The position numbers and the translations under genes were made by a program. The notes below the pieces were generated by a model. It made no database searches and was not told the origin of the DNA. It saw only the letters and a program-made list of their open reading frames with translations. A stretch of 50,992 nucleotides of DNA from the NCBI GenBank assembly GCA_902778925.1, contig CACYZN010000020.1:1-50992 (forward strand), read 5' to 3'. The first letter of the stretch is position 1. Every line of letters begins with the position of its first letter. Source of the stretch: an uncultured Bacteroidota bacterium. Lineage in GTDB: Bacteria; Bacteroidota; Bacteroidia; Bacteroidales; P3. Shown one piece after another: positions 1 to 50,992 of the stretch.

Positions 1-882
1 GAGCTTCTGCATGTCTATCTGCGCCACCTCGCCCAGGCCGTTGCAATGCGGACATGCGCCGTAGGGCGAGTTGAACGAGAAGGTGTTGGGCTCGGGCTCG
101 GGGTAGGAGAGGCCGCTGTCGGGGTCCATCAGCATACGGCTGAAATAGCGTATGCTGCCGTCCTCGTTATTCAGTATCATCAGGATTCCCTTGCCCTGCC
201 GGAAGGCTGTCTGTACAGCCTCGCGCAGGCGTGTGGCGTTACGGTCGGCACGCAGGCGGTCCACCACCAGCTCAATGTCGTGCACCTTGTAGCGGTCCAC
301 CTGCATCTTATAGGTAATCTCCTTCACCTCGCCGTCGACGCGCACCTTGAGGAAGCCGCGTTTGGCCACCTGCTCGAAGAGTTCGCGGTAGTGACCCTTG
401 CGACCCTTCACCAGCGGCGCGAGAATCATGATGTCGCGGCTGCCGTATTCCGTGGTGATAATCTCCAGTATCTTCTCCTCGCTGTACTTCACCATCGGTT
501 TGCCGCTGACGATGCTGTAGGCTTTGCCGATGCGGGCGTAGAGCAGACGCAGCAGGTCGTAGGTGTCGGTCAGCGTGCCCACCGTCGAGCGGGGGTTGTT
601 GTTGGTGCTCTTCTGTTCGATGGAGATGACAGGCGAGAGGCCTTCTATCAGGTCCACGTCGGGACGTTCCATATTGCCGATGAAATGGCGCGCATAGGCC
701 GAGAAGGTCTCCATATATCGGCGCTGCCCTTCGGCGTGGATGGTGTCGAAGGCCAAGGATGACTTGCCGCTGCCGCTGAGGCCGGTGAAGACCACCAGCT
801 TTCCGCGCGGTATCTCCAAGTCCACATTTTGCAGGTTGTGCTCCCTTGCGCCTAATATCTTGATGCTATTGTCGTTGCTCAT
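1..882 (-). CDS. uvrA: Excinuclease ABC subunit A (UvrA), N-terminal part, cut by window edge
   Basis: UvrA is the damage-recognising ATPase of nucleotide excision repair. The reverse-strand reading frame begins MSNDNSIKILGAREHNLQNV and runs open to base 1 (294 codons). Walker A GLSGSGKSS lies near residues 34-42, followed by the UvrA-typical AEGQRRYMETFSAYARHF. RSTVGTLTDTYDLLRLLYAR is also typical of the family. Close to the cut the first zinc-module half CPHCNGLG appears. An in-frame ATG nine bases upstream (891) is an alternative start. A TAnnTTTG box at 907-914 gives a short leader. The second ATPase half lies outside the window. Only shadow frames on the opposite strand are long here; the minus-strand protein is clearly the real one. 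Confidence 0.96.
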   Translation of the reverse strand, partial: MSNDNSIKILGAREHNLQNVDLEIPRGKLVVFTGLSGSGKSSLAFDTIHAEGQRRYMETFSAYARHFIGNMERPDVDLIEGLSPVISIEQKSTNNNPRSTVGTLTDTYDLLRLLYARIGKAYSIVSGKPMVKYSEEKILEIITTEYGSRDIMILAPLVKGRKGHYRELFEQVAKRGFLKVRVDGEVKEITYKMQVDRYKVHDIELVVDRLRADRNATRLREAVQTAFRQGKGILMILNNEDGSIRYFSRMLMDPDSGLSYPEPEPNTFSFNSPYGACPHCNGLGEVAQIDMQKL

Positions 883-906
883 TGCGTGCATTGTAAATCT
901 CAACTG

Positions 907-914
907 CAAAGATA
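907..914 (-). promoter_or_regulatory. Bacteroidota -7 box of uvrA
   Basis: On the minus strand this reads TATCTTTG, a full match to the Bacteroidota TAnnTTTG element, 15 bases before the upstream candidate ATG (891) and 24 before ATG 882. No convincing upstream TTTG was located. Confidence 0.6.
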
Positions 915-980
915 CGGATTTATTTCCAAACAATAGCATAAAAGACACTGACTTCTACATAAACTCATCTCTTCTAAAAT

Positions 981-1027
981 ACACATGCGGAGAATCATGT
1001 AGTGCACAGATGATTCTCCGCGTGTGT
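981..1027 (-). terminator. Strong hairpin terminator after the small lipoprotein gene
   Basis: Bases 981-997 pair with 1011-1027 (ACACATGCGGAGAATCA against TGATTCTCCGCGTGTGT, one mismatch), with a further inner pairing near the loop. It sits 34 bases past the lipoprotein stop and before the uvrA promoter, so it separates the two minus-strand units. The T-rich tail on the minus strand is short. Confidence 0.7.
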
Positions 1028-1060
1028 TTTGTGTGAAAAAAGAACTCGAGCTCCGTCTTC

Positions 1061-1495
1061 CTAGATCTTAGTGTAAGTCCTAGTGTTGATTCTGGTCGTG
1101 TCACCTTTGTATTCGTATTGAACCTTCATTATAGTTCCTGTTATTTCTCCAGACAAGAAAGTGATTGTATAATTGCCGGTGCTACTATTGTGATTCTCTA
1201 CGAAATCCTGAAATGTCACTTTGCTGCCATCCTTTCTGTATTTCCCTGTCCCCATCGTGCTGGCAGATGATGTGATATGGTAATTTTCATCGGCATCATA
1301 ACTAGTTGTTTGGCCATCGAAGAATTCAATTACGTCACAGGATTTGAAATAGTACCAGTCCTCAATTTTAGTGGCCCATTTTGTTCCGTCCAAGGAGTGG
1401 TCAATATCCTTTTCATCATCTTTGTTACAGGATACGGTCAGAAGCGTGGTTGCTGCAAAAAGCAATAGAGTGACCTTTTTCATATATTTGCTCAT
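1061..1495 (-). CDS. Small secreted lipoprotein of unknown function
   Basis: A 144-residue protein with a lipoprotein signal: basic start MSKYMKK, hydrophobic core and lipobox LLTVSC with the acylated cysteine at residue 23, followed by acidic NKDDEKDID, which suits surface-exposed Bacteroidota lipoproteins. The mature part alternates short polar and hydrophobic strands (TKWATKIEDWYYF, GKYRKDGSKVTFQDF, YTITFLSGEITGTIMKVQY). This resembles the beta-rich lipocalin-like lipoproteins common in gut Bacteroidales, but no family motif is certain. An internal ATG at 1483 is an alternative start. It is a single-gene unit with its own promoter (1736-1766), a long structured leader (1550-1707) and a strong terminator. 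The leader suggests regulation after transcription starts. Function cannot be assigned from sequence. Confidence 0.8.
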   Translation of the reverse strand: MSKYMKKVTLLLFAATTLLTVSCNKDDEKDIDHSLDGTKWATKIEDWYYFKSCDVIEFFDGQTTSYDADENYHITSSASTMGTGKYRKDGSKVTFQDFVENHNSSTGNYTITFLSGEITGTIMKVQYEYKGDTTRINTRTYTKI

Positions 1496-1549
1496 CGTTT
1501 GATTTTTTTTGTAAGCTCTTCCGCACCCCGTTGAGCAAATATAATAAGA

Positions 1550-1707
1550 AGCGTGGTGCCGTTACACCATTCCTGTATGGAGGTCCTAGGAATTACCTTG
1601 TATAGAGAAGATGCAATTAGCCCACGCTGAACAGCGAAGACCATTACACAAATTCTGCTATACGTGAGTTTCCTAGGTTCCCATACACAGAACAAGCGTA
1701 AACGCTT
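1550..1707 (-). ncRNA. Structured 5' leader RNA, copy 2 (new candidate class, shared with 20291-20444)
   Basis: Read on the minus strand: a 5' hairpin AAGCG-TTTA-CGCTT (1694-1707). Then comes a long interrupted stem of three blocks: 1681-1687 with 1574-1580, 1670-1677 with 1585-1592, and 1658-1663 with 1600-1605. Inside it a short stem GTAAT/ATTGC (1643-1647, 1613-1617) encloses hairpin CGCTGTTCAGCG (1625-1636) followed by TGGGCT (1619-1624). After the long stem, CCACGCT (1550-1556) is the exact complement of AGCGTGG in the centre (1622-1628), so a pseudoknot or alternative pairing is possible. A competing hairpin TGGTG/CACCA overlaps the same 3' element. The same plan with different stem sequences occurs upstream of the LRR gene. 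The coding start is about 55 bases downstream. Confidence 0.6.
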
Positions 1708-1735
1708 CGTACGATTTCACTGCTGAAATCGGGTG

Positions 1736-1766
1736 CAAAATTACAAATAATATTCCAATTGGCAAA
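1736..1766 (-). promoter_or_regulatory. Bacteroidota promoter of the lipoprotein leader
   Basis: On the minus strand TTTG-type -33 (ending at 1763) is followed after 19 bases by TAATTTTG (1736-1743). Spacing and both boxes fit the family consensus. Transcription would begin near 1729, about 20 bases before the leader hairpin. Confidence 0.7.
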
Positions 1767-1883
1767 AAATATTTTGGCGACAGGGGAACTTTCCGCCCCT
1801 GTGGGGGATGTGTTTTGTTATGTCGGTGTCGTTAATAATCATGTCCGAAGACCTGTTTGTTAAACGGTTAAGTCGCTGATTAT

Positions 1884-1970
1884 GACGATATGTCAACAAT
1901 ATATCAAGATAGTTCAACGATTTAAAATCGTTAAACTATCGTTGAACTAACGTTGATATATCGTTGAAAT
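1884..1970. repeat. 11-bp-period inverted array A
   Basis: Four direct 11-bp units, ATCGTTAAACT, ATCGTTGAACT, AACGTTGATAT and ATCGTTGAAAT (1927-1970), face inverted units of the same motif on the left (1911-1921, 1901-1910, 1890-1900, partial 1884-1889). The centre is an ATCG-TTTAAA-type palindrome. It lies in the gap between the lipoprotein promoter and the transglycosylase terminator; no gene is seen in the gap. Confidence 0.75.
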
Positions 1971-2024
1971 GGTTGAGGATGAGTGGTTTGTAAAAGTGGC
2001 GTTTGGGTTGGTATGGTAAGGGAA

Positions 2025-2057
2025 AGTGCCTCCGAGACCTGGAGGTGGGGAGGCACT
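2025..2057 (-). terminator. Terminator after the lytic transglycosylase gene
   Basis: AGTGCCTCC (2025-2033) pairs perfectly with GGAGGCACT (2049-2057). On the minus strand it is followed by TTTCCCTT. It sits 29 bases past the stop of the gene ending at 2086. Confidence 0.65.
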
Positions 2058-2085
2058 AGGGGGTGGGGAGACCGATGTGGGCTGC

Positions 2086-3060
2086 TCAAATACTTTCAAT
2101 TACCGTGGTGTCGTGCTTGCCACGGATGATGGTGTTGTATTCGGTGCCTTTCTTGGTGGGTATGCGCACCTTGTAGGTCTTGTTGCTTTTGTTCTTGAGG
2201 GTGCTGGCTGTGAGCCAGGGGTTGTGGCTGCGCAGCATCTTGTAGCTGGTGCCGTTGTCGGCGGCGAACTGCACGAGGTCGACGTTCTGGCCCGTGAGCT
2301 CCACCTCGGTGGTGGGCAGCTCTGGGTAGGTGTCGCAGCGGCGCACGTGGTAGCCGTAGGCTGTGGGGTTCTGCATGATGAGCTTGATGGCGAGTATGCG
2401 GAACACGTAGCGTTGGGTCTCCTGGTTGAGCAGCAGGTCGTAGTAGCTCGACTGCTGCTGTGCGTCGAGGCGCCGGCCGAGGCCGTTCTCGCCGCAGTTG
2501 TAGGCCGCGGCGGCCTCGGTCCAGCCGCCGAAGCGGCGCTTGAGGTCCTTGAGGTAGCGGCAGGCGGCGCGGGTCGAGGCCTCCAGGTGGTTGCGCATGT
2601 CGACGTCGTCGCCTATCTCGAGGCCGTACTTCTGGCCGGTGGTCTTCATGAACTGCCAGTAGCCGACGGCGCCGGCCGACGAGGTGACGCACTGCAGGCC
2701 GCTCTCGGCCACGCACAGGTACTTCAAGTCTTGCGGCACCTTCTCTTCGCGCAGCACGCGCTCGATGGTGGGGAAAAAGCGCACGGCCCGCTTGATGTAG
2801 AAGAGGGTGCTGCTCTGGTAGTACATGTTGCTCACCAGCTCGCGGTCGAGGCTTTCGCGCACGTAGTAGAGGTTGAGGGGCACGCGCTCGCCGCAGAAGC
2901 TGAGGGTGTCGGGCATGGGCGGGGCGTAGATGTGGTAGCCGGCCTGTATGGCGCGGCAGTGCACCTCGTCGGCGTCCTGCTTGCGGGTGGCAAAAATAAA
3001 GGCTTCTCCGGCTATTGCCAAAGAGGCCAGTATGATGGCGGCGATGCTCAGTTTCTTCAT
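2086..3060 (-). CDS. Lytic murein transglycosylase (SLT family, MltD-like)
   Basis: Periplasmic enzyme cleaving the glycan strand of peptidoglycan with 1,6-anhydro product formation. 324 residues: N-terminal signal/anchor segment (MKKLSIAAIILASLAIAGEA), then an SLT domain with the catalytic glutamate in LCVAESGLQ (Glu119). The usual following motifs are present: SSAGAVGYWQFM, a YLKDLKRRFGGWTEAAAAYNCG block and TQRYVFRILAIKLI. Residues from about 255 (VDLVQFAADNGTSYKMLRSHNPWL...YKVRIPTKKG) look like one LysM-type peptidoglycan-binding module. It is last in the bamD-rpoZ-coaBC cluster, 28 bases behind coaBC, and is followed by a terminator. In many relatives other genes follow coaBC, so its presence here is a local arrangement. 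Confidence 0.9.
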   Translation of the reverse strand: MKKLSIAAIILASLAIAGEAFIFATRKQDADEVHCRAIQAGYHIYAPPMPDTLSFCGERVPLNLYYVRESLDRELVSNMYYQSSTLFYIKRAVRFFPTIERVLREEKVPQDLKYLCVAESGLQCVTSSAGAVGYWQFMKTTGQKYGLEIGDDVDMRNHLEASTRAACRYLKDLKRRFGGWTEAAAAYNCGENGLGRRLDAQQQSSYYDLLLNQETQRYVFRILAIKLIMQNPTAYGYHVRRCDTYPELPTTEVELTGQNVDLVQFAADNGTSYKMLRSHNPWLTASTLKNKSNKTYKVRIPTKKGTEYNTIIRGKHDTTVIESI

Positions 3061-3088
3061 GGTTTATTACGTAATCACGTTAATTTCG

Positions 3089-4276
3089 TTATAACGTAAC
3101 TGCTTCAATTATCATGCGTGCCACCTCGCGTTTGCTCAGCAGGGGGCTTTCCTTGCGGCTGCCGTCGCGGCCCAGGATGGTCACCTTGTTGGTGTCGACC
3201 CCGAAGCCGGCGCCCTTGTCGCGCAGCGAGTTGAGCACTATGTAGTCGAGGTTCTTGCGCTCGAGCTTGCCTTGGGCGTTCTCCAGCTCGTGGTCGGTCT
3301 CGAGGGCGAAGCCCACCAGCGTCTGTTCCTCCTGCTTCATGCCGCCGAGGGTGGCCAGTATGTCAGGATTCTGTACCAGCTCCAGGTGCATGCCTTCCGA
3401 GCCGTTCTTCTTGAGCTTGTGGTCGGCGGTCTCGGCGGGCCTGTAGTCGGCCACGGCGGCCGAGAGGATGGCGCCGTGGCAGTGGGGGAACACCTTGGTG
3501 GCGGCGGCGTACATCTCGCGGGCGCTCTCCACGCGGGTCTCATGGATGTGGGCGGAGAACGGAGAGCGGAGAGTGGAGAGTGATGTTGGACCTGTCACCA
3601 GCTCCACTTCGGCGCCTTGCTCGGCCAACGCCTCGGCCAGGGCGAAGCCCATTTTGCCGCTGCTGTAGTTGCCTATGAAGCGCACGCTGTCGATGCGCTC
3701 GTAGGTGGGGCCGGCGGTGACGAGCCACCTTTGAGTGGAGAGTGGAGAGTGGAAAGTGGAGAGTGATGCTATGCATGCGGCGATTTCTTCCGGTTCACTC
3801 ATGCGGCCCGGGCCGGTGGTGCCGCAGGCCAGCTCGCCGTCGGCGGGGCTCACCATGGCGATGCCCCAGCTGCGGAGGGTCTCGATGTTGCGTTGCACGG
3901 CGGGGTGCGCCCACATCTGGCTGTTCATGGCCGGGGCCATCAGCACATGCTGCGGCGGCATGGCCAGCAGCAGGGTGGAGAGGGCATCGTCGGCAATGCC
4001 GCCGGCCACCTTGCCTATGATGTTGGCCGTGGCGGGTGCCACGACGAGCAGGTCGGCCCAGTCTTTGAGCGAGATGTGCTCGGTGCGGCCCGATGCGAAG
4101 AGGTCGCAGTAGAGCGGGTTGGCCGACACGGTCTCGAGGGTGGCCCGTGTGGTGAACTGCAGGGCGTGCTCGGTGGCGGCGCAGCGCACGCTGTGCCCGG
4201 CCTTGACGAGCAGCCGCACCAGTTCGGGTGCCTTGTAGGCTGCTATGCCTCCGGTGATGCCGACTACGATGTTCAT
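3089..4276 (-). CDS. coaBC: Bifunctional phosphopantothenoylcysteine decarboxylase / phosphopantothenate-cysteine ligase
   Basis: Carries out two steps of coenzyme A synthesis: ligation of cysteine to 4'-phosphopantothenate and decarboxylation to phosphopantetheine. 395 residues. CoaC flavoprotein half: GITGGIAAYKAPELVR at 7-22, VVAPATANIIGK and the PAMNSQMW motif near 115-122. CoaB half starts at WLVTAGPTYERIDSVRFI (184-201) with YSSGKMGFALAEAL and, later, LVGFALETD. Two peptides look foreign: SLSTFHSPLST (171-181, the linker between halves) and SLSTLRSPFS (232-241, a CoaB loop). Both are encoded by GGAGAGT-type heptamer arrays (3733-3764 and 3554-3581). All core motifs remain, so the enzyme is probably active. 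It starts 3 bases after rpoZ ends, consistent with one transcript. Confidence 0.95.
   Translation of the reverse strand: MNIVVGITGGIAAYKAPELVRLLVKAGHSVRCAATEHALQFTTRATLETVSANPLYCDLFASGRTEHISLKDWADLLVVAPATANIIGKVAGGIADDALSTLLLAMPPQHVLMAPAMNSQMWAHPAVQRNIETLRSWGIAMVSPADGELACGTTGPGRMSEPEEIAACIASLSTFHSPLSTQRWLVTAGPTYERIDSVRFIGNYSSGKMGFALAEALAEQGAEVELVTGPTSLSTLRSPFSAHIHETRVESAREMYAAATKVFPHCHGAILSAAVADYRPAETADHKLKKNGSEGMHLELVQNPDILATLGGMKQEEQTLVGFALETDHELENAQGKLERKNLDYIVLNSLRDKGAGFGVDTNKVTILGRDGSRKESPLLSKREVARMIIEAVTL
3554..3581. repeat. Heptamer array inside coaBC (CoaB loop)
   Basis: Four consecutive 7-bp units on the plus strand: GGAGAAC, GGAGAGC, GGAGAGT, GGAGAGT. In the coaBC frame they encode SLSTLRSPFS. 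Confidence 0.85.
3733..3764. repeat. Heptamer array inside coaBC (interdomain linker)
   Basis: A partial unit followed by GGAGAGT, GGAGAGT, GGAAAGT, GGAGAGT on the plus strand. In the gene's frame it encodes SLSTFHSPLST between the CoaC and CoaB halves. Confidence 0.85.
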
Positions 4277-4279
4277 CTA

Positions 4280-4648
4280 TCAGGCGTTGATGATCTGCTC
4301 TTCGAGCGACTCGAAGTGCTGGGCCTGCTTGTCTTCCTTGGCGGGGTTGCGGTAGTATATCTGGCCTTCGAGGTATTCCTCGGTGGCCTCGAGGGTGGGC
4401 TTGGGCTGACGCTCGAAGCGGCGCACTATCTCGATCTGCTCGCGGTTCTCGAACATCTCGTCGATGGCGTCGGCACTGCTCTTGAAGTCGTCTATCTTGT
4501 TGTGCAGTTCTCTCTTCTCGTCGGCAGCGATCTGGTTGGCGCGTTTGGTGAGCACGGCCACGGTCTCGTAGATGTTGTCGGTCATTTGGCTGAAGTCAGC
4601 CGTGTTGCGCGTGATGGTGGTGGTTACCACTTTTTTCTTCTCTTCCAT
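4280..4648 (-). CDS. rpoZ: RNA polymerase omega subunit, Bacteroidota type
   Basis: A 122-residue protein with the Bacteroidota omega-subunit pattern: NIYETVAVLTKRANQIAADEKREL at about 26-49 is the RpoZ/Rpb6-like helix pair that clamps the beta' C-terminus. It is followed by an acidic, helical extension (DDFKSSADAIDEMFENREQIEIVRRFERQPKPT) that is longer than in proteobacterial omega. It sits between bamD (46 bases upstream) and coaBC (3 bases downstream), a gene order typical of this phylum, which supports the call. Soluble, bound to core polymerase. Confidence 0.85.
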   Translation of the reverse strand: MEEKKKVVTTTITRNTADFSQMTDNIYETVAVLTKRANQIAADEKRELHNKIDDFKSSADAIDEMFENREQIEIVRRFERQPKPTLEATEEYLEGQIYYRNPAKEDKQAQHFESLEEQIINA

Positions 4649-4694
4649 TGTCGTTGTTGGTATATTCGTTTGTTTTTCTTCGTTTTGCGGTATG

Positions 4695-5525
4695 CTACTG
4701 GCGGTCGGCGCCGGCGGCCTCGTCGCTTTCGAGGTTGGCCAGGGCGGTGCGCGTGCGGGTGTAGATGTCTTGCGCCTCGGCCAGGTACTTCGAGTTGCTG
4801 AAGCTGCTGCTGAAGCGGTCGAAGTCGTTCACCACCTGCTGCAGGCGTTCGCGCTGCTTCTCCTCGCGGCTGCCTATGGCGAACAGGTAGCCCGAGCGGA
4901 GCAGGTAGAACATGGCGTCCTCGCGCATCGGTGCCTCGGGGTAGAGGCTAAGGAAGTTCTTCAGGCTCTCGTAGGCGGCGCTATACTCCTCGATGAAGTA
5001 GTAGCCGTAGGCTATCTCGTAGTCTTTCTTCATCAACTTCACACGCATCTCGTCCAGATAGCGGTTGGCCTCGGGTATGTGGTTGCTGCGTGGCCACCGC
5101 TCGGCAAAGGTCTCGAACTCCTCGATGGCCTCGCGCGTCAGACGCTGGTCGAGCGTGTAGGGCGGCGAGTCGATGTAGCGGCAGTAGGCCGACAGGAAGG
5201 CAGCCTCCTCGACGCGGTCGCTGTAGGGAAACTGGCGGGCAAAGCGCTTGAACTGGTATGCGGCCGTGTAGTAGTCCTTCTCCTTGTAGAGCGACTGGGC
5301 ATAGTACCACGCGATGTTCTCGGCGTTCTCCTTGCCGCGGTAGTGCAGCGTCAGGTTCTCGAACAGTTGTATGGCCTTCGAGAAACTGTTCTCCTCGTAG
5401 TATCTCATGGCGGCGGCGTACTTCGCCTCGTAATCGTTGCTCTTGAGCAACTTCTCGACGTTGCTGCAAGACACTGTCAGCAAGCCGATTGCAACGATTA
5501 TCGTTAGTTTTTTGGCCTTTTTCAT
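4695..5525 (-). CDS. bamD: Outer membrane protein assembly factor BamD (lipoprotein)
   Basis: TPR lipoprotein of the BAM complex that inserts beta-barrel proteins into the outer membrane. From ATG 5525 the protein is 276 residues with SPII signal MKKAKKLTIIVAIGLLTVSC (Cys20). TPR-like helical pairs follow: YAAAMRYYEENSFSKAIQLFENL, AQSLYKEKDYYTAAYQFKRFARQFPYS and EAAFLSAYCRY, matching the BamD/YfiO pattern. A much longer upstream extension of the frame was rejected because the signal peptide starts at 5525 and the -7 promoter box lies at 5532-5539. That placement implies a leaderless or almost leaderless transcript. It heads the bamD-rpoZ-coaBC-transglycosylase unit. Confidence 0.93.
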   Translation of the reverse strand: MKKAKKLTIIVAIGLLTVSCSNVEKLLKSNDYEAKYAAAMRYYEENSFSKAIQLFENLTLHYRGKENAENIAWYYAQSLYKEKDYYTAAYQFKRFARQFPYSDRVEEAAFLSAYCRYIDSPPYTLDQRLTREAIEEFETFAERWPRSNHIPEANRYLDEMRVKLMKKDYEIAYGYYFIEEYSAAYESLKNFLSLYPEAPMREDAMFYLLRSGYLFAIGSREEKQRERLQQVVNDFDRFSSSFSNSKYLAEAQDIYTRTRTALANLESDEAAGADRQ

Positions 5526-5531
5526 AGGGTG

Positions 5532-5539
5532 CAAAGATA
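5532..5539 (-). promoter_or_regulatory. Bacteroidota -7 box directly at the bamD start
   Basis: The minus strand reads TATCTTTG, then only CACCCT, then ATG. A TTG about 22 bases upstream can serve as the -33 element. Transcription is expected at or next to the A of ATG. Confidence 0.65.
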
Positions 5540-5773
5540 CAACTTTTTTTCGATGTACGCGCAATTTTAATATAATTTGGAAAATAAATACGTCCCGACA
5601 GCCCCCCGTTCGCCCCCTGCAACCCCGCCGCCGTTCCAGCCCCCTCGCCACCCCTCCCGCGGGCCTCCGCCGAGCTTGTTTTTCACTTAATTTAGTTTAA
5701 ATTAACATCGCTTAACGTTCCTGCGGCCTTCCGGCATGCTTCCTATCTGCCTGATAGCCAGCCCCGCTCCTGC

Positions 5774-5899
5774 TCCCCACCGGATCCCCTCTGGTATTTC
5801 TTATGTACTTCTTATGTATTTCTTATGTATTTCTTATGTTTTAAACATAAAGACAACATAAGAACGACATAAGAAGTACATAGGAACGGCCGGAGGGGG
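5774..5899. repeat. 11-bp-period inverted array B (most complete copy)
   Basis: Every unit is 11 bp and in phase. Left side: TCCCCACCGGA (5774), TCCCCTCTGGT (5785), then four nnTTCTTATGT units (5796-5839, CTTATGT at 5800, 5811, 5822, 5833). Then a TTTTAAA centre. Right side: inverted ACATAAR units beginning at 5845, 5856, 5867 and 5878, then GCCGGAGGGGG (5889-5899), the inverse of the CCCCTCCGG unit. The gap 5526-6127 holds this array, the bamD promoter and AT-rich sequence before the PorP gene; no gene is seen. Confidence 0.85.
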
Positions 5900-6127
5900 T
5901 GCTTCGGGGAGCGCCGCCCGAGGTGCCGGAAAGCCCTGCAACAACGCGGCGAGAAGGGCGAAAAACGCCGAAAACACAGTGTCGGCCGCCTGTTTTTTGC
6001 CAGCCGGAAAGAGTGCGGTGTGAAAAATAATTGTCTGTAAGACCGCCAGTTGCAAAATATTTTTACAGAAAAAACTCCAAATCGAAAAAATATTCGTAAT
6101 ATTGCCGCTTGAATATAGGCCTATAAT

Positions 6128-7141
6128 ATGAACGAAATAACGTTGAAAAAGAAGCTGCGCGGAGCCCTGCTGGGAGTGATGCTGCTTGCATCGGCCACGG
6201 CAGGCGCCCAGGATGTAGGCTTCTCTCAATTCTACGCCAATCCCCTCTACCTCAACCCGGGATTTGCCGGCACCGCGGTGGCGCCGCGCATCTCGATAGC
6301 CTACCGTGCCCAGTGGCCCGGTCTGGTGAGCGCCTTCTCCACCATCTCGGCGTCATACGACCAGTACTTTCCCGACCTGCACGGCGGTGTTGGCGTCATC
6401 GTCCTCTCCGACCGCGTGGGCGACCATGGCGCGCTGAGCACCAACACGCTGGGTGCCATGTACGCCTTCAACTTCCGCATCACCCGCGAAATCAACATCA
6501 GCGCCGGCCTCCAGGCCTCGCTCATGAACACCCACCTCAACTGGTCGGACTACCTGCGTTTTCCCGACCAGATCAACGCCGAAATGGGCTTCTCCTACAA
6601 CACCACGGCCACTCCCCCCGAAAGCCTCTCCAAGTTTGGCCTCGACTTCAACTTCGGCGCCGTGGCCTACGCCCGCAAGTGGTTCGCAGGCTTCGCCCTG
6701 TCGCACCTCACCCAGCCCAACGTGGCCTTCTACTCCGAAGACCGCGTCCCGATGAAAATCACCCTCCACGGTGGCGGCCTGATAAACCTGGCCGACGAGG
6801 AGCGCCGCCAGTCGTCGCTCGGCCTCGGTCAGCCCATCATCTCGCCCAACATCGTGTACCAATACCAAGGCGGCCTGCACTACTTCAACTACGGCCTCTA
6901 TCTCGATTGGGTGCCCTTCCTGGTGGGCGTGTGGTTCCGCCACGGCACCGCCAACGCCGACGCCTTCATCTTCCAGGTCGGTGTGCAGCAAGACCACTTC
7001 AAGGTGGGCTACAGCTACGATGTGACAGTGTCCAAGCTGGCCAACAACACCGCAGGCGCCCACGAGATTACGGTGGGCATCATGCTGCCCGTGCCCGAGC
7101 AGAAGAAGAAAGTCAAGGCCATACGCTGCCCGTCGTTCTAA
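6128..7141 (+). CDS. PorP/SprF family type IX secretion outer membrane protein
   Basis: 337 residues with an ordinary signal peptide (MNEITLKKKLRGALLGVMLLASATAGAQ) and the family opening QDVGFSQFYANPLYLNPGFAGT. PorP/SprF proteins are outer-membrane barrels that anchor T9SS or gliding machinery, usually with a partner lipoprotein. Alternating strands run to the end, with GGLHYFNYGLYLDWVPFLVGVWFRHG and FKVGYSYDVTVSKLANNTAGAHEITVGIMLPV near the C-terminus, both typical. A short basic tail (EQKKKVKAIRCPSF) follows. The SUMF1 lipoprotein gene starts 90 bases downstream, matching the porP-porK type of neighbourhood, but porL-porM-porN do not follow. A second PorP/SprF gene lies at 37046-38059. Confidence 0.9.
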   Translation: MNEITLKKKLRGALLGVMLLASATAGAQDVGFSQFYANPLYLNPGFAGTAVAPRISIAYRAQWPGLVSAFSTISASYDQYFPDLHGGVGVIVLSDRVGDHGALSTNTLGAMYAFNFRITREINISAGLQASLMNTHLNWSDYLRFPDQINAEMGFSYNTTATPPESLSKFGLDFNFGAVAYARKWFAGFALSHLTQPNVAFYSEDRVPMKITLHGGGLINLADEERRQSSLGLGQPIISPNIVYQYQGGLHYFNYGLYLDWVPFLVGVWFRHGTANADAFIFQVGVQQDHFKVGYSYDVTVSKLANNTAGAHEITVGIMLPVPEQKKKVKAIRCPSF

Positions 7142-7231
7142 AGCAAACGAAAGTTAAAAAACGACAATAATGAAACAAAAACGCCATTCGGGCGTTATAA
7201 GGTAGAAAAGAACAATACAAAAGCAAGATAT

Positions 7232-8803
7232 ATGAAGACATTCAGATTTACGCTGATGGCAGTGGCAACCCTGTTGCTCCTGACCTCGTGCTTCGGACGC
7301 AAGAAAACTTCGTCGGTAACCGGATGGAACCTCAACGACCCGAAGTGGGGCGGCTACGAGCTGTCCGACCGCGTCGAACTGCCCACGGCTCCCGGCCTCG
7401 TCTTTATCGAAGGCGGCTCGTTCGTGATGGGCCATGTGAGCGAGGACACCCGCTACAAATGGGACAACACCCCGCACACCGTCACCGTCTCGTCCTTCTA
7501 CATCGACGAAACCGAGGTGAGCAACGCTGCCTACGGCGAGTTCGAATATTGGATGAACCGCGCCTACGGCGAGGAGTACCCCGAGCGTGTGCGTGCCATC
7601 ATCCCCGACACCGCCGCCTGGCGCGACAAGCTGGCCTGGCGCGAGAGCTTCGTCGACTACTACTACCGCAGCCCCTCCTATCAGGACTACCCCGTCGTGG
7701 GCGTCAGCTGGGAGCAGGCCAGCGCCTTCTGCGTGTGGCGTACCGACCGCCTCAACGAGAAAGTACTCATCGAGAACGGCATCCTCGAGCTCGACCAGGA
7801 GAACGTGAGCTCCAACCCCTTCCAGACCGACGTCTACCTGGCCGGTGCCTATCAGGGCGACACCAAGGGCTCGATGCGCGACCTCGACCCCAACGGCGAC
7901 GAGCGTCAGGTGCGCAAGAGCGACGGCTTGCTCTACCCCCACTACCGCCTGCCAACCGAGGCTGAATGGGAGTTCGCAGCCCTCGGCACCATCGGCAACA
8001 CCTACGACGAGCGCGTGGTCGAGCACAAGACCTACCCCTGGGCTGGTCAAAGCCTCCGTTCGGCCAACAAGAAATACTACGGTCAGTTCCTGGCCAACTT
8101 CAAGCGCACCCGTGGCGACGCCATGGGCGTGGCCGGCAACCTCAACGACGGCTGGGACTACACCTGCCCCGTCAAGTGGTACTTCCCCAACGACTACGGC
8201 CTCTACAACATGGCTGGCAACGTCAGCGAATGGTGCATGGATGTCTATCGTAAGGTCGTCAACCCCACCGGCATCGACGACAACGATCCCTTCCGTGGCA
8301 ACGTGTACTACACCTACGAGGTCGACGAGGACGGCGAAGTGCTCGTGGCCGACGACGGCTCGCTCGTGAAGAAGGAAGTCGACTTCGAAGCCAACCGCCG
8401 CAACTACCGCCAAGCCAACAATGTGAACTACCTCGATGGCGACCGCGCCTCGAACCTCAGCCAGGACAATTGGCTCGAGCGTAAGGCCGATGCCGACGAA
8501 GAGGAATACGAAGAAGAGTACGAAGAAGAAACCGAAGAGGAAGAAGGCGAAGCTGGCGACGAAGTGCAGCTCACCGGCGAAGACCTCAACACCAACCTGA
8601 TGTACACCCGCGAGGCTCGCGACAAATCGACCATCTCGTCGCTGGTGAACAACAAGGTGCGTGTGGTGAAGGGCGGCAACTGGAACGACCGCGCCTACTA
8701 CCTGCAGGCCTCGACCCGCCGCTTCTACGATCAAGACAAGTCTACATCGTGGATTGGTTTCCGTTGCGCCATGGACCGTCTCGGTTCGCGCACTACAAAA
8801 TAG
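7232..8803 (+). CDS. SUMF1/FGE-domain lipoprotein of the GldJ/GldK (PorK-like) family
   Basis: 523 residues, SPII signal with Cys20 (LLLLTSC). It has a formylglycine-generating-enzyme fold without sign of enzymatic use. Recognisable blocks are GLVFIEGGSFVMGHVSED, FYIDETEVSNAAYGEFEYW, YPVVGVSWEQASAFCVWRTDRLN, YRLPTEAEWEFAALG, YNMAGNVSEWCMDVYR, GGNWNDRAYYLQAS and WIGFRCAMDRL. Members act as periplasmic ring or stabilising lipoproteins of T9SS and gliding machinery. The TGWNLNDPKWGGYEL opening is, from memory, closer to GldJ than to PorK/GldK, and no gldL follows, so the subgroup is left open. A strongly acidic Glu/Tyr insert (EEEYEEEYEEETEEEEGE) lies near residues 422-443. It is preceded by a PorP/SprF gene and overlaps the next gene. 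Confidence 0.85.
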   Translation: MKTFRFTLMAVATLLLLTSCFGRKKTSSVTGWNLNDPKWGGYELSDRVELPTAPGLVFIEGGSFVMGHVSEDTRYKWDNTPHTVTVSSFYIDETEVSNAAYGEFEYWMNRAYGEEYPERVRAIIPDTAAWRDKLAWRESFVDYYYRSPSYQDYPVVGVSWEQASAFCVWRTDRLNEKVLIENGILELDQENVSSNPFQTDVYLAGAYQGDTKGSMRDLDPNGDERQVRKSDGLLYPHYRLPTEAEWEFAALGTIGNTYDERVVEHKTYPWAGQSLRSANKKYYGQFLANFKRTRGDAMGVAGNLNDGWDYTCPVKWYFPNDYGLYNMAGNVSEWCMDVYRKVVNPTGIDDNDPFRGNVYYTYEVDEDGEVLVADDGSLVKKEVDFEANRRNYRQANNVNYLDGDRASNLSQDNWLERKADADEEEYEEEYEEETEEEEGEAGDEVQLTGEDLNTNLMYTREARDKSTISSLVNNKVRVVKGGNWNDRAYYLQASTRRFYDQDKSTSWIGFRCAMDRLGSRTTK

Positions 8804-10302
8804 TAAGCATACTATTGCTATTCCTTCTGTGCCTCGGCCATCAGGCCGTGGCACAGAAGTTTATTCAGTATACCGCAGGTATGGGGTCGCGCGACCCCGA
8901 GAACTCGCAGGTGTGGATTCTCTACAACGGCGTGGTGGCCACCCACGAAGGCATGACCCTCGAGGCCGACTCGGCACACTACGATACCGAGGAGAACAGT
9001 TTCACCGCCTTCCACAACATATTTATCACCCTTAGCGACACCACCTTCATCTACGGCAACCAGCTCTACTACGACGGCAACGAGCGGGTGCTCGACATCT
9101 GGGACGACACCGTGGTGTTCATCGACGGCGGCACCGTGCTCCGTGCCAACCACCTGACCTACGAGCGCAACCGCTCCACGGCCTACTACACCCTATGGGG
9201 GCATGGCACCAGCGACGACCGCGTGCTCGACAGCCGACAGGGACAGTACAACTCCGAGCTCAAGGAGTTCTACATCTATAACGACGTGCGCCTGCGCGAC
9301 TCGTCGATGCTGCTCGTTACCGATACCCTGATATACAACACAGTCACCAAGGTGGCCCACTTCGAGAGCCCGACCCATATCTACAGCGACTCGTCGACGA
9401 TATACAGCGAGCTGGGCGACTACAATACCGATACGCGGTACGCCATCTCTTTCCGCGCCTCGCACGTCGACAACCAGGGCCGCACCATCGACAGCGACAC
9501 GCTGTATTACGACGAGGTGCAGGAGTATGGCCGCGCCATGGGGCATGTGGTGATAATCGACTCGGCAAACGACATTACCTGTACCGGCCGTTATGGCGAG
9601 ACCCATCAGAAGCAGCGCTTCTCGTTTGTGACCGATAGCGCCCATGTGCTCTTCGTGAGCGACGGCGACTCGCTGTTCATGCACGGCGACACGATATATG
9701 TGACCAACGACAGCACCAACAGCCTCGAGACCGTGCGTGCCAACTACAAGGTGAAGGTCTACCGCCGCGACGCGCAGGCTATGTGCGACTCGGCCTTTTA
9801 CTCGGCCCCCGACTCGCTGCTCACCCTATACAAGAATCCCGTGTTGTGGTACGAGCACTACCAGTGCACGGCCGACACTATCAGCCTGCTGCACGACACC
9901 TCGGGGATGAAGCGGGCCTATCTGCGCAGCCGGTGCTTCGCCATACAGCAGGTAGACCGCGAGAAATTCAACCAGCTGAAAGGCAAACAGGGCGTGGTCT
10001 ACTTCATCGAAGGCGAACCGCAGTATGCCGATGTGCTGGGCAATGCCCAGATTGTGTTCTACATCACCGAAGAGGACTCCGTGGGCAACCCGCAGCTGGT
10101 AGGCGTCAACGCCGGCATGGGTACCGACCTCCGCATTTATTTCGACACTACGAGGTCGGCATCGCGTGTGGTGGTGTTCGACAAGCCCGACATGCAGACC
10201 TACCCTGTCATGCAGTTGCCCGACGACCAACGTCGTCTGCCAGACTTCAAATGGCTCAGTCAGCGACGGCCGCGCAAGCCTGAAGATGTATTTGTGTGGT
10301 GA
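8749..10302 (+). CDS. OstA-like protein (LptA/LptD-type periplasmic domain)
   Basis: 517 residues. From ATG 8749 the signal peptide core IVSILLLFLLCLGHQAVAQ begins after a 17-residue polar start, so the gene overlaps the SUMF1 gene by 55 bases. No later ATG precedes the signal core. The mature part is built from repeating strands with the OstA signature: DSAHYDTEENSFTAFHNIFI, YGNQLYYDGNERVLDIWDDTV, DTLIYNTVTKVAHFESPTHI, DTLYYDEVQEYGRAMGHVVI. This is the beta-jellyroll type that carries lipopolysaccharide across the periplasm. The second half continues similar strands and lacks an obvious full LptD barrel. A role in LPS export is likely from the family, not shown here. Confidence 0.85.
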   Translation: MDWFPLRHGPSRFAHYKIVSILLLFLLCLGHQAVAQKFIQYTAGMGSRDPENSQVWILYNGVVATHEGMTLEADSAHYDTEENSFTAFHNIFITLSDTTFIYGNQLYYDGNERVLDIWDDTVVFIDGGTVLRANHLTYERNRSTAYYTLWGHGTSDDRVLDSRQGQYNSELKEFYIYNDVRLRDSSMLLVTDTLIYNTVTKVAHFESPTHIYSDSSTIYSELGDYNTDTRYAISFRASHVDNQGRTIDSDTLYYDEVQEYGRAMGHVVIIDSANDITCTGRYGETHQKQRFSFVTDSAHVLFVSDGDSLFMHGDTIYVTNDSTNSLETVRANYKVKVYRRDAQAMCDSAFYSAPDSLLTLYKNPVLWYEHYQCTADTISLLHDTSGMKRAYLRSRCFAIQQVDREKFNQLKGKQGVVYFIEGEPQYADVLGNAQIVFYITEEDSVGNPQLVGVNAGMGTDLRIYFDTTRSASRVVVFDKPDMQTYPVMQLPDDQRRLPDFKWLSQRRPRKPEDVFVW

Positions 10303-10369
10303 CAAAATGTCAGTATGGACTGCCAATGGCAGTCTTTTTGCTATATCTATATCAAAAAACTAATCGACA

Positions 10370-10921
10370 ATGAGCAAAAAAGAGCAAAATAAAGAACAGC
10401 AAGAAGAACTAAACAATCAGAACGTCCAAGAGGAACAAGAAGCGACGGTAGAGACTGAAGGCACCGAAGAAGCACAGCCTGCCACCGAAGAGGACAAGGT
10501 GCAGGAACTGGGCGAGAAACTGGCTACACTCAACGACAAGTACCTCAGGCTTTACTCCGAATACGAGAACTATCGCAAGCGTACCAATCTTGAGAAGGCC
10601 GACCTGCTGCTCAATGGCAGCCGCGAGATGATGAAGGCTATACTGCCCGTAATCGACGATTTCGAGCGCGCCCTTGCCGCTACCGGCGACGACGAAGGAG
10701 TGAAGCTTATCTACAACAAGCTGATCAAGATACTCGAGCAGAAAGGCCTCAAGGCCATGGAGGTGAAAGGCGAGAAGTTTGACGAGAACCTACACGAGGC
10801 AATCACCCGCATCCCGGCACCCGATCCGGCCCAGAAAGGCCTGGTGATGGATGTGGTGGAAAAAGGCTATTACCTCAACGATAAAGTGCTGCGCTACGCC
10901 AAGGTGGTCGTAGCCTGCTGA
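10370..10921 (+). CDS. grpE: Nucleotide exchange factor GrpE
   Basis: 183 residues. The N-terminus is long, polar and acidic ([17 protein letters not shown]...), followed by the coiled-coil and head region with the GrpE signature: [21 protein letters not shown], then [17 protein letters not shown], and the C-terminal beta-wing [53 protein letters not shown]. GrpE releases ADP from DnaK. It is 16 bases upstream of dnaJ, the usual pairing in this phylum; dnaK is not in the window. No CIRCE-like inverted repeat was seen upstream. Confidence 0.97.
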
Positions 10922-10937
10922 AAGGAGAATACTGTTT

Positions 10938-12083
10938 ATGGCGAAGAGAGATTACTATGAGGTGTTGGGCGTCGACAAGAACGCCACCCCCGAAGAACTA
11001 AAGAAGGCCTACCGCAAGTTGGCCTTGCAATATCACCCCGACCGTAACCCGGGAGATAAAGAGGCAGAGGAGAAGTTCAAAGAGGCGGCCGAAGCCTACG
11101 ATGTGCTGAGCAACCCCGACAAGAAGGCTCGCTACGACCAGTTCGGTATGGCTGGCATGGATGGCGCCTATGGCCAGGGAGGCATGGATATGAACGACAT
11201 CTTCTCGCAGTTTGGAAGCATCTTCGGCGACCTCTTCGGCGGAGGCTTCCGGACCGGCTTCAGCGGATTTGGCGGAGGTCCTGCGCGCCGCGTGCTGCGC
11301 GGCACCAACCTGCGTATCAAGGTGAAGCTCACGCTGGAGGAGATAGACCGTGGTTGCGAGAAGAAGATAAAGGTGAGCAAGTATGTGCCGTGCAAGACCT
11401 GTGGCGGCAGTGGCGCCAAGGACGGCAAATACGAGACATGCCAACACTGCCATGGTAGCGGTGTCGTAACCGAGGTGAAACGCACCATATTGGGTCAGAT
11501 GCAGACCCAGAGTGCCTGTCCGCATTGCGGTGGCGAGGGCCGTATCATCAAAGACAAATGTCACGACTGTCATGGCGACGGCATAGTGAAAAGCGACGAG
11601 ATAATAACCATCAACATTCCGGCAGGTGTCCAGGATGGAATGCAGCTGGCCATGCAGGGACAGGGCAATGCTGCTCCACATGGCGGCATTGCTGGCGATT
11701 TGATAGTCCTCATCGAAGAGTTGGAACACGACACCTTCGAGCGTCAAGACGCCAACCTTTACTACAACGCCTTCATCACCTTTAGTGAGGCGGCACTTGG
11801 AGCCTCGGTGGAAATACCCACGCTGACCGGCAAGGTGAAGATAAAGATAGAACCCGGCACACCGTCGGGCCGTGTGGTGCGACTGCGTGGGAAAGGCCTG
11901 CCGGTGGTGAATGGCTACGGGCGTGGCGACCTGTTGGTATGTCTCAATGTGTGGGTTCCCAAGAACCTAAGCAAAGAGGAGAAAAAGACCCTCGAGGATT
12001 TGCAGAAGCACGACAATTTCAAGCCTAACCCGACCAAGCAGGAACGTGGCTTCTTCGACAAGATGAAAGAGATGTTCAATTGA
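10938..12083 (+). CDS. dnaJ: Chaperone protein DnaJ
   Basis: 381 residues with every class-I feature. The J domain has [16 protein letters not shown] around residues 32-47. A Gly/Phe-rich linker follows ([18 protein letters not shown]). Four zinc-finger repeats are intact: [24 protein letters not shown] and CHDCHGDG. The C-terminal substrate-binding domains contain [19 protein letters not shown]. It recruits DnaK to substrates and stimulates its ATPase. The stop TGA (12081-12083) shares its A with the ATG of the DUF2851 gene, indicating translational coupling with a gene not usually linked to chaperone work. Confidence 0.97.
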
Positions 12084-13363
12084 TGACGGAAGCCTTCCTA
12101 CAATACGTTTGGCATCATCAGATGCTCGACCGCGGGCTGACCACCACCGATGGCCAGCCTGTTGTCGTGTTGCGTCCAGGCGACCTGAACCGTGATGCCG
12201 GCCCCGACTTCTTCAATGCACACCTGCAAGTAGGAGACATGGAGTGGGTAGGCAACATAGAGGTCCACATACATACTTCGGACTGGAAAAGTCACCGCCA
12301 CTCAGAAGATGCCGCTTACAACAATATAATACTCCATGTGGTCTATGAGCACGACTGCGAGATAACACTGCAGAACGGCACAACCCCACTTACCCTTGAG
12401 CTGAAGCCTTATATGCACCCTTCTTTGGTAGAGCACTACGATGCGCTTATGTCTCCTGTGGAGGCAGAGAGTATACCCTGTAGGCACCAGTTGCCCGAGG
12501 TACCACAGCTTGTGCGGTCGTCGACCCTGGAACGTCTTGCAATGGAACGTATCGAGGGAAAGAGCGAGATAGTGCATCGCATGCTCGACGAAAGTCACGG
12601 TGGCTGGGAGCAGACGTGCTACTGGCTTGTGGCACATTATTTCGGCGGCAAGGTAAATGCATTGCCGTTTGAGTTGTTGGCCAAGTCGACCGACCAACGT
12701 CTGCTGGCCCGTTGGAAAGACGACCCATGTCGTTTGGAGGCTTTGCTGATGGGGCAGGCAGGCTTCCTGAACAATTACTTTGAAGATGACTACCCACGTA
12801 AACTGCAGGCCGACTATGACGCATTGCGTTCTGGTGCCAACTTGGAACCTATGGGTAGCCATCTATGGAAGTTCTATCGCATACGTCCGTCGAGTTTCCC
12901 AACTATACGTATAAGCCAGTTTGCACAGTTGATGCATCATTCGAGTAATCTGTTTGCCACACTGCTTGACATCAACGATGTTCATGATATTGAGAAACTG
13001 TTCAACCAAGAAGCCTCTGACTATTGGATTGACCATTACAAATTCGACGTGCCAGCTTCCCGTCCTACGCATAAGCATATCGGCAAGATGCTGACCCAGT
13101 CGCTTATAATTAATGCATGGGTACCGCTATTGTATGTATACGGTGCCATGCGTTGTGAACAAATATATAAGGACCAAGCCATAGGCTTGCTCATGCAATT
13201 ACCTCCAGAAGATAATGCCGTAGTGCGCCGCTGGCAGCAGGCTGGAATCGCTGCTGTCAACGCGGCGGAGACACAGGCACTGCTGCAACTCGACAGCCAC
13301 TACTGTCAAAGCAACCGTTGCCTCGAGTGTCGCATCGGCTACCATATATTAAAACACAAATGA
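12083..13363 (+). CDS. DUF2851 family protein
   Basis: Starts at ATG 12083 (ATGA overlap with dnaJ); a TTG three bases earlier is less likely. 426 residues. The N-terminal stretch [24 protein letters not shown]...VLRPGDLNRDAGPDFFNAHLQVGDMEWVGNIEVHIHTSDW is the recognisable DUF2851 opening. The acidic and histidine residues of GPDFFNA and GNIEVHIHTSDW recall a nuclease-like core, although the family has no proven function. The C-terminus contains a cysteine cluster (HYCQSNRCLECRIG) that could bind metal. It is coupled at its 3' end to murF-alr by another ATGA overlap. Cytoplasmic by appearance. Confidence 0.85.
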   Translation: MTEAFLQYVWHHQMLDRGLTTTDGQPVVVLRPGDLNRDAGPDFFNAHLQVGDMEWVGNIEVHIHTSDWKSHRHSEDAAYNNIILHVVYEHDCEITLQNGTTPLTLELKPYMHPSLVEHYDALMSPVEAESIPCRHQLPEVPQLVRSSTLERLAMERIEGKSEIVHRMLDESHGGWEQTCYWLVAHYFGGKVNALPFELLAKSTDQRLLARWKDDPCRLEALLMGQAGFLNNYFEDDYPRKLQADYDALRSGANLEPMGSHLWKFYRIRPSSFPTIRISQFAQLMHHSSNLFATLLDINDVHDIEKLFNQEASDYWIDHYKFDVPASRPTHKHIGKMLTQSLIINAWVPLLYVYGAMRCEQIYKDQAIGLLMQLPPEDNAVVRRWQQAGIAAVNAAETQALLQLDSHYCQSNRCLECRIGYHILKHK

Positions 13364-15813
13364 AAGCCTCAGAAGTAGCAACCATAGTAAAGGTTATATC
13401 TTTTCAACTACCGCAGCCTGCGATAGACGTAGAGCATTTGCTTACCGACAGCCGTCGTCTGGTGTCACCGCGTGGCACCATGTTTTTTGCCATTCCTACC
13501 ACCCGTAACAGCGGTGTGCGCTACATCGCAGATCTTTATGATGCAGGAGTGCGCATGTTTGTAGTACCTGCCGACTGTGATGTGAACTATGCCGATGCCA
13601 ACATCTGGCGGGTGTCAGATGTGATAGGAGCCTTGCAGCAGATAGTAGCTCATCATCGGGCGTGTTTCCAGATACCCGTGGTAGGTATCACAGGAAGTAA
13701 TGGCAAAACCATAGTGAAAGACTGGTTGGTGCAACTGCTCTCGCCAGAAAAGCGAGTGTGTGCAAGTCCAAAGAGTTACAACTCGCAGATAGGTGTTCCG
13801 CTGTCGGTATGGCAACTTTCCGATGCTGACAATGTGGCAGTCTTCGAGGCTGGTATTTCGGCTGCCGGCGAGATGGTTAATCTGCAACGTGTGATACAGC
13901 CCACAATAGGTCTGTTTACAAACATAGGCGCGGCTCACGACGAGAACTTCCTTACCCGGGGACAGAAGATTGCAGAGAAATTGCAGTTGTTCACCCATTG
14001 CGACACCCTAGTATACTGTATCGACCATAAAGATATACATTCTGCCGTGAGTGGCATAGAGACATTCCGACATGTGAAGCTCTATACCTGGGGACGCTCG
14101 GAAGAAAGCGATGTACGGCTGGTCTCTGTTACTACACATGCTACTGCCACAGAGCTTGTTGTTGAAACCAAGGGACAATCGTTCACAGTAACCATCCCGT
14201 TTGTGGACCGTGCTTCGTGTGAAAATGCTATGCATTGTGTGGCATTGCTGCTGTTGCTTGGCTATCAGCCCGACGTTATTGCAGCCCGTTGTGCGCACCT
14301 GTCACCTGTCGAAATGCGCCTCGAGATGAATGAGGCTACAGGCAACTGTTTGCTAATAAACGACAGCTATTCTCTCGACCTCAATTCACTTGCAATAGCA
14401 CTTGATTATATTGGACACGTTCAACAGCATGTCTCAAAGACCCTCATCCTTAGCGATGTGATGCAGACTGGTGTGCCTGACCATGAGCTCTATACCCGGG
14501 TGGCAGATCTTGTCGCAAGCCGTGGTATCACGCGCATCATCGGTGTGGGTGAGGCAATATCGCGTTGCAGAGACTGCTTCAGTGCTATCCAGGCCGATTT
14601 CTTTGCTACTACCCAGGACTTCATAGACCGCTTTGATTTCTCGTCGCTGCAAAATCAGACTATCCTGCTCAAGGGTGCACGAGTATTTGCATTCGAGCGG
14701 GTTGCGAAACTGCTGCAGCGCAAAAACCACGAGACAGTGATGGAGGTGAATCTTGATGCGTTGGCTCATAATCTCAATTATTTCCGTTCACGTCTGCGTC
14801 CTACTACTCGCTTGATGGCCATGGTCAAGGCTTCCAGTTATGGTGCCGGACGTGTGGAGGTGGCTTCGGCTCTGCAGTTCAATCATGTTGACTATCTTAC
14901 AGTTGCCTATGCCGACGAGGGTGTGGAGTTGCGCCGTGGTGGTATACAGTTGCCCATTATGGTGATGAACCCGGAGCAGGCTTCGTTCGATGATATAGTA
15001 CGTTACCGTTTGGAACCGGACATCTACAGCTTCCGCATTCTCGACCTTTTTGTTCAACATCTTGTTACCATTGGTGCAACAGAATACCCCATCCATATTG
15101 AGTTCGATACAGGCATGCACCGGCTTGGGTTTGACGGTAGTCAGGTTCCGCAACTACAGCAAAGACTTGCTGAGGTTAACCGACAACTGGTGGTGCGAAG
15201 CGTGTTCACCCATCTGGCTTGCGCCGACGACCCGGCGATGGACGACGTCACCCGCCGACAGATTGAGCGTTTTCGGCAATGGAGTGCGCCGTTGCCTGGC
15301 ATAAAACACATACTAAACTCGAGTGGTATCACACGTTTCCCAGAGGCACAGATGGATATGGTGCGACTTGGAATCGGCCTATACGGTATCAGTCCGCAGC
15401 CGGAGGTTCAGTCAGAATTGAGGCAAGTGAGTCGTCTGGTGACCCGTATTTCGCAGATTAAGGAGATACCTGAAGGTGATACCGTAGGCTACAACTGTCG
15501 TTGGAGGGCAGAGCGAAATTCGCGTATTGCAATTCTCACTATTGGTTATGCTGACGGGCTACATCGTGGTCTTGGGTATGGACGTGGTCGTGTGGCTATC
15601 GGTAACGCTGAAGCTCCAATTATCGGCAGTGTGTGTATGGATATGTGCTTTGTCGATGTGACGGACATTCCATGTGCTGAAGGTGATCGAGTGGTGATAT
15701 TCGGACAAGGCGATTTGTTGCAGCGTAATGCCCAAGCAGCTAATACAATTCCATACGAACTACTTACTGCTGTATCCCCTCGTGTAAAGCGTGTTTTCTA
15801 TCATGAAGAGTAA
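13360..15813 (+). CDS. Bifunctional UDP-MurNAc-tripeptide:D-Ala-D-Ala ligase / alanine racemase (MurF-Alr)
   Basis: 817 residues from ATG 13360, which overlaps the DUF2851 stop (ATGA); the earlier in-frame start inside that gene was rejected. MurF half: P-loop GITGSNGKT at 109-117, KSYNSQIGVPLSVWQL and FEAGISAAGEM, then the ligase C-terminal domain. Alanine racemase half from about residue 460 (VMEVNLDALAHNLNYFRSRL): PLP lysine Lys490 in MAMVKASSYGAG, catalytic tyrosine Tyr711 in VGYNCRW, and GSVCMDMCFVDV. It makes D-alanine and attaches D-Ala-D-Ala to the muramyl tripeptide, coupling two steps of peptidoglycan precursor synthesis. This fusion is characteristic of Bacteroidota. Confidence 0.96.
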   Translation: MKASEVATIVKVISFQLPQPAIDVEHLLTDSRRLVSPRGTMFFAIPTTRNSGVRYIADLYDAGVRMFVVPADCDVNYADANIWRVSDVIGALQQIVAHHRACFQIPVVGITGSNGKTIVKDWLVQLLSPEKRVCASPKSYNSQIGVPLSVWQLSDADNVAVFEAGISAAGEMVNLQRVIQPTIGLFTNIGAAHDENFLTRGQKIAEKLQLFTHCDTLVYCIDHKDIHSAVSGIETFRHVKLYTWGRSEESDVRLVSVTTHATATELVVETKGQSFTVTIPFVDRASCENAMHCVALLLLLGYQPDVIAARCAHLSPVEMRLEMNEATGNCLLINDSYSLDLNSLAIALDYIGHVQQHVSKTLILSDVMQTGVPDHELYTRVADLVASRGITRIIGVGEAISRCRDCFSAIQADFFATTQDFIDRFDFSSLQNQTILLKGARVFAFERVAKLLQRKNHETVMEVNLDALAHNLNYFRSRLRPTTRLMAMVKASSYGAGRVEVASALQFNHVDYLTVAYADEGVELRRGGIQLPIMVMNPEQASFDDIVRYRLEPDIYSFRILDLFVQHLVTIGATEYPIHIEFDTGMHRLGFDGSQVPQLQQRLAEVNRQLVVRSVFTHLACADDPAMDDVTRRQIERFRQWSAPLPGIKHILNSSGITRFPEAQMDMVRLGIGLYGISPQPEVQSELRQVSRLVTRISQIKEIPEGDTVGYNCRWRAERNSRIAILTIGYADGLHRGLGYGRGRVAIGNAEAPIIGSVCMDMCFVDVTDIPCAEGDRVVIFGQGDLLQRNAQAANTIPYELLTAVSPRVKRVFYHEE

Positions 15814-15853
15814 ATTGTATTTTGGATGATTTTTGAAACAAAATGGGGGTGTT

Positions 15854-18358
15854 ATGCGTTATAATGATTATTGTATGAAGAAGATATTGTTGGAAGAACT
15901 AGGCGAAATATTTGCCAAGGGAATGAATATTAGGGCCGATATTGTGCCAATAATAGGTAAGGACAGTGAAGACCTGTTGCTTGATGATGGGGTTATTGAG
16001 GACGAGATGCCGGTGTTGCCGGTGATGGATCAGGTGCTACTGCCAGGTGTACTGTTGCCTATAGCAGCCACTCGCCAGAAGTCGCGCCGCTTGCTGAAAG
16101 AAAACGACAGTAATGGAAACCATATACTCGTTTTTACCCAGAAGAATACTGAGGAAGACCCGACAGATTTGGATCTCTATCCAGTAGGTGTTGTGGCCAA
16201 GGTGCTGAAGGTTTTTGAGATACACGGAAATGTGACTGTGGCTGTACTGCAAGGTGTGACGAGATGTCATTCCCTTGTACTTTCAAGGCTTGACCCTTAT
16301 ATGGTGGGGCACGTTACTTTGGCTCCCGAGAACGATGAAAACATGGCAACGCCGATGTTCAAGCGTCGTGTGAAGCGGTTGCGTACTGAGTATTCCGAGC
16401 TTATGAAGTCGCGTATGCAGGACGAGGATTTTGCATCGATGCTTGGTAATATAGGAAGCGACAAGATTTTCATAAACTTCGCAGCCTCGCATATGGAGGT
16501 CGACGCGACAGTGAAATACCAGTTTTTGGCCTGTGAGGACTATTATGCCAGGGTGAACAAGATGCTGGAGCAGATGAAAACCTTGAAAGGCATCGAAGAG
16601 TTGCGCCGCGAGATAGACAGCAAGACACAAGACGTAATAGGCAAGCAGCAGCGCGAGTACTATCTTAGGCATCAGCTTGATGTGATACAGGAGGAGCTTG
16701 GTGACCAGAAGAAAGACGAACCGTGGGGCGCAAATCCCGACCTCGACGAATTGAACGCACGTGCAGAGAAGGCCGAACTCGTCGAGCCTGTAAAAAGTCT
16801 GTTCGAAAAGGAAATGAAGAAGATGCGTCGCATCCCACCCATGTCACCGGACTACACTACGCAACTCAACTATCTCGAGACGTTGCTTGATGTGCCGTGG
16901 CATAAGGCTGTCGACGAACATTTTGAAATTGCCGAAGCACGGCGTGTGATGGATGCAGACCATTATGGTATAGAAAAAGTAAAAGAGCGTATTATAGAAT
17001 ATCTGGCGGTGATGAAGCGTCAACGTGAGCACGATATAAAACCCAAAGCACAAGTGTTATGCCTTGTGGGACCTCCAGGTACTGGTAAAACCTCGATTTG
17101 TCGTAGTATAGCTGCTGCTATGGGACGGCCATACCGTCGTGTGGCGTTGGGTGGATTGCATGACGAAGCTGAAATCCGTGGCCATCGTCGCACTTATATA
17201 GGGGCCCTTCCCGGGCGTATCATGCAAGAAATGATTAAGGCAGAGGCATCGAATCCGGTATTTGTGCTTGATGAGATCGACAAGGTTCAGCGCAGTTCCT
17301 TCAACGGCGACCCTTCGTCGGCCTTGCTTGAGGTATTAGACCCCGAACAAAACTGCCACTTCCATGACAACTACATCGGTGTTGACTACGACCTCTCGCA
17401 GGTATTCTTCATTGCCACTGCCAATAGTCTTGGAGAGATACATCCGGCACTATTGGATCGTATGGAGGTGATAGAGTTTAGTGGTTATGTGCTCGAAGAA
17501 AAGCTGCAGATAGCTCAAAAACATCTGCTGCCGCGCATCTTGAAAGAGAATGCTATCGATCGTCGCAGCCTTCGTGTGCCCGAGGTTGTTATAACAAAGG
17601 TTATAAATGAATACACCCGTGAAGGTGGAGTTCGACAGCTCGAGAAACAGCTCTCTAAACTGGTGCGGCATCGTATTGTGATGATAGAGAGTGGAGGCAA
17701 ATCTTCGGCTACGATACATGTCGATGAACTGAAAGATGTGCTTGGATTGCCGATACACAATAGTGAGCGTAGTCAGCGAGAAGCTCGAGAAGGTGTAGTA
17801 ACCGGTTTGGCATGGACTCCGGTCGGAGGAGAGATACTATTCATCGAGAGTTCGCTGAGCAAAGGCAAAGGTACATTGACTATGACAGGTAATTTGGGAG
17901 ATGTGATGAAAGAGTCCGCTACTCTGGCATTCGAATACCTTAAGTCTAACGGTGAACGCTTTGGTGTAGATGTCAAGAAGATAGAGTCTAGTAATGTGCA
18001 TATACATGTGCCTGAGGGAGCCACTCCTAAGGATGGCCCTTCTGCAGGCATTACCATGTTTGTGGCCATGGTATCGGCATTCACCCACCGCAAAGTACTC
18101 CCCAATATAGCAATGACAGGAGAGATAACGCTGCGTGGTGATGTAACACCTGTGGGTGGCATAAAAGAAAAAATACTGGCTGCCAAACGTGCGGGTATCA
18201 CTGATATCGTGCTTTGTGAAGACAATCGGCGTGATGTGGAGGATATAACATCCTCGTATCTGGAAGGTCTGAAGTTCCATTATATTAAAAGTATGCACGA
18301 GGCATTGCCGCTCTCGTTGGTCGAAGGTAAATCAACCCTCAAGAGTAGACGAAAATGA
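15854..18358 (+). CDS. lon: ATP-dependent protease La (Lon)
   Basis: 834 residues from ATG 15854; a TTG at 15833 and an ATG at 15875 are alternatives. N-terminal Lon substrate domain ([19 protein letters not shown]), then a helical hairpin ([16 protein letters not shown]). The AAA+ module has Walker [10 protein letters not shown] near residue 405, Walker [10 protein letters not shown] and [13 protein letters not shown]-like pore loop sequence. The protease domain has the Ser-Lys dyad: Ser730 in [11 protein letters not shown] and Lys773 in GGIKEKI. All catalytic residues are present. Its stop overlaps the start of the PorE-like gene (ATGA), an unusual partner for a cytoplasmic protease. Confidence 0.97.
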
Positions 18359-19809
18359 GGAAAAGCTTTTATCTGCTGTTGACTGTGTTGTGTGTGTCAA
18401 GTACTATAGTGGCACAAGAATCTGCTTTTGTGGCCGAGAAACAGACGTTGGCGGTGTTGCCGGGGACGGCATCCAGTCTATCGGTAGTGGATAGCACACT
18501 GTATTGCTACTCATCGCAAGTGCTGCTTGCTGTGCAGCGTTCCGGTAGGCAAATTATAGGGTTTTGGCCAGACACAACTGTTGTCCAACTTGAGGACGGT
18601 ATAAACTATGTGGTTCGCCACCCCGCGAGTTCAGATATATACTTCACTCGTATTGACCGACATGGACTCTCGATACTGTACCAATGTATTGTCCGTGAAG
18701 GGAAGCGTGCCAAGGTGAAGAAAGTGAAAATGGATGGTATGGCGGTAGAACACCCAACATTTTCTGCAGATGGCAAGATAATGGTGTTTGCTTCGCGAGA
18801 GCGCAAAGGGTCATACGGCAGTTCGGATCTGTGGTATTCAGTGCTTGAAGATGATAAATGGAGCAAACCTGTGAACTTGGGTCGAAGGGTGAATACTCGC
18901 TACGATGAAGTGTCGCCTTCGATGTATGGAGACTATTTGATATTTGCTTCCAACGGTCGCGAAGCTGGTGAACAAAGTCTCGATATTTATGTCACGCGGC
19001 TGGTTTCCGATACACATGAATCGGACACTGTAGGTATGTTGCAGATCGGCACGCAAACGGTGCAGAGATTGCCATGGCCCATAAATGACGTTGCTGCCGA
19101 TGACTGTGAACTGGTAGTTGATACGTTGCATAATTGCGGTTATTGGCTTTCGAGCCGAGACAAAGGGTCTATATACTCATTTGCAGGAACCCTTGATGGA
19201 ATGATAGTGTGGGGTAGGGTATTGGATAAATCAGACAAGCCATTGGCTGGCACCCGTGTAATGGCTACGCAAGATGGTCGATATGTGTGCTCGACGCAGA
19301 CTGACAGCACTGGCGTTTACAGTTTGTATTTGCGTCGCGACCAGTATTATGGCATTACGGTGTATCGTGACGGTTATTTCACCGAAAAAAGAAATCTAAA
19401 CACAGTCAGTTTTGATAAAGATCGGCTTTTCGCAGAAGAGAGGATAGATATACAACTTGATGGCCTGCCTATCGGCGAAGTAATGCAATATGATGATCTA
19501 TTTGGTGATGGCACCGATGTGAACTTGAGCCGCTATGGACGAGAACAGTTGGCACAATTGGTACGGTTTTTACACGATAATCCGTCGTATGCTGTCTCGT
19601 TCTCACTTAGCTGTGATGTTTCCAGCGACGAAACATACAATATGTTGCTCACAGAATATCGTATGAAGGCATTGAAGAGTTATATGGATGAAGAACTTCC
19701 TGCTGCGGTAGAGACATCATACAGAGCAATGCGACTCGAGGCAGAAGGCGGTGGGCGATCAAGACTGAAAGTTGTTGTCGGTAGAGTGGCAAAAAAAGGC
19801 AGTAAATAG
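18355..19809 (+). CDS. PorE-like/OmpA-family protein with PD40, CRD and OmpA-like regions
   Basis: 484 residues with signal peptide [23 protein letters not shown]. Domain order: WD40-like beta-propeller (PD40) repeats at about 110-225 (MVFASRERKGSYGSSDLWYS, YDEVSPSMYGDYLIFASNGR); a carboxypeptidase-regulatory-like domain at about 280-350 (VWGRVLDKSDKPLAGTRVMATQDGRY...DSTGVYSLYL); and a C-terminal OmpA-like segment (LSRYGREQLAQLVRFLHDNPSYAVSFSLSCDVSSDETYNMLLTEYR). The order resembles PorE of T9SS but lacks its N-terminal TPR, and the peptidoglycan-binding residues of the OmpA fold are poorly preserved. Translationally coupled to lon. A related protein is encoded at 35378-36985. Confidence 0.75.
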   Translation: MRKSFYLLLTVLCVSSTIVAQESAFVAEKQTLAVLPGTASSLSVVDSTLYCYSSQVLLAVQRSGRQIIGFWPDTTVVQLEDGINYVVRHPASSDIYFTRIDRHGLSILYQCIVREGKRAKVKKVKMDGMAVEHPTFSADGKIMVFASRERKGSYGSSDLWYSVLEDDKWSKPVNLGRRVNTRYDEVSPSMYGDYLIFASNGREAGEQSLDIYVTRLVSDTHESDTVGMLQIGTQTVQRLPWPINDVAADDCELVVDTLHNCGYWLSSRDKGSIYSFAGTLDGMIVWGRVLDKSDKPLAGTRVMATQDGRYVCSTQTDSTGVYSLYLRRDQYYGITVYRDGYFTEKRNLNTVSFDKDRLFAEERIDIQLDGLPIGEVMQYDDLFGDGTDVNLSRYGREQLAQLVRFLHDNPSYAVSFSLSCDVSSDETYNMLLTEYRMKALKSYMDEELPAAVETSYRAMRLEAEGGGRSRLKVVVGRVAKKGSK

Positions 19810-19903
19810 GAGGTAGGAACCGAGCGAAACGGCACTTTTGTTATGAAGGTGCGAAAAATATCGTACTGTAAAATAGATAAATAAACAAAAATAATAAAAA
19901 ATA

Positions 19904-19935
19904 TTTGGCCATATCGGGGAAAAGTAGTACTTTTG
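19904..19935 (+). promoter_or_regulatory. Bacteroidota promoter of tRNA-Pro
   Basis: TTTG (19904-19907), 20-base spacer, TACTTTTG (19928-19935). Start of transcription expected near 19941, about 30 bases before the mature tRNA. Confidence 0.75.
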
Positions 19936-19971
19936 CACCCGATTTCCGAGAGAGGAAATCACCTAATTGTT

Positions 19972-20048
19972 CGGGGTGTGGCGCAGTTGGCTAGCGCACT
20001 TGCATGGGGTGCAAGGGGTCGAAAGTTCGAGTCTTTTCACCCCGACCA
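19972..20048 (+). tRNA. tRNA-Pro (anticodon GGG), CCA encoded
   Basis: 77 bases folding into a full cloverleaf. Acceptor CGGGGTG/CACCCCG, D stem GCGC/GCGC, anticodon stem CTTGC/GCAAG with loop ATGGGGT, T stem GAAAG/CTTTT with TTCGAGT loop, discriminator A and encoded CCA. Anticodon GGG is at 20006-20008, reading CCC. The C1-G72 first pair with A73 is the bacterial proline identity pattern. Followed at once by a rho-independent terminator. Confidence 0.95.
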
Positions 20049-20054
20049 ATTTCT

Positions 20055-20087
20055 AAGGGAGGAACATCTGTTCCTCCCTTTTCTTTT
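20055..20087 (+). terminator. Terminator of tRNA-Pro
   Basis: AAGGGAGGAACA (20055-20066) pairs perfectly with TGTTCCTCCCTT (20069-20080) over a two-base loop (allowing for loop strain), followed by TTCTTTT. Confidence 0.9.
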
Positions 20088-20174
20088 ACCCATGGCTTAT
20101 TATCCACAATGGTGCGTTCCTACACTGTAGGGGATGTACTTCGGTGTACACCTTTATGGCGTTTTTTCCACAAG

Positions 20175-20208
20175 TTGGTATGTAATTCAGAAAAAACATG
20201 TATATTTG
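20175..20208 (+). promoter_or_regulatory. Bacteroidota promoter of the LRR surface protein transcript
   Basis: TTG (20175-20177), 23-base spacer and TATATTTG (20201-20208). The predicted start near 20214 gives a leader of about 260 bases before the coding start at 20474. Confidence 0.65.
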
Positions 20209-20290
20209 CAGCGCGAATAGGAGTAAAGAAAAACACTACTAAACACCTGCAAACTATAGAATAGAACAAGAATAGACAATATACAGATAA

Positions 20291-20444
20291 AGCGTTTACG
20301 CTCACAGAATAGCCTTGAAATTCCACATCTAAACTATTCTCCAAGTGAAGCAGTAAACGCCTGCGATGATATCGTGGGCTTTACTTATGGAGAATAGGGT
20401 CGTGGAACACCTCAAGGCTAATAAGCAAGGTCCACGACTTTTTT
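20291..20444 (+). ncRNA. Structured 5' leader RNA, copy 1, with intrinsic terminator (attenuator candidate)
   Basis: Begins with hairpin AGCG-TTTA-CGCT (20291-20302). A long three-block stem follows: TAGCCTTGA 20310-20318 with TCAAGGCTA 20412-20420, TTCCAC 20321-20326 with GTGGAA 20402-20407, CTATTCTCC 20334-20342 with GGAGAATAG 20389-20397. Inside, GTAAA (20353-20357) pairs with TTTAC (20380-20384) around hairpin CGATGATATCG (20364-20374) and TGGGCT (20375-20380). Outside, CCACGA (20432-20437) complements TCGTGG of the centre (20372-20377). GTCGTGGA (20399-20406) and TCCACGAC (20431-20438) plus six T form an intrinsic terminator whose two halves overlap the other pairings, so states exclude each other. 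The LRR start codon lies 29 bases after the T run. Same plan as 1550-1707 on the minus strand. Confidence 0.65.
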
Positions 20445-20473
20445 GTGTAAAACATTCATCAAATAAAAGCAAT

Positions 20474-23400
20474 ATGAAGAAGACTCTACTCGTTTTATTG
20501 ACTCTGCTGCTGCATTGTTCGTCTGCGTGGGGCTACAATGGCTATGTTGATTTGCCGTCTGGTCAGAGGCTTTACTACAACCACTACGCCAACAGCATGA
20601 CTGACCAATGGATAACAATCACAAGCCCTACCGATAACTATCAAAACTATTGGGAGGGGTACCTAAAGCCAGTTGGCGCTCTTGTTATTCCGGACAGTAT
20701 CACGCATAACGGAGTCAAGTGTCCGGTTACGGCCATTGGCAGTGGTGCTTTTTACGGGTGTGATGGTATTACGTCCGTTGTTATCGGCAGCAACATCACG
20801 TATATAGGAACAATGGCTTTCAGTGGATGTACGGGCTTGGTTTCGGCTGTTCTGCCCGAAGGCATTACCTCAATCAGCCAGCAACTGTTTGCTGGTTGCA
20901 CATCGTTGGCAGGAATAATCATACCAGAGAGTGTTACTTCTATTGGTTATTCTGCTTTTAATGGGTGCACTGGCCTTTCGTCTGTAACCATTCCAGATGC
21001 TGTTACAAGCATAGATAACTATGCTTTCATGAATTGTGCCTTGGATTCGCTGACAATCGGAAGAGGACTGAATAATATTGGTTCCTATATGTTTCTGGGA
21101 GACAGCTTGGTGTATCTCAACTATAACTGTTCGAAGAACTTTTTTGAGCAAATAGTGAAGGCGCGACTGGAGACGGTGATTATCGGAGACTCCGTGACAA
21201 CCATATATGCCAATGCTTTTGCGGAGGCAGGAAATCTCGCAACGATAACAATTCCGAGCCATGTAACAGTGATAGCGGACTATGCATTCAGGAACTGCAC
21301 GAGCTTAAACAGTCTTGTCATCCCCGAGAGTGTTGTCTCGATAGGGAAGGGTGCTTTCTATGGTTGCTCGGGGCTGGCAAGCATAAATATTCCAACGGGT
21401 GTTACCAGTATCCCTATAAGTACGTTCTATAACTGTACCAGTTTGACAAGCGTCAGTATACCCGACGGAGTTGCTACGATAGGAGTCAATGCTTTCTCTG
21501 ACTGCATTGGGCTACGGAAACTATCAGTTGGACGCGGGGTTACGAGTGTGGGTAATGGTAAATCATCATTCTCTAATGTTTATTTGGACACGCTTGTATA
21601 TAGCTGCAACTACAATATACTAGGTGCAATAAACAAGGACAGCCTGCGTGTGGTGGAGATTGGCGACTCGGTAACATCTATAAGCGAATATGCCTTCAGT
21701 GGCTGTATGAAGTTGACAACCATCTCGCTGCCGAATACAATAAGTTCTATCGGTGGCTCTGCTTTCAGGAACTGTAGTAGCCTGACAGATATTATTATTC
21801 CAGATGGGGTTACTTCTATTGGTAGTTTTGCCTTTAGCGGGTGTACGGGGTTGAATAGCATTGTCTTGCCCGACGCGGTAGCATATATTGAAGAGCAGGT
21901 ATTCAAAGATTGTACTGGACTGACTGATATCCATCTTGGTAGTGGCGTTACTTCGATAGAACCTGGGGCCTTCAGCGGTTGCACCAAACTAGAGACTGTG
22001 AATATTCCTGCCACATTGACGGATATTGGGCCCAATGCTTTCTACAACTGCACACAACTGGAGCCTGTAACTGTGCCCAGTGTGGTGTTGTGGATAGGAA
22101 ACGACGCCTTCTACCATGTAAAACTGATATACTATAGCGGCACTGCCACCGGTACCCCATGGGGTGCGCTGTGCGTGAATGGGTATCAGAAGGACAGCCT
22201 CTACTATGCTAACAGCTCGAAGCAGATGCTGAAGGGTGCACACCCAAAGATTGTATGTCCCACCATACCGGCCTCGGTGATTACAATTGGTGCCAATGCC
22301 TTCGAAGGATGCGACAGCATGCGCACATTGACGATACCTGTGGGAGTTACCAGTATCGGCGAGGGTGCGCTGAGGGATTGCGGTAGCCTTGAGGCGCTGA
22401 ACTATACATCCACCTCCTGCGCCAATATTGGCGGCGTTGGCATGTTCGGCGGTCGCACGAGGATAACTACGCTGAACATTGGTGATAATGTGGAGGTGAT
22501 ACCTGCAAATGCCTTTCGCGGTTGCGTGGGACTGACATCGGTGGCAATACCGGCCAGTGTCGCCTCGGTTGGTTATTATGCTTTCTACGAATGTGACAGC
22601 CTTACGAGGGTGGACTATGCTGGCTCGGTGGCCGACTGGTGCGACATAGAGTTCTACGATGCAATGTCCAACCCGATGTATTACAGCCACAATCTCTATA
22701 TTGGCAACGAACCGGTAACCTACATAGACCTGCCGAGTGGCGTGGAATGGGTGGGGCAGTATGCTTTTTACAACTGCCAGAGTGCGACTGGCACCCTGAT
22801 TGTGCCTGCCAGCGTTACCAGCATTGGACACCACGCCTTCTATGGTTGCACGGGGTTGACCGACGTGCAGTTCAACGCCGTAAACTGCACCGCTGCCGCC
22901 AATGGGAGGCAAGGGGGCAATTATTACAACAGCAACAACCTAGACTCCCCCTTCGAAGGCTGTACCGGCATCGCGACAATAACTATCGGAGGCGAGGTGA
23001 CGCAGATACCAGACTACACCTTTAAGGGTTGCAGTAATGTGGCCTCAATCGTCGTAGACCGAGCTACTCCGCCCGCTGCCTACAGCAACACCTTTACAGG
23101 TATACCGCAGTTTATACCTGTCTATGTGCCGTGCGGTAGCATGCAGAACTACTACGATAACAGCAGTTGGAGCTATTTCACCAACATCGACGACAACTGC
23201 GACGTGGCTGTTATTACCGCCACGGAGAACAACCCGTTGTGGGGTTCGGTTAGCGGCAGTGGCGAGTACGCTGTCGGTAGTGAGGTTCAACTCACGGCTA
23301 CAGCGTTCTTGGGATATATGTTCAAGCGCTGGAGTAACGGCTCAACCGACAATACTCTGAACATTACAGCCAGCACCAACATTACTTACACAGCGGTGTT

Positions 23401-24508
23401 TGCAGATGCTCCTATTATCGATACCATCAATGTGTACGACACCATTTATAGCAATGTGCTGGTATACGACACCATGCATGTGATGGACACCACCATAGTG
23501 TATGATACTGCTGATGTGCCTGTAATAGTCTACGACACCACTATGATTCCGATAACTTCATACGATACAACAATATTGCCAGTAATAACATATGATACTA
23601 CAGTTGCGCCAGTATACGATACTACCATAGTGTACGACACGGTCGAAGTGGCAGTAATAATATATGACACCACTGTATTACCAATAACAACATACGATAC
23701 AACAATAGTGCCTGAAATAATATATGATACTGCCGTTGTGCCGGTCTACGACACCATGCAGGTGATAGATACTACCATAGTGTACGACACGGCCGAAGTA
23801 GTGGTGATATTCTACGACACCACTATCTTGCCAATAACTACATACGATACAACAGTAGTTTCAGTAATAACAAATGATACTACCGTTGTGCTGGTCTACG
23901 ACACCGTGCAGGTGATAGACACTACAATAGTGTACGACACGGCCGAAGTAGCGGTGATATTCTACGACACCACTATTTCTTCAATAACATTGTATGACAC
24001 AACAGTAGTGCATGATACTACCGTTGTGCCAGTTTACGACACCACAGTGGTATCAGTAACGGCATTTGATACAACAATGGTTGCCATAACGGTATATGAT
24101 AGTACGCTTCTGCCTATTCATGACACAATAATACAGACCGAGACTGTTGTTGATACATTGACAGAAATTGTGATTGATACAATGACAGTGTCAGATACCA
24201 TTTGGCTGACGCAGTACGATACGGTTTGGCTGCACGACACAGTGCATGTGCACGACACCATATATGTGCCGCAGGATGGCATAGAAGACGTTGGGGAAGC
24301 TGCCTCCAAGATCTATTCAAGCAATGGCCAGATTGTGGTCGAGGGTATCTATGGCGTTGATGTGCATATATACGACGTGGTGGGACGCCAGATTGAGGCA
24401 GTCAAGCGACCGGACAGCCAGACAATTCGGTTCAATGTACCTTCGACAGGCACCTACATGGTAAAAATAGGCAATGCCCCGGCCCGAAGGATAGTCGTAG
24501 TAAGGTGA
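20474..24508 (+). CDS. BspA-like leucine-rich-repeat surface protein with T9SS C-terminal domain
   Basis: 1344 residues from ATG 20474, where a signal peptide begins (MKKTLLVLLTLLLHCSSAWG); the longer upstream frame overlaps the leader terminator and was rejected. Residues about 70-900 are LRR_5/BspA repeats of the form ITSIGxxAFxGCTGLTSVTIPDSV. About 910-980 resembles the divergent InlB B-repeat (NPLWGSVSGSGEYAVGSEVQLTATA, FKRWSNGSTDN). About 982-1265 is a Tyr-Asp-Thr-rich stalk (VYDTTIVYDTAEV) made of DNA repeats of 132, 150 and 150 bp. The last 75 residues (IYSSNGQIVVEGIYGVDVHIYDVVGRQIEAV...YMVKIGNAPARRIVVVR) fit a type-A T9SS sorting domain. It is therefore probably exported by T9SS and surface-anchored as an adhesin. 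Its AGG-TGA end coincides with a heptamer array. Confidence 0.92.
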   Translation: MKKTLLVLLTLLLHCSSAWGYNGYVDLPSGQRLYYNHYANSMTDQWITITSPTDNYQNYWEGYLKPVGALVIPDSITHNGVKCPVTAIGSGAFYGCDGITSVVIGSNITYIGTMAFSGCTGLVSAVLPEGITSISQQLFAGCTSLAGIIIPESVTSIGYSAFNGCTGLSSVTIPDAVTSIDNYAFMNCALDSLTIGRGLNNIGSYMFLGDSLVYLNYNCSKNFFEQIVKARLETVIIGDSVTTIYANAFAEAGNLATITIPSHVTVIADYAFRNCTSLNSLVIPESVVSIGKGAFYGCSGLASINIPTGVTSIPISTFYNCTSLTSVSIPDGVATIGVNAFSDCIGLRKLSVGRGVTSVGNGKSSFSNVYLDTLVYSCNYNILGAINKDSLRVVEIGDSVTSISEYAFSGCMKLTTISLPNTISSIGGSAFRNCSSLTDIIIPDGVTSIGSFAFSGCTGLNSIVLPDAVAYIEEQVFKDCTGLTDIHLGSGVTSIEPGAFSGCTKLETVNIPATLTDIGPNAFYNCTQLEPVTVPSVVLWIGNDAFYHVKLIYYSGTATGTPWGALCVNGYQKDSLYYANSSKQMLKGAHPKIVCPTIPASVITIGANAFEGCDSMRTLTIPVGVTSIGEGALRDCGSLEALNYTSTSCANIGGVGMFGGRTRITTLNIGDNVEVIPANAFRGCVGLTSVAIPASVASVGYYAFYECDSLTRVDYAGSVADWCDIEFYDAMSNPMYYSHNLYIGNEPVTYIDLPSGVEWVGQYAFYNCQSATGTLIVPASVTSIGHHAFYGCTGLTDVQFNAVNCTAAANGRQGGNYYNSNNLDSPFEGCTGIATITIGGEVTQIPDYTFKGCSNVASIVVDRATPPAAYSNTFTGIPQFIPVYVPCGSMQNYYDNSSWSYFTNIDDNCDVAVITATENNPLWGSVSGSGEYAVGSEVQLTATAFLGYMFKRWSNGSTDNTLNITASTNITYTAVFADAPIIDTINVYDTIYSNVLVYDTMHVMDTTIVYDTADVPVIVYDTTMIPITSYDTTILPVITYDTTVAPVYDTTIVYDTVEVAVIIYDTTVLPITTYDTTIVPEIIYDTAVVPVYDTMQVIDTTIVYDTAEVVVIFYDTTILPITTYDTTVVSVITNDTTVVLVYDTVQVIDTTIVYDTAEVAVIFYDTTISSITLYDTTVVHDTTVVPVYDTTVVSVTAFDTTMVAITVYDSTLLPIHDTIIQTETVVDTLTEIVIDTMTVSDTIWLTQYDTVWLHDTVHVHDTIYVPQDGIEDVGEAASKIYSSNGQIVVEGIYGVDVHIYDVVGRQIEAVKRPDSQTIRFNVPSTGTYMVKIGNAPARRIVVVR
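23419..24270 (+). repeat. Repeats encoding the YDTT stalk of the LRR protein
   Basis: The segment with ACTACCATAG-TGTACGAC recurs at 23489, 23621, 23771 and 23921, giving periods of 132, 150 and 150 bp (44, 50 and 50 codons). Shorter YDTT-encoding units recur within each. Such DNA is prone to copy-number change in frame. Confidence 0.85.
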
Positions 24509-24530
24509 GAGGTGGAAGGTGAAAGGAAAT
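24503..24530. repeat. Heptamer array at the LRR gene stop codon
   Basis: AGGTGAG, AGGTGGA, AGGTGAA, AGGAAAT in register. The TGA inside the first unit (24506-24508) is the stop codon of the LRR gene. Confidence 0.75.
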
Positions 24531-24602
24531 GGTAAATGAGTGATAACTTGTTGTTTGGCGAAAATGTTGCCAATTGTCTGTGGCTATATGGGGAAAATTA
24601 TG

Positions 24603-24610
24603 TATCTTTG
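24603..24610 (+). promoter_or_regulatory. Bacteroidota -7 box of the methionine gamma-lyase-like gene
   Basis: TATCTTTG, 42 bases before the coding start. The nearest TTG upstream (24574-24576) is 26 bases away, slightly long, so the -33 element is uncertain. Confidence 0.55.
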
Positions 24611-24652
24611 CAGCCTCAAACAATTAAGTATAATTATAAAAACCAATAAGCA

Positions 24653-25729
24653 ATGAACAAATTCGATCCCGCAACCGCTATTCAACGTATTGATGGTCGC
24701 GATGCCAACCGTGGCGTAAACCCCGCAATCTGCGACTCGGCAACCTTCACCTTTCCTGAGGCTCACCTTATGACCGAGACCTTCCATGGCGAAACCGAGG
24801 GCTACTTCCTCTACAGCCGCCACTGGAATCCCTCTAACCTCGCCCTTTGCCAGCGCCTTGCTGCTATGGAAGGCACCGAGATGGCTTGGGTTACCGGTTC
24901 CGGCCTTGCCGCCATCACCAGCGCCCTGCTGCACGAAGTGAACGCTGGCGACCACATCGTGGCCAGCATGACCACCTATGGTGGCACCTTCGCCTTCATG
25001 GCCAACTACCTGAAAAAGTTCAATGTGAACTGCACCTTTGTGAACATGCAGAACCTTGACGCTGTTAAGAAAGCCCTTGACGAGCACCCCAACACCAAGG
25101 TTGTCTACACTGAGACGATGAACAATCCCCTGCTCCGCATCGCCAATGTTCCCGAGCTGAGCAAGATGGCCCACGCCCACGGCGCCAAGTTGATTGTCGA
25201 CAATACCTTCACCCCGATGATTTTCAGCCCCTGCCGCCTGGGTGCCGACGTCACCGTCTACTCGATGACCAAGTACATCAACGGTACCAATGACTGCGTG
25301 GCCGGTGCTATCTGCGGCAGTGCCGAGTATATCAACAGCCTTATTGATGTGAACAACGGTACCTGCATGCTGCTCGGTCCCGTGTTGGATCCAATGCGTT
25401 CGGCTTCCATCAACAAGAATCTGCACACCTTGCACATCCGCATGAAGAAGCACGGCGAGAACGCCATGTACCTGGCTAAGCGCTTCAAAGAGGTGGGCTT
25501 CAAATACAACTACCCCGGCTTGCCCGAGCATCCCGACTACGAGCTCTTCTGCTCGATGATGAATGAGGGCTACGGCTTTGGTGGCATGATCAGCATCGAC
25601 ATGGGCACCGCTGACCGCGCCAGCAAGATCATGGAGCTCATGCAGCAGAAGGGTGTCGGCTACCTGGCCGTCAGCCTTGGCTACTTCAAGACCCTCTTCA
25701 GCAACAGCGGCAAGTCGACCTCGGCATGA
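24653..25729 (+). CDS. Methionine gamma-lyase-like trans-sulfuration enzyme, C-terminus truncated by frameshift
   Basis: PLP enzyme of the cystathionine/methionine gamma-lyase family. 358 residues: Tyr54 and Arg56 (YSR) for phosphate binding in trans, SGLAAITSAL, Asp183 in VDNTF, PLP lysine Lys207 in YSMTKYING. The position of the active-site cysteine of some methionine gamma-lyases is glycine here (TYGGTFAF). The frame reads through SLGYFKTLFSNSGKSTSA and stops at 25727-25729. The expected ending continues in another frame from 25726 as MSEGLIRFSMGLDNDIEATF. Relatives, from memory, have about a dozen residues between GKSTS and MSEGL. A deletion of roughly 35 bases would explain both the loss and the frame change. 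Activity is doubtful unless the two parts reassociate. Confidence 0.85.
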   Translation: MNKFDPATAIQRIDGRDANRGVNPAICDSATFTFPEAHLMTETFHGETEGYFLYSRHWNPSNLALCQRLAAMEGTEMAWVTGSGLAAITSALLHEVNAGDHIVASMTTYGGTFAFMANYLKKFNVNCTFVNMQNLDAVKKALDEHPNTKVVYTETMNNPLLRIANVPELSKMAHAHGAKLIVDNTFTPMIFSPCRLGADVTVYSMTKYINGTNDCVAGAICGSAEYINSLIDVNNGTCMLLGPVLDPMRSASINKNLHTLHIRMKKHGENAMYLAKRFKEVGFKYNYPGLPEHPDYELFCSMMNEGYGFGGMISIDMGTADRASKIMELMQQKGVGYLAVSLGYFKTLFSNSGKSTSA

Positions 25730-25824
25730 GCGAAGGCCTCATTCGCTTCTCGATGGGTCTCGATAACGACATCGAAGCCACCTTCCAGCTGATCAAGGAG
25801 AGCGTCGATGCTTTCAACAAGTAA
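25726..25824 (+). pseudogene. Detached C-terminal end of the methionine gamma-lyase-like gene
   Basis: 32 residues beginning MSEGLIRFSMGLDNDIEA and ending in FNK. This is the normal final helix/strand segment of the family, out of frame with the main part. Its ATG overlaps the TGA of the main frame (ATGA), so coupled re-initiation is formally possible. Simple decay or an assembly error are alternatives. Confidence 0.7.
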
Positions 25825-25834
25825 AATATTATAA

Positions 25835-25876
25835 ATAGTGCCTATAGTAACTATAGTTTCTATAGGCACTATATTT
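25835..25876. repeat. 9-bp-period array E, palindromic, probably also a terminator
   Basis: Units ATAGTGCCT, ATAGTAACT, ATAGTTTCT, ATAGGCACT start at 25835, 25844, 25853 and 25862. AGTGCCTATAG and CTATAGGCACT are inverse complements, so the array folds into a hairpin, followed by ATATTTTTAT: a terminator shape between the lyase and elbB genes. Confidence 0.7.
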
Positions 25877-25884
25877 TTATAGTC

Positions 25885-26565
25885 ATGAAAAAAATAGCAG
25901 TCATTCTCAGCGGTTGTGGCAACCGCGACGGCTCGGAACTTCAGGAGTCGTTGAGCCTGCTACTGGCCATAGACCGTCGAGGCTGGCAGTACCAGTGCTT
26001 TGCTCCGGAAGGCTTTTTTGAGGTTGTGCCCCATATTGAAGTCCAAGATGAAGAGGAGGAAGGTACAGTCCTTGATATGGAACAGCGCGACATCTTTGTA
26101 GAGAGTGCCCGTATTGCCCGAGGCAACCTGCTTCCGTTGGAACAATACAACCCTGCCGACTACGATGCCCTGGCACTTCCTGGCGGCATGGGTGCGGCTC
26201 GAAATCTGAGTACATTCGCCTTCGATGGCCCTCGTATGGAGGTTGTAGACAGCGTTCAGGATGCTATACTTGAGACCTATCGTGCAAAGAAACCGGTGGT
26301 GGCCATGTGCATCGCCCCGATGGTGGTGGCCAAGGTGCTGGGTCGCTACGAGGTGGAACTTACGTTGGGCCCAGATAACAACCAGGCTTCAGGCGTGGCC
26401 AAAGGCTTTGGCTGCAAGGTACAGGCTTGCGGTCCCACCGACGTGTGTGTCGATACCGAGCACAAGGTGATAACCACTCCCGCCTATATGGCCGCCACGC
26501 GCATCAGCGAGATATTTGCCGGGGCTGAGAATATGGTGTCCGCTTTGGCCGAGATGCTTGGCTGA
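25885..26565 (+). CDS. elbB: Isoprenoid biosynthesis glyoxalase ElbB (DJ-1/PfpI superfamily)
   Basis: 226 residues. The opening MKKIAVILSGCGNRDGSELQESLSLLLAIDRRG matches the ElbB/SCRP-27A pattern (ILSGCGxxDGSExxE). The DJ-1-type nucleophile elbow is VVAMCIAPMVVAKVL, with the cysteine at about residue 142. The conserved DYDALALPGGMGAARNLSTFA and ITTPAYM near the C-terminus are present. Members are small glyoxalase-like proteins with no clear signal peptide, so it is cytoplasmic. Its role in isoprenoid metabolism is by old genetic association, and the biochemical substrate is uncertain. It starts 60 bases after the lyase fragment, past a hairpin, and ends at a bidirectional terminator. Confidence 0.92.
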   Translation: MKKIAVILSGCGNRDGSELQESLSLLLAIDRRGWQYQCFAPEGFFEVVPHIEVQDEEEEGTVLDMEQRDIFVESARIARGNLLPLEQYNPADYDALALPGGMGAARNLSTFAFDGPRMEVVDSVQDAILETYRAKKPVVAMCIAPMVVAKVLGRYEVELTLGPDNNQASGVAKGFGCKVQACGPTDVCVDTEHKVITTPAYMAATRISEIFAGAENMVSALAEMLG

Positions 26566-26667
26566 TACCTTTTTGGGAAGCCGCCAACTGATTTGTAACT
26601 GGTTTGTGTAACCGACAATGGATATACAAAACACAGTGCATCATTTAAAAGGCATTTACACCGAAGT

Positions 26668-26699
26668 AAAACGGCCTTGCATCATTGCAAGGCCGTTTT
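26668..26699. terminator. Bidirectional terminator between elbB and the minus-strand cassette
   Basis: AAAACGGCCTTGCA (26668-26681) pairs perfectly with TGCAAGGCCGTTTT (26686-26699). A-run and T-run on both sides suit use from either strand. A direct 11-bp pair, AACTGATTTGT and AACTGGTTTGT (26586-26607), lies just upstream. Confidence 0.9.
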
Positions 26700-26786
26700 G
26701 CTACATTGTTTCATATGGCCATTATTATCAATTGGCCTGTGACAATCTTTTCGACAGCTTTCAAAAATAATTGGTGCTGCAAAGAC

Positions 26787-27317
26787 TCATTTTTGCCATA
26801 TTTTCTCCCATTTGTCTTTCGGGTCTTCTTTTATGACGCTTTCGTATGCGTGATAGTCTTTGGCGTCGCGTTTGTATCCTATACCGCGTATCCACGAAAG
26901 ATACAAACCAATCTGTATGTCTTTACCCGTATCATCTTTTTGACTTACATACCAATCATTGCTTGTTGTTATCAAATCAATTACCTCTTGACGTGTGAGT
27001 ATATAAAAGTCATATTCTGCTTTTGTCCCTTCTCCTTTGATATGCACAAACACCCACGGACCGACCACCTTTTCTTCCAAATCTTTGATGTGTCCTTCGC
27101 AGTCAGATATGAGACCTGTCCGTATGTTGGGGTTTTTACTTGGGTTCGGACAGGTTTTGACTTGTATCAAGCATGTCTCTTTCCCATTTATGCAAATTAA
27201 ATCGGCACCTTTAAAGTTCCGTATGGCATCATTTAGGTTGATGGCGTTCCAACCCATTTCCAGCAGTTTCAGCTTCACCGCTGTTTCCCCGATAAGTCCG
27301 ATTTGTGCATAGTTCAT
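26787..27317 (-). CDS. Putative PD-(D/E)XK-like nuclease fold protein, unknown role
   Basis: 176 residues from ATG 27317, chosen because GGAGGA lies 6 bases upstream and the neighbouring gene ends 3 bases before; the longer frame overlaps that gene. IGLIGETAVKLKLLEMGWNAINLND, NFKGADLICINGKETCLIQVKT (Asp then Gln-x-Lys) and a following helix match the order helix, GxD, (E/Q)xK of the PD-(D/E)XK nuclease superfamily, as in Holliday-junction-resolvase-like or host-factor proteins. The rest (GPWVFVHIKGEGTKAEYDFYILTRQEV) is typical of such folds. No transposase or methylase lies nearby, so restriction activity is not supported. It is coupled to the gene at 27320-28069 and looks like a small acquired cassette. 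Confidence 0.65.
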   Translation of the reverse strand: MNYAQIGLIGETAVKLKLLEMGWNAINLNDAIRNFKGADLICINGKETCLIQVKTCPNPSKNPNIRTGLISDCEGHIKDLEEKVVGPWVFVHIKGEGTKAEYDFYILTRQEVIDLITTSNDWYVSQKDDTGKDIQIGLYLSWIRGIGYKRDAKDYHAYESVIKEDPKDKWEKIWQK

Positions 27318-27319
27318 GG

Positions 27320-28069
27320 CTACTCCTCCGTATTTCGGTGTTGCCACCATTTGTTACGCCAGCCGTATTTTTCTCCAAACTGGCTCATCAGTTCATAAGC
27401 CTCATAATTCTGCATAAACGATGGTGTGATTTGTGCCCTTGTGAGCATTCTTTTTAGGCGTGGGAGGTTGGATTTCTCGCCGTAAGCTTCATACAAGAAC
27501 TTCACGTTTCTTTTACACAGCGACATGGGGTTGCTCCAGTCAAGGTCGTTAAACACCGTTCCCACGCGTATCAGGCTCTTGGACTCTTTAAGGGGGATTG
27601 CCTCATTATAACTCTTCATCAAGGCTGGCTCGCCGGAATTCAACATCTTGTCGACAGGGAATATCAATTCGGGATTCTTATCAGCCCACACGATGTCACC
27701 AGTATAAATGTCATCACCGAAATCGTCCTTAAAAGCAGTTCTCATACCTGCGAACAGCACTCGGTGAGCATAACCTATGTGGTGCGGCTGGCCGTGGAAA
27801 AAAACATCGCAGATACTTTCGTTGTGGTCTTCTTCCCACATCTCATTTGTGTCAAAAACATAGAAATCGTATTCCTCGGGAGAAAATTCACTGACGAGGA
27901 ACTGACCGTATGGTTTGTAGCCAAAACAGTTTTCATCAAGAACATAGCGGATGGAAACATTCCACTCAGCAACTGAACCGAAAGAGATTCTATACCAATC
28001 TCTGTTACATAGGTCATGTAGCATGGCCTCATCGAAAACAGCGTCTTTTGGTAGATTAACGTTAGTCAT
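27320..28069 (-). CDS. Unrecognised protein, first gene of the two-gene cassette
   Basis: 249 residues from ATG 28069 (MTNVNLPKDAVFDEAML); an extension to 28108 is possible but adds only a poorly conserved start. I do not recognise the family. The middle, FKDDFGDDIYTGDIVWADKNPELIFP, faintly resembles the YopX-type sentence 'EIYEGDIV', and LVSEFSPEEYDFYVFDTNEMWEEDHNESI is aromatic and acidic. No signal peptide or membrane segment is visible, so it is probably cytoplasmic. It ends 2 bases before the start codon of the PD-(D/E)XK-like gene with a shared Shine-Dalgarno-like GGAGGA overlapping its stop. The two are therefore likely co-translated and may act together, possibly as a defence or phage-derived module; this is inference. 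Confidence 0.6.
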   Translation of the reverse strand: MTNVNLPKDAVFDEAMLHDLCNRDWYRISFGSVAEWNVSIRYVLDENCFGYKPYGQFLVSEFSPEEYDFYVFDTNEMWEEDHNESICDVFFHGQPHHIGYAHRVLFAGMRTAFKDDFGDDIYTGDIVWADKNPELIFPVDKMLNSGEPALMKSYNEAIPLKESKSLIRVGTVFNDLDWSNPMSLCKRNVKFLYEAYGEKSNLPRLKRMLTRAQITPSFMQNYEAYELMSQFGEKYGWRNKWWQHRNTEE

Positions 28070-28279
28070 ATTGTTTGTTTTAAGAAAAAACAAAACCATT
28101 CCGCCCATATATATTCCGCCATAATAACGTCCAACCCATCGATTTTATTGCTTTTCAGCGAAGCAAAAGGCTGCAAATTTGAGGCCTGCAATCAACGTGG
28201 AACGAACGGCTGAGGCCGTCGTGCTTATGCTATCTTCAAGCTTGTTCTTGCAGAATGCGTTTTGAAGAAACGCGCCATT

Positions 28280-28412
28280 GTATATGGTTTGTATATGCAT
28301 TCTATATGCATTTATATATGTTTTCTATATTCAATGTATATGGTAAGTATATTCTGGGGATATGGTAAGTATATGCTAGGTATATGCTGGAGATATGCTG
28401 GAGATATGGTAG
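28280..28412. repeat. 11-bp-period array G, about twelve units
   Basis: TATATG-like hexamers recur at 28281, 28292, 28303, 28314, 28336, 28347, then (after one 12-base step) 28359, 28370, 28381, 28392 and 28403. Units drift from GTATATGCATT to AGATATGCTGG. No inverted half is seen. The gap 28070-28492 holds this array, a terminator and otherwise no gene that I can support. Confidence 0.8.
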
Positions 28413-28435
28413 GATTGATCGGTGTGGAAATACGG

Positions 28436-28469
28436 GTAAAAAATAGGGCGTCCCGGATGGAGACGCCCT
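28436..28469 (-). terminator. Terminator of the TPR protein gene
   Basis: AGGGCGTC (28445-28452) pairs with GACGCCCT (28462-28469). On the minus strand the stem is followed by ATTTTTTAC. It lies 24 bases past the TPR gene stop. Confidence 0.85.
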
Positions 28470-28492
28470 TTGTTATCAACAGTCGCTATTCT

Positions 28493-29167
28493 TTATTTGC
28501 CGGCCTCGGCTATGGCGATGTATTTGTCGATGTCCTGCCATTCGGTGCTCTCGGGGTAGTTGGCCTTGATCTGCTTGAAGCAGTCGAGTGCATTGCTGTT
28601 GTTGTTCAGCATGAGGTAGCCCATGCCAGCCTTGAAGAGAGCGGTCGGGGTGGTGATGAAGTTGGACTCCATCTTGGCGGCTTTGGTGTAGTGGCTCACA
28701 GCTTTCTCGGTGTTGCCGAGTTCCATTTCGGCGTCGCCCTGCATCATCTCGGCGAGGGGTTTGGTGAAAGTGTCTTTGCCGCTATATTTGCCGAGCCATT
28801 TGTTGGCCTCGTCGTAGTTGCCCATGCGGAGGTTGGCGATACCGGCATAGTATTTGGCGAGGTTGCCGGCTTTGGTGCAGCCGTAGTTGTCGATAATTGC
28901 CAGGAAACCGCGGTAGGTGTCGTCGCCATTGAGGGCTTTCTCGAAGTCGCCTTGAGCAAACCATTGTTCGGCGGCGAACATCTCTTCGGCGGCACGTACT
29001 TCGCGAGGTTGGAAATACCACTTGCGCAAGCCAAAGATGGCGACCACTACCACCAGTATGGCAACGACCACGATGGTAATAATCTTTTGGTTTTTCTGGA
29101 TAAATTCTTCCGAACGGGTGATGATGTTGCCCATCTCGGTGTTCTTTTCTTCAATCTGCTTTTCCAT
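28493..29167 (-). CDS. Membrane-anchored tetratricopeptide repeat protein (YfgM-like)
   Basis: 224 residues. A cytoplasmic charged start (MEKQIEEKNTEMGNIITRSEEFIQKNQK) is followed by one transmembrane helix (IITIVVVAILVVVVAIFGL, about 29-47). TPR helices then run to the end: AEEMFAAEQWFAQGDFEKALNG, LAKYYAGIANLRMGNYDEANKWLGKY, MMQGDAEMELGNTEKAVSHYTKA, ALFKAGMGYLMLNNNSNALDCFKQIK, the last ending in YPESTEWQDIDKYIAIAE. Topology and repeat layout match the YfgM/tetratricopeptide family that assists protein insertion or folding on the outer face of the inner membrane. It is a single gene with its own -7 box (29204-29211) and terminator. Exact partner not visible. Confidence 0.85.
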   Translation of the reverse strand: MEKQIEEKNTEMGNIITRSEEFIQKNQKIITIVVVAILVVVVAIFGLRKWYFQPREVRAAEEMFAAEQWFAQGDFEKALNGDDTYRGFLAIIDNYGCTKAGNLAKYYAGIANLRMGNYDEANKWLGKYSGKDTFTKPLAEMMQGDAEMELGNTEKAVSHYTKAAKMESNFITTPTALFKAGMGYLMLNNNSNALDCFKQIKANYPESTEWQDIDKYIAIAEAGK

Positions 29168-29203
29168 ATTGTTATCTTGTTTTTTTTCTCAAAAAATCGC
29201 GTG

Positions 29204-29211
29204 CAAAGATA
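29204..29211 (-). promoter_or_regulatory. Bacteroidota -7 box of the TPR protein gene
   Basis: Minus strand TATCTTTG, 36 bases before the ATG. A hairpin-like CCGCAATAATGCGG lies about 10 bases upstream. Confidence 0.6.
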
Positions 29212-29369
29212 CTACTTTTTCCGCAATAATGCGGTAAAAAAATGAAAAAGAAGTGCCCACGGGAGAATTTCGACTGGTTTGGTGTGTTTTGCTGCCTCTG
29301 GTAATCAGTGATATATGAAATTATTCTAAAAAATATTAAGTTTTTTTTTACCTATAAATATATTTTACA

Positions 29370-29377
29370 TATTTTTG
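29370..29377 (+). promoter_or_regulatory. Probable -7 box of the dihydroorotate dehydrogenase-like gene
   Basis: TATTTTTG, 35 bases before the ATG in a very AT-rich gap. No clear TTTG at the right distance, so only the -7 box is supported. Confidence 0.45.
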
Positions 29378-29412
29378 CATTTGATTATTGACTAACAAAA
29401 AAACTGACAAAT

Positions 29413-30396
29413 ATGGATACGAAAACGAAATACTTAGGTCTCGAACTGAAAAGCCCGATTGTGGTTGGCAGTTGCGGCCTCACTTCGGATGTGGACAAGA
29501 TGGTGCAGATGGAGCAAGCCGGTGCCGGCGCCGTGGTGATTAAGTCCATTTTTGAGGAACAGATAATATATGATATAAAGCGCAACACCCATGTGGTGGC
29601 CCCGACAGACAATTATGGCGACAGCTACGAGTACATAGCCATGCATGTGGCCGACGACTCGCTGGAGCGCCATTTCTCGATGATACGCGAGGCCAAGCAG
29701 CGCCTCACCATACCGGTCATAGGCTCTATCAACTGCTTCAGCTATGAGAACTGGCTCACCTATGCCCAGAAGTTCCAGGATGCCGGATGCGATGCACTGG
29801 AGCTCAATATGGCCATATTGCCATACGAGACCTCGCTTTCGGCCGACGACGTGGAGCGCACGTTCAACCAGATCATCAACACCCTGCGCAAGACCGTTAC
29901 CATTCCCATCAGCATCAAGGTGGGCACCTACTTCACCGACATGGCCAAGCAGATGCAGCAGCTCTCGTGGATGGGCATACAGGGCGTTACCATGTTCAAC
30001 AAGAACGTGCAGGTGGATGTCGACATCGAGAACGAGACCTTGAAAAATGCCTCGTGGCTTTCCAACCCGGGCGAGCTGTACAACACCCTGCGCTGGGTGG
30101 CCATCTTGAGCAAGAAGATGCGCTGCGACGTGAGCGCCTCGACCGGCGTGTCGAGCGGCGACGACGTGGTGAAGCTGCTCTTGGCCGGTGCCACTTCGGT
30201 CCAGGTGGTCAGCGCACTGTACCGCGACGGTATCGACACCCTGCGCCAGATGAACGACACCCTGCAGCAGTGGATGCAGCGCAAGGGCTACGACAACATA
30301 GCCGCCTTCCGTGGCAAGCTGGCTGTGGCCCCGGCCGAGAAAGCCTCGGTGGCCATGCGCACCCAGTTCATGAAATTTTTTGCAGAAATAGTATAA
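29413..30396 (+). CDS. Dihydroorotate dehydrogenase-like FMN protein
   Basis: 327 residues. The N-terminus MDTKTKYLGLELKSPIVVGSCGLTSDVDKMVQMEQAGAGAVVIKSIFEEQI is the dihydroorotate dehydrogenase family opening (LGLxLxNPIxxASG type). IPVIGSINCFSYENWLTYAQKFQDAGCDALELNMA, PISIKVGTYF and VSASTGVSSGDDVVKLLLAGATSVQVVSALY are the FMN-barrel strands 2-8. In relatives this subgroup is annotated as dihydroorotate dehydrogenase-like and is distinct from the true pyrimidine enzyme. The loop normally carrying the catalytic base differs, so the substrate is open. Soluble. The four-helix-bundle gene follows after 41 bases on the same strand. Confidence 0.85.
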   Translation: MDTKTKYLGLELKSPIVVGSCGLTSDVDKMVQMEQAGAGAVVIKSIFEEQIIYDIKRNTHVVAPTDNYGDSYEYIAMHVADDSLERHFSMIREAKQRLTIPVIGSINCFSYENWLTYAQKFQDAGCDALELNMAILPYETSLSADDVERTFNQIINTLRKTVTIPISIKVGTYFTDMAKQMQQLSWMGIQGVTMFNKNVQVDVDIENETLKNASWLSNPGELYNTLRWVAILSKKMRCDVSASTGVSSGDDVVKLLLAGATSVQVVSALYRDGIDTLRQMNDTLQQWMQRKGYDNIAAFRGKLAVAPAEKASVAMRTQFMKFFAEIV

Positions 30397-30437
30397 AATA
30401 GTAAGTAAATACCATTCCACAAAAACACCGTTACAAA

Positions 30438-30902
30438 ATGGAACAACAAGATCAAGAAAGAGTAGTGAGCTTCTTCCGGTTTGAGGACCTCAGGGTCTAC
30501 GGCAAAGCGACCGATTATGCCTCGTGGCTCGGTATGCAGTTGAGCACGGCCAAGTCCGAGAGCGAGAAGACCCTCGCCGCCTCGGCCTGCCATTCGGCCT
30601 ACGATATAGCGCTCAATATCGCCGAGGGCTCGTCGCGCAACAAGACCCAGTTCGACCACTACCTCAAGATTGCCAAGACCGTAATACGTGAGTGCGTGGT
30701 GTACACCGAGGTGGCTCGCAATATGGGCCTTTTCAGTGACGAGCAGCGAGAGCAGTCGCGCGAGTACCTGATGGAGCTGACCCGCATGATCGGCGCGCTG
30801 ATCATCAGCCTGCAGCGCAATGCCGAACGCCGCCAGATGCACACCGACAGCGATGGCGACAGCGAGGCCGACCCCTACGCCAACGACGAGATGTCCTACT
30901 GA
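30438..30902 (+). CDS. Four helix bundle protein (S23 / 23S rRNA intervening-sequence family)
   Basis: 154 residues. FRFEDLRVYGKATDYASWLG followed by a SACHSAYDIALNIAEGSSRNKTQFDHYLKIAKTVIRECVVYTEVARNMG block is the signature of the small four-helix-bundle family often named after an ORF in 23S rRNA intervening sequences. Members are stand-alone proteins in most Bacteroidota genomes and form small helical oligomers; the molecular function is not established. The C-terminus is a variable acidic tail (DSDGDSEADPYANDEMSY). It is followed 8 bases later by a strong terminator that closes the unit beginning at 29413. No rRNA is nearby. Confidence 0.9.
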   Translation: MEQQDQERVVSFFRFEDLRVYGKATDYASWLGMQLSTAKSESEKTLAASACHSAYDIALNIAEGSSRNKTQFDHYLKIAKTVIRECVVYTEVARNMGLFSDEQREQSREYLMELTRMIGALIISLQRNAERRQMHTDSDGDSEADPYANDEMSY

Positions 30903-30910
30903 AAAAACAC

Positions 30911-30946
30911 GGTGAATGAAGCCTCCGGGCTTCATTCACCTTTTTT
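30911..30946 (+). terminator. Terminator after the four-helix-bundle gene
   Basis: GGTGAATGAAGCC (30911-30923) pairs perfectly with GGCTTCATTCACC (30928-30940), followed by six T. Classic rho-independent shape. Confidence 0.95.
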
Positions 30947-30961
30947 ATAGCAATGTGATTT

Positions 30962-31780
30962 ATGCTGCCACAACTAACGAAACTGAAACCCACCGAAACT
31001 GACAATTTCTTCCTCATGGCCGGACCCTGTGTGGTCGAAGACCATGAAAACCCTTTCGAGGTATGCCGTCACATGGCCGAGCTGTGCGCCCGGCTGGGTG
31101 TGCCCTATATCTTCAAGTCCAGCTACCGCAAGGCCAACCGCTCGAGCGTGGACTCGTTCGCGGGCATCGGCGACCTGGAGGCGCTGCGTCTGCTGCGCGA
31201 GGTCGGCGAGCGCTACGACGTGCCCGTGGTTACCGACGTGCACACTGCCGACGAGGCCCGTCGCGCGGCCGACTATGTGGAGGTTCTGCAGATACCGGCC
31301 TTCCTATGCCGGCAGACCGACCTGCTGAAGGCTGCGGCCGAGACCGGCCGCGTGGTGAACATCAAGAAGGGCCAGTTCCTCTCGCCCGAGGCCATGGCAC
31401 AGGTGTGCGGCAAGATGAGGGCTTTCGGCAGCCACGACTTCATGCTCACCGAACGTGGCACCACCTTCGGCTACCAGGACCTGGTGGTCGACTTCCGAGG
31501 TGTGCCCACCATGCAGAAGAACGGGGTGCCGGTGGTGGTCGACATCACCCACTCGCTGCAGCAACCCAACCAGCCCGGCGGTGTGACCGGCGGCCGCCCG
31601 GATATGATAGAGACCATAGCGCGTGCCGCCATAGCGGTGGGCGCCGACGGACTGTTCATGGAGACCCACCCCGACCCGTCGCGTGCCAAGAGCGACGGCG
31701 CCAACATGCTGCGGCTGGACCTGGCCGACGGCCTGCTGGAGCGCCTGGTGGCAATACGGAAGACCATCGTCAATCTATAG
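30962..31780 (+). CDS. kdsA: 3-deoxy-8-phosphooctulonate (KDO-8-P) synthase
   Basis: 272 residues. Condenses phosphoenolpyruvate with arabinose 5-phosphate to make KDO-8-phosphate for the inner core of lipopolysaccharide. Family blocks are FFLMAGPCVVEDHENPFEVC, YIFKSSYRKANRSSVDSFAGIG (the KxSYxKANRSS phosphate-binding loop), PVVTDVHTADEARRAADYVEVLQIPAFLCRQTDLL and NIKKGQFLSPEAM. The ending is VVVDITHSLQQPNQPGGVTGGRP...FMETHPDPSRAKSDG. The lack of the metal-binding cysteine at the usual N-terminal position (GPCV has Cys) was not resolved by eye. It starts 22 bases after the terminator of the preceding unit and its last codon touches a 9-bp-period array. Confidence 0.96.
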   Translation: MLPQLTKLKPTETDNFFLMAGPCVVEDHENPFEVCRHMAELCARLGVPYIFKSSYRKANRSSVDSFAGIGDLEALRLLREVGERYDVPVVTDVHTADEARRAADYVEVLQIPAFLCRQTDLLKAAAETGRVVNIKKGQFLSPEAMAQVCGKMRAFGSHDFMLTERGTTFGYQDLVVDFRGVPTMQKNGVPVVVDITHSLQQPNQPGGVTGGRPDMIETIARAAIAVGADGLFMETHPDPSRAKSDGANMLRLDLADGLLERLVAIRKTIVNL

Positions 31781-31828
31781 GGATTATAGTAGCTATAGGG
31801 ACTATAGGGGCTATGGTCGCCATAAAAT
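31775..31828. repeat. 9-bp-period array F between kdsA and the exonuclease
   Basis: CTATAG-like hexamers at 31775, 31784 (TTATAG), 31793, 31802 and 31811 (CTATGG): units such as CTATAGGGA, TTATAGTAG, CTATAGGGA, CTATAGGGG. It fills the spacer from the kdsA stop codon to near the exonuclease start (31844). Same unit family as array E. Confidence 0.8.
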
Positions 31829-31843
31829 CTTTTATTAATACAA

Positions 31844-32704
31844 ATGGAACTCAATCTTACTAAACCAATCGTCTTTTTCGACCTCGAGACCACCGGAGTG
31901 CAGGTGGGACACGACCACATAGTTGAGATATGCCTACACAAGGTGATGCCCGACGGCAGTGCCGACACCCGCGTGGAGCGCGTGCGCCCTGTCGACCAGA
32001 GCGGCAACACCGTACACATACCTGAGCAGACCACCGCCGTGCACGGCATAACCGATGCCGACGTGGCCGATAAGCCCACCTTCGCCCAGCTGGCGCCCAG
32101 CCTGATGGAGTATATCGGCGACGCCGACCTGGCGGGCTACAACAGCAACAAGTTCGACGTGCCGCTGCTGGTCGAGGAATTCCTGCGCGTGGGTGTCGAC
32201 TTCGACCTCAAGTGCCGTCGCCTGGTCGACGTGCAGAACATATTCCACCAGATGGAGCAGCGCACGCTGGTGGCCGCCTACAAGTTCTACTGCCACAAGG
32301 ACCTCGAGCATGCCCACAGTGCCGCCGCCGACACCATTGCCACCTACGAGGTGCTGAAGGCGCAGCTGGACCGCTACCAGGGCGTGGACTACAAAGACCG
32401 CGCGGGGCGAGTGAGCCAGCCCGTGGTGAACGACATCGCCGCCCTGAGCCGCTTCACCGCCAACAGCCAGTGGGCCGACCTGGTGGGCCATATTGGCTAC
32501 GACGCGCAGCACCGCGAGGTCTTCAACTTCGGCAAGCACAAAGGCAAGCCGGTCGAGGAGGTCTTCGAGCAGGAACCATCATACTACGACTGGATGATAA
32601 AGAGCGACTTCCCGCTGAGCACCAAGAAGCTCATCACCGAAATATGGGAGCGCAAGAAGCAGCACAAGCTCGACCAGCTGAAGGCCCACTTCGGCAACAA
32701 ATAA
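31844..32704 (+). CDS. DEDDh 3'-5' exonuclease (DnaQ/epsilon family)
   Basis: 286 residues. ExoI FFDLETTGV carries Asp13 and Glu15; VHGITDADV, then ExoII LAGYNSNKFDVPLLVEEF; ExoIII HSAAADTIATYEVL gives the H-x4-D of the DEDDh subgroup. All metal-binding residues are visible. A C-terminal extension with VFNFGKHKGKPVEEVFEQEPSYYDWMIKSDFPLSTKKLI matches the short conserved region found after the exonuclease domain in Bacteroidota homologs. It probably removes 3' nucleotides from DNA, in repair or as a proofreading-like enzyme. Single gene, cytoplasmic, closed by a terminator; regulation not visible. Confidence 0.92.
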   Translation: MELNLTKPIVFFDLETTGVQVGHDHIVEICLHKVMPDGSADTRVERVRPVDQSGNTVHIPEQTTAVHGITDADVADKPTFAQLAPSLMEYIGDADLAGYNSNKFDVPLLVEEFLRVGVDFDLKCRRLVDVQNIFHQMEQRTLVAAYKFYCHKDLEHAHSAAADTIATYEVLKAQLDRYQGVDYKDRAGRVSQPVVNDIAALSRFTANSQWADLVGHIGYDAQHREVFNFGKHKGKPVEEVFEQEPSYYDWMIKSDFPLSTKKLITEIWERKKQHKLDQLKAHFGNK

Positions 32705-32710
32705 AGAGAC

Positions 32711-32738
32711 AGGCACCCCCGCGGGTGCCTCTTTTTTT
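32711..32738 (+). terminator. Terminator of the exonuclease gene
   Basis: AGGCACCC (32711-32718) pairs with GGGTGCCT (32723-32730), then CTTTTTTT. Confidence 0.95.
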
Positions 32739-32850
32739 GTCGCAGCGCAGCTGCCCTATTTAAGAAAAATTCACATAAAACGCCTCCTGGCCGGACTTTT
32801 GGGCGAAAATGGCGTCTTTGTAACTGCCTCTGAACCAGCTCCGCCAGCCA

Positions 32851-32932
32851 TCCCCTCCGCTTCCCCTCCGGTAGTTCTTATGTACTTCTTATGTATTTCT
32901 TATGTATTTCTTATGTTTTAAACATAAATACG
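32851..32932. repeat. 11-bp-period array C (same layout as B)
   Basis: TCCCCTCCGCT (32851), TCCCCTCCGGT (32862), then four nnTTCTTATGT units (CTTATGT at 32877, 32888, 32899, 32910) and a TTTTAAACATAA centre with one inverted unit. All units share one 11-bp phase. The remaining inverted half is missing before the stop of the gene ending at 32949. Confidence 0.85.
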
Positions 32933-32948
32933 TGGCGGGTGTAGTATG

Positions 32949-34226
32949 TCAGAAGCGCACCTTGACGCCGAAGGTATGCACATTGCCCATGCCGGTGGCG
33001 CGGCGGTAGGTGGGCAGCAGGTCGACGTAGAAGCTGTACTCCGTGGGGACGAAGGGCTTCAGGCTGATGCCCACCTCGACACGTAGCTGGAAGAGGTTGT
33101 ATACACTCACCCCGCTTTGGTCTCTGTCCCAGTGGCCCGAGGGCGAGAGACGTTCGAGAATGTATCGCTGTAGGAAGTTGATGCGGGGCTCCAACCCTAG
33201 GTACAGGTCGGGGAAGATGTAATTCCCGGATCTGCTTTGCGGCCGGTAGTGCAGCCTTGCGGGTAGGGCGAAGTACATGTATGTCAGTGTCTGGCGGCGG
33301 TTCGCCATGGGATTGACGGTGTCGATGTCCAGTATGCGAAGGTCGAGTTTGGTGTTGTTGCTCAGGAATTGGTAGGGCATGCCGAAGTCCAGGCCGAGGC
33401 TCAGACCCCAGTGGCGGCTCATGGGAATGGTATTGGTATGCATACCAACGACGAGCACCACCTCGCCAGCCATGGCATAGGGGTTGTTGTACTTGTGGTC
33501 GAACGGTTGGGAGAATTCCAGGTCGAAGGTGTTGCGCATGTATTGCAGGCCGTCGGCGAACCAGCGGTTGCGGGTCTTCACCGTCAGGTGGCGGGTGCTG
33601 TCGCTGCGGGTGAGGTTGCCGTGGCTCTCGGGGTTGCGGTCGTGGCGCACGTCGGGGCTGTCGAGGCTATCCACCGTCAGGGTGCTGCCTTTCATTGTGC
33701 TGAGCTGCACAAGGAGAGGGTCGCTGATGGTGCCCACGCGGGCGGTGGCGTTGCTGTCGAGGCTGAGCGAGAGGCCGTTGTTGCAGCCGATGTAGTCGGC
33801 GCGGAAGACGGCACGGCTGCGCAGATTGATTTCGCCGTCGTAGACAGTCTTAGGCTTGTTGAGCATCAGCAGAGTGTCGGCGTTGACGGTGGCTCTGGGG
33901 AAGAGCAACAGATGGCCTATAGGCTCGCTGTAGTGCACCTCCACCACGGTGCCGCGCGGCATGCTGTTGTTTTGCCAGATGGCGAGGGTGCCGTCGGCAT
34001 CGAGCTTGCACACTTTGGGCTCGTTGCCTTCGGTGAAGTAGTACTCGCAGGGTGTGGCTATGCTAACCATGTTCACTTTGTCGTGCACCAGGCGGACATC
34101 CCATCCCTCGTGCACCTCGATGTACTTTATCTGTCCACCGAGGGGCTGGTCGACGATGTATTCGGTCTGTGAATGTGCGGCGAATGCTGTCAGGCAGAAC
34201 GCAAGGGTGATTATGTGTGTCTTCAT
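32949..34226 (-). CDS. GIN-domain (DUF2807-like) protein with C-terminal outer-membrane barrel
   Basis: 425 residues with signal peptide MKTHIITLAFCLTAFAAHSQ. Residues about 30-190 form the head-type beta-helix pattern seen in DUF2807/GIN domains (YIEVHEGWDVRLVH, NADTLLMLNKPKTVYDGEINLRSRAVFRADY). The last 200 residues, starting around FDLEFSQPFDHKYNNPYAMAGEVVLVVGM and ending VHTFGVKVRF, alternate like a small outer-membrane barrel with a final aromatic residue. It is third behind an ECF sigma gene and a membrane protein gene with spacing of about ten bases, so it is probably part of a sigma-controlled envelope unit. Function unknown; adhesin or stress sensor are guesses. Confidence 0.7.
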   Translation of the reverse strand: MKTHIITLAFCLTAFAAHSQTEYIVDQPLGGQIKYIEVHEGWDVRLVHDKVNMVSIATPCEYYFTEGNEPKVCKLDADGTLAIWQNNSMPRGTVVEVHYSEPIGHLLLFPRATVNADTLLMLNKPKTVYDGEINLRSRAVFRADYIGCNNGLSLSLDSNATARVGTISDPLLVQLSTMKGSTLTVDSLDSPDVRHDRNPESHGNLTRSDSTRHLTVKTRNRWFADGLQYMRNTFDLEFSQPFDHKYNNPYAMAGEVVLVVGMHTNTIPMSRHWGLSLGLDFGMPYQFLSNNTKLDLRILDIDTVNPMANRRQTLTYMYFALPARLHYRPQSRSGNYIFPDLYLGLEPRINFLQRYILERLSPSGHWDRDQSGVSVYNLFQLRVEVGISLKPFVPTEYSFYVDLLPTYRRATGMGNVHTFGVKVRF

Positions 34227-34236
34227 GTCGTTGTGG

Positions 34237-34836
34237 TTATTTGTTGAACATGATGGTATATTGTGCAGCTTCGGCGAGTTGCTGGCTGCCGAAGAACTCT
34301 ATGTGTATGTTCTTCTTTGTCGGTTCCTGTGTGCCTTCAGGCTCGGGGCAGCCCTTGGTGCAGGCCAGCAGGGTGCTGGTGCGGCGCATCACGCGGCGCG
34401 TGGGGATGGCGGGAGCCGCTTCGGCAGGCTGCTCCACGGCGGGCAGGCTTTCGGGCTCGGGCAGGGCTTCCGGGCTTTCGGCTGCGATGGGCTCGGCGGG
34501 CACGGTGGGGCTCGGCACGGCAGGCGCCGGTTTCGCTGTGTGGCGTATGGGCGCTGCCGTTGGCTCCACGGACTCTTCTTCCTGCGGCATCGGCGCTTCC
34601 GGTGTGATGGTGTGTGCCACCAGCGTCGGTTCGACGGTATCGTGGCGGAATAGTGGTGACAGCAGGAGCAGCAGCAAGGCTACTGATGCGGCTGCGGCTC
34701 CGGCCCATACGGGCCACAGGTGCCTATGGTGGCGGCCCTGGCGGCCTATCATGGCGGCCAGCTCCTCCTGCCGGCGGCGGTTGGCCTCGACAGTGCGCTT
34801 GGCCTCGAACAGTTCCAGCAATTCTTTATCTTCCAT
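34237..34836 (-). CDS. Single-pass membrane protein next to the ECF sigma factor (anti-sigma candidate)
   Basis: 199 residues. A charged cytoplasmic start of about 43 residues (MEDKELLELFEAKRTVEANRRRQEELAAMIGRQG) is followed by one membrane helix (VWAGAAAASVALLLLLLSPLF). A Pro/Ala/Glu-rich spacer then runs to about residue 150, and a short C-terminal domain with two cysteines (LLACTKGCPEP) ends in IHIEFFGSQQLAEAAQYTIMFNK. It overlaps the sigma factor gene by 11 bases, the usual arrangement of an anti-sigma factor, and the topology fits. No zinc-binding HxxxCxxC motif is present, so this is an inference from position. The long repeat-rich spacer explains the many long shadow frames on the other strand. 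Confidence 0.6.
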   Translation of the reverse strand: MEDKELLELFEAKRTVEANRRRQEELAAMIGRQGRHHRHLWPVWAGAAAASVALLLLLLSPLFRHDTVEPTLVAHTITPEAPMPQEEESVEPTAAPIRHTAKPAPAVPSPTVPAEPIAAESPEALPEPESLPAVEQPAEAAPAIPTRRVMRRTSTLLACTKGCPEPEGTQEPTKKNIHIEFFGSQQLAEAAQYTIMFNK

Positions 34837-35314
34837 CTTTCATGGCTTTTAGTGCGCTCATGGCGCGGGACAATGTTGTGTATACGTTGGCGCTGCTCAT
34901 GCCCAGTCGGCGCTGCATCTCGTCGTGCGGCAGCTGCTCGATGTAGTGCAGCTGTATGGCGCGCCGCTGCACCTCGGGCAGGCGCTGCATCATGCGGTCG
35001 AGCTTGGCGGCGCGCTCTTCGACGAGGGCGGCCTCGGCACGGGTGTCGTCGTCGCTCAAGTCGGCCAGCTCGTCGATGCCGGCGGTGGGCCGACGCTGGC
35101 GCAGGGCGCTTATGCAGCGGTTTCTGAGGGTGTGCATGGCATAGCCTTCGAGGCTCACCACACGTTGCAGGTCGCCTCGCCGCTGCCACATCGTCAGGAA
35201 CACCTCCTGCACCGCGTCCTCGGCCTCGTCGGCCGACCCCAGCAGGCGCTCGGCGAGCATCTGCATTCGGGGCTGTAGCGGGAGCATGCGGCTCAGAAAC
35301 TGGTCCTGTTTCAT
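34826..35314 (-). CDS. RNA polymerase sigma factor, ECF subfamily
   Basis: 162 residues. Region 2 shows MQMLAERLLGSADEAEDAVQEVFLTMWQRRGDL, region 4 shows MMQRLPEVQRRAIQLHYIEQLPHDEMQRRLGMSSANVYTTLSRAMSALK, the standard sigma-70-like ECF layout with a helix-turn-helix at the end. It directs polymerase to a dedicated promoter set. It is followed, with an 11-base overlap, by a membrane protein gene and then the GIN/barrel gene, which probably form its own regulated unit. No TonB-type receptor, the common trigger of Bacteroidota ECF systems, lies next to it. A promoter was not pinned down upstream (35315-35377). Confidence 0.93.
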   Translation of the reverse strand: MKQDQFLSRMLPLQPRMQMLAERLLGSADEAEDAVQEVFLTMWQRRGDLQRVVSLEGYAMHTLRNRCISALRQRRPTAGIDELADLSDDDTRAEAALVEERAAKLDRMMQRLPEVQRRAIQLHYIEQLPHDEMQRRLGMSSANVYTTLSRAMSALKAMKDGR

Positions 35315-35377
35315 CCTTGTGGTGCGATGATGGTTACACTATAATGACGCATCACATGCCAAAATCTTACAAAAAAA

Positions 35378-36985
35378 CTATTTAATTCTGCAGTCTACAA
35401 TCTCGATGCGGCGCGACATGGCGGCACGCAGGCTGTAGACCGGGTCGCCAGAGGGCATGGCCGAGGGGCGTGTGTCGATGCCTTGCGGCAGCCGATGTAT
35501 CTGCAGCCTGCCGTCGGCGAGGGCAAGGGCTAGGGCGCCGTTGTGCCAGGTGCGTACGGTGTTGACGAAGGCCTCGATGCGGCGCCGCGAGAGGACGCGG
35601 TTGTACTTGTCGGTGTACAGTGGCGAGGCGTAGCCCGAAACGGTGAGCGTCACGGTGTCGCCGGCCTCGAGGTGGTGGGCGATGTATTCGAGCAGGTCGA
35701 TGAGGTGGCGGTAGTTGCCTTCGACGCAGGTGTCGAAGAAGAGGGCCATCTGGGCCGAATCGGTGGCCGAGGGCTGGCGGCCGAGGTAAGTGGGGCGCAG
35801 GGCGGCGTAGCGGCGCTGGCAGTCGGCGTAGGTGACGGCGGTCAGGCTGTCGCGGCTCTGCGGGTCGGGCTCGTCGTTGTGGAAGTAGAGGAAGAGGGGC
35901 AGTGGGGGAGGTGGGAGTGGAGAGTGGAGAGTGGAGAGTGTGGTGTCGGGGGCAGGCATGGTGTCGACGGAGGGCATGGTGTCGACAGGAGGCACTTCGG
36001 CCACTTGCCACTGGGTGCTGTCCACCTGCCAGGCGTAGATGTCGTTGCAGCACATCGAGTCGGTGAGGAAGTAGCTGTCGGTGCGGTTGCTGGAGAGGTA
36101 GCCTGCGAGCGGGATGCCGGTGGCCGAGTCGCGCTGGGTGATGGTGAAGTAGATGTCGTTCTGCTCGCTGTTGAGACAGGCGCATACGGGCTCGGCGGCC
36201 TGCCAGGTGTTGCGGCTGCCGACGGCGCAGTAGATGTCGAAGCCGCCGTGGCCGCCGCTGCGGTCGCTGCTGAAATAGAGCACATGGTTGGGCTGGTCGT
36301 AGAAGGGGGTGATGTCGTCGGCCGCCGAGTTCACCTGCGGGCCGAGGTTGACGGGCTCGGCGGCCACGCCGTTCTTCACGATGCTGTACCACAGGTCCAT
36401 GCCGCCCATGCCACCCGGGCGGTCGCTGGCGAAGTAGAGCACCAGTGTGCTGTCGGCCAGCCGGCCTATGGCGGGCTGGGTGGCGGTGTAGTCGCGCAGG
36501 TTCACCGCGCCACGCAGCCGCTGGGGTTTGCCCCAGCCGCGCTTCTGGCGTGGCGCCCACCACACCTCGCAGCGCAGGTCGGGGTCGTCGATGCGGGCGC
36601 GGGTGAAGTAGATGTCGTGGGTGAGCGGGTCGAGGCAGAGGTTGGCGGTGTGGTCGCGCTTGTCGTTGATGCCCCAGCGCGAGAGGCGTGGGCGTGCCAT
36701 CTTGCCCGAGCGGGCTATGCGGGCCTGGTAGATGTTGGTCTGCTGGTCGCCGAAGCTGAAGTGGCGGTTGCGGCGGTCGTGGCGGGGTTGCAGGCTGCTG
36801 TACACTAGCACGGTGTCGCCCACCCGCAGGGCGCCGGTCTCGCTGCCGGCGGTATTGTAGGGCTGTTCGAGGTGTACCACACGGTATTGGGCCGTCGAGA
36901 GGAAGGGAAAAAGGCAGAAGGCGGAGAGCAGGCCGACGCAGAGCATCAGCCGAGACAATCCATACTGTATGTTTGTTCCTTTCAT
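35378..36985 (-). CDS. PD40/OmpA-family protein, PorE-like partner of the adjacent PorP/SprF
   Basis: 535 residues from ATG 36985 (the GTG at 36994 lies in the heptamer array and is rejected). Signal peptide MKGTNIQYGLSRLMLCVGLLSAFCLFPFLSTAQ. Repeats of the PD40 propeller follow (DIYFTRARIDDPDLRCEVWWA, LVLYFASDRPGGMGGMDLWYS, NHVLYFSSDRSGGHGGFDIYCA). Then a proline-rich linker contains a heptamer-encoded LSTLHSPLPP (about 349-358), and the C-terminus has OmpA-like features (VSGYASPLYTDKYNRVLSRRRI, MSRRIEIVDC). It lies 60 bases downstream of a PorP/SprF gene, a standard pairing in which the lipoprotein-like partner binds peptidoglycan. The related protein at 18355-19809 has the same propeller-to-OmpA plan. 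Confidence 0.8.
   Translation of the reverse strand: MKGTNIQYGLSRLMLCVGLLSAFCLFPFLSTAQYRVVHLEQPYNTAGSETGALRVGDTVLVYSSLQPRHDRRNRHFSFGDQQTNIYQARIARSGKMARPRLSRWGINDKRDHTANLCLDPLTHDIYFTRARIDDPDLRCEVWWAPRQKRGWGKPQRLRGAVNLRDYTATQPAIGRLADSTLVLYFASDRPGGMGGMDLWYSIVKNGVAAEPVNLGPQVNSAADDITPFYDQPNHVLYFSSDRSGGHGGFDIYCAVGSRNTWQAAEPVCACLNSEQNDIYFTITQRDSATGIPLAGYLSSNRTDSYFLTDSMCCNDIYAWQVDSTQWQVAEVPPVDTMPSVDTMPAPDTTLSTLHSPLPPPPLPLFLYFHNDEPDPQSRDSLTAVTYADCQRRYAALRPTYLGRQPSATDSAQMALFFDTCVEGNYRHLIDLLEYIAHHLEAGDTVTLTVSGYASPLYTDKYNRVLSRRRIEAFVNTVRTWHNGALALALADGRLQIHRLPQGIDTRPSAMPSGDPVYSLRAAMSRRIEIVDCRIK
35913..35939. repeat. Heptamer array inside the PorE-like gene linker
   Basis: Partial unit then GGAGAGT x3 at 35919-35939 on the plus strand. 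In the gene's frame it encodes STLHSPL within the proline-rich linker. Confidence 0.85.
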
Positions 36986-36989
36986 ATTA

Positions 36990-37045
36990 TTCACCTTTCA
37001 CCTTTCACCTTTCGCCTTTCACCTTTCACCTCTCACCTTTCACCT
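36990..37045. repeat. Eight-unit heptamer array filling the PorP to PorE-like spacer
   Basis: On the plus strand TTCACCT with variants TTCGCCT and CTCACCT, eight units in exact register. On the coding (minus) strand this is AGGTGAA repeated. It starts right after the PorP stop codon and ends 4 bases before the next ATG. Confidence 0.9.
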
Positions 37046-38059
37046 TCAAAAAATGGGGCATGGCAGCGATGAGCGCTTGGCCGAGCGCTTGGCAATCATG
37101 TAGACCACTCCGACCTCGAAGGCACCGATGGTGTGGCTGGCCGAGGCAAGTCGCGAGAGGTTGGCGTCGTAGCTGAAGGCGAAGGTCCATTCGCGCCAGA
37201 GCACACCGAGGTTGATGGCGGCAGCGTCGCCGTGGCGTCCCAGCAGGCCGGCCGAGAAGGCCAGGAAGTCGGGCGACGACTCGCGGATGTACCAGCGCAC
37301 GTCGCAGCCGTAGACCAGCTCGTTGAAGTTGCGTTGATGCTGGAAGCCGAGCACCGGCATCACCCCCCACTGCGATGCCGTGCGCCACTCGCCGCGGGCG
37401 TAGACGGTCAGGCGGCGGCTGAGGCGTGCGTCGCTGCTGAGTTCGGTAAAGCTGATGTCGGGCTCGTTGATGTTGCGCATGGCGATGCCTAGTTTGGTAT
37501 AGAGCGACTCGTTGAGCTGCCAGAACCAGGCAGCGCCGGCGCCGAGAGTGGGGTAGAGGGCGCGGGTGCGGACGAAGGCCTCGGTGGCGTCGTCGGCCAC
37601 CATGCGGTCGGGCGAGAAGCCCGACTGGCCCACGCCGGCCTCGAGGGCGAGCGATAGAATGTGGTTGCCGTCGCCCAGCCCCTGAAAGTAACTGACAATG
37701 GCCGACGCCGAGGTGGAGCCATAGTCGAGGGTGCCCGCGCGGTCGGCCGAGAGCCAGAGTCCTGCGCTGAGGCCGTTCATGTTGCGCGAGCTACGCGTCA
37801 AAGCAAACTCGGCGGTGGCGCTCACAGTCTGGAAAGGTGTGCTCACCGAGGCCCATTGGTTGCGGTAGACCACACCGAAGCGTCCTGTGCCGTCGAAGAA
37901 GCCGCTGTAGGCGGGGTTGAACAGTAGCGGGTCGAGGTCGAGCATGGAGAAGTGCTGGTCCTGGGCTCTTAAGGTGAAAGGTGAGAAGTGAAAGATGAAA
38001 GGTAGGCTGATGCAGAGCAGCAGTCTCAACACTTTATGTATGGTTTTGCCTTTCATCAT
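37046..38059 (-). CDS. PorP/SprF family type IX secretion membrane protein, second copy
   Basis: 337 residues from ATG 38059 (ATG 38056 also possible); the GTG at 38083 lies in a heptamer array. The signal peptide is MMKGKTIHKVLRLLLCISLPFIFHFSPFTLRAQ, its second half encoded by five heptamers (37972-38006). Family opening DQHFSMLDLDPLLFNPAYSGFFDGTGRFGVVYRNQWASV, continuing ADRAGTLDYGSTSASAIVSYFQGLGDGNHILSLALEAG and VYGCDVRWYIRESSPDFLAFSAGLLG. The C-terminus holds FAFSYDANLSRLASASHTIGAFEVGVVYMI, close to the equivalent of the copy at 6128. Probably an outer membrane barrel partnering the PorE-like protein downstream. tsaD lies immediately upstream with its stop inside the same array as this gene's leader. 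Confidence 0.88.
   Translation of the reverse strand: MMKGKTIHKVLRLLLCISLPFIFHFSPFTLRAQDQHFSMLDLDPLLFNPAYSGFFDGTGRFGVVYRNQWASVSTPFQTVSATAEFALTRSSRNMNGLSAGLWLSADRAGTLDYGSTSASAIVSYFQGLGDGNHILSLALEAGVGQSGFSPDRMVADDATEAFVRTRALYPTLGAGAAWFWQLNESLYTKLGIAMRNINEPDISFTELSSDARLSRRLTVYARGEWRTASQWGVMPVLGFQHQRNFNELVYGCDVRWYIRESSPDFLAFSAGLLGRHGDAAAINLGVLWREWTFAFSYDANLSRLASASHTIGAFEVGVVYMIAKRSAKRSSLPCPIF
37972..38006. repeat. Heptamers encoding part of the PorP signal peptide
   Basis: AGGTGAA, AGGTGAG, AAGTGAA, AGATGAA, AGGTAGG in register on the plus strand. In the gene's frame (reverse orientation) they read PFIFHFSPFTL of the hydrophobic signal core. Confidence 0.8.
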
Positions 38060-38064
38060 GTTTT

Positions 38065-38099
38065 CTCGCCTTTCACCTTTCACCTCTCACCTCTCACCT
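38065..38099. repeat. Heptamers spanning the tsaD stop and PorP leader
   Basis: CTCGCCT, TTCACCT, TTCACCT, CTCACCT, CTCACCT on the plus strand. The tsaD stop TGA (38087-38089 on the plus strand TCA) is supplied by one unit; the last residues of TsaD (RGER) are encoded by it. Confidence 0.85.
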
Positions 38100-39160
38100 C
38101 TGGTGTAGGGAGGAAGGGCTATGTCGGCGAAGTCGCCGCGCTGGTATTTGAAGTAGGCGGCGCTGGCCACCATGGCAGCATTGTCGGTGCAGAAGCTGAA
38201 CGGAGGAATGAAGGCATGCCAGCCGTGTTTATGGCAGATGCGCTGCAGCTCACTGCGCAGCAGACTGTTGGCGCTCACGCCGCCGGCAATGGCTACCTGG
38301 CGCACGTGGTGGTCGAGGGCGGCACGCTCCACCTTCTTGAGCAGGAAACTGACGATGGTGTGCTGTATCGAGGCGCAGAGGTCGGCCTTGTGGTGCTCTA
38401 TGAAGTCGGGGTCCTCCTTCAGCCTGTCGCGCAGGAAGTAGAGGAACGAGGTTTTGATGCCACTGAACGAATAGTTGTAGCCTGCGATATGTGGGGTGGC
38501 GAATTGGAAGGCGTCGGGGTTGCCCTCCTTGGCGAGGCGGTCGATGATGGGACCGCCGGGGTAGCCCAGATCCATGATCTTGGCGGCTTTGTCGATGGCT
38601 TCGCCGGCCGCATCGTCGATAGTGGTGCCGAGCACTTCGATGTCGAAGTGGTCGTGCAGCAGCAGTATCTGGGTGTGGCCGCCAGAGACAAGCAGACAGA
38701 TGAATGGGAACGAAGGAGTGGAGAGTGGAGAGTGGAGAGTGGAGGACTGTCCGGGTGCGGCAGCCTTGTTCTCTGATCTCCGTTCTCCGTTCTCCACTTT
38801 GATAAAGTGGCTCAGCACATGGGCCTGCAGGTGGTTGACCTCGATGAGGGGTTTCCCCAGGGCGGTGGCGAAGCTTTTGGCGAAACTAACGCCTACGAGC
38901 AGCGACCCCAGCAAACCGGGCCCGCGGGTGAAGGCGACGGCGTCGATTTCGGCCTTGTCGATGCCGGCCTGCCGCAGGGCAGTGTCGACCACGGGGATGA
39001 TGTTCTGCTGGTGGGCGCGCGAAGCAAGTTCGGGCACCACGCCGCCGTACTGTTCGTGTACTTTCTGGCTGGCGATGACATTGGAGAGCACTCGCTGGTC
39101 GCGGAGCACTGCCGCCGAGGTGTCGTCGCAGCTCGATTCGATAGCTAATATGGTTGTCAT
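38087..39160 (-). CDS. tsaD: tRNA N6-adenosine threonylcarbamoyltransferase (TsaD)
   Basis: 357 residues from ATG 39160 (MTTILAIESSCDDTSAAVL). Transfers the threonylcarbamoyl group to A37 of tRNAs reading ANN codons. Metal-binding His110 and His114 in NHLQAHVLSHF, SGGHTQILLL, GEAIDKAAKIMDLGYPGGP and VAIAGGVSANSLLR are intact. Residues 121-149 (KVENGERRSENKAAAPGQSS and TLHSPLSTP) form an extra loop, compared with a short segment in relatives, and are encoded by two opposed heptamer arrays (38715-38740 and 38768-38795). The loop precedes the conserved FPFICLLVSGGH strand, so the active site looks preserved. A -7 box at 39170-39177 is 9 bases before the start. Confidence 0.95.
   Translation of the reverse strand: MTTILAIESSCDDTSAAVLRDQRVLSNVIASQKVHEQYGGVVPELASRAHQQNIIPVVDTALRQAGIDKAEIDAVAFTRGPGLLGSLLVGVSFAKSFATALGKPLIEVNHLQAHVLSHFIKVENGERRSENKAAAPGQSSTLHSPLSTPSFPFICLLVSGGHTQILLLHDHFDIEVLGTTIDDAAGEAIDKAAKIMDLGYPGGPIIDRLAKEGNPDAFQFATPHIAGYNYSFSGIKTSFLYFLRDRLKEDPDFIEHHKADLCASIQHTIVSFLLKKVERAALDHHVRQVAIAGGVSANSLLRSELQRICHKHGWHAFIPPFSFCTDNAAMVASAAYFKYQRGDFADIALPPYTRGER
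38715..38740. repeat. Heptamer array inside tsaD
   Basis: A partial unit then GGAGAGT x3 on the plus strand, encoding STLHSPLST in TsaD. Confidence 0.85.
38768..38795. repeat. Opposed heptamer array inside tsaD
   Basis: GTTCTCT, GATCTCC, GTTCTCC, GTTCTCC on the plus strand, inverse of GGAGAAC units. In the TsaD frame it encodes NGERRSEN. Together with 38715-38740 it forms an inverted pair around a 27-base spacer. Confidence 0.8.
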
Positions 39161-39169
39161 AATCGGCTG

Positions 39170-39177
39170 CAAAGATA
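39170..39177 (-). promoter_or_regulatory. Bacteroidota -7 box of tsaD
   Basis: Minus strand TATCTTTG with only 9 bases to the ATG, so the leader is 0 to about 4 bases. A clear -33 was not found. Confidence 0.55.
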
Positions 39178-39352
39178 CGACTTTTTTTGCATTCGGCCTA
39201 AAAAATGCCGCCTGGGGCCTTGGCGCAGGGTGAATGCGCTGGTGCTACTGTACCGCATTATCATCGCATAAGGGCCATGACGGCTATACGTTGCAGCAAG
39301 GGGAACGGGCGGGGAAAAGGTGAAAGAAAAATGTTAAAAAACGAGATAGTTC

Positions 39353-39383
39353 TTTGCTGTTTGGAAAAATTAACTTATCTTTG
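39353..39383 (+). promoter_or_regulatory. Bacteroidota promoter of the small barrel protein gene
   Basis: TTTG (39353-39356), 19-base spacer, TATCTTTG (39376-39383). Full match to the phylum consensus. Leader of about 47 bases before ATG 39437. Confidence 0.8.
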
Positions 39384-39436
39384 CATTGTTGAAGTAAAAC
39401 GAAAGAATAGTTTAACACTTTAAAAAACAACGTAAA

Positions 39437-39904
39437 ATGAAGAAAATTATCATCGCAATCGTAGCAGTGTTCGCAATGAGCGCAGCAGCAAGTGCCCAGT
39501 TCTCCGGTGTCGGCGTCCGCCTCGGCGGTGGCCAGGGTTATGGTGCCGAACTTTCCACCATGTGGAATTTTGGCAACCGCGTCGAGATTGACCTCGGCTG
39601 GGGTAACGGTGACAACCACACCGACTTCACCCTCACTGGTATCTACCAGTGGCAGGGCGAGCTTGGCAGCGGCTTTGGCTGGTTCGCCGGCGTTGGTGCC
39701 CGTGTGGCCTATTGGCAATGGTCTGCTGGTCACGCCAGTGACAGCGACATCGCCCTCGGTCTGGCTGGTCAGGCTGGTCTGGAATATCAGTTCAGCGCCA
39801 TCCCCATTCAGCTGAGCCTTGACATCCGTCCTTGCTTCTATCTCATCCCCGAGACCAACTTCCACTGGGGTGACATTGCTCTCGGTATCCGCTACATGTT
39901 CTAA
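39437..39904 (+). CDS. Small outer-membrane beta-barrel protein
   Basis: 155 residues, signal peptide MKKIIIAIVAVFAMSAAASAQ. The mature part alternates short amphipathic strands (VGVRLGGGQGYGAELSTMWNFG, RVEIDLGWGNG, DFTLTGIYQWQGELGSGFGWFAGVGARVAYWQW, DIALGLAGQAGLEYQF, IQLSLDIRPCFYLI) and ends in DIALGIRYMF with the terminal aromatic typical of outer-membrane barrels; eight strands are plausible. Strong promoter upstream and a terminator downstream mark a single-gene transcript. The following gene (39982) encodes a paralog with the same strand order. Function unknown; a small porin or lipid-modifying barrel cannot be told apart. Confidence 0.8.
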   Translation: MKKIIIAIVAVFAMSAAASAQFSGVGVRLGGGQGYGAELSTMWNFGNRVEIDLGWGNGDNHTDFTLTGIYQWQGELGSGFGWFAGVGARVAYWQWSAGHASDSDIALGLAGQAGLEYQFSAIPIQLSLDIRPCFYLIPETNFHWGDIALGIRYMF

Positions 39905-39930
39905 GACAAGTAGATGTACTGAAAAGAAGA

Positions 39931-39966
39931 GGGAGGCCGTCAGCTATGCTTGGCGGTCTCCCTTTT
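39931..39966 (+). terminator. Terminator between the two barrel genes
   Basis: GGGAGGCCG (39931-39939) pairs with CGGTCTCCC (39954-39962, one G-U), then TTTTATTT. It lies 26 bases past the first barrel gene. Confidence 0.85.
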
Positions 39967-39981
39967 ATTTAACCTGGGATT

Positions 39982-40482
39982 ATGAGACACGGTATTGTAG
40001 TGGGAATTGCTTTTTGGGTAGTCGTTATGCTGTTGTGCGATGAGGCAGCAAAGGCGCAGTGGCAGTCGGTAGGACTGCGTGTGGGAGGAGGTGTGTCTAC
40101 GAGTGCCGAGGTGGCGATGCAGTGGCAGGCCGGTCCGGACCGAGTGGAAGGTACCGTGGGGTGGCTCAAGGAGGGACACCATGTTGACCAGACGCTTGCG
40201 GCACTGTGGCAATGGTACGGCGTGGCACGCGACGGCTTCGAGTGGTATGCCGGCATAGGCGTGCATGCGGCTTGGCGCCAGTGGGAATCGGGGTATGGTG
40301 ACCCATCGTTAGTGCCAGCGCTTGCGGCGCAGGTAGGGCTGCAATACGACTTCGACCGTGTGCCGCTCTCCATCACAATCGACATGCGCCCCCGTTTTGA
40401 GATGCCAGCCGCCCGCCTCATGCTCGGCGAGGTGGCTGTAGGACTAAGACTACGTATCGAGCACTTTGTAGTTTTTGATTAG
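39982..40482 (+). CDS. Small outer-membrane beta-barrel protein, paralog of the preceding gene
   Basis: 166 residues, signal peptide MRHGIVVGIAFWVVVMLLCDEAAKAQ. The body follows the neighbour motif for motif: VGLRVGGGVSTSAEVAMQWQAG, DRVEGTVGWLKEGHHVDQTLAALWQWYGVARDGFEWYAGIGVHAAWRQWESG, ALAAQVGLQYDFDRVPLSITIDMRPRFEM, VGLRLRIEHF. A tandem duplication with sequence drift is the likely origin. It begins 15 bases after the terminator of the first copy, so its expression may depend on read-through or on an unseen promoter. The final residues after the last strand differ (VVFD). No family name can be given with certainty. Confidence 0.75.
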   Translation: MRHGIVVGIAFWVVVMLLCDEAAKAQWQSVGLRVGGGVSTSAEVAMQWQAGPDRVEGTVGWLKEGHHVDQTLAALWQWYGVARDGFEWYAGIGVHAAWRQWESGYGDPSLVPALAAQVGLQYDFDRVPLSITIDMRPRFEMPAARLMLGEVAVGLRLRIEHFVVFD

Positions 40483-40492
40483 TAATATTTAT

Positions 40493-40523
40493 TTTGCTAT
40501 ATCACAAAAAGTATGTACTTTTG
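40493..40523 (+). promoter_or_regulatory. Bacteroidota promoter of the ROK kinase / GH92 unit
   Basis: TTTG (40493-40496), 19-base spacer, TACTTTTG (40516-40523). Leader of about 25 bases before ATG 40551. Confidence 0.8.
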
Positions 40524-40550
40524 CAGCGGGAAAATAAAACAAAAAGCAAT

Positions 40551-41486
40551 ATGAAATATTCAATAGGAGTAGACATGGGAGGCACCAACACAGACATGGG
40601 CCTCGTTACAGAAAACGGCAATATAGTACAACGCCGCAATATACCCACCAACGCCTATACCGAGCTCGAGCCCTATGTGCACGACATGATGCGCGAAATA
40701 GATTCGATGGTGGCTGAGCAGTCGGGTATCGATGGTATGGCGGTACAAATCGACGGTATTGGAATCGGCGCCCCCAATGGCAACTTCTATACTGGATGTG
40801 TGGACAATGCCCCCAACCTTACCATAAAGGGAAACCTCAACTTTGAGAAAGAAATACACAAATACCGCGATGTGCCTGTGGTGCTCAGCAACGACGCCAA
40901 CGCTGCCGCCTATGGCGAGTATGTGTACGGCGGTGCACGCGGCATGAAGCACTTCATCATGTTTACCCTTGGCACCGGCGTAGGTAGCGGCATCGTCATT
41001 GATGGCCGTTTGGTGCATGGCTCGACAGGTGCAGCCGGCGAACTTGGCCACGCCATCCTTTATCAGCATGGCCGCAAGTGCAGCTGTGGCCGCGAAGGTT
41101 GCCTCGAGACCTATACTTCGGCCCGCGGTATAGTGCAGACCTACTGCGAGCTGAAAGGTTGTGAGGTGAGCCCTGACATCACCAGCAAGAAAATAGGCGA
41201 GCTGGCACACCAGGGAGATCCTGTGGCACTGAAGACCTGGGAGACTGTGGGTGACCAATTGGGCCTGGCGATGGCCAACGCTGTAACATTCTCGGCCCCC
41301 GAGGCTATATTCCTTATGGGAGGTCCTGCTCAGGTTGGAGAACCTCTGCTGCGCCCTCTGCGTGCTGCTTTCGACAAGTATATACTCAATATCTTCAGTG
41401 GCACATGCCAGATCCGCATGAGCGAACTCCGCGCCAACGAGGTGGCCATCCTCGGCGCCGCTGCCCTGATAAAAATGCCTAAATAA
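40551..41486 (+). CDS. ROK family sugar kinase (glucokinase-like)
   Basis: 311 residues from ATG 40551 (the earlier frame start overlaps the promoter). N-terminal phosphate loop GVDMGGTNTDMGLV at residues 5-18, VVLSNDANAAAYGEYVYG with the catalytic Asp, FTLGTGVGSGIVIDG, GELGHAILYQHGRKCSCGREGCLETYTSARGI with the ROK zinc-binding CxCGxxGCxE. The sugar is probably glucose or another hexose. It is followed after 59 bases by a GH92 mannosidase, so phosphorylation of a released sugar is a reasonable idea. No helix-turn-helix at the N-terminus, so it is an enzyme, not a repressor. Confidence 0.92.
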   Translation: MKYSIGVDMGGTNTDMGLVTENGNIVQRRNIPTNAYTELEPYVHDMMREIDSMVAEQSGIDGMAVQIDGIGIGAPNGNFYTGCVDNAPNLTIKGNLNFEKEIHKYRDVPVVLSNDANAAAYGEYVYGGARGMKHFIMFTLGTGVGSGIVIDGRLVHGSTGAAGELGHAILYQHGRKCSCGREGCLETYTSARGIVQTYCELKGCEVSPDITSKKIGELAHQGDPVALKTWETVGDQLGLAMANAVTFSAPEAIFLMGGPAQVGEPLLRPLRAAFDKYILNIFSGTCQIRMSELRANEVAILGAAALIKMPK

Positions 41487-41545
41487 TTAGTATCGCTGGA
41501 GTCTAGATACCTTGTGTTTTCTGGATATTCTAGAAATAAGATAAT

Positions 41546-44191
41546 ATGAAAAGACTATACTTCCTTTTGGTTGGCGTGGTGCTTTTTGCCGCCTGTGGCG
41601 AGAAGAGTCTCACCTCGTATGTCAATCCCTTTGTTGGTACCGATGGCCACGGCCACACTTTCCCTGGCGCCATAGTGCCTTTTGGACAGATACAGCCTTC
41701 GCCAGACACGCGCCTCAGCGGCTGGGACGGCTGTAGCGGTTACCATTACAGCGACGACACTATATACGGTTTCAGCCACACCCACCTCAGCGGCACAGGC
41801 TGCGAGGACTATGGCGACGTGTTGTTGATGCCGGTCGACGAGGTAGAGTTGCGCGACAAGGTGTGCTTCGGCCCCACTATGCGCGATGGCTACAAACACC
41901 ACTTCCAGCATAGAAACGAGAGCGCCCAGGCTGGCTACTACCGCGTTATGCTCGACGACAACGGTCTCCCATGCACGGTTGTCGAGCTCACCGCCGACCG
42001 CCGTGTTGCCTACCACCGCTACACTTACACGCAGGACCAAGGCAACGCCTTCGTCATCGACCTGCGCCACCGCGATGTGCTCCTCGACGGTAACATAAGT
42101 GTCGTCGACGGCATGATTGTGGGACACCGCCATAGTTCGGCTTGGAACCCCGACCAGCACCTCTTCTTCGCCATCCGTTCCAACGAACCTTTCAAAGAGG
42201 TACGTTTCAGTGATGACTCTACCCAGGCCATTGTTCTGCTTAACACCACAAAGCAAGTGGAACTGCAGGTGGCCATCAGCGGCGTGGACATCAACGGTGC
42301 CATCGGCAACCTCATTACCGCTAAATACCAGAACTTCGACGACGCTCGCCGTGCCGCTGACCGCACATGGGAGGAAGCCCTCGGCAAGCTGAAAGTGGAT
42401 GGCGGCAGCAAGGAACAACGCCGTTGCTTCTACACAGCGCTTTACCACTGCATGACCTCGCCCTACCTCTGGAGCGACGAGGATGGCCGCTACCGTGGCA
42501 CTGACAACCAAATACACGTCGCCGACGAAGGCCGCGAGGTCTATACGGTCTTCTCCCTTTGGGATACCTACCGCGCCCTGCACCCCCTGCTGACGCAGAT
42601 TGAGCCCGAGCGTACTGTGGACTTCGTATATACCGCCATGAAGAACTTCGAGCAGGGTGGTGAACTGCCCATGTGGGAGCTGGCAAGCTATGAAACCCAC
42701 TGCATGATAGGCTACCACGCCGTACCTATGATGCTCGAGGCCTTTATCCACTTGGCCGAGCCTGACGGCACGCTGGCCGGCTATACTCCGAAGCAGATGC
42801 TCGATGCCATGGTGGCCACCAGTAACCGCGACGAAGCCCAGCGCTCCTATGCCGAGCAAGGCTACCTCTCGTCCGAGCTCGACAACGAGAGCGTCAGCAA
42901 GACACTCGAGTATGCCTACGACGACTGGTGCATAGCCCAGATGGCCGAGATAGCCGGCGACAGCGCCACCGCCCGCACCTACTGGATACGCAGCCAGAGT
43001 TGGCAGAATATACTCGACAGCAATGGCTTTGCCCACCCCAAACGCAACGGCGCCTGGGTGACGCCATTCGAGCCTACCGAGGTGAATAACCATTTCACCG
43101 AGGCTAACAGTTGGCAATACAGCACCTATGTGCCGCACGATATAGACGCCTGGGTCGCCCACTTGGGCGGCAAGGATAAAGCCATAGCTTTCCTAGACAG
43201 CCTCTTCGAGGGCCGCAACAGCATGAGTGGCCGCGAGCAGGTCGACGTCACCGGCCTCATAGGCATGTATGCCCACGGCAACGAGCCCTCGCACCATGCC
43301 GCCTGGCTCTACAGCTTGTTGGGTCAGCCCCAGAAGACAGAGAAATACGTTCATAAGATACTCAACGAGCTCTACACCAGCAACCCCGACGGCCTGTGCG
43401 GTAACGAAGACTGCGGCCAGATGAGCGCCTGGTATGTGCTGGCATCGCTGGGTATGTACGAAGTTTGCCCCGGTAGCGACGTGTGGGTCGAGACAAAACC
43501 CCTATTCACTGTCGAGGGCTTCGAGCGTAAGCCGCACGTTGTGGCATTGACAGACCAGAAGTGCCCGAAAGAATACCGCATCACCCCCTGCCCGGTCTTC
43601 GCCGACTGGCGCATGCAGAGCACCCGTAATAAGGTGAGTGATACCACTGCCCAGTGGGATGGCCTGCTCCGCTCGCAAACAGTGCGCCACACCGAAGTTA
43701 AGGTGCAGACCGACAAGCACGTCACCTACCTGACCCAACCTGCCCCTCAGTACACCGAGAATGGTCCCGAGGGTATGGTCGACAATATCTTCGGCAACAT
43801 CAACTACCGCATAGGTGGCTGGCAGGGCTGGCAAGAGGACTTTGTGGCTGTGGTCGAGCTGGACAAGGTACAGAATGTGAAGATGGTGGGCGTGAACTGT
43901 CTGGAAAACATGCGTTCCTGGATATTCTACCCCAAGAGCCTGAAGGTGGAGTACAGCCTCGACGGCGAGAACTGGCAGCCCTACGGTGACAAACTAGAGC
44001 GCACCCTCGCCCCGGGCGACGACCCGCAGGCCCATCAGGGCGAGAGCCACACTCAGCTATTTGCTGCAGTAAAGAGCGTGCGGGCCAAATACTTCAGGAT
44101 AACACTGGAGAACTATGGTAAGCTGCCCGACTGGCACATAAGCGCCGGCGAGCAGGCTTGGTTATTTGCCGATGAAATTGTAATATTATGA
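41546..44191 (+). CDS. Glycoside hydrolase family 92 alpha-mannosidase, lipoprotein
   Basis: 881 residues, SPII signal with Cys17 (LLVGVVLFAACGEK). GH92 exo-alpha-mannosidases (often alpha-1,2) trim mannose from N-glycans or yeast mannan. Family motifs are SYVNPFVGTDGHGHTFPGAIVPFGQIQPSPD, GCSGYHYSDDTIYGFSHTHLSGTGC, FSLWDTYRALHPL, MWELASYETHCMIGYHAVPM and the near-invariant GNEDCGQMSAWYVLASLGMYEVCPGSD around 617-643, which includes the catalytic Glu. Residues from about 735 (QYTENGPEGMVDNIFG...KSLKVEYSLDGENW) resemble an F5/8-type carbohydrate-binding module. Lipid-anchored, probably surface or periplasmic. No susC/susD pair is adjacent, so it is not in a full polysaccharide-utilisation locus within this window. 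Confidence 0.94.
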   Translation: MKRLYFLLVGVVLFAACGEKSLTSYVNPFVGTDGHGHTFPGAIVPFGQIQPSPDTRLSGWDGCSGYHYSDDTIYGFSHTHLSGTGCEDYGDVLLMPVDEVELRDKVCFGPTMRDGYKHHFQHRNESAQAGYYRVMLDDNGLPCTVVELTADRRVAYHRYTYTQDQGNAFVIDLRHRDVLLDGNISVVDGMIVGHRHSSAWNPDQHLFFAIRSNEPFKEVRFSDDSTQAIVLLNTTKQVELQVAISGVDINGAIGNLITAKYQNFDDARRAADRTWEEALGKLKVDGGSKEQRRCFYTALYHCMTSPYLWSDEDGRYRGTDNQIHVADEGREVYTVFSLWDTYRALHPLLTQIEPERTVDFVYTAMKNFEQGGELPMWELASYETHCMIGYHAVPMMLEAFIHLAEPDGTLAGYTPKQMLDAMVATSNRDEAQRSYAEQGYLSSELDNESVSKTLEYAYDDWCIAQMAEIAGDSATARTYWIRSQSWQNILDSNGFAHPKRNGAWVTPFEPTEVNNHFTEANSWQYSTYVPHDIDAWVAHLGGKDKAIAFLDSLFEGRNSMSGREQVDVTGLIGMYAHGNEPSHHAAWLYSLLGQPQKTEKYVHKILNELYTSNPDGLCGNEDCGQMSAWYVLASLGMYEVCPGSDVWVETKPLFTVEGFERKPHVVALTDQKCPKEYRITPCPVFADWRMQSTRNKVSDTTAQWDGLLRSQTVRHTEVKVQTDKHVTYLTQPAPQYTENGPEGMVDNIFGNINYRIGGWQGWQEDFVAVVELDKVQNVKMVGVNCLENMRSWIFYPKSLKVEYSLDGENWQPYGDKLERTLAPGDDPQAHQGESHTQLFAAVKSVRAKYFRITLENYGKLPDWHISAGEQAWLFADEIVIL

Positions 44192-44424
44192 AGAAGATAG
44201 TTCTATCGTTGGCGGCCGTTGTCGCCGTGTTGACCTTGGCGTCGTGCGACCAGAAGGTGTGCTATTGCTACCAGTCTACCAGCAGTGGTGTATACGAGGA
44301 GGAGGTGATGACCAATAGCGACACACCCTGCAATGCGCTGGGTAGCGCCACCCGTGGCTGCATAGAGTCGCACGAACGCGGCACAATGAACCAGGGCGGT
44401 ATAGCCTATGCCCCTGGCCGCTAA
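44188..44424 (+). CDS. Small cysteine-containing lipoprotein
   Basis: 78 residues, start codon overlapping the GH92 stop (ATGA). SPII signal MKKIVLSLAAVVAVLTLASC (Cys20). The mature part has four further cysteines (VCYCYQ, TPCNALG, RGCIES), enough for two disulfides in the periplasm. No family is recognised. Coupling to GH92 suggests a helper or a co-expressed surface component. It ends in a 4-base convergent overlap with the phosphodiester glycosidase gene. Confidence 0.75.
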   Translation: MKKIVLSLAAVVAVLTLASCDQKVCYCYQSTSSGVYEEEVMTNSDTPCNALGSATRGCIESHERGTMNQGGIAYAPGR

Positions 44425-45401
44425 AGTACAATAATGGCGTTGCTAACAGGTCGCTGCCCTTCGTGGTCGTGGCGACGGTTGTCGGAGGGGTAGTTGACTA
44501 CCCCGTCGAACGGTTTACCTTGCACATACATTGTGGTGCTGCCGCCGCCGTCGAGGTTTATGGCATCGACGCAGCCCAGCCATAGCATCACTCGCTCCAA
44601 CTCGGGCAGCGAGAGTCCTTCGGCCTGATGCTGGAAGCGTCCGTCGGCCACGAGCAGCAGCATGGTGCCGTCGGGCCGCAGGCCCAGGGCCGTGCGATTG
44701 TGCCGCTTGGTGACGAAGGTTCGGTCGTCGCGCTGTGGCACGAGGTTGCCGTTGCGCACCAGCATGGGGCCAGCCGTCATGATGTTTGCTTCGCTCAGCG
44801 TGTTTTCCCAAAGGCGATTGCTGTCGGGAAGCACTATCTGCGGGCGCCCCTCGCGCAGGCAGAGGGTGGCGTGCTGGTAGTATTTGCGCCGCACCGAGTC
44901 GGTGGCCGAGGGTGTGTTTTCTCCCACGGTCTGTCCGTCGATGCGTAGGTAGCAGATGGGGTTGCCGAGGTCCATGTCGAAGAATGTGCCGTTGATGGCG
45001 GCCAGCGCTCCGTTGCGTTGGGCCAGGGTGCTCACCTCGGTCGGCAGGCTGTCGCACACGAAGGCCAGCCGCCGTTGCGAGGTGGCGGGTATCTCGAGCA
45101 CACATAGGTATTGTGCCGAGCAGAAGAGGGCTCCTTCTCCAAAGTGGTAGCGCTTGAGGGTGAAGCCGTCGAGCGAGTCGACCCTCCATTCGGCGCCTAC
45201 CACTCGCAGCGAGTCGATCGTGTAGTCGACCTGGGCTCGGCCGGTGCAGCCCAGCAACAGTACCAGCGCCAACATTGCCATGGGCAGCAGCAGGTGCGGC
45301 CGTGAGGCGTGGACAGACCGTGTCCGCGGCGTGCGAAGTGCGGCTTGAGTCGGACCTGATACGGAGGGGATACGGAGGGGATACGGTGTTGATACGGTCA
45401 T
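44421..45401 (-). CDS. Phosphodiester glycosidase (NAGPA/DUF2233) lipoprotein
   Basis: Family that hydrolyses N-acetylglucosamine-1-phosphodiester-type linkages; bacterial roles are mostly unproven. 326 residues. Core blocks are GALAAINGTFFDMDLGNPICYLRIDGQ, ANIMTAGPMLVRNGN, TFVTKRHNRTALGLRPDGTMLLLVADGR and LPELERVMLWLGCVDAINLDGGGSTTMYVQG. The lipobox ALVLLLGC follows a long N-terminal stretch, so the true start may be an internal ATG (45281) instead of 45401. The first codons from 45401 are encoded by an 11-bp array (45358-45401), giving Pro/Ser/Arg-rich residues. It follows the LytTR gene on the same strand and overlaps the lipoprotein gene at its 3' end. Confidence 0.88.
   Translation of the reverse strand: MTVSTPYPLRIPSVSGPTQAALRTPRTRSVHASRPHLLLPMAMLALVLLLGCTGRAQVDYTIDSLRVVGAEWRVDSLDGFTLKRYHFGEGALFCSAQYLCVLEIPATSQRRLAFVCDSLPTEVSTLAQRNGALAAINGTFFDMDLGNPICYLRIDGQTVGENTPSATDSVRRKYYQHATLCLREGRPQIVLPDSNRLWENTLSEANIMTAGPMLVRNGNLVPQRDDRTFVTKRHNRTALGLRPDGTMLLLVADGRFQHQAEGLSLPELERVMLWLGCVDAINLDGGGSTTMYVQGKPFDGVVNYPSDNRRHDHEGQRPVSNAIIVL
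45358..45401. repeat. 11-bp-period array H at the phosphodiester glycosidase start
   Basis: GATACGGAGGG, GATACGGAGGG, GATACGGTGTT, GATACGGTCAT starting at 45358, 45369, 45380 and 45391. On the minus strand two units read TCCCCTCCGTA, matching the TCCCCTCCGGT units of arrays B, C and D. It encodes or precedes the first residues of the downstream gene. Confidence 0.8.
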
Positions 45402-45419
45402 GGTGCTTTGTTTTTCGGC

Positions 45420-46304
45420 CTATTTGCGCTCGGCGAAGCGTTGCGTCACCTCGTTGGCATAGCTTTTGGATACGGGTATGTTGGGTACCCCTTCGATGTC
45501 GACCTCGGCCACCAGGCCGTCGGTGGTGCGGCGCAGCAGGCGCACTCGGCTCAGGTTAAGGTAGTAGCTGCGGTGGCAGCGTATCAGGCTGTGCTGCGAG
45601 CAGGCGTCTTCGATGCCTTTCATGGTGTTGCGCAGGCTGTATCGCATCAGGCGTTCGCCCTGCATGTATAGTACGGTCACGTAGTTGCCGGCCGATTCAA
45701 TTGAGATTACATGTTCGGCGCCTACGACCAACTTGACGGTGCCTTTGTCGTCGGCCAGCCGCAGGGTGCCGCTGTCGTCCTCGTCGTGGTGTTGGCGCAG
45801 GCGCAGTATGGTGCGCTGGGCTTCGGCTATGCGCAGGTCGCGGTCCAGCCGCTCGGCCAGCAGCCAGTAGAAGGCATAGGGGTAGATGGCCACCGAGATA
45901 TAGACCAGCAATACCAGAGGCAGGTTCTCGAAGTAGCCCAGATGGAGGTAGAGCGAGAGGAAGAGGTCGCAGAAAAGGGCCGCGACCACCACCTCGGCCA
46001 ATTGCCACATCAGATATTCCATCTCGCGTAGGCGGGCCGTCCGGGTGAAGACCAGCAGCATGACGCGCGACAGGGCCGTGGTGCACAGCACGATGGCGCA
46101 GCAGATGGGGAGGCACAAACCCTTGTGCTGGTACCACAGGGCTATGGCGGCATTGCCTTCGCCCAGGTCGCCCAGGCTTGTGGCATCCTCGCCCAAGCCG
46201 TAGTTGGGCGTATAGGTGATGGCGAAAAACAGCACAAACAGCGTCAGGCATACCACGAACATCACGCTGCTCTTAGGGGAATATATTAGCTTCGGTATTC
46301 TCAT
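45420..46304 (-). CDS. Membrane-bound LytTR-family transcriptional regulator
   Basis: 294 residues. Four hydrophobic helices in the first 150 residues (SSVMFVVCLTLFVLFFAI, LPICCAIVLCTTALSRVMLLV, VVVAALFCDLFLSLYLHLG, LPLVLLVYISVAIYPYAFYW). A LytTR DNA-binding domain follows (VISIESAGNYVTVLYMQGERLMRYSLRNTMKGIEDAC...HRSYYLNLSRVRLL...VDIEGVPNIPVSKSYANEV) at about 195-290. No receiver domain, so it is a one-component membrane regulator rather than a response regulator. Its ATG overlaps the tamB stop (ATGA), implying co-translation with an envelope-transport gene. Confidence 0.9.
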   Translation of the reverse strand: MRIPKLIYSPKSSVMFVVCLTLFVLFFAITYTPNYGLGEDATSLGDLGEGNAAIALWYQHKGLCLPICCAIVLCTTALSRVMLLVFTRTARLREMEYLMWQLAEVVVAALFCDLFLSLYLHLGYFENLPLVLLVYISVAIYPYAFYWLLAERLDRDLRIAEAQRTILRLRQHHDEDDSGTLRLADDKGTVKLVVGAEHVISIESAGNYVTVLYMQGERLMRYSLRNTMKGIEDACSQHSLIRCHRSYYLNLSRVRLLRRTTDGLVAEVDIEGVPNIPVSKSYANEVTQRFAERK

Positions 46305-49300
46305 TTTCGCTTCTTTTCTTGTGTCGACGTCGATTTCTTCTTGCGGCGGAACAGGTCGCCCCAGCGGTCGAAGTCTTTGGTCAGCTTCAGGCCCACGCCC
46401 TGCTTGTAGGGCAGGTCCATGCGGGTGTAGTCGTTTGTGTTGGTGCGGTTGTAGGCGTACAGGTGCACCAGAGGGCTGAGGCGGTAGCCGAGCAGTGCGT
46501 CGATGACGGTGCCGCCAGTGTTGCTGGCCTCCAGCTCGCGGCTCTCGCCGCCGTAGCCCAGAGTGCTTTCGATATACCAGCGGCCCCAGTCCTTGCTGAT
46601 GTTCAGGTCGAGCTGCTGGTTGGTCATCTCGGTGGCGGCGCGGTAGTCGACGTTTATGTCCACTATGTTCACCATGTCGGCCATCATGCCGCCCAGGGTC
46701 GAGGCTATGCTGCCCAGACCGCTGGCGGCGGGGTTGCCCTGGTCGGTGCCCGAGACGTTGTAGAAGTTGCCCGACACCAGTAGCGACAAGGTCTGGTTCA
46801 GCATGTCGCGCTCGCTGTTGCGGTCTATGTATGCAAACACCTCGTCTTCCACGCTCTGGTCGGCGCCGGGCAGACGCAGGTCGAAGCTTATGGTGGGGTC
46901 TTGCAGGGTGCCGCTCACGGCTATCACGTTCTCCACCTGTATGTACTTCTGCGTGTTGTCGAGGGTCGAGAGGCTGCCCGTCAGTGTCGAGAGATTGACG
47001 CGCTGCGAGTACACAGCCCGCATATCGAACCGCGCGTCGGGCACCGACCCCTGGAAGCCGAGGCTGCTGCCGCTCTCGAGGGTGAAGTTCTTGTCGACCA
47101 CCGAAAGAAGGCTCACCTTCATGGTGCCGTTGGTGATTTCGTAGCTTCCGAGCACCTGGGGCGTCTGCACGCCGTCGTAGTTCATGTGCAGGTCGCCGGT
47201 GCCGGTGGCGCCAACCGTCACGGCCACGCCGGTGAAGTCCATGGGTATGTTCAGCTTTACGTCGGGGTTGATGCTGAGGTCGAGCTCCACGTTGATGCCG
47301 CTCCGGTTGCTGCGCGAGGCGTCCTGCTCGCGAGTGTCGGCGGGTCTGTCGTCGACAAAGGTGATGTAGTTCTGGGTCTTCACCTGCCGCTGCTCGTTGA
47401 CGGGTACCGAGAGCGAGCTGCCCGGCCTTGTGGTGGCCGCTACCTTGATGTTCAGGTCGTCGAGCTTGCCTCGCACAGTGCCACGGGCCGAGGCCAGCAG
47501 TGTGCCGAAGAAGCTGTCGCCATAGGGCAAGTCGAGCATCAGCAGGTTGTCTGTCTGCACGCCGAGGTCGAGTGTGGCGTCACTCAGGTCGCTGTACCTG
47601 ATGGCGCCGTCGAGGTAGGCTATGTTGCCGCGCGGGTCGAGCACCTTGAAGCGGTCCAGGCGCACTGTGTTGCTCGCAAAGCGTATGCTGTCCGAGAAGT
47701 AGTAGGTTACACCTGTTGCGTCCACCTTCAAGGCTCCGTTCTCCACCAGCGCCTCGCCCACTACCACGGGCGCCGCGGTGGTGCCTCCGATGTCGAAGTT
47801 GCCGTGCAGCATGCCTTCGAAGCGGCTGGTGAAGGCTGTCATGAACGGCGCCGCCAGCGAAAGGTCGAAGCTGTCGAAGTCGACTGCGAAGTTCAATCCT
47901 GGGTCCTCCTTGCCTAGGTCGAGCCAGCCTTGGGCGGCCAGCTGGTCGCTACGCAGCTGCAGGTTGAGGGTGTTTAGTTCGGCGTTCCAGTTGCTTCGCA
48001 CCGCCACGTCGCCCAGCGCCTGCCGGTTGATGTGGCAGTCGCCTACGGTGAGGTTGGCGTTGAAGTAGGGTGTCTCGGCGAGGCCGTAGAGGTTGAAGTG
48101 GCCGTCGACCTGTCCCGTGATGTCGATGGCAGCACTCTGGGCTAGCAGCCGGCCGGGACCGCCTATGTCGAAGTGGTCGAAGCGCAACTCCACGCAGTCG
48201 CTTGGCTTGCGCTGCAGGCGCACGGCGGCCTCTATCTTCTGTCCGGCGCTGTGCATCTCTATGCCGCTTCCGCTCAGGGTGAGGTATTTGTTGCGCTCGA
48301 TGGCGAGGCTGTCGATGGCAAGGGTCCAGGGGGTGCTGTCTACTACGAAGTGCGACCGCTCGACGTCGATCAGTCCTTCCTGCAGCTTGAGCATCAGGTC
48401 GCCCCGGCTTGTGCTGGTGGCGTCGCCCCACTTCAGTCCTACGATGGCGCGGCGACTGTTGCTGTTCAGCGTGAGACCGGCGTCGCTTAGCAGTTCGAGC
48501 TTCCCGATGGTGGCGGTCTGGGTCTCCAACTCCACCACGTAGGCTTCGCTGGCCAGGCGGCTGCTCAAGCCTATGTCGTGCAGCGCCAGGTTGCCCATGC
48601 GCACTGAGTCGCTGCGCAGCACGGTCTTGAGCAGTTCGGCGCTGTTGTAGCTGCCGCTGATGCGGGTGCCTCGTGCCAGGACGACGCCGTCGGCGACGCT
48701 GCGCAGGAAGCGGCCGTCGTCGGTCCACTGGGCGTTGAAGTGCAGCGTGTTGTCGGCTATGGATTCCAGTTCCTGGGGGGTGAGTGGCTGTGCCACCTGC
48801 AGCTCGGCCGGCAGGGCGGTGGCCAGCAGGTGCTGTATCATGAGCGGCAGGTTGGCGTAGCTGAAGGTGCCGTAGGCCGTGGCTACCATCGGGTCGCTGT
48901 CGAGCCTCAGGGTCTTCTGCTGCCCGTCGGCGTCGACGTCGAGCCTCACCTCGTGCAGGTGCAGCGGCCCCACGTGGGTGTTGCGTGCCACCACGCTGCC
49001 GCTCAGGGCGTCGATGTCGTTGCCGGTGGCGGTGGCGGCTATGCGGGTGCCGATGGTGGAATACTTCTCGGACGTGAGCTTGAAGGCGGCGCCTTCGAGG
49101 CGGTCCACCCGTAGGTCGGCGCTGTAGCGGTTCAGGCTGTCGCCCAGGTCGGCGGCGCAGGCCAGGTCGAACTGCAGCAGGCTGTCGGTCGATGTGGCTT
49201 CGACGTCGGCATGGCCGCCTGCAAGTTTTATGTCGATATCGATGGGCATCAGCCGGTTGCCGCGCACCACGCTGTTGGTTAGCTCGACGCGGGCTGTGCC

Positions 49301-50722
49301 GTCGATGTCGGCCACTGAGTTGATTTTGTTTGGCAGAAAGGCTTCGGCACTGAGGGCGATGCCGCTGTGGGTGAGCCACTCGCTGCCGAGTGGCGCAAGG
49401 CCCAGGCCGTCGCTGTTGGCCTCCACCGTCAGGCGTCGTCCGCGGACCCCTACGCGGTTGGCTATGTCGGCACGCAGGTTGCCAAGGCTGCAGGTGAGGT
49501 CTACGCTGGCTGCCGCGTCGCTCCAGATGCCGCCCTGCCCTTGGACGTGCAGGTCCAGGTATTCGTAGCGGCGCAGTTGCTCGACGATGTCGACGCCGAG
49601 CTTCGCGGCCAGTCCCTCCTCCAGACGGCGCAGGTCGCTCTCTTCGCCCCTCACATCCAGGCGCTCCACCTCGAACACCGTCTGCTCGATGTCGGGCAAC
49701 CCCATGATGCGGGCTGTGACCTCGGCCGTGGTGGCACCGCCGTAGCCGACCCAGATGCGGTCGACCACGATGCTGTCTATCTTGCCTCCGAACGAACCGT
49801 CGCATCGCAGCTGCACGTCGTTGCCCCAGAGCACCGGCGCCCAGTAGGCCACATCACTCAGGTTCACCGTGGTGCCTTCTTTCACCAGCGCTTCGTGCTG
49901 TACCACGTGCACGTAGTCGCCCATCCAGTCGGGGTACGTCATGCGCGTGTCGGCCATGATGTGGCTGTGCGCGGTCTCCACGTCGAGCCCTCGCACAGTG
50001 ATGTCCTGCGGGCTCACATGCACGTCACCCGTCACGTTCTCCACCCTGAAGCCGCTCCGCTCCGTGGTGCTCAGCTTCACTATCTTCACCGTCACATCGG
50101 GACCCACCACATGCACATTGCGGAAGCGGCCGTGGATGTCAAGATACTCCATGTGCATGATGTCCACGCCCGGCGATTCCCACACCTCGCCGTAGTCCGG
50201 CAGGTCCATCTTGTAGTGCACATTGTCCAGCGTCAGGCTGCGCACATTCACAGCAAACGGCTTGCCCGGCGTGTCGTCGTCCTCGTCGTTGCTGCGACTG
50301 CTGTAATAATCTATTATGAACTGAAGGTTTATCCCACCTTCGCCACCATACTCCTCGTCGGTGTACTTCTCGAAGTGGTAATAGGCATTCTTCAGATACA
50401 CGCGGTCCAGGTCGAGCCTGCTGCTCAGCTCGCCGTTCGAAAACGGAAACCTCCGGAACCTCACCCTCAGCGCCTCGCCCCTGAATATCGTGTCGCCGCG
50501 GGGCGCCACCAGCAGCACATCGTCCAAGATCAGGTGGTCCCAAGGCATGGCATGCAGCGACCCGATGTGCAGCTCGCAACCCCACTCGCGCGAAAAATAG
50601 CGGCTTGCCGCCGTCCCAAGATACGACTGCACCACCGAATAATTCAGCGCCGCCACGGCCACATACACCGTAAGCAACACTCCCAGCGCCACGCGCCCTG
50701 CTATTTTCAATGCCTTCTTCAA
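46301..50722 (-). CDS. tamB: Translocation and assembly module subunit TamB (DUF490 family)
   Basis: 1473 residues, read from a TTG start at 50722: no in-frame ATG precedes the N-terminal membrane anchor (KKALKIAGRVALGVLLTVYVAVAALNY) and a TAG blocks upstream. AsmA/TamB-type beta-taco repeats fill the body: SLTLDNVHYKMDLPDYG, LRADIANRVGVRGRRLTVEA, GHFNLYGLAETPYFNANLTVG. The DUF490 C-terminal domain has VNEQRQVKTQNYITFVDD, TGDLHMNYDGVQTPQVLGSYEITNGTMKV, LASARGTVRGKLDDLNIKVAATTRPG and the ending YKQGVGLKLTKDFDRWGDLFRRKKK. It forms a periplasm-spanning groove for lipid or barrel-protein transport to the outer membrane. In many Bacteroidota it neighbours tsaD; here they are 7 kb apart. A long heptamer tract lies upstream. 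Confidence 0.92.
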   Translation of the reverse strand: MKKALKIAGRVALGVLLTVYVAVAALNYSVVQSYLGTAASRYFSREWGCELHIGSLHAMPWDHLILDDVLLVAPRGDTIFRGEALRVRFRRFPFSNGELSSRLDLDRVYLKNAYYHFEKYTDEEYGGEGGINLQFIIDYYSSRSNDEDDDTPGKPFAVNVRSLTLDNVHYKMDLPDYGEVWESPGVDIMHMEYLDIHGRFRNVHVVGPDVTVKIVKLSTTERSGFRVENVTGDVHVSPQDITVRGLDVETAHSHIMADTRMTYPDWMGDYVHVVQHEALVKEGTTVNLSDVAYWAPVLWGNDVQLRCDGSFGGKIDSIVVDRIWVGYGGATTAEVTARIMGLPDIEQTVFEVERLDVRGEESDLRRLEEGLAAKLGVDIVEQLRRYEYLDLHVQGQGGIWSDAAASVDLTCSLGNLRADIANRVGVRGRRLTVEANSDGLGLAPLGSEWLTHSGIALSAEAFLPNKINSVADIDGTARVELTNSVVRGNRLMPIDIDIKLAGGHADVEATSTDSLLQFDLACAADLGDSLNRYSADLRVDRLEGAAFKLTSEKYSTIGTRIAATATGNDIDALSGSVVARNTHVGPLHLHEVRLDVDADGQQKTLRLDSDPMVATAYGTFSYANLPLMIQHLLATALPAELQVAQPLTPQELESIADNTLHFNAQWTDDGRFLRSVADGVVLARGTRISGSYNSAELLKTVLRSDSVRMGNLALHDIGLSSRLASEAYVVELETQTATIGKLELLSDAGLTLNSNSRRAIVGLKWGDATSTSRGDLMLKLQEGLIDVERSHFVVDSTPWTLAIDSLAIERNKYLTLSGSGIEMHSAGQKIEAAVRLQRKPSDCVELRFDHFDIGGPGRLLAQSAAIDITGQVDGHFNLYGLAETPYFNANLTVGDCHINRQALGDVAVRSNWNAELNTLNLQLRSDQLAAQGWLDLGKEDPGLNFAVDFDSFDLSLAAPFMTAFTSRFEGMLHGNFDIGGTTAAPVVVGEALVENGALKVDATGVTYYFSDSIRFASNTVRLDRFKVLDPRGNIAYLDGAIRYSDLSDATLDLGVQTDNLLMLDLPYGDSFFGTLLASARGTVRGKLDDLNIKVAATTRPGSSLSVPVNEQRQVKTQNYITFVDDRPADTREQDASRSNRSGINVELDLSINPDVKLNIPMDFTGVAVTVGATGTGDLHMNYDGVQTPQVLGSYEITNGTMKVSLLSVVDKNFTLESGSSLGFQGSVPDARFDMRAVYSQRVNLSTLTGSLSTLDNTQKYIQVENVIAVSGTLQDPTISFDLRLPGADQSVEDEVFAYIDRNSERDMLNQTLSLLVSGNFYNVSGTDQGNPAASGLGSIASTLGGMMADMVNIVDINVDYRAATEMTNQQLDLNISKDWGRWYIESTLGYGGESRELEASNTGGTVIDALLGYRLSPLVHLYAYNRTNTNDYTRMDLPYKQGVGLKLTKDFDRWGDLFRRKKKSTSTQEKKRK

Positions 50723-50777
50723 TCCAACCTATAAAACGTCCCCCTGCCTTATATATTGTATATCCCAAATAAAATAA

Positions 50778-50882
50778 TTTACCTCTCACCTTTCAAATCT
50801 CAATTCTCAATTACAGCCTTTCACCTCTCACCTTTCACCTTTAACCTCTCACCTTTCACCTTTCACCTCACACCTTTCACCG
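50778..50882. repeat. Long heptamer tract upstream of tamB
   Basis: About fifteen 7-bp units in one register: TTTACCT, CTCACCT, TTCAAAT, CTCAATT, CTCAATT, ACAGCCT, then TTCACCT/CTCACCT-type units from 50820 to 50882. On the tamB strand they read AGGTGAA-like. The gap 50723-50992 holds this tract and array D; no gene is seen. Confidence 0.85.
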
Positions 50883-50898
50883 CCCCCCTCTCACCCCA

Positions 50899-50992
50899 TC
50901 CCCTCCGGTTCCGGTGGCCTCGTTGTACTATCGTTGTACTATTGTTGTACTATCGTTGTACTATTGTTCTTATGTTTTCAATAGTACAACGA
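50899..50992. repeat. 11-bp-period array D (runs off the window)
   Basis: TCCCCTCCGGT (50899), TCCGGTGGCCT (50910), then CGTTGTACTAT-type units at 50921, 50932, 50943 and 50954, and TGTTCTTATGT at 50965. TCGTTGTACTATTG (50953-50966) and CAATAGTACAACGA (50979-50992) are inverse complements. Same phase and order as arrays B and C with a different AT-rich unit. Confidence 0.85.

Follow-up and report, generated by a model that had tools for sequence, protein, structure and literature searches.

A candidate class of structured 5' leader RNAs ahead of exchanged genes in Bacteroidia

Two leaders in the window

The window, the whole stretch of 50,992 nucleotides that was analysed here, comes from an uncultured Bacteroidota bacterium and carries two elements, A on the minus strand and B on the plus strand. 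A sequence-only reading had taken both for structured leader RNAs, each placed behind a Bacteroidota-type promoter (TAATTTTG in A, TATATTTG in B) and ahead of an exported protein, and direct reading of the sequence bears this out for the strands, the promoters and the genes. The features of element A are as follows.

1736..1769, minus strand: promoter of A, TTTTTTGCC at 1769-1761 and TAATTTTG at 1743-1736, read directly
1712..1731, minus strand: hairpin CGATTTCAGCAGTGAAATCG, lying 5' of the core and past the promoter (from the sequence and the 29-copy alignment; present in same-genus copies)
1548..1708, minus strand: type-A leader RNA core of 161 nt (included in alignment A1 and model R1; class covariation)
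1681..1686, minus strand: P1 5' strand GTATGG, with partner CCATAC at 1580-1575 (class covariation of P1)
1670..1677, minus strand: P2 5' strand CCTAGGAA, with partner TTCCTAGG at 1592-1585 (class covariation of P2)
1658..1663, minus strand: P3 5' strand GTATAG, with partner CTATAC at 1605-1600 (class covariation of P3)
1641..1649, minus strand: apical GTGTAATGG, which pairs with the 5' strand in PK1 (PK1 support at class level)
1619..1627, minus strand: centre GCGTGGGCT, PK2 partner of CCACGC (PK2 covariation in copies found by model or similarity)
1548..1561, minus strand: 3' strand, with segment X CGGCACC at 1561-1555, CCACGC at 1556-1551, and CTTC closing with the 5' GAAG (covariation)
1515..1536, minus strand: H2 hairpin GCTC-AACGGGGTGCGGAA-GAGC, whose loop GGTGC pairs with GCACC of X to form PK3 (duplex test of X against the downstream region, hairpin list)
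1061..1495, minus strand: cargo gene of A, a predicted lipoprotein of 144 aa starting at 1495 (lipobox by eye)

Element A had been placed at 1550-1707; the element stands but its ends do not, as the core runs from 1548 to 1708 and the unit extends to the start codon at 1495. PK1 is weak in element A itself, where the 5' strand is a TTTACGC variant. The 144-aa cargo protein gave no match in a Pfam search. The features of element B are these.

20201..20208, plus strand: -7 element TATATTTG of B (sequence)
20291..20444, plus strand: core of the leader RNA, type B, with U-run (matches of models R2 and R1)
20310..20318, plus strand: P1 5' strand TAGCCTTGA, with partner TCAAGGCTA at 20412-20420 (sequence)
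20321..20327, plus strand: P2 5' strand TTCCACA, with partner inside TCGTGGAA at 20400-20407 (sequence)
20334..20342, plus strand: P3 5' strand CTATTCTCC, with partner GGAGAATAG at 20389-20397 (sequence)
20353..20360, plus strand: GTAAACGC, PK1 partner of GCGTTTAC at 20292-20299 (sequence)
20372..20379, plus strand: centre TCGTGGGC, pairing in PK2 with the CCACGA of 20431-20444 (sequence; PK2 covariation)
20474..24508, plus strand: cargo gene of B, an exported BspA-type leucine-rich-repeat protein of 1344 aa (Pfam LRR_5, E=1.1e-163)

A and B have AGCGTTTACGCT in common, and AAGCGTTTACGCT occurs at just these two places in the genome; the three-block stem, the small hairpin, TGGGCT and the 3' CCACG element that made up the proposed common plan could likewise all be located by mapping. 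In element B neither H2 nor a pairing of the start region is evident. A tRNA gene (19972-20045) lies about 250 bases ahead of element B and its large BspA-type gene.

Spread and conserved structure of the class

Relatives of A and of B were found by DNA similarity in genomes of the same genus. Twenty-nine type-A copies, including element A, make up alignment A1, on which RNAalifold gave 39 pairs with double changes in 18, and from which model R1 was built; since element A sits in the training set, its R1 score (E=5.7e-45) is true by construction. Searches for further homologs returned abundant copies across the family, the order and the phylum. R1 matched 115 of 149 sampled family genomes, in 11 of 12 genera (E<=0.01), 32 of 119 sampled genomes of the order (E<=0.001) and 9 of 247 of the phylum (E<=1e-4), all of these being samples of larger groups that include the window's own genome. 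Copy numbers are lower bounds, because only part of the candidates in each genome was scored; the highest number in a single genome (G126) was 28 R1 matches at E<=1. Two copies do lie in the window, as had been noted, but the window's genome holds about nine such places rather than two (seven from R1 at E<=1 and three from R2 at E<=0.001, with one in common), six of these being full-length at E<=2e-5. At least 119 stretches of named genomes fit a sequence pattern, with hosts such as Bacteroides gallinarum, Phocaeicola coprophilus, P. sartorii, Parabacteroides faecis, Butyricimonas synergistica and Leyella lascolaii, and so do 3 stretches of viral contigs.

Model R2 was built from 16 type-B copies, element B among them, and had matches at E<=0.001 in 58 of the 101 family genomes searched; its match to element B (20291-20443, E=6.2e-26) is one to a member of its own training set. 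No B sequence was used in training R1, which, when run without filters, recovers element B over its whole length and with correct ends (20289-20441, E=0.014), in a tie with a chance-like place at 46997-47038. Default filters left R1 with 4 of the 13 B-type loci, at E values from 3.7e-6 to 4.6e-4 and without element B; R1 also misses typical B copies, for instance L300 and L309. Both models were run on 61 loci, of which R1 matched 52, R2 31 and both 22, so that most were matched by one model only; at the jointly matched loci the ends agree within a few bases, and one such locus (L313) was matched almost equally by both (R1 1.7e-12, R2 8.3e-13). Types A and B can be regarded as one class, joined by the intermediates that both models match.

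The class had not been recognised from the letters alone, and a search of both elements in Rfam 15 also gave no matching family: at gathering thresholds the sole match in the whole window was the tRNA at 19972-20045, and permissive searches with the elements gave best values of E=3.9 and E=0.84, both to unrelated families. Structured RNAs of the same phylum include 6S-flavo, Bacteroidales-1, Bacteroides-1, Bacteroid-trp, Flavo-1 and the SAM-II long loops (named in PMC2864571); none of these matched the elements with cmscan, a comparison that covers motifs with an Rfam number, while that paper shows two, Bacteroides-2 and the GUCCY-hairpin, without one. The rod shape suggested 6S RNA, a reading we reject because the element stands ahead of genes, occurs in multiple copies and lacks an Rfam 6S match. 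Searches of an open-access library, judged by titles and opening abstract lines, with PMC7366714, PMC2864571 and PMC5704250 consulted as passages, brought up no paper that describes the element, which is weak evidence of absence as subscription papers and bioRxiv were mostly outside its reach.

The proposal that RNA structure is selected, with compensatory changes in the stems, is upheld by very strong covariation across the class. A 41-pair structure was scored on 100 copies (97 distinct), which are the first of 136 A3 matches, 36 having been dropped (35 on the opposite strand and one weak, L150:489-678). Of its 3958 cells 96.1% are paired, versus 80.2% in shuffles and 37.7-50.1% in slid versions, and both sides have changed in 701 cells versus 206 in shuffles. 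Two of the five covariation measures are barely above the shuffles, namely the pairs with double changes (22 versus 19.2, with 15 of 500 shuffles as high) and the pair types (71 versus 68.4, with 83 of 500 as high). The loci of A3 and A6 were fetched almost wholly with a pattern in which P0, PK2 and some of the PK1 5' strand are fixed, so these are invariant or nearly so in the 41-pair test.

Own-versus-cross duplex energy tests, made on 79 of the 100 copies with redundant ones dropped, gave z -30.4 for P1 (98.5% of cells paired, double changes at 6 of 6 pairs), z -13.6 for P2 (99.4% paired, double changes at 4 of 8 pairs) and z -31.8 for P3 (93.3% paired, double changes at 6 of 6 pairs), with control windows at z -0.2, -1.5 and +1.1; at most pairs of P1 and P3 all four Watson-Crick types occur. 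Weaker values were obtained for P1b (z -8.2), the inner stem (z -5.5), the apical hairpin (z -5.0) and PK1 (z -3.8 in the 79 copies and z -6.5 in a second test), the last with 96.3% of cells paired and many U-A/U-G exchanges. The comparison of copies shows a covarying, predicted rod of three blocks, P1-P2-P3, within a core of about 160 nt. By the same kind of evidence, the 5' strand is shown to pair with the apex (PK1 and P1b) and the apical GUGG with the 3' CCAC (PK2).

PK2 is near-invariant in the pattern-fetched set, where it does no better than cross-pairings (z +2.2). The centre pairing had been seen to covary between A and B (GCGTGG with CCACGC, TCGTGG with CCACGA), and it does so more widely: among copies found by model or similarity, the outer pair in the 71 of 90 that could be read, taking the best-pairing of several possible centres, is G-C in 30, U-A in 24, A-U in 2, G-U in 6 and a U-U mismatch in 9. 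The 19 uncounted copies are those whose motifs the search expression did not locate; one opposite-strand row was dropped, and the inner pairs are partly fixed by that expression. The TTTA-type 5' hairpin, presented as part of the common plan, is present in all 16 type-B copies, a set cut out with a motif nearly requiring that hairpin, but in only 6 of the 29 aligned type-A copies. Most type-A copies carry GCGTTATGC or GCGTTATAC in its place, both of which can pair with the apex.

A further stem, P4, was rejected for type A (z -0.5), where segment 53-60 pairs with the 5' strand, as P1b. In A2 the variable stems are misaligned and for that reason absent from its RNAalifold structure, and the short inner helices of R1 are partly doubtful. 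Some helices could be alternative states, since PK1 and P1b may not be able to coexist sterically with the rod. In many copies the P2 3' strand is flanked by AGGU and ACCU (A3 consensus positions 112-116 and 126-129; z -3.5), which by eye appear to covary in some (AGGC/GCCU in L241); these may form a small helix or belong to an alternative state. With its homologs, its covariation and the lack of an Rfam match, the reading of the elements as a new class of structured leader RNA is supported.

Signals around the start codon

The sequence-only reading did not include the hairpin and pairing that precede the start codon, the class-wide spread, the mobile-element context or the exchange of genes. 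The downstream, ORF and promoter statistics that follow rest on 125 non-redundant of 171 copies. Directly upstream of the core the copies show a conserved promoter, predicted from the motif TAnnTTTG: 101 of 125 copies have it at about -60 to -20, versus 4.05 by chance as estimated by mononucleotide shuffling of a stretch that was slightly shorter. An ATG-started ORF follows the core on the same strand in 120 of 125, its start at a median of 55 nt (middle half 50-74), a figure without a chance control. Judged by sequence, this placement, together with a conserved secondary structure that covaries, is that of a cis-regulatory leader.

Between the core and the ORF stands H2, whose loop is the partner of segment X, a strand that often reads CAGYRCC; H2 lies some 8-20 nt past the core and ends at a median of 16 nt before the ATG. 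The energy of X against the downstream 75 nt is -8.72 kcal/mol in own and -6.59 kcal/mol in cross-pairings (z -12.6, n=125). A hairpin of the H2 form can be found in 118 of 125 own versus 113-119 of 125 mismatched pairings, and the score alone separates the two (-15.0 own versus -12.4 to -13.0 mismatched). These comparisons show that PK3, the predicted pairing of X with the H2 loop, holds for type A and its relatives.

Of 12 type-B leaders found, 9 are linked to DNA methylase genes, and in these the start region (ATGCC...CAAC) is complementary to the P3 3' strand. The pairing energy is -16.12 kcal/mol in own and -11.4 kcal/mol in cross-pairings, with 1 of 5000 permutations as good (n=9, the nine being related and two having identical segments). 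The pairing is supported for the nine as a set, with the other three B leaders, element B included, and type A lying outside it. By eye the complementarity is seen at L041, L046, L047, L048, L050, L296, L300 and L304, where the early codons before the methylase vary together with the RNA pairing, and it is not evident at L043, which is methylase-linked too.

We think it reasonably probable that A and B belong to a class of cis-acting structured 5' leader RNAs of Bacteroidia, apparently not described before, that act as a translational switch. Such a switch would be the best-supported function, as the 3' part of the leader lies at the ribosome landing site and single strands have competing partners; the methylase-linked B leaders are the strongest single argument for it. 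In methylase-linked type B, the P3 3' strand would in one state pair with its P3 partner, leaving the start codon free, and in the other state pair with the start region, blocking it. In type A the analogous control site may be H2 and X just ahead of the start. A signal for or against the compact fold, which could be a metabolite, a protein or a physical state, would then set the translation of whichever gene is plugged in, and promoter and leader together would form an expression socket for acquired genes.

Regulation at the level of transcription is a possible but clearly less likely reading. A 3' hairpin of the core and the U-rich tract would then form an intrinsic terminator competing with the compact fold, as in a transcriptional riboswitch or attenuator. 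The tract does lie directly past the core, with a T fraction of 0.50-0.74 at its first 8 positions (n=125), element B closes with TTTTTT, and in type B the CCACGA before the U-run can take the P2 3' strand as its partner (RNAalifold columns 121-126/154-159). However, a T-run of at least 4 within the first 10 nt occurs in 57 of 125 copies and is lacking in 68, and a transcription terminator does not appear to be a general feature; the local 3' hairpin, P5, is without covariation (z -1.2), and H2, whose pairing with X is strongly supported, sits downstream of the U tract.

Different genes behind a conserved leader

The genes behind the leaders are unrelated to one another. Of the 120 ORFs, 118 are at least 60 aa long, and 116 of these were aligned and scanned; 51 Pfam families were matched among them, the commonest in 4 proteins, and a riboswitch-type tie to one gene family or pathway was not found. 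By a crude rule for N-termini, 28 of the 120 are lipoprotein-like, 62 otherwise hydrophobic and 30 neither, and 90 would be exported. PADLOC gave just 5 weak single matches to defence genes among the 116 proteins, and in PHROGs 65 families of phage proteins were matched, the commonest among the matches listed in 5 of 116.

This want of a common function would suit a constitutive module, in which promoter and stable 5' structure shield the mRNA and give a clean ribosome site with nothing being sensed. Folded 5' leaders can stabilise mRNAs. We hold this reading to be unlikely, as independent pseudoknots, competing pairings and a possible occlusion of the start codon exceed what stability needs.

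Comparison of 177 loci, 169 of them with a cargo ORF, shows that the leader stays at its genomic site while the accessory genes that follow it, unrelated to one another, change. Where the upstream flank is the same and the cargo differs (92 pairs), the median core identity is 0.901, versus 0.914 where flank and cargo are both the same (8 pairs), 0.737 where the same cargo stands at a different site (191 pairs) and 0.696 where neither is shared (737 sampled). In 90 of the 92 pairs, 2 having no measurable left segment, the left homology ends between the core end and the ATG of the first locus in 82, beyond it in 7 and before the core end in 1; the 90 pairs are not independent, since 73 come from a site next to pheT. 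That site has 13 loci with 8 single-linkage cargo families (pheT and its neighbours being named by eye from translations), and its left homology ends mostly 32-65 nt past the core, near the start codons and around H2, and for a few pairs at 132-143; the right end varies. At some other sites the homology ends right at the core edge.

Leaders lie on chromosomes and also on mobile DNA. By DNA similarity the element was found in 7 of 72,556 plasmid records and 1 of 50,697 phage records. On the Bacteroides uniformis plasmid pBUN1 (L283:4603-7128) a MobV relaxase gene is followed by a leader and a class A beta-lactamase (MUN-1), on plasmid L281 the leader precedes a DarT-domain protein, and on the other plasmids it precedes unassigned genes. 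Of 122 named or viral loci, 8 (L110, L150, L175, L186, L190, L211, L212 and L213) have a MobV homologue, or a homologue of the Pfam-negative gene that stands in the same place on L281, ending about 90-140 nt upstream; L190 matches only the L281 gene. Homologues of one plasmid integrase occur at 7 of 122 loci. L212 and L213, two of the three contigs filed as viral, have homologues of integrase, primase, toprim and MobV ahead of the leader and look like mobilizable elements. Carriage by phages has weak support, since the lone phage record is unannotated and L212 and L213 resemble mobilizable elements rather than phages.

The constant leader with its changing gene, the position of the homology ends, the several leaders per genome, the tandem leader-gene arrays, the plasmid records and the MobV-like or L281-like gene just upstream in the 8 loci would all be expected of selection at the level of DNA, the element serving also or mainly as a folded single-stranded recombination site, similar to attC, at whose 3' edge genes are exchanged. 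The long stems point the same way, as P1-P3 have 1956 Watson-Crick cells, 20 G.T, 14 A.C and 93 other mismatches, which is 1% G.U and no strand bias; 14 tRNAs from the window and the loci have 19 G.T and 0 A.C in 311 pairs. The near absence of G.U in P1-P3 is puzzling, being unusual for an ordinary RNA helix. We nevertheless regard a DNA site as improbable. In PK1 several pairs alternate between U-A and U-G (55/40 and 63/31 at two of them), and PK3 has 59 G.T versus 16 A.C, or 8% G.U, in the 115 of 125 copies that keep at least 5 of 7 Watson-Crick pairs; these pairings tolerate G.U on the sense strand and not A.C, which is a signature of RNA. A conserved promoter and a conserved spacing to the ATG would be superfluous for a DNA site, most of the exchange pairs come from one site, and the plasmid integrase has few homologues near the loci. 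K-mer enrichment over 150 nt at 155 loci found no shared motif after the cargo, and no integron-type cassette with recombination sites at both ends was found in these loci by the same means. Least likely of all seems a dual purpose, in which the folded nucleic acid would mark the point of gene exchange, perhaps as single-stranded DNA during relaxase-mediated transfer, and then as RNA gate the translation of the gene that has landed.

In integrons, with their attC and attI sites, genes are exchanged at the edge of a structured repeat that is present in many copies, and structured elements and genes form arrays. The leaders resemble this in the exchange of genes at their edge, in their many copies and in their arrays of element and gene. 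Unlike integron sites, each element has its own promoter, PK1 and PK3 tolerate G.U on the sense strand, and no right-end site was found, the integrase comparison covering homologues of one plasmid integrase. The leaders also compare with cis-regulatory leader RNAs such as the orphan riboswitch candidates (Weinberg et al. 2010, PMC2864571), with which they share a covarying, pseudoknotted 5' leader, an upstream promoter, a 3' end at the translation start and competing pairings. They differ from those candidates in lacking an Rfam match, in a cargo that spans no common pathway, in having several to many copies per genome with swapped cargo, and in stems almost without G.U.

With this element, a bacterial class that is central in the gut and the rumen gains a large class of structured RNA, and the element would be one common control handle for many accessory genes of mostly unassigned function. 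The pattern of a fixed leader and a changing gene raises a testable question, namely how Bacteroidia plug foreign genes into a regulated position, and the scarcity of G.U in the long stems bears on whether selection acts at the level of RNA or DNA. If the dual purpose were true, Bacteroidia would have an expression-coupled platform for gene swapping, integron-like, with a site that is also the regulator.

Several minor features were seen at individual loci. Two or three leaders in the same direction stand on each of four stretches (L285, L286, L287 and L288), most with their own gene or gene pair. Directly upstream of some leaders (L293, L297) are genes that we take, by eye, to be phage antirepressors of the BRO/KilA-N type. 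Repeats of about 40-45 nt, around TGATTTTGAAAATGGC and AAAATGAGTGTCGCAAG, follow some of the cargo at the pheT site, for example at L013, L015, L016 and L063.
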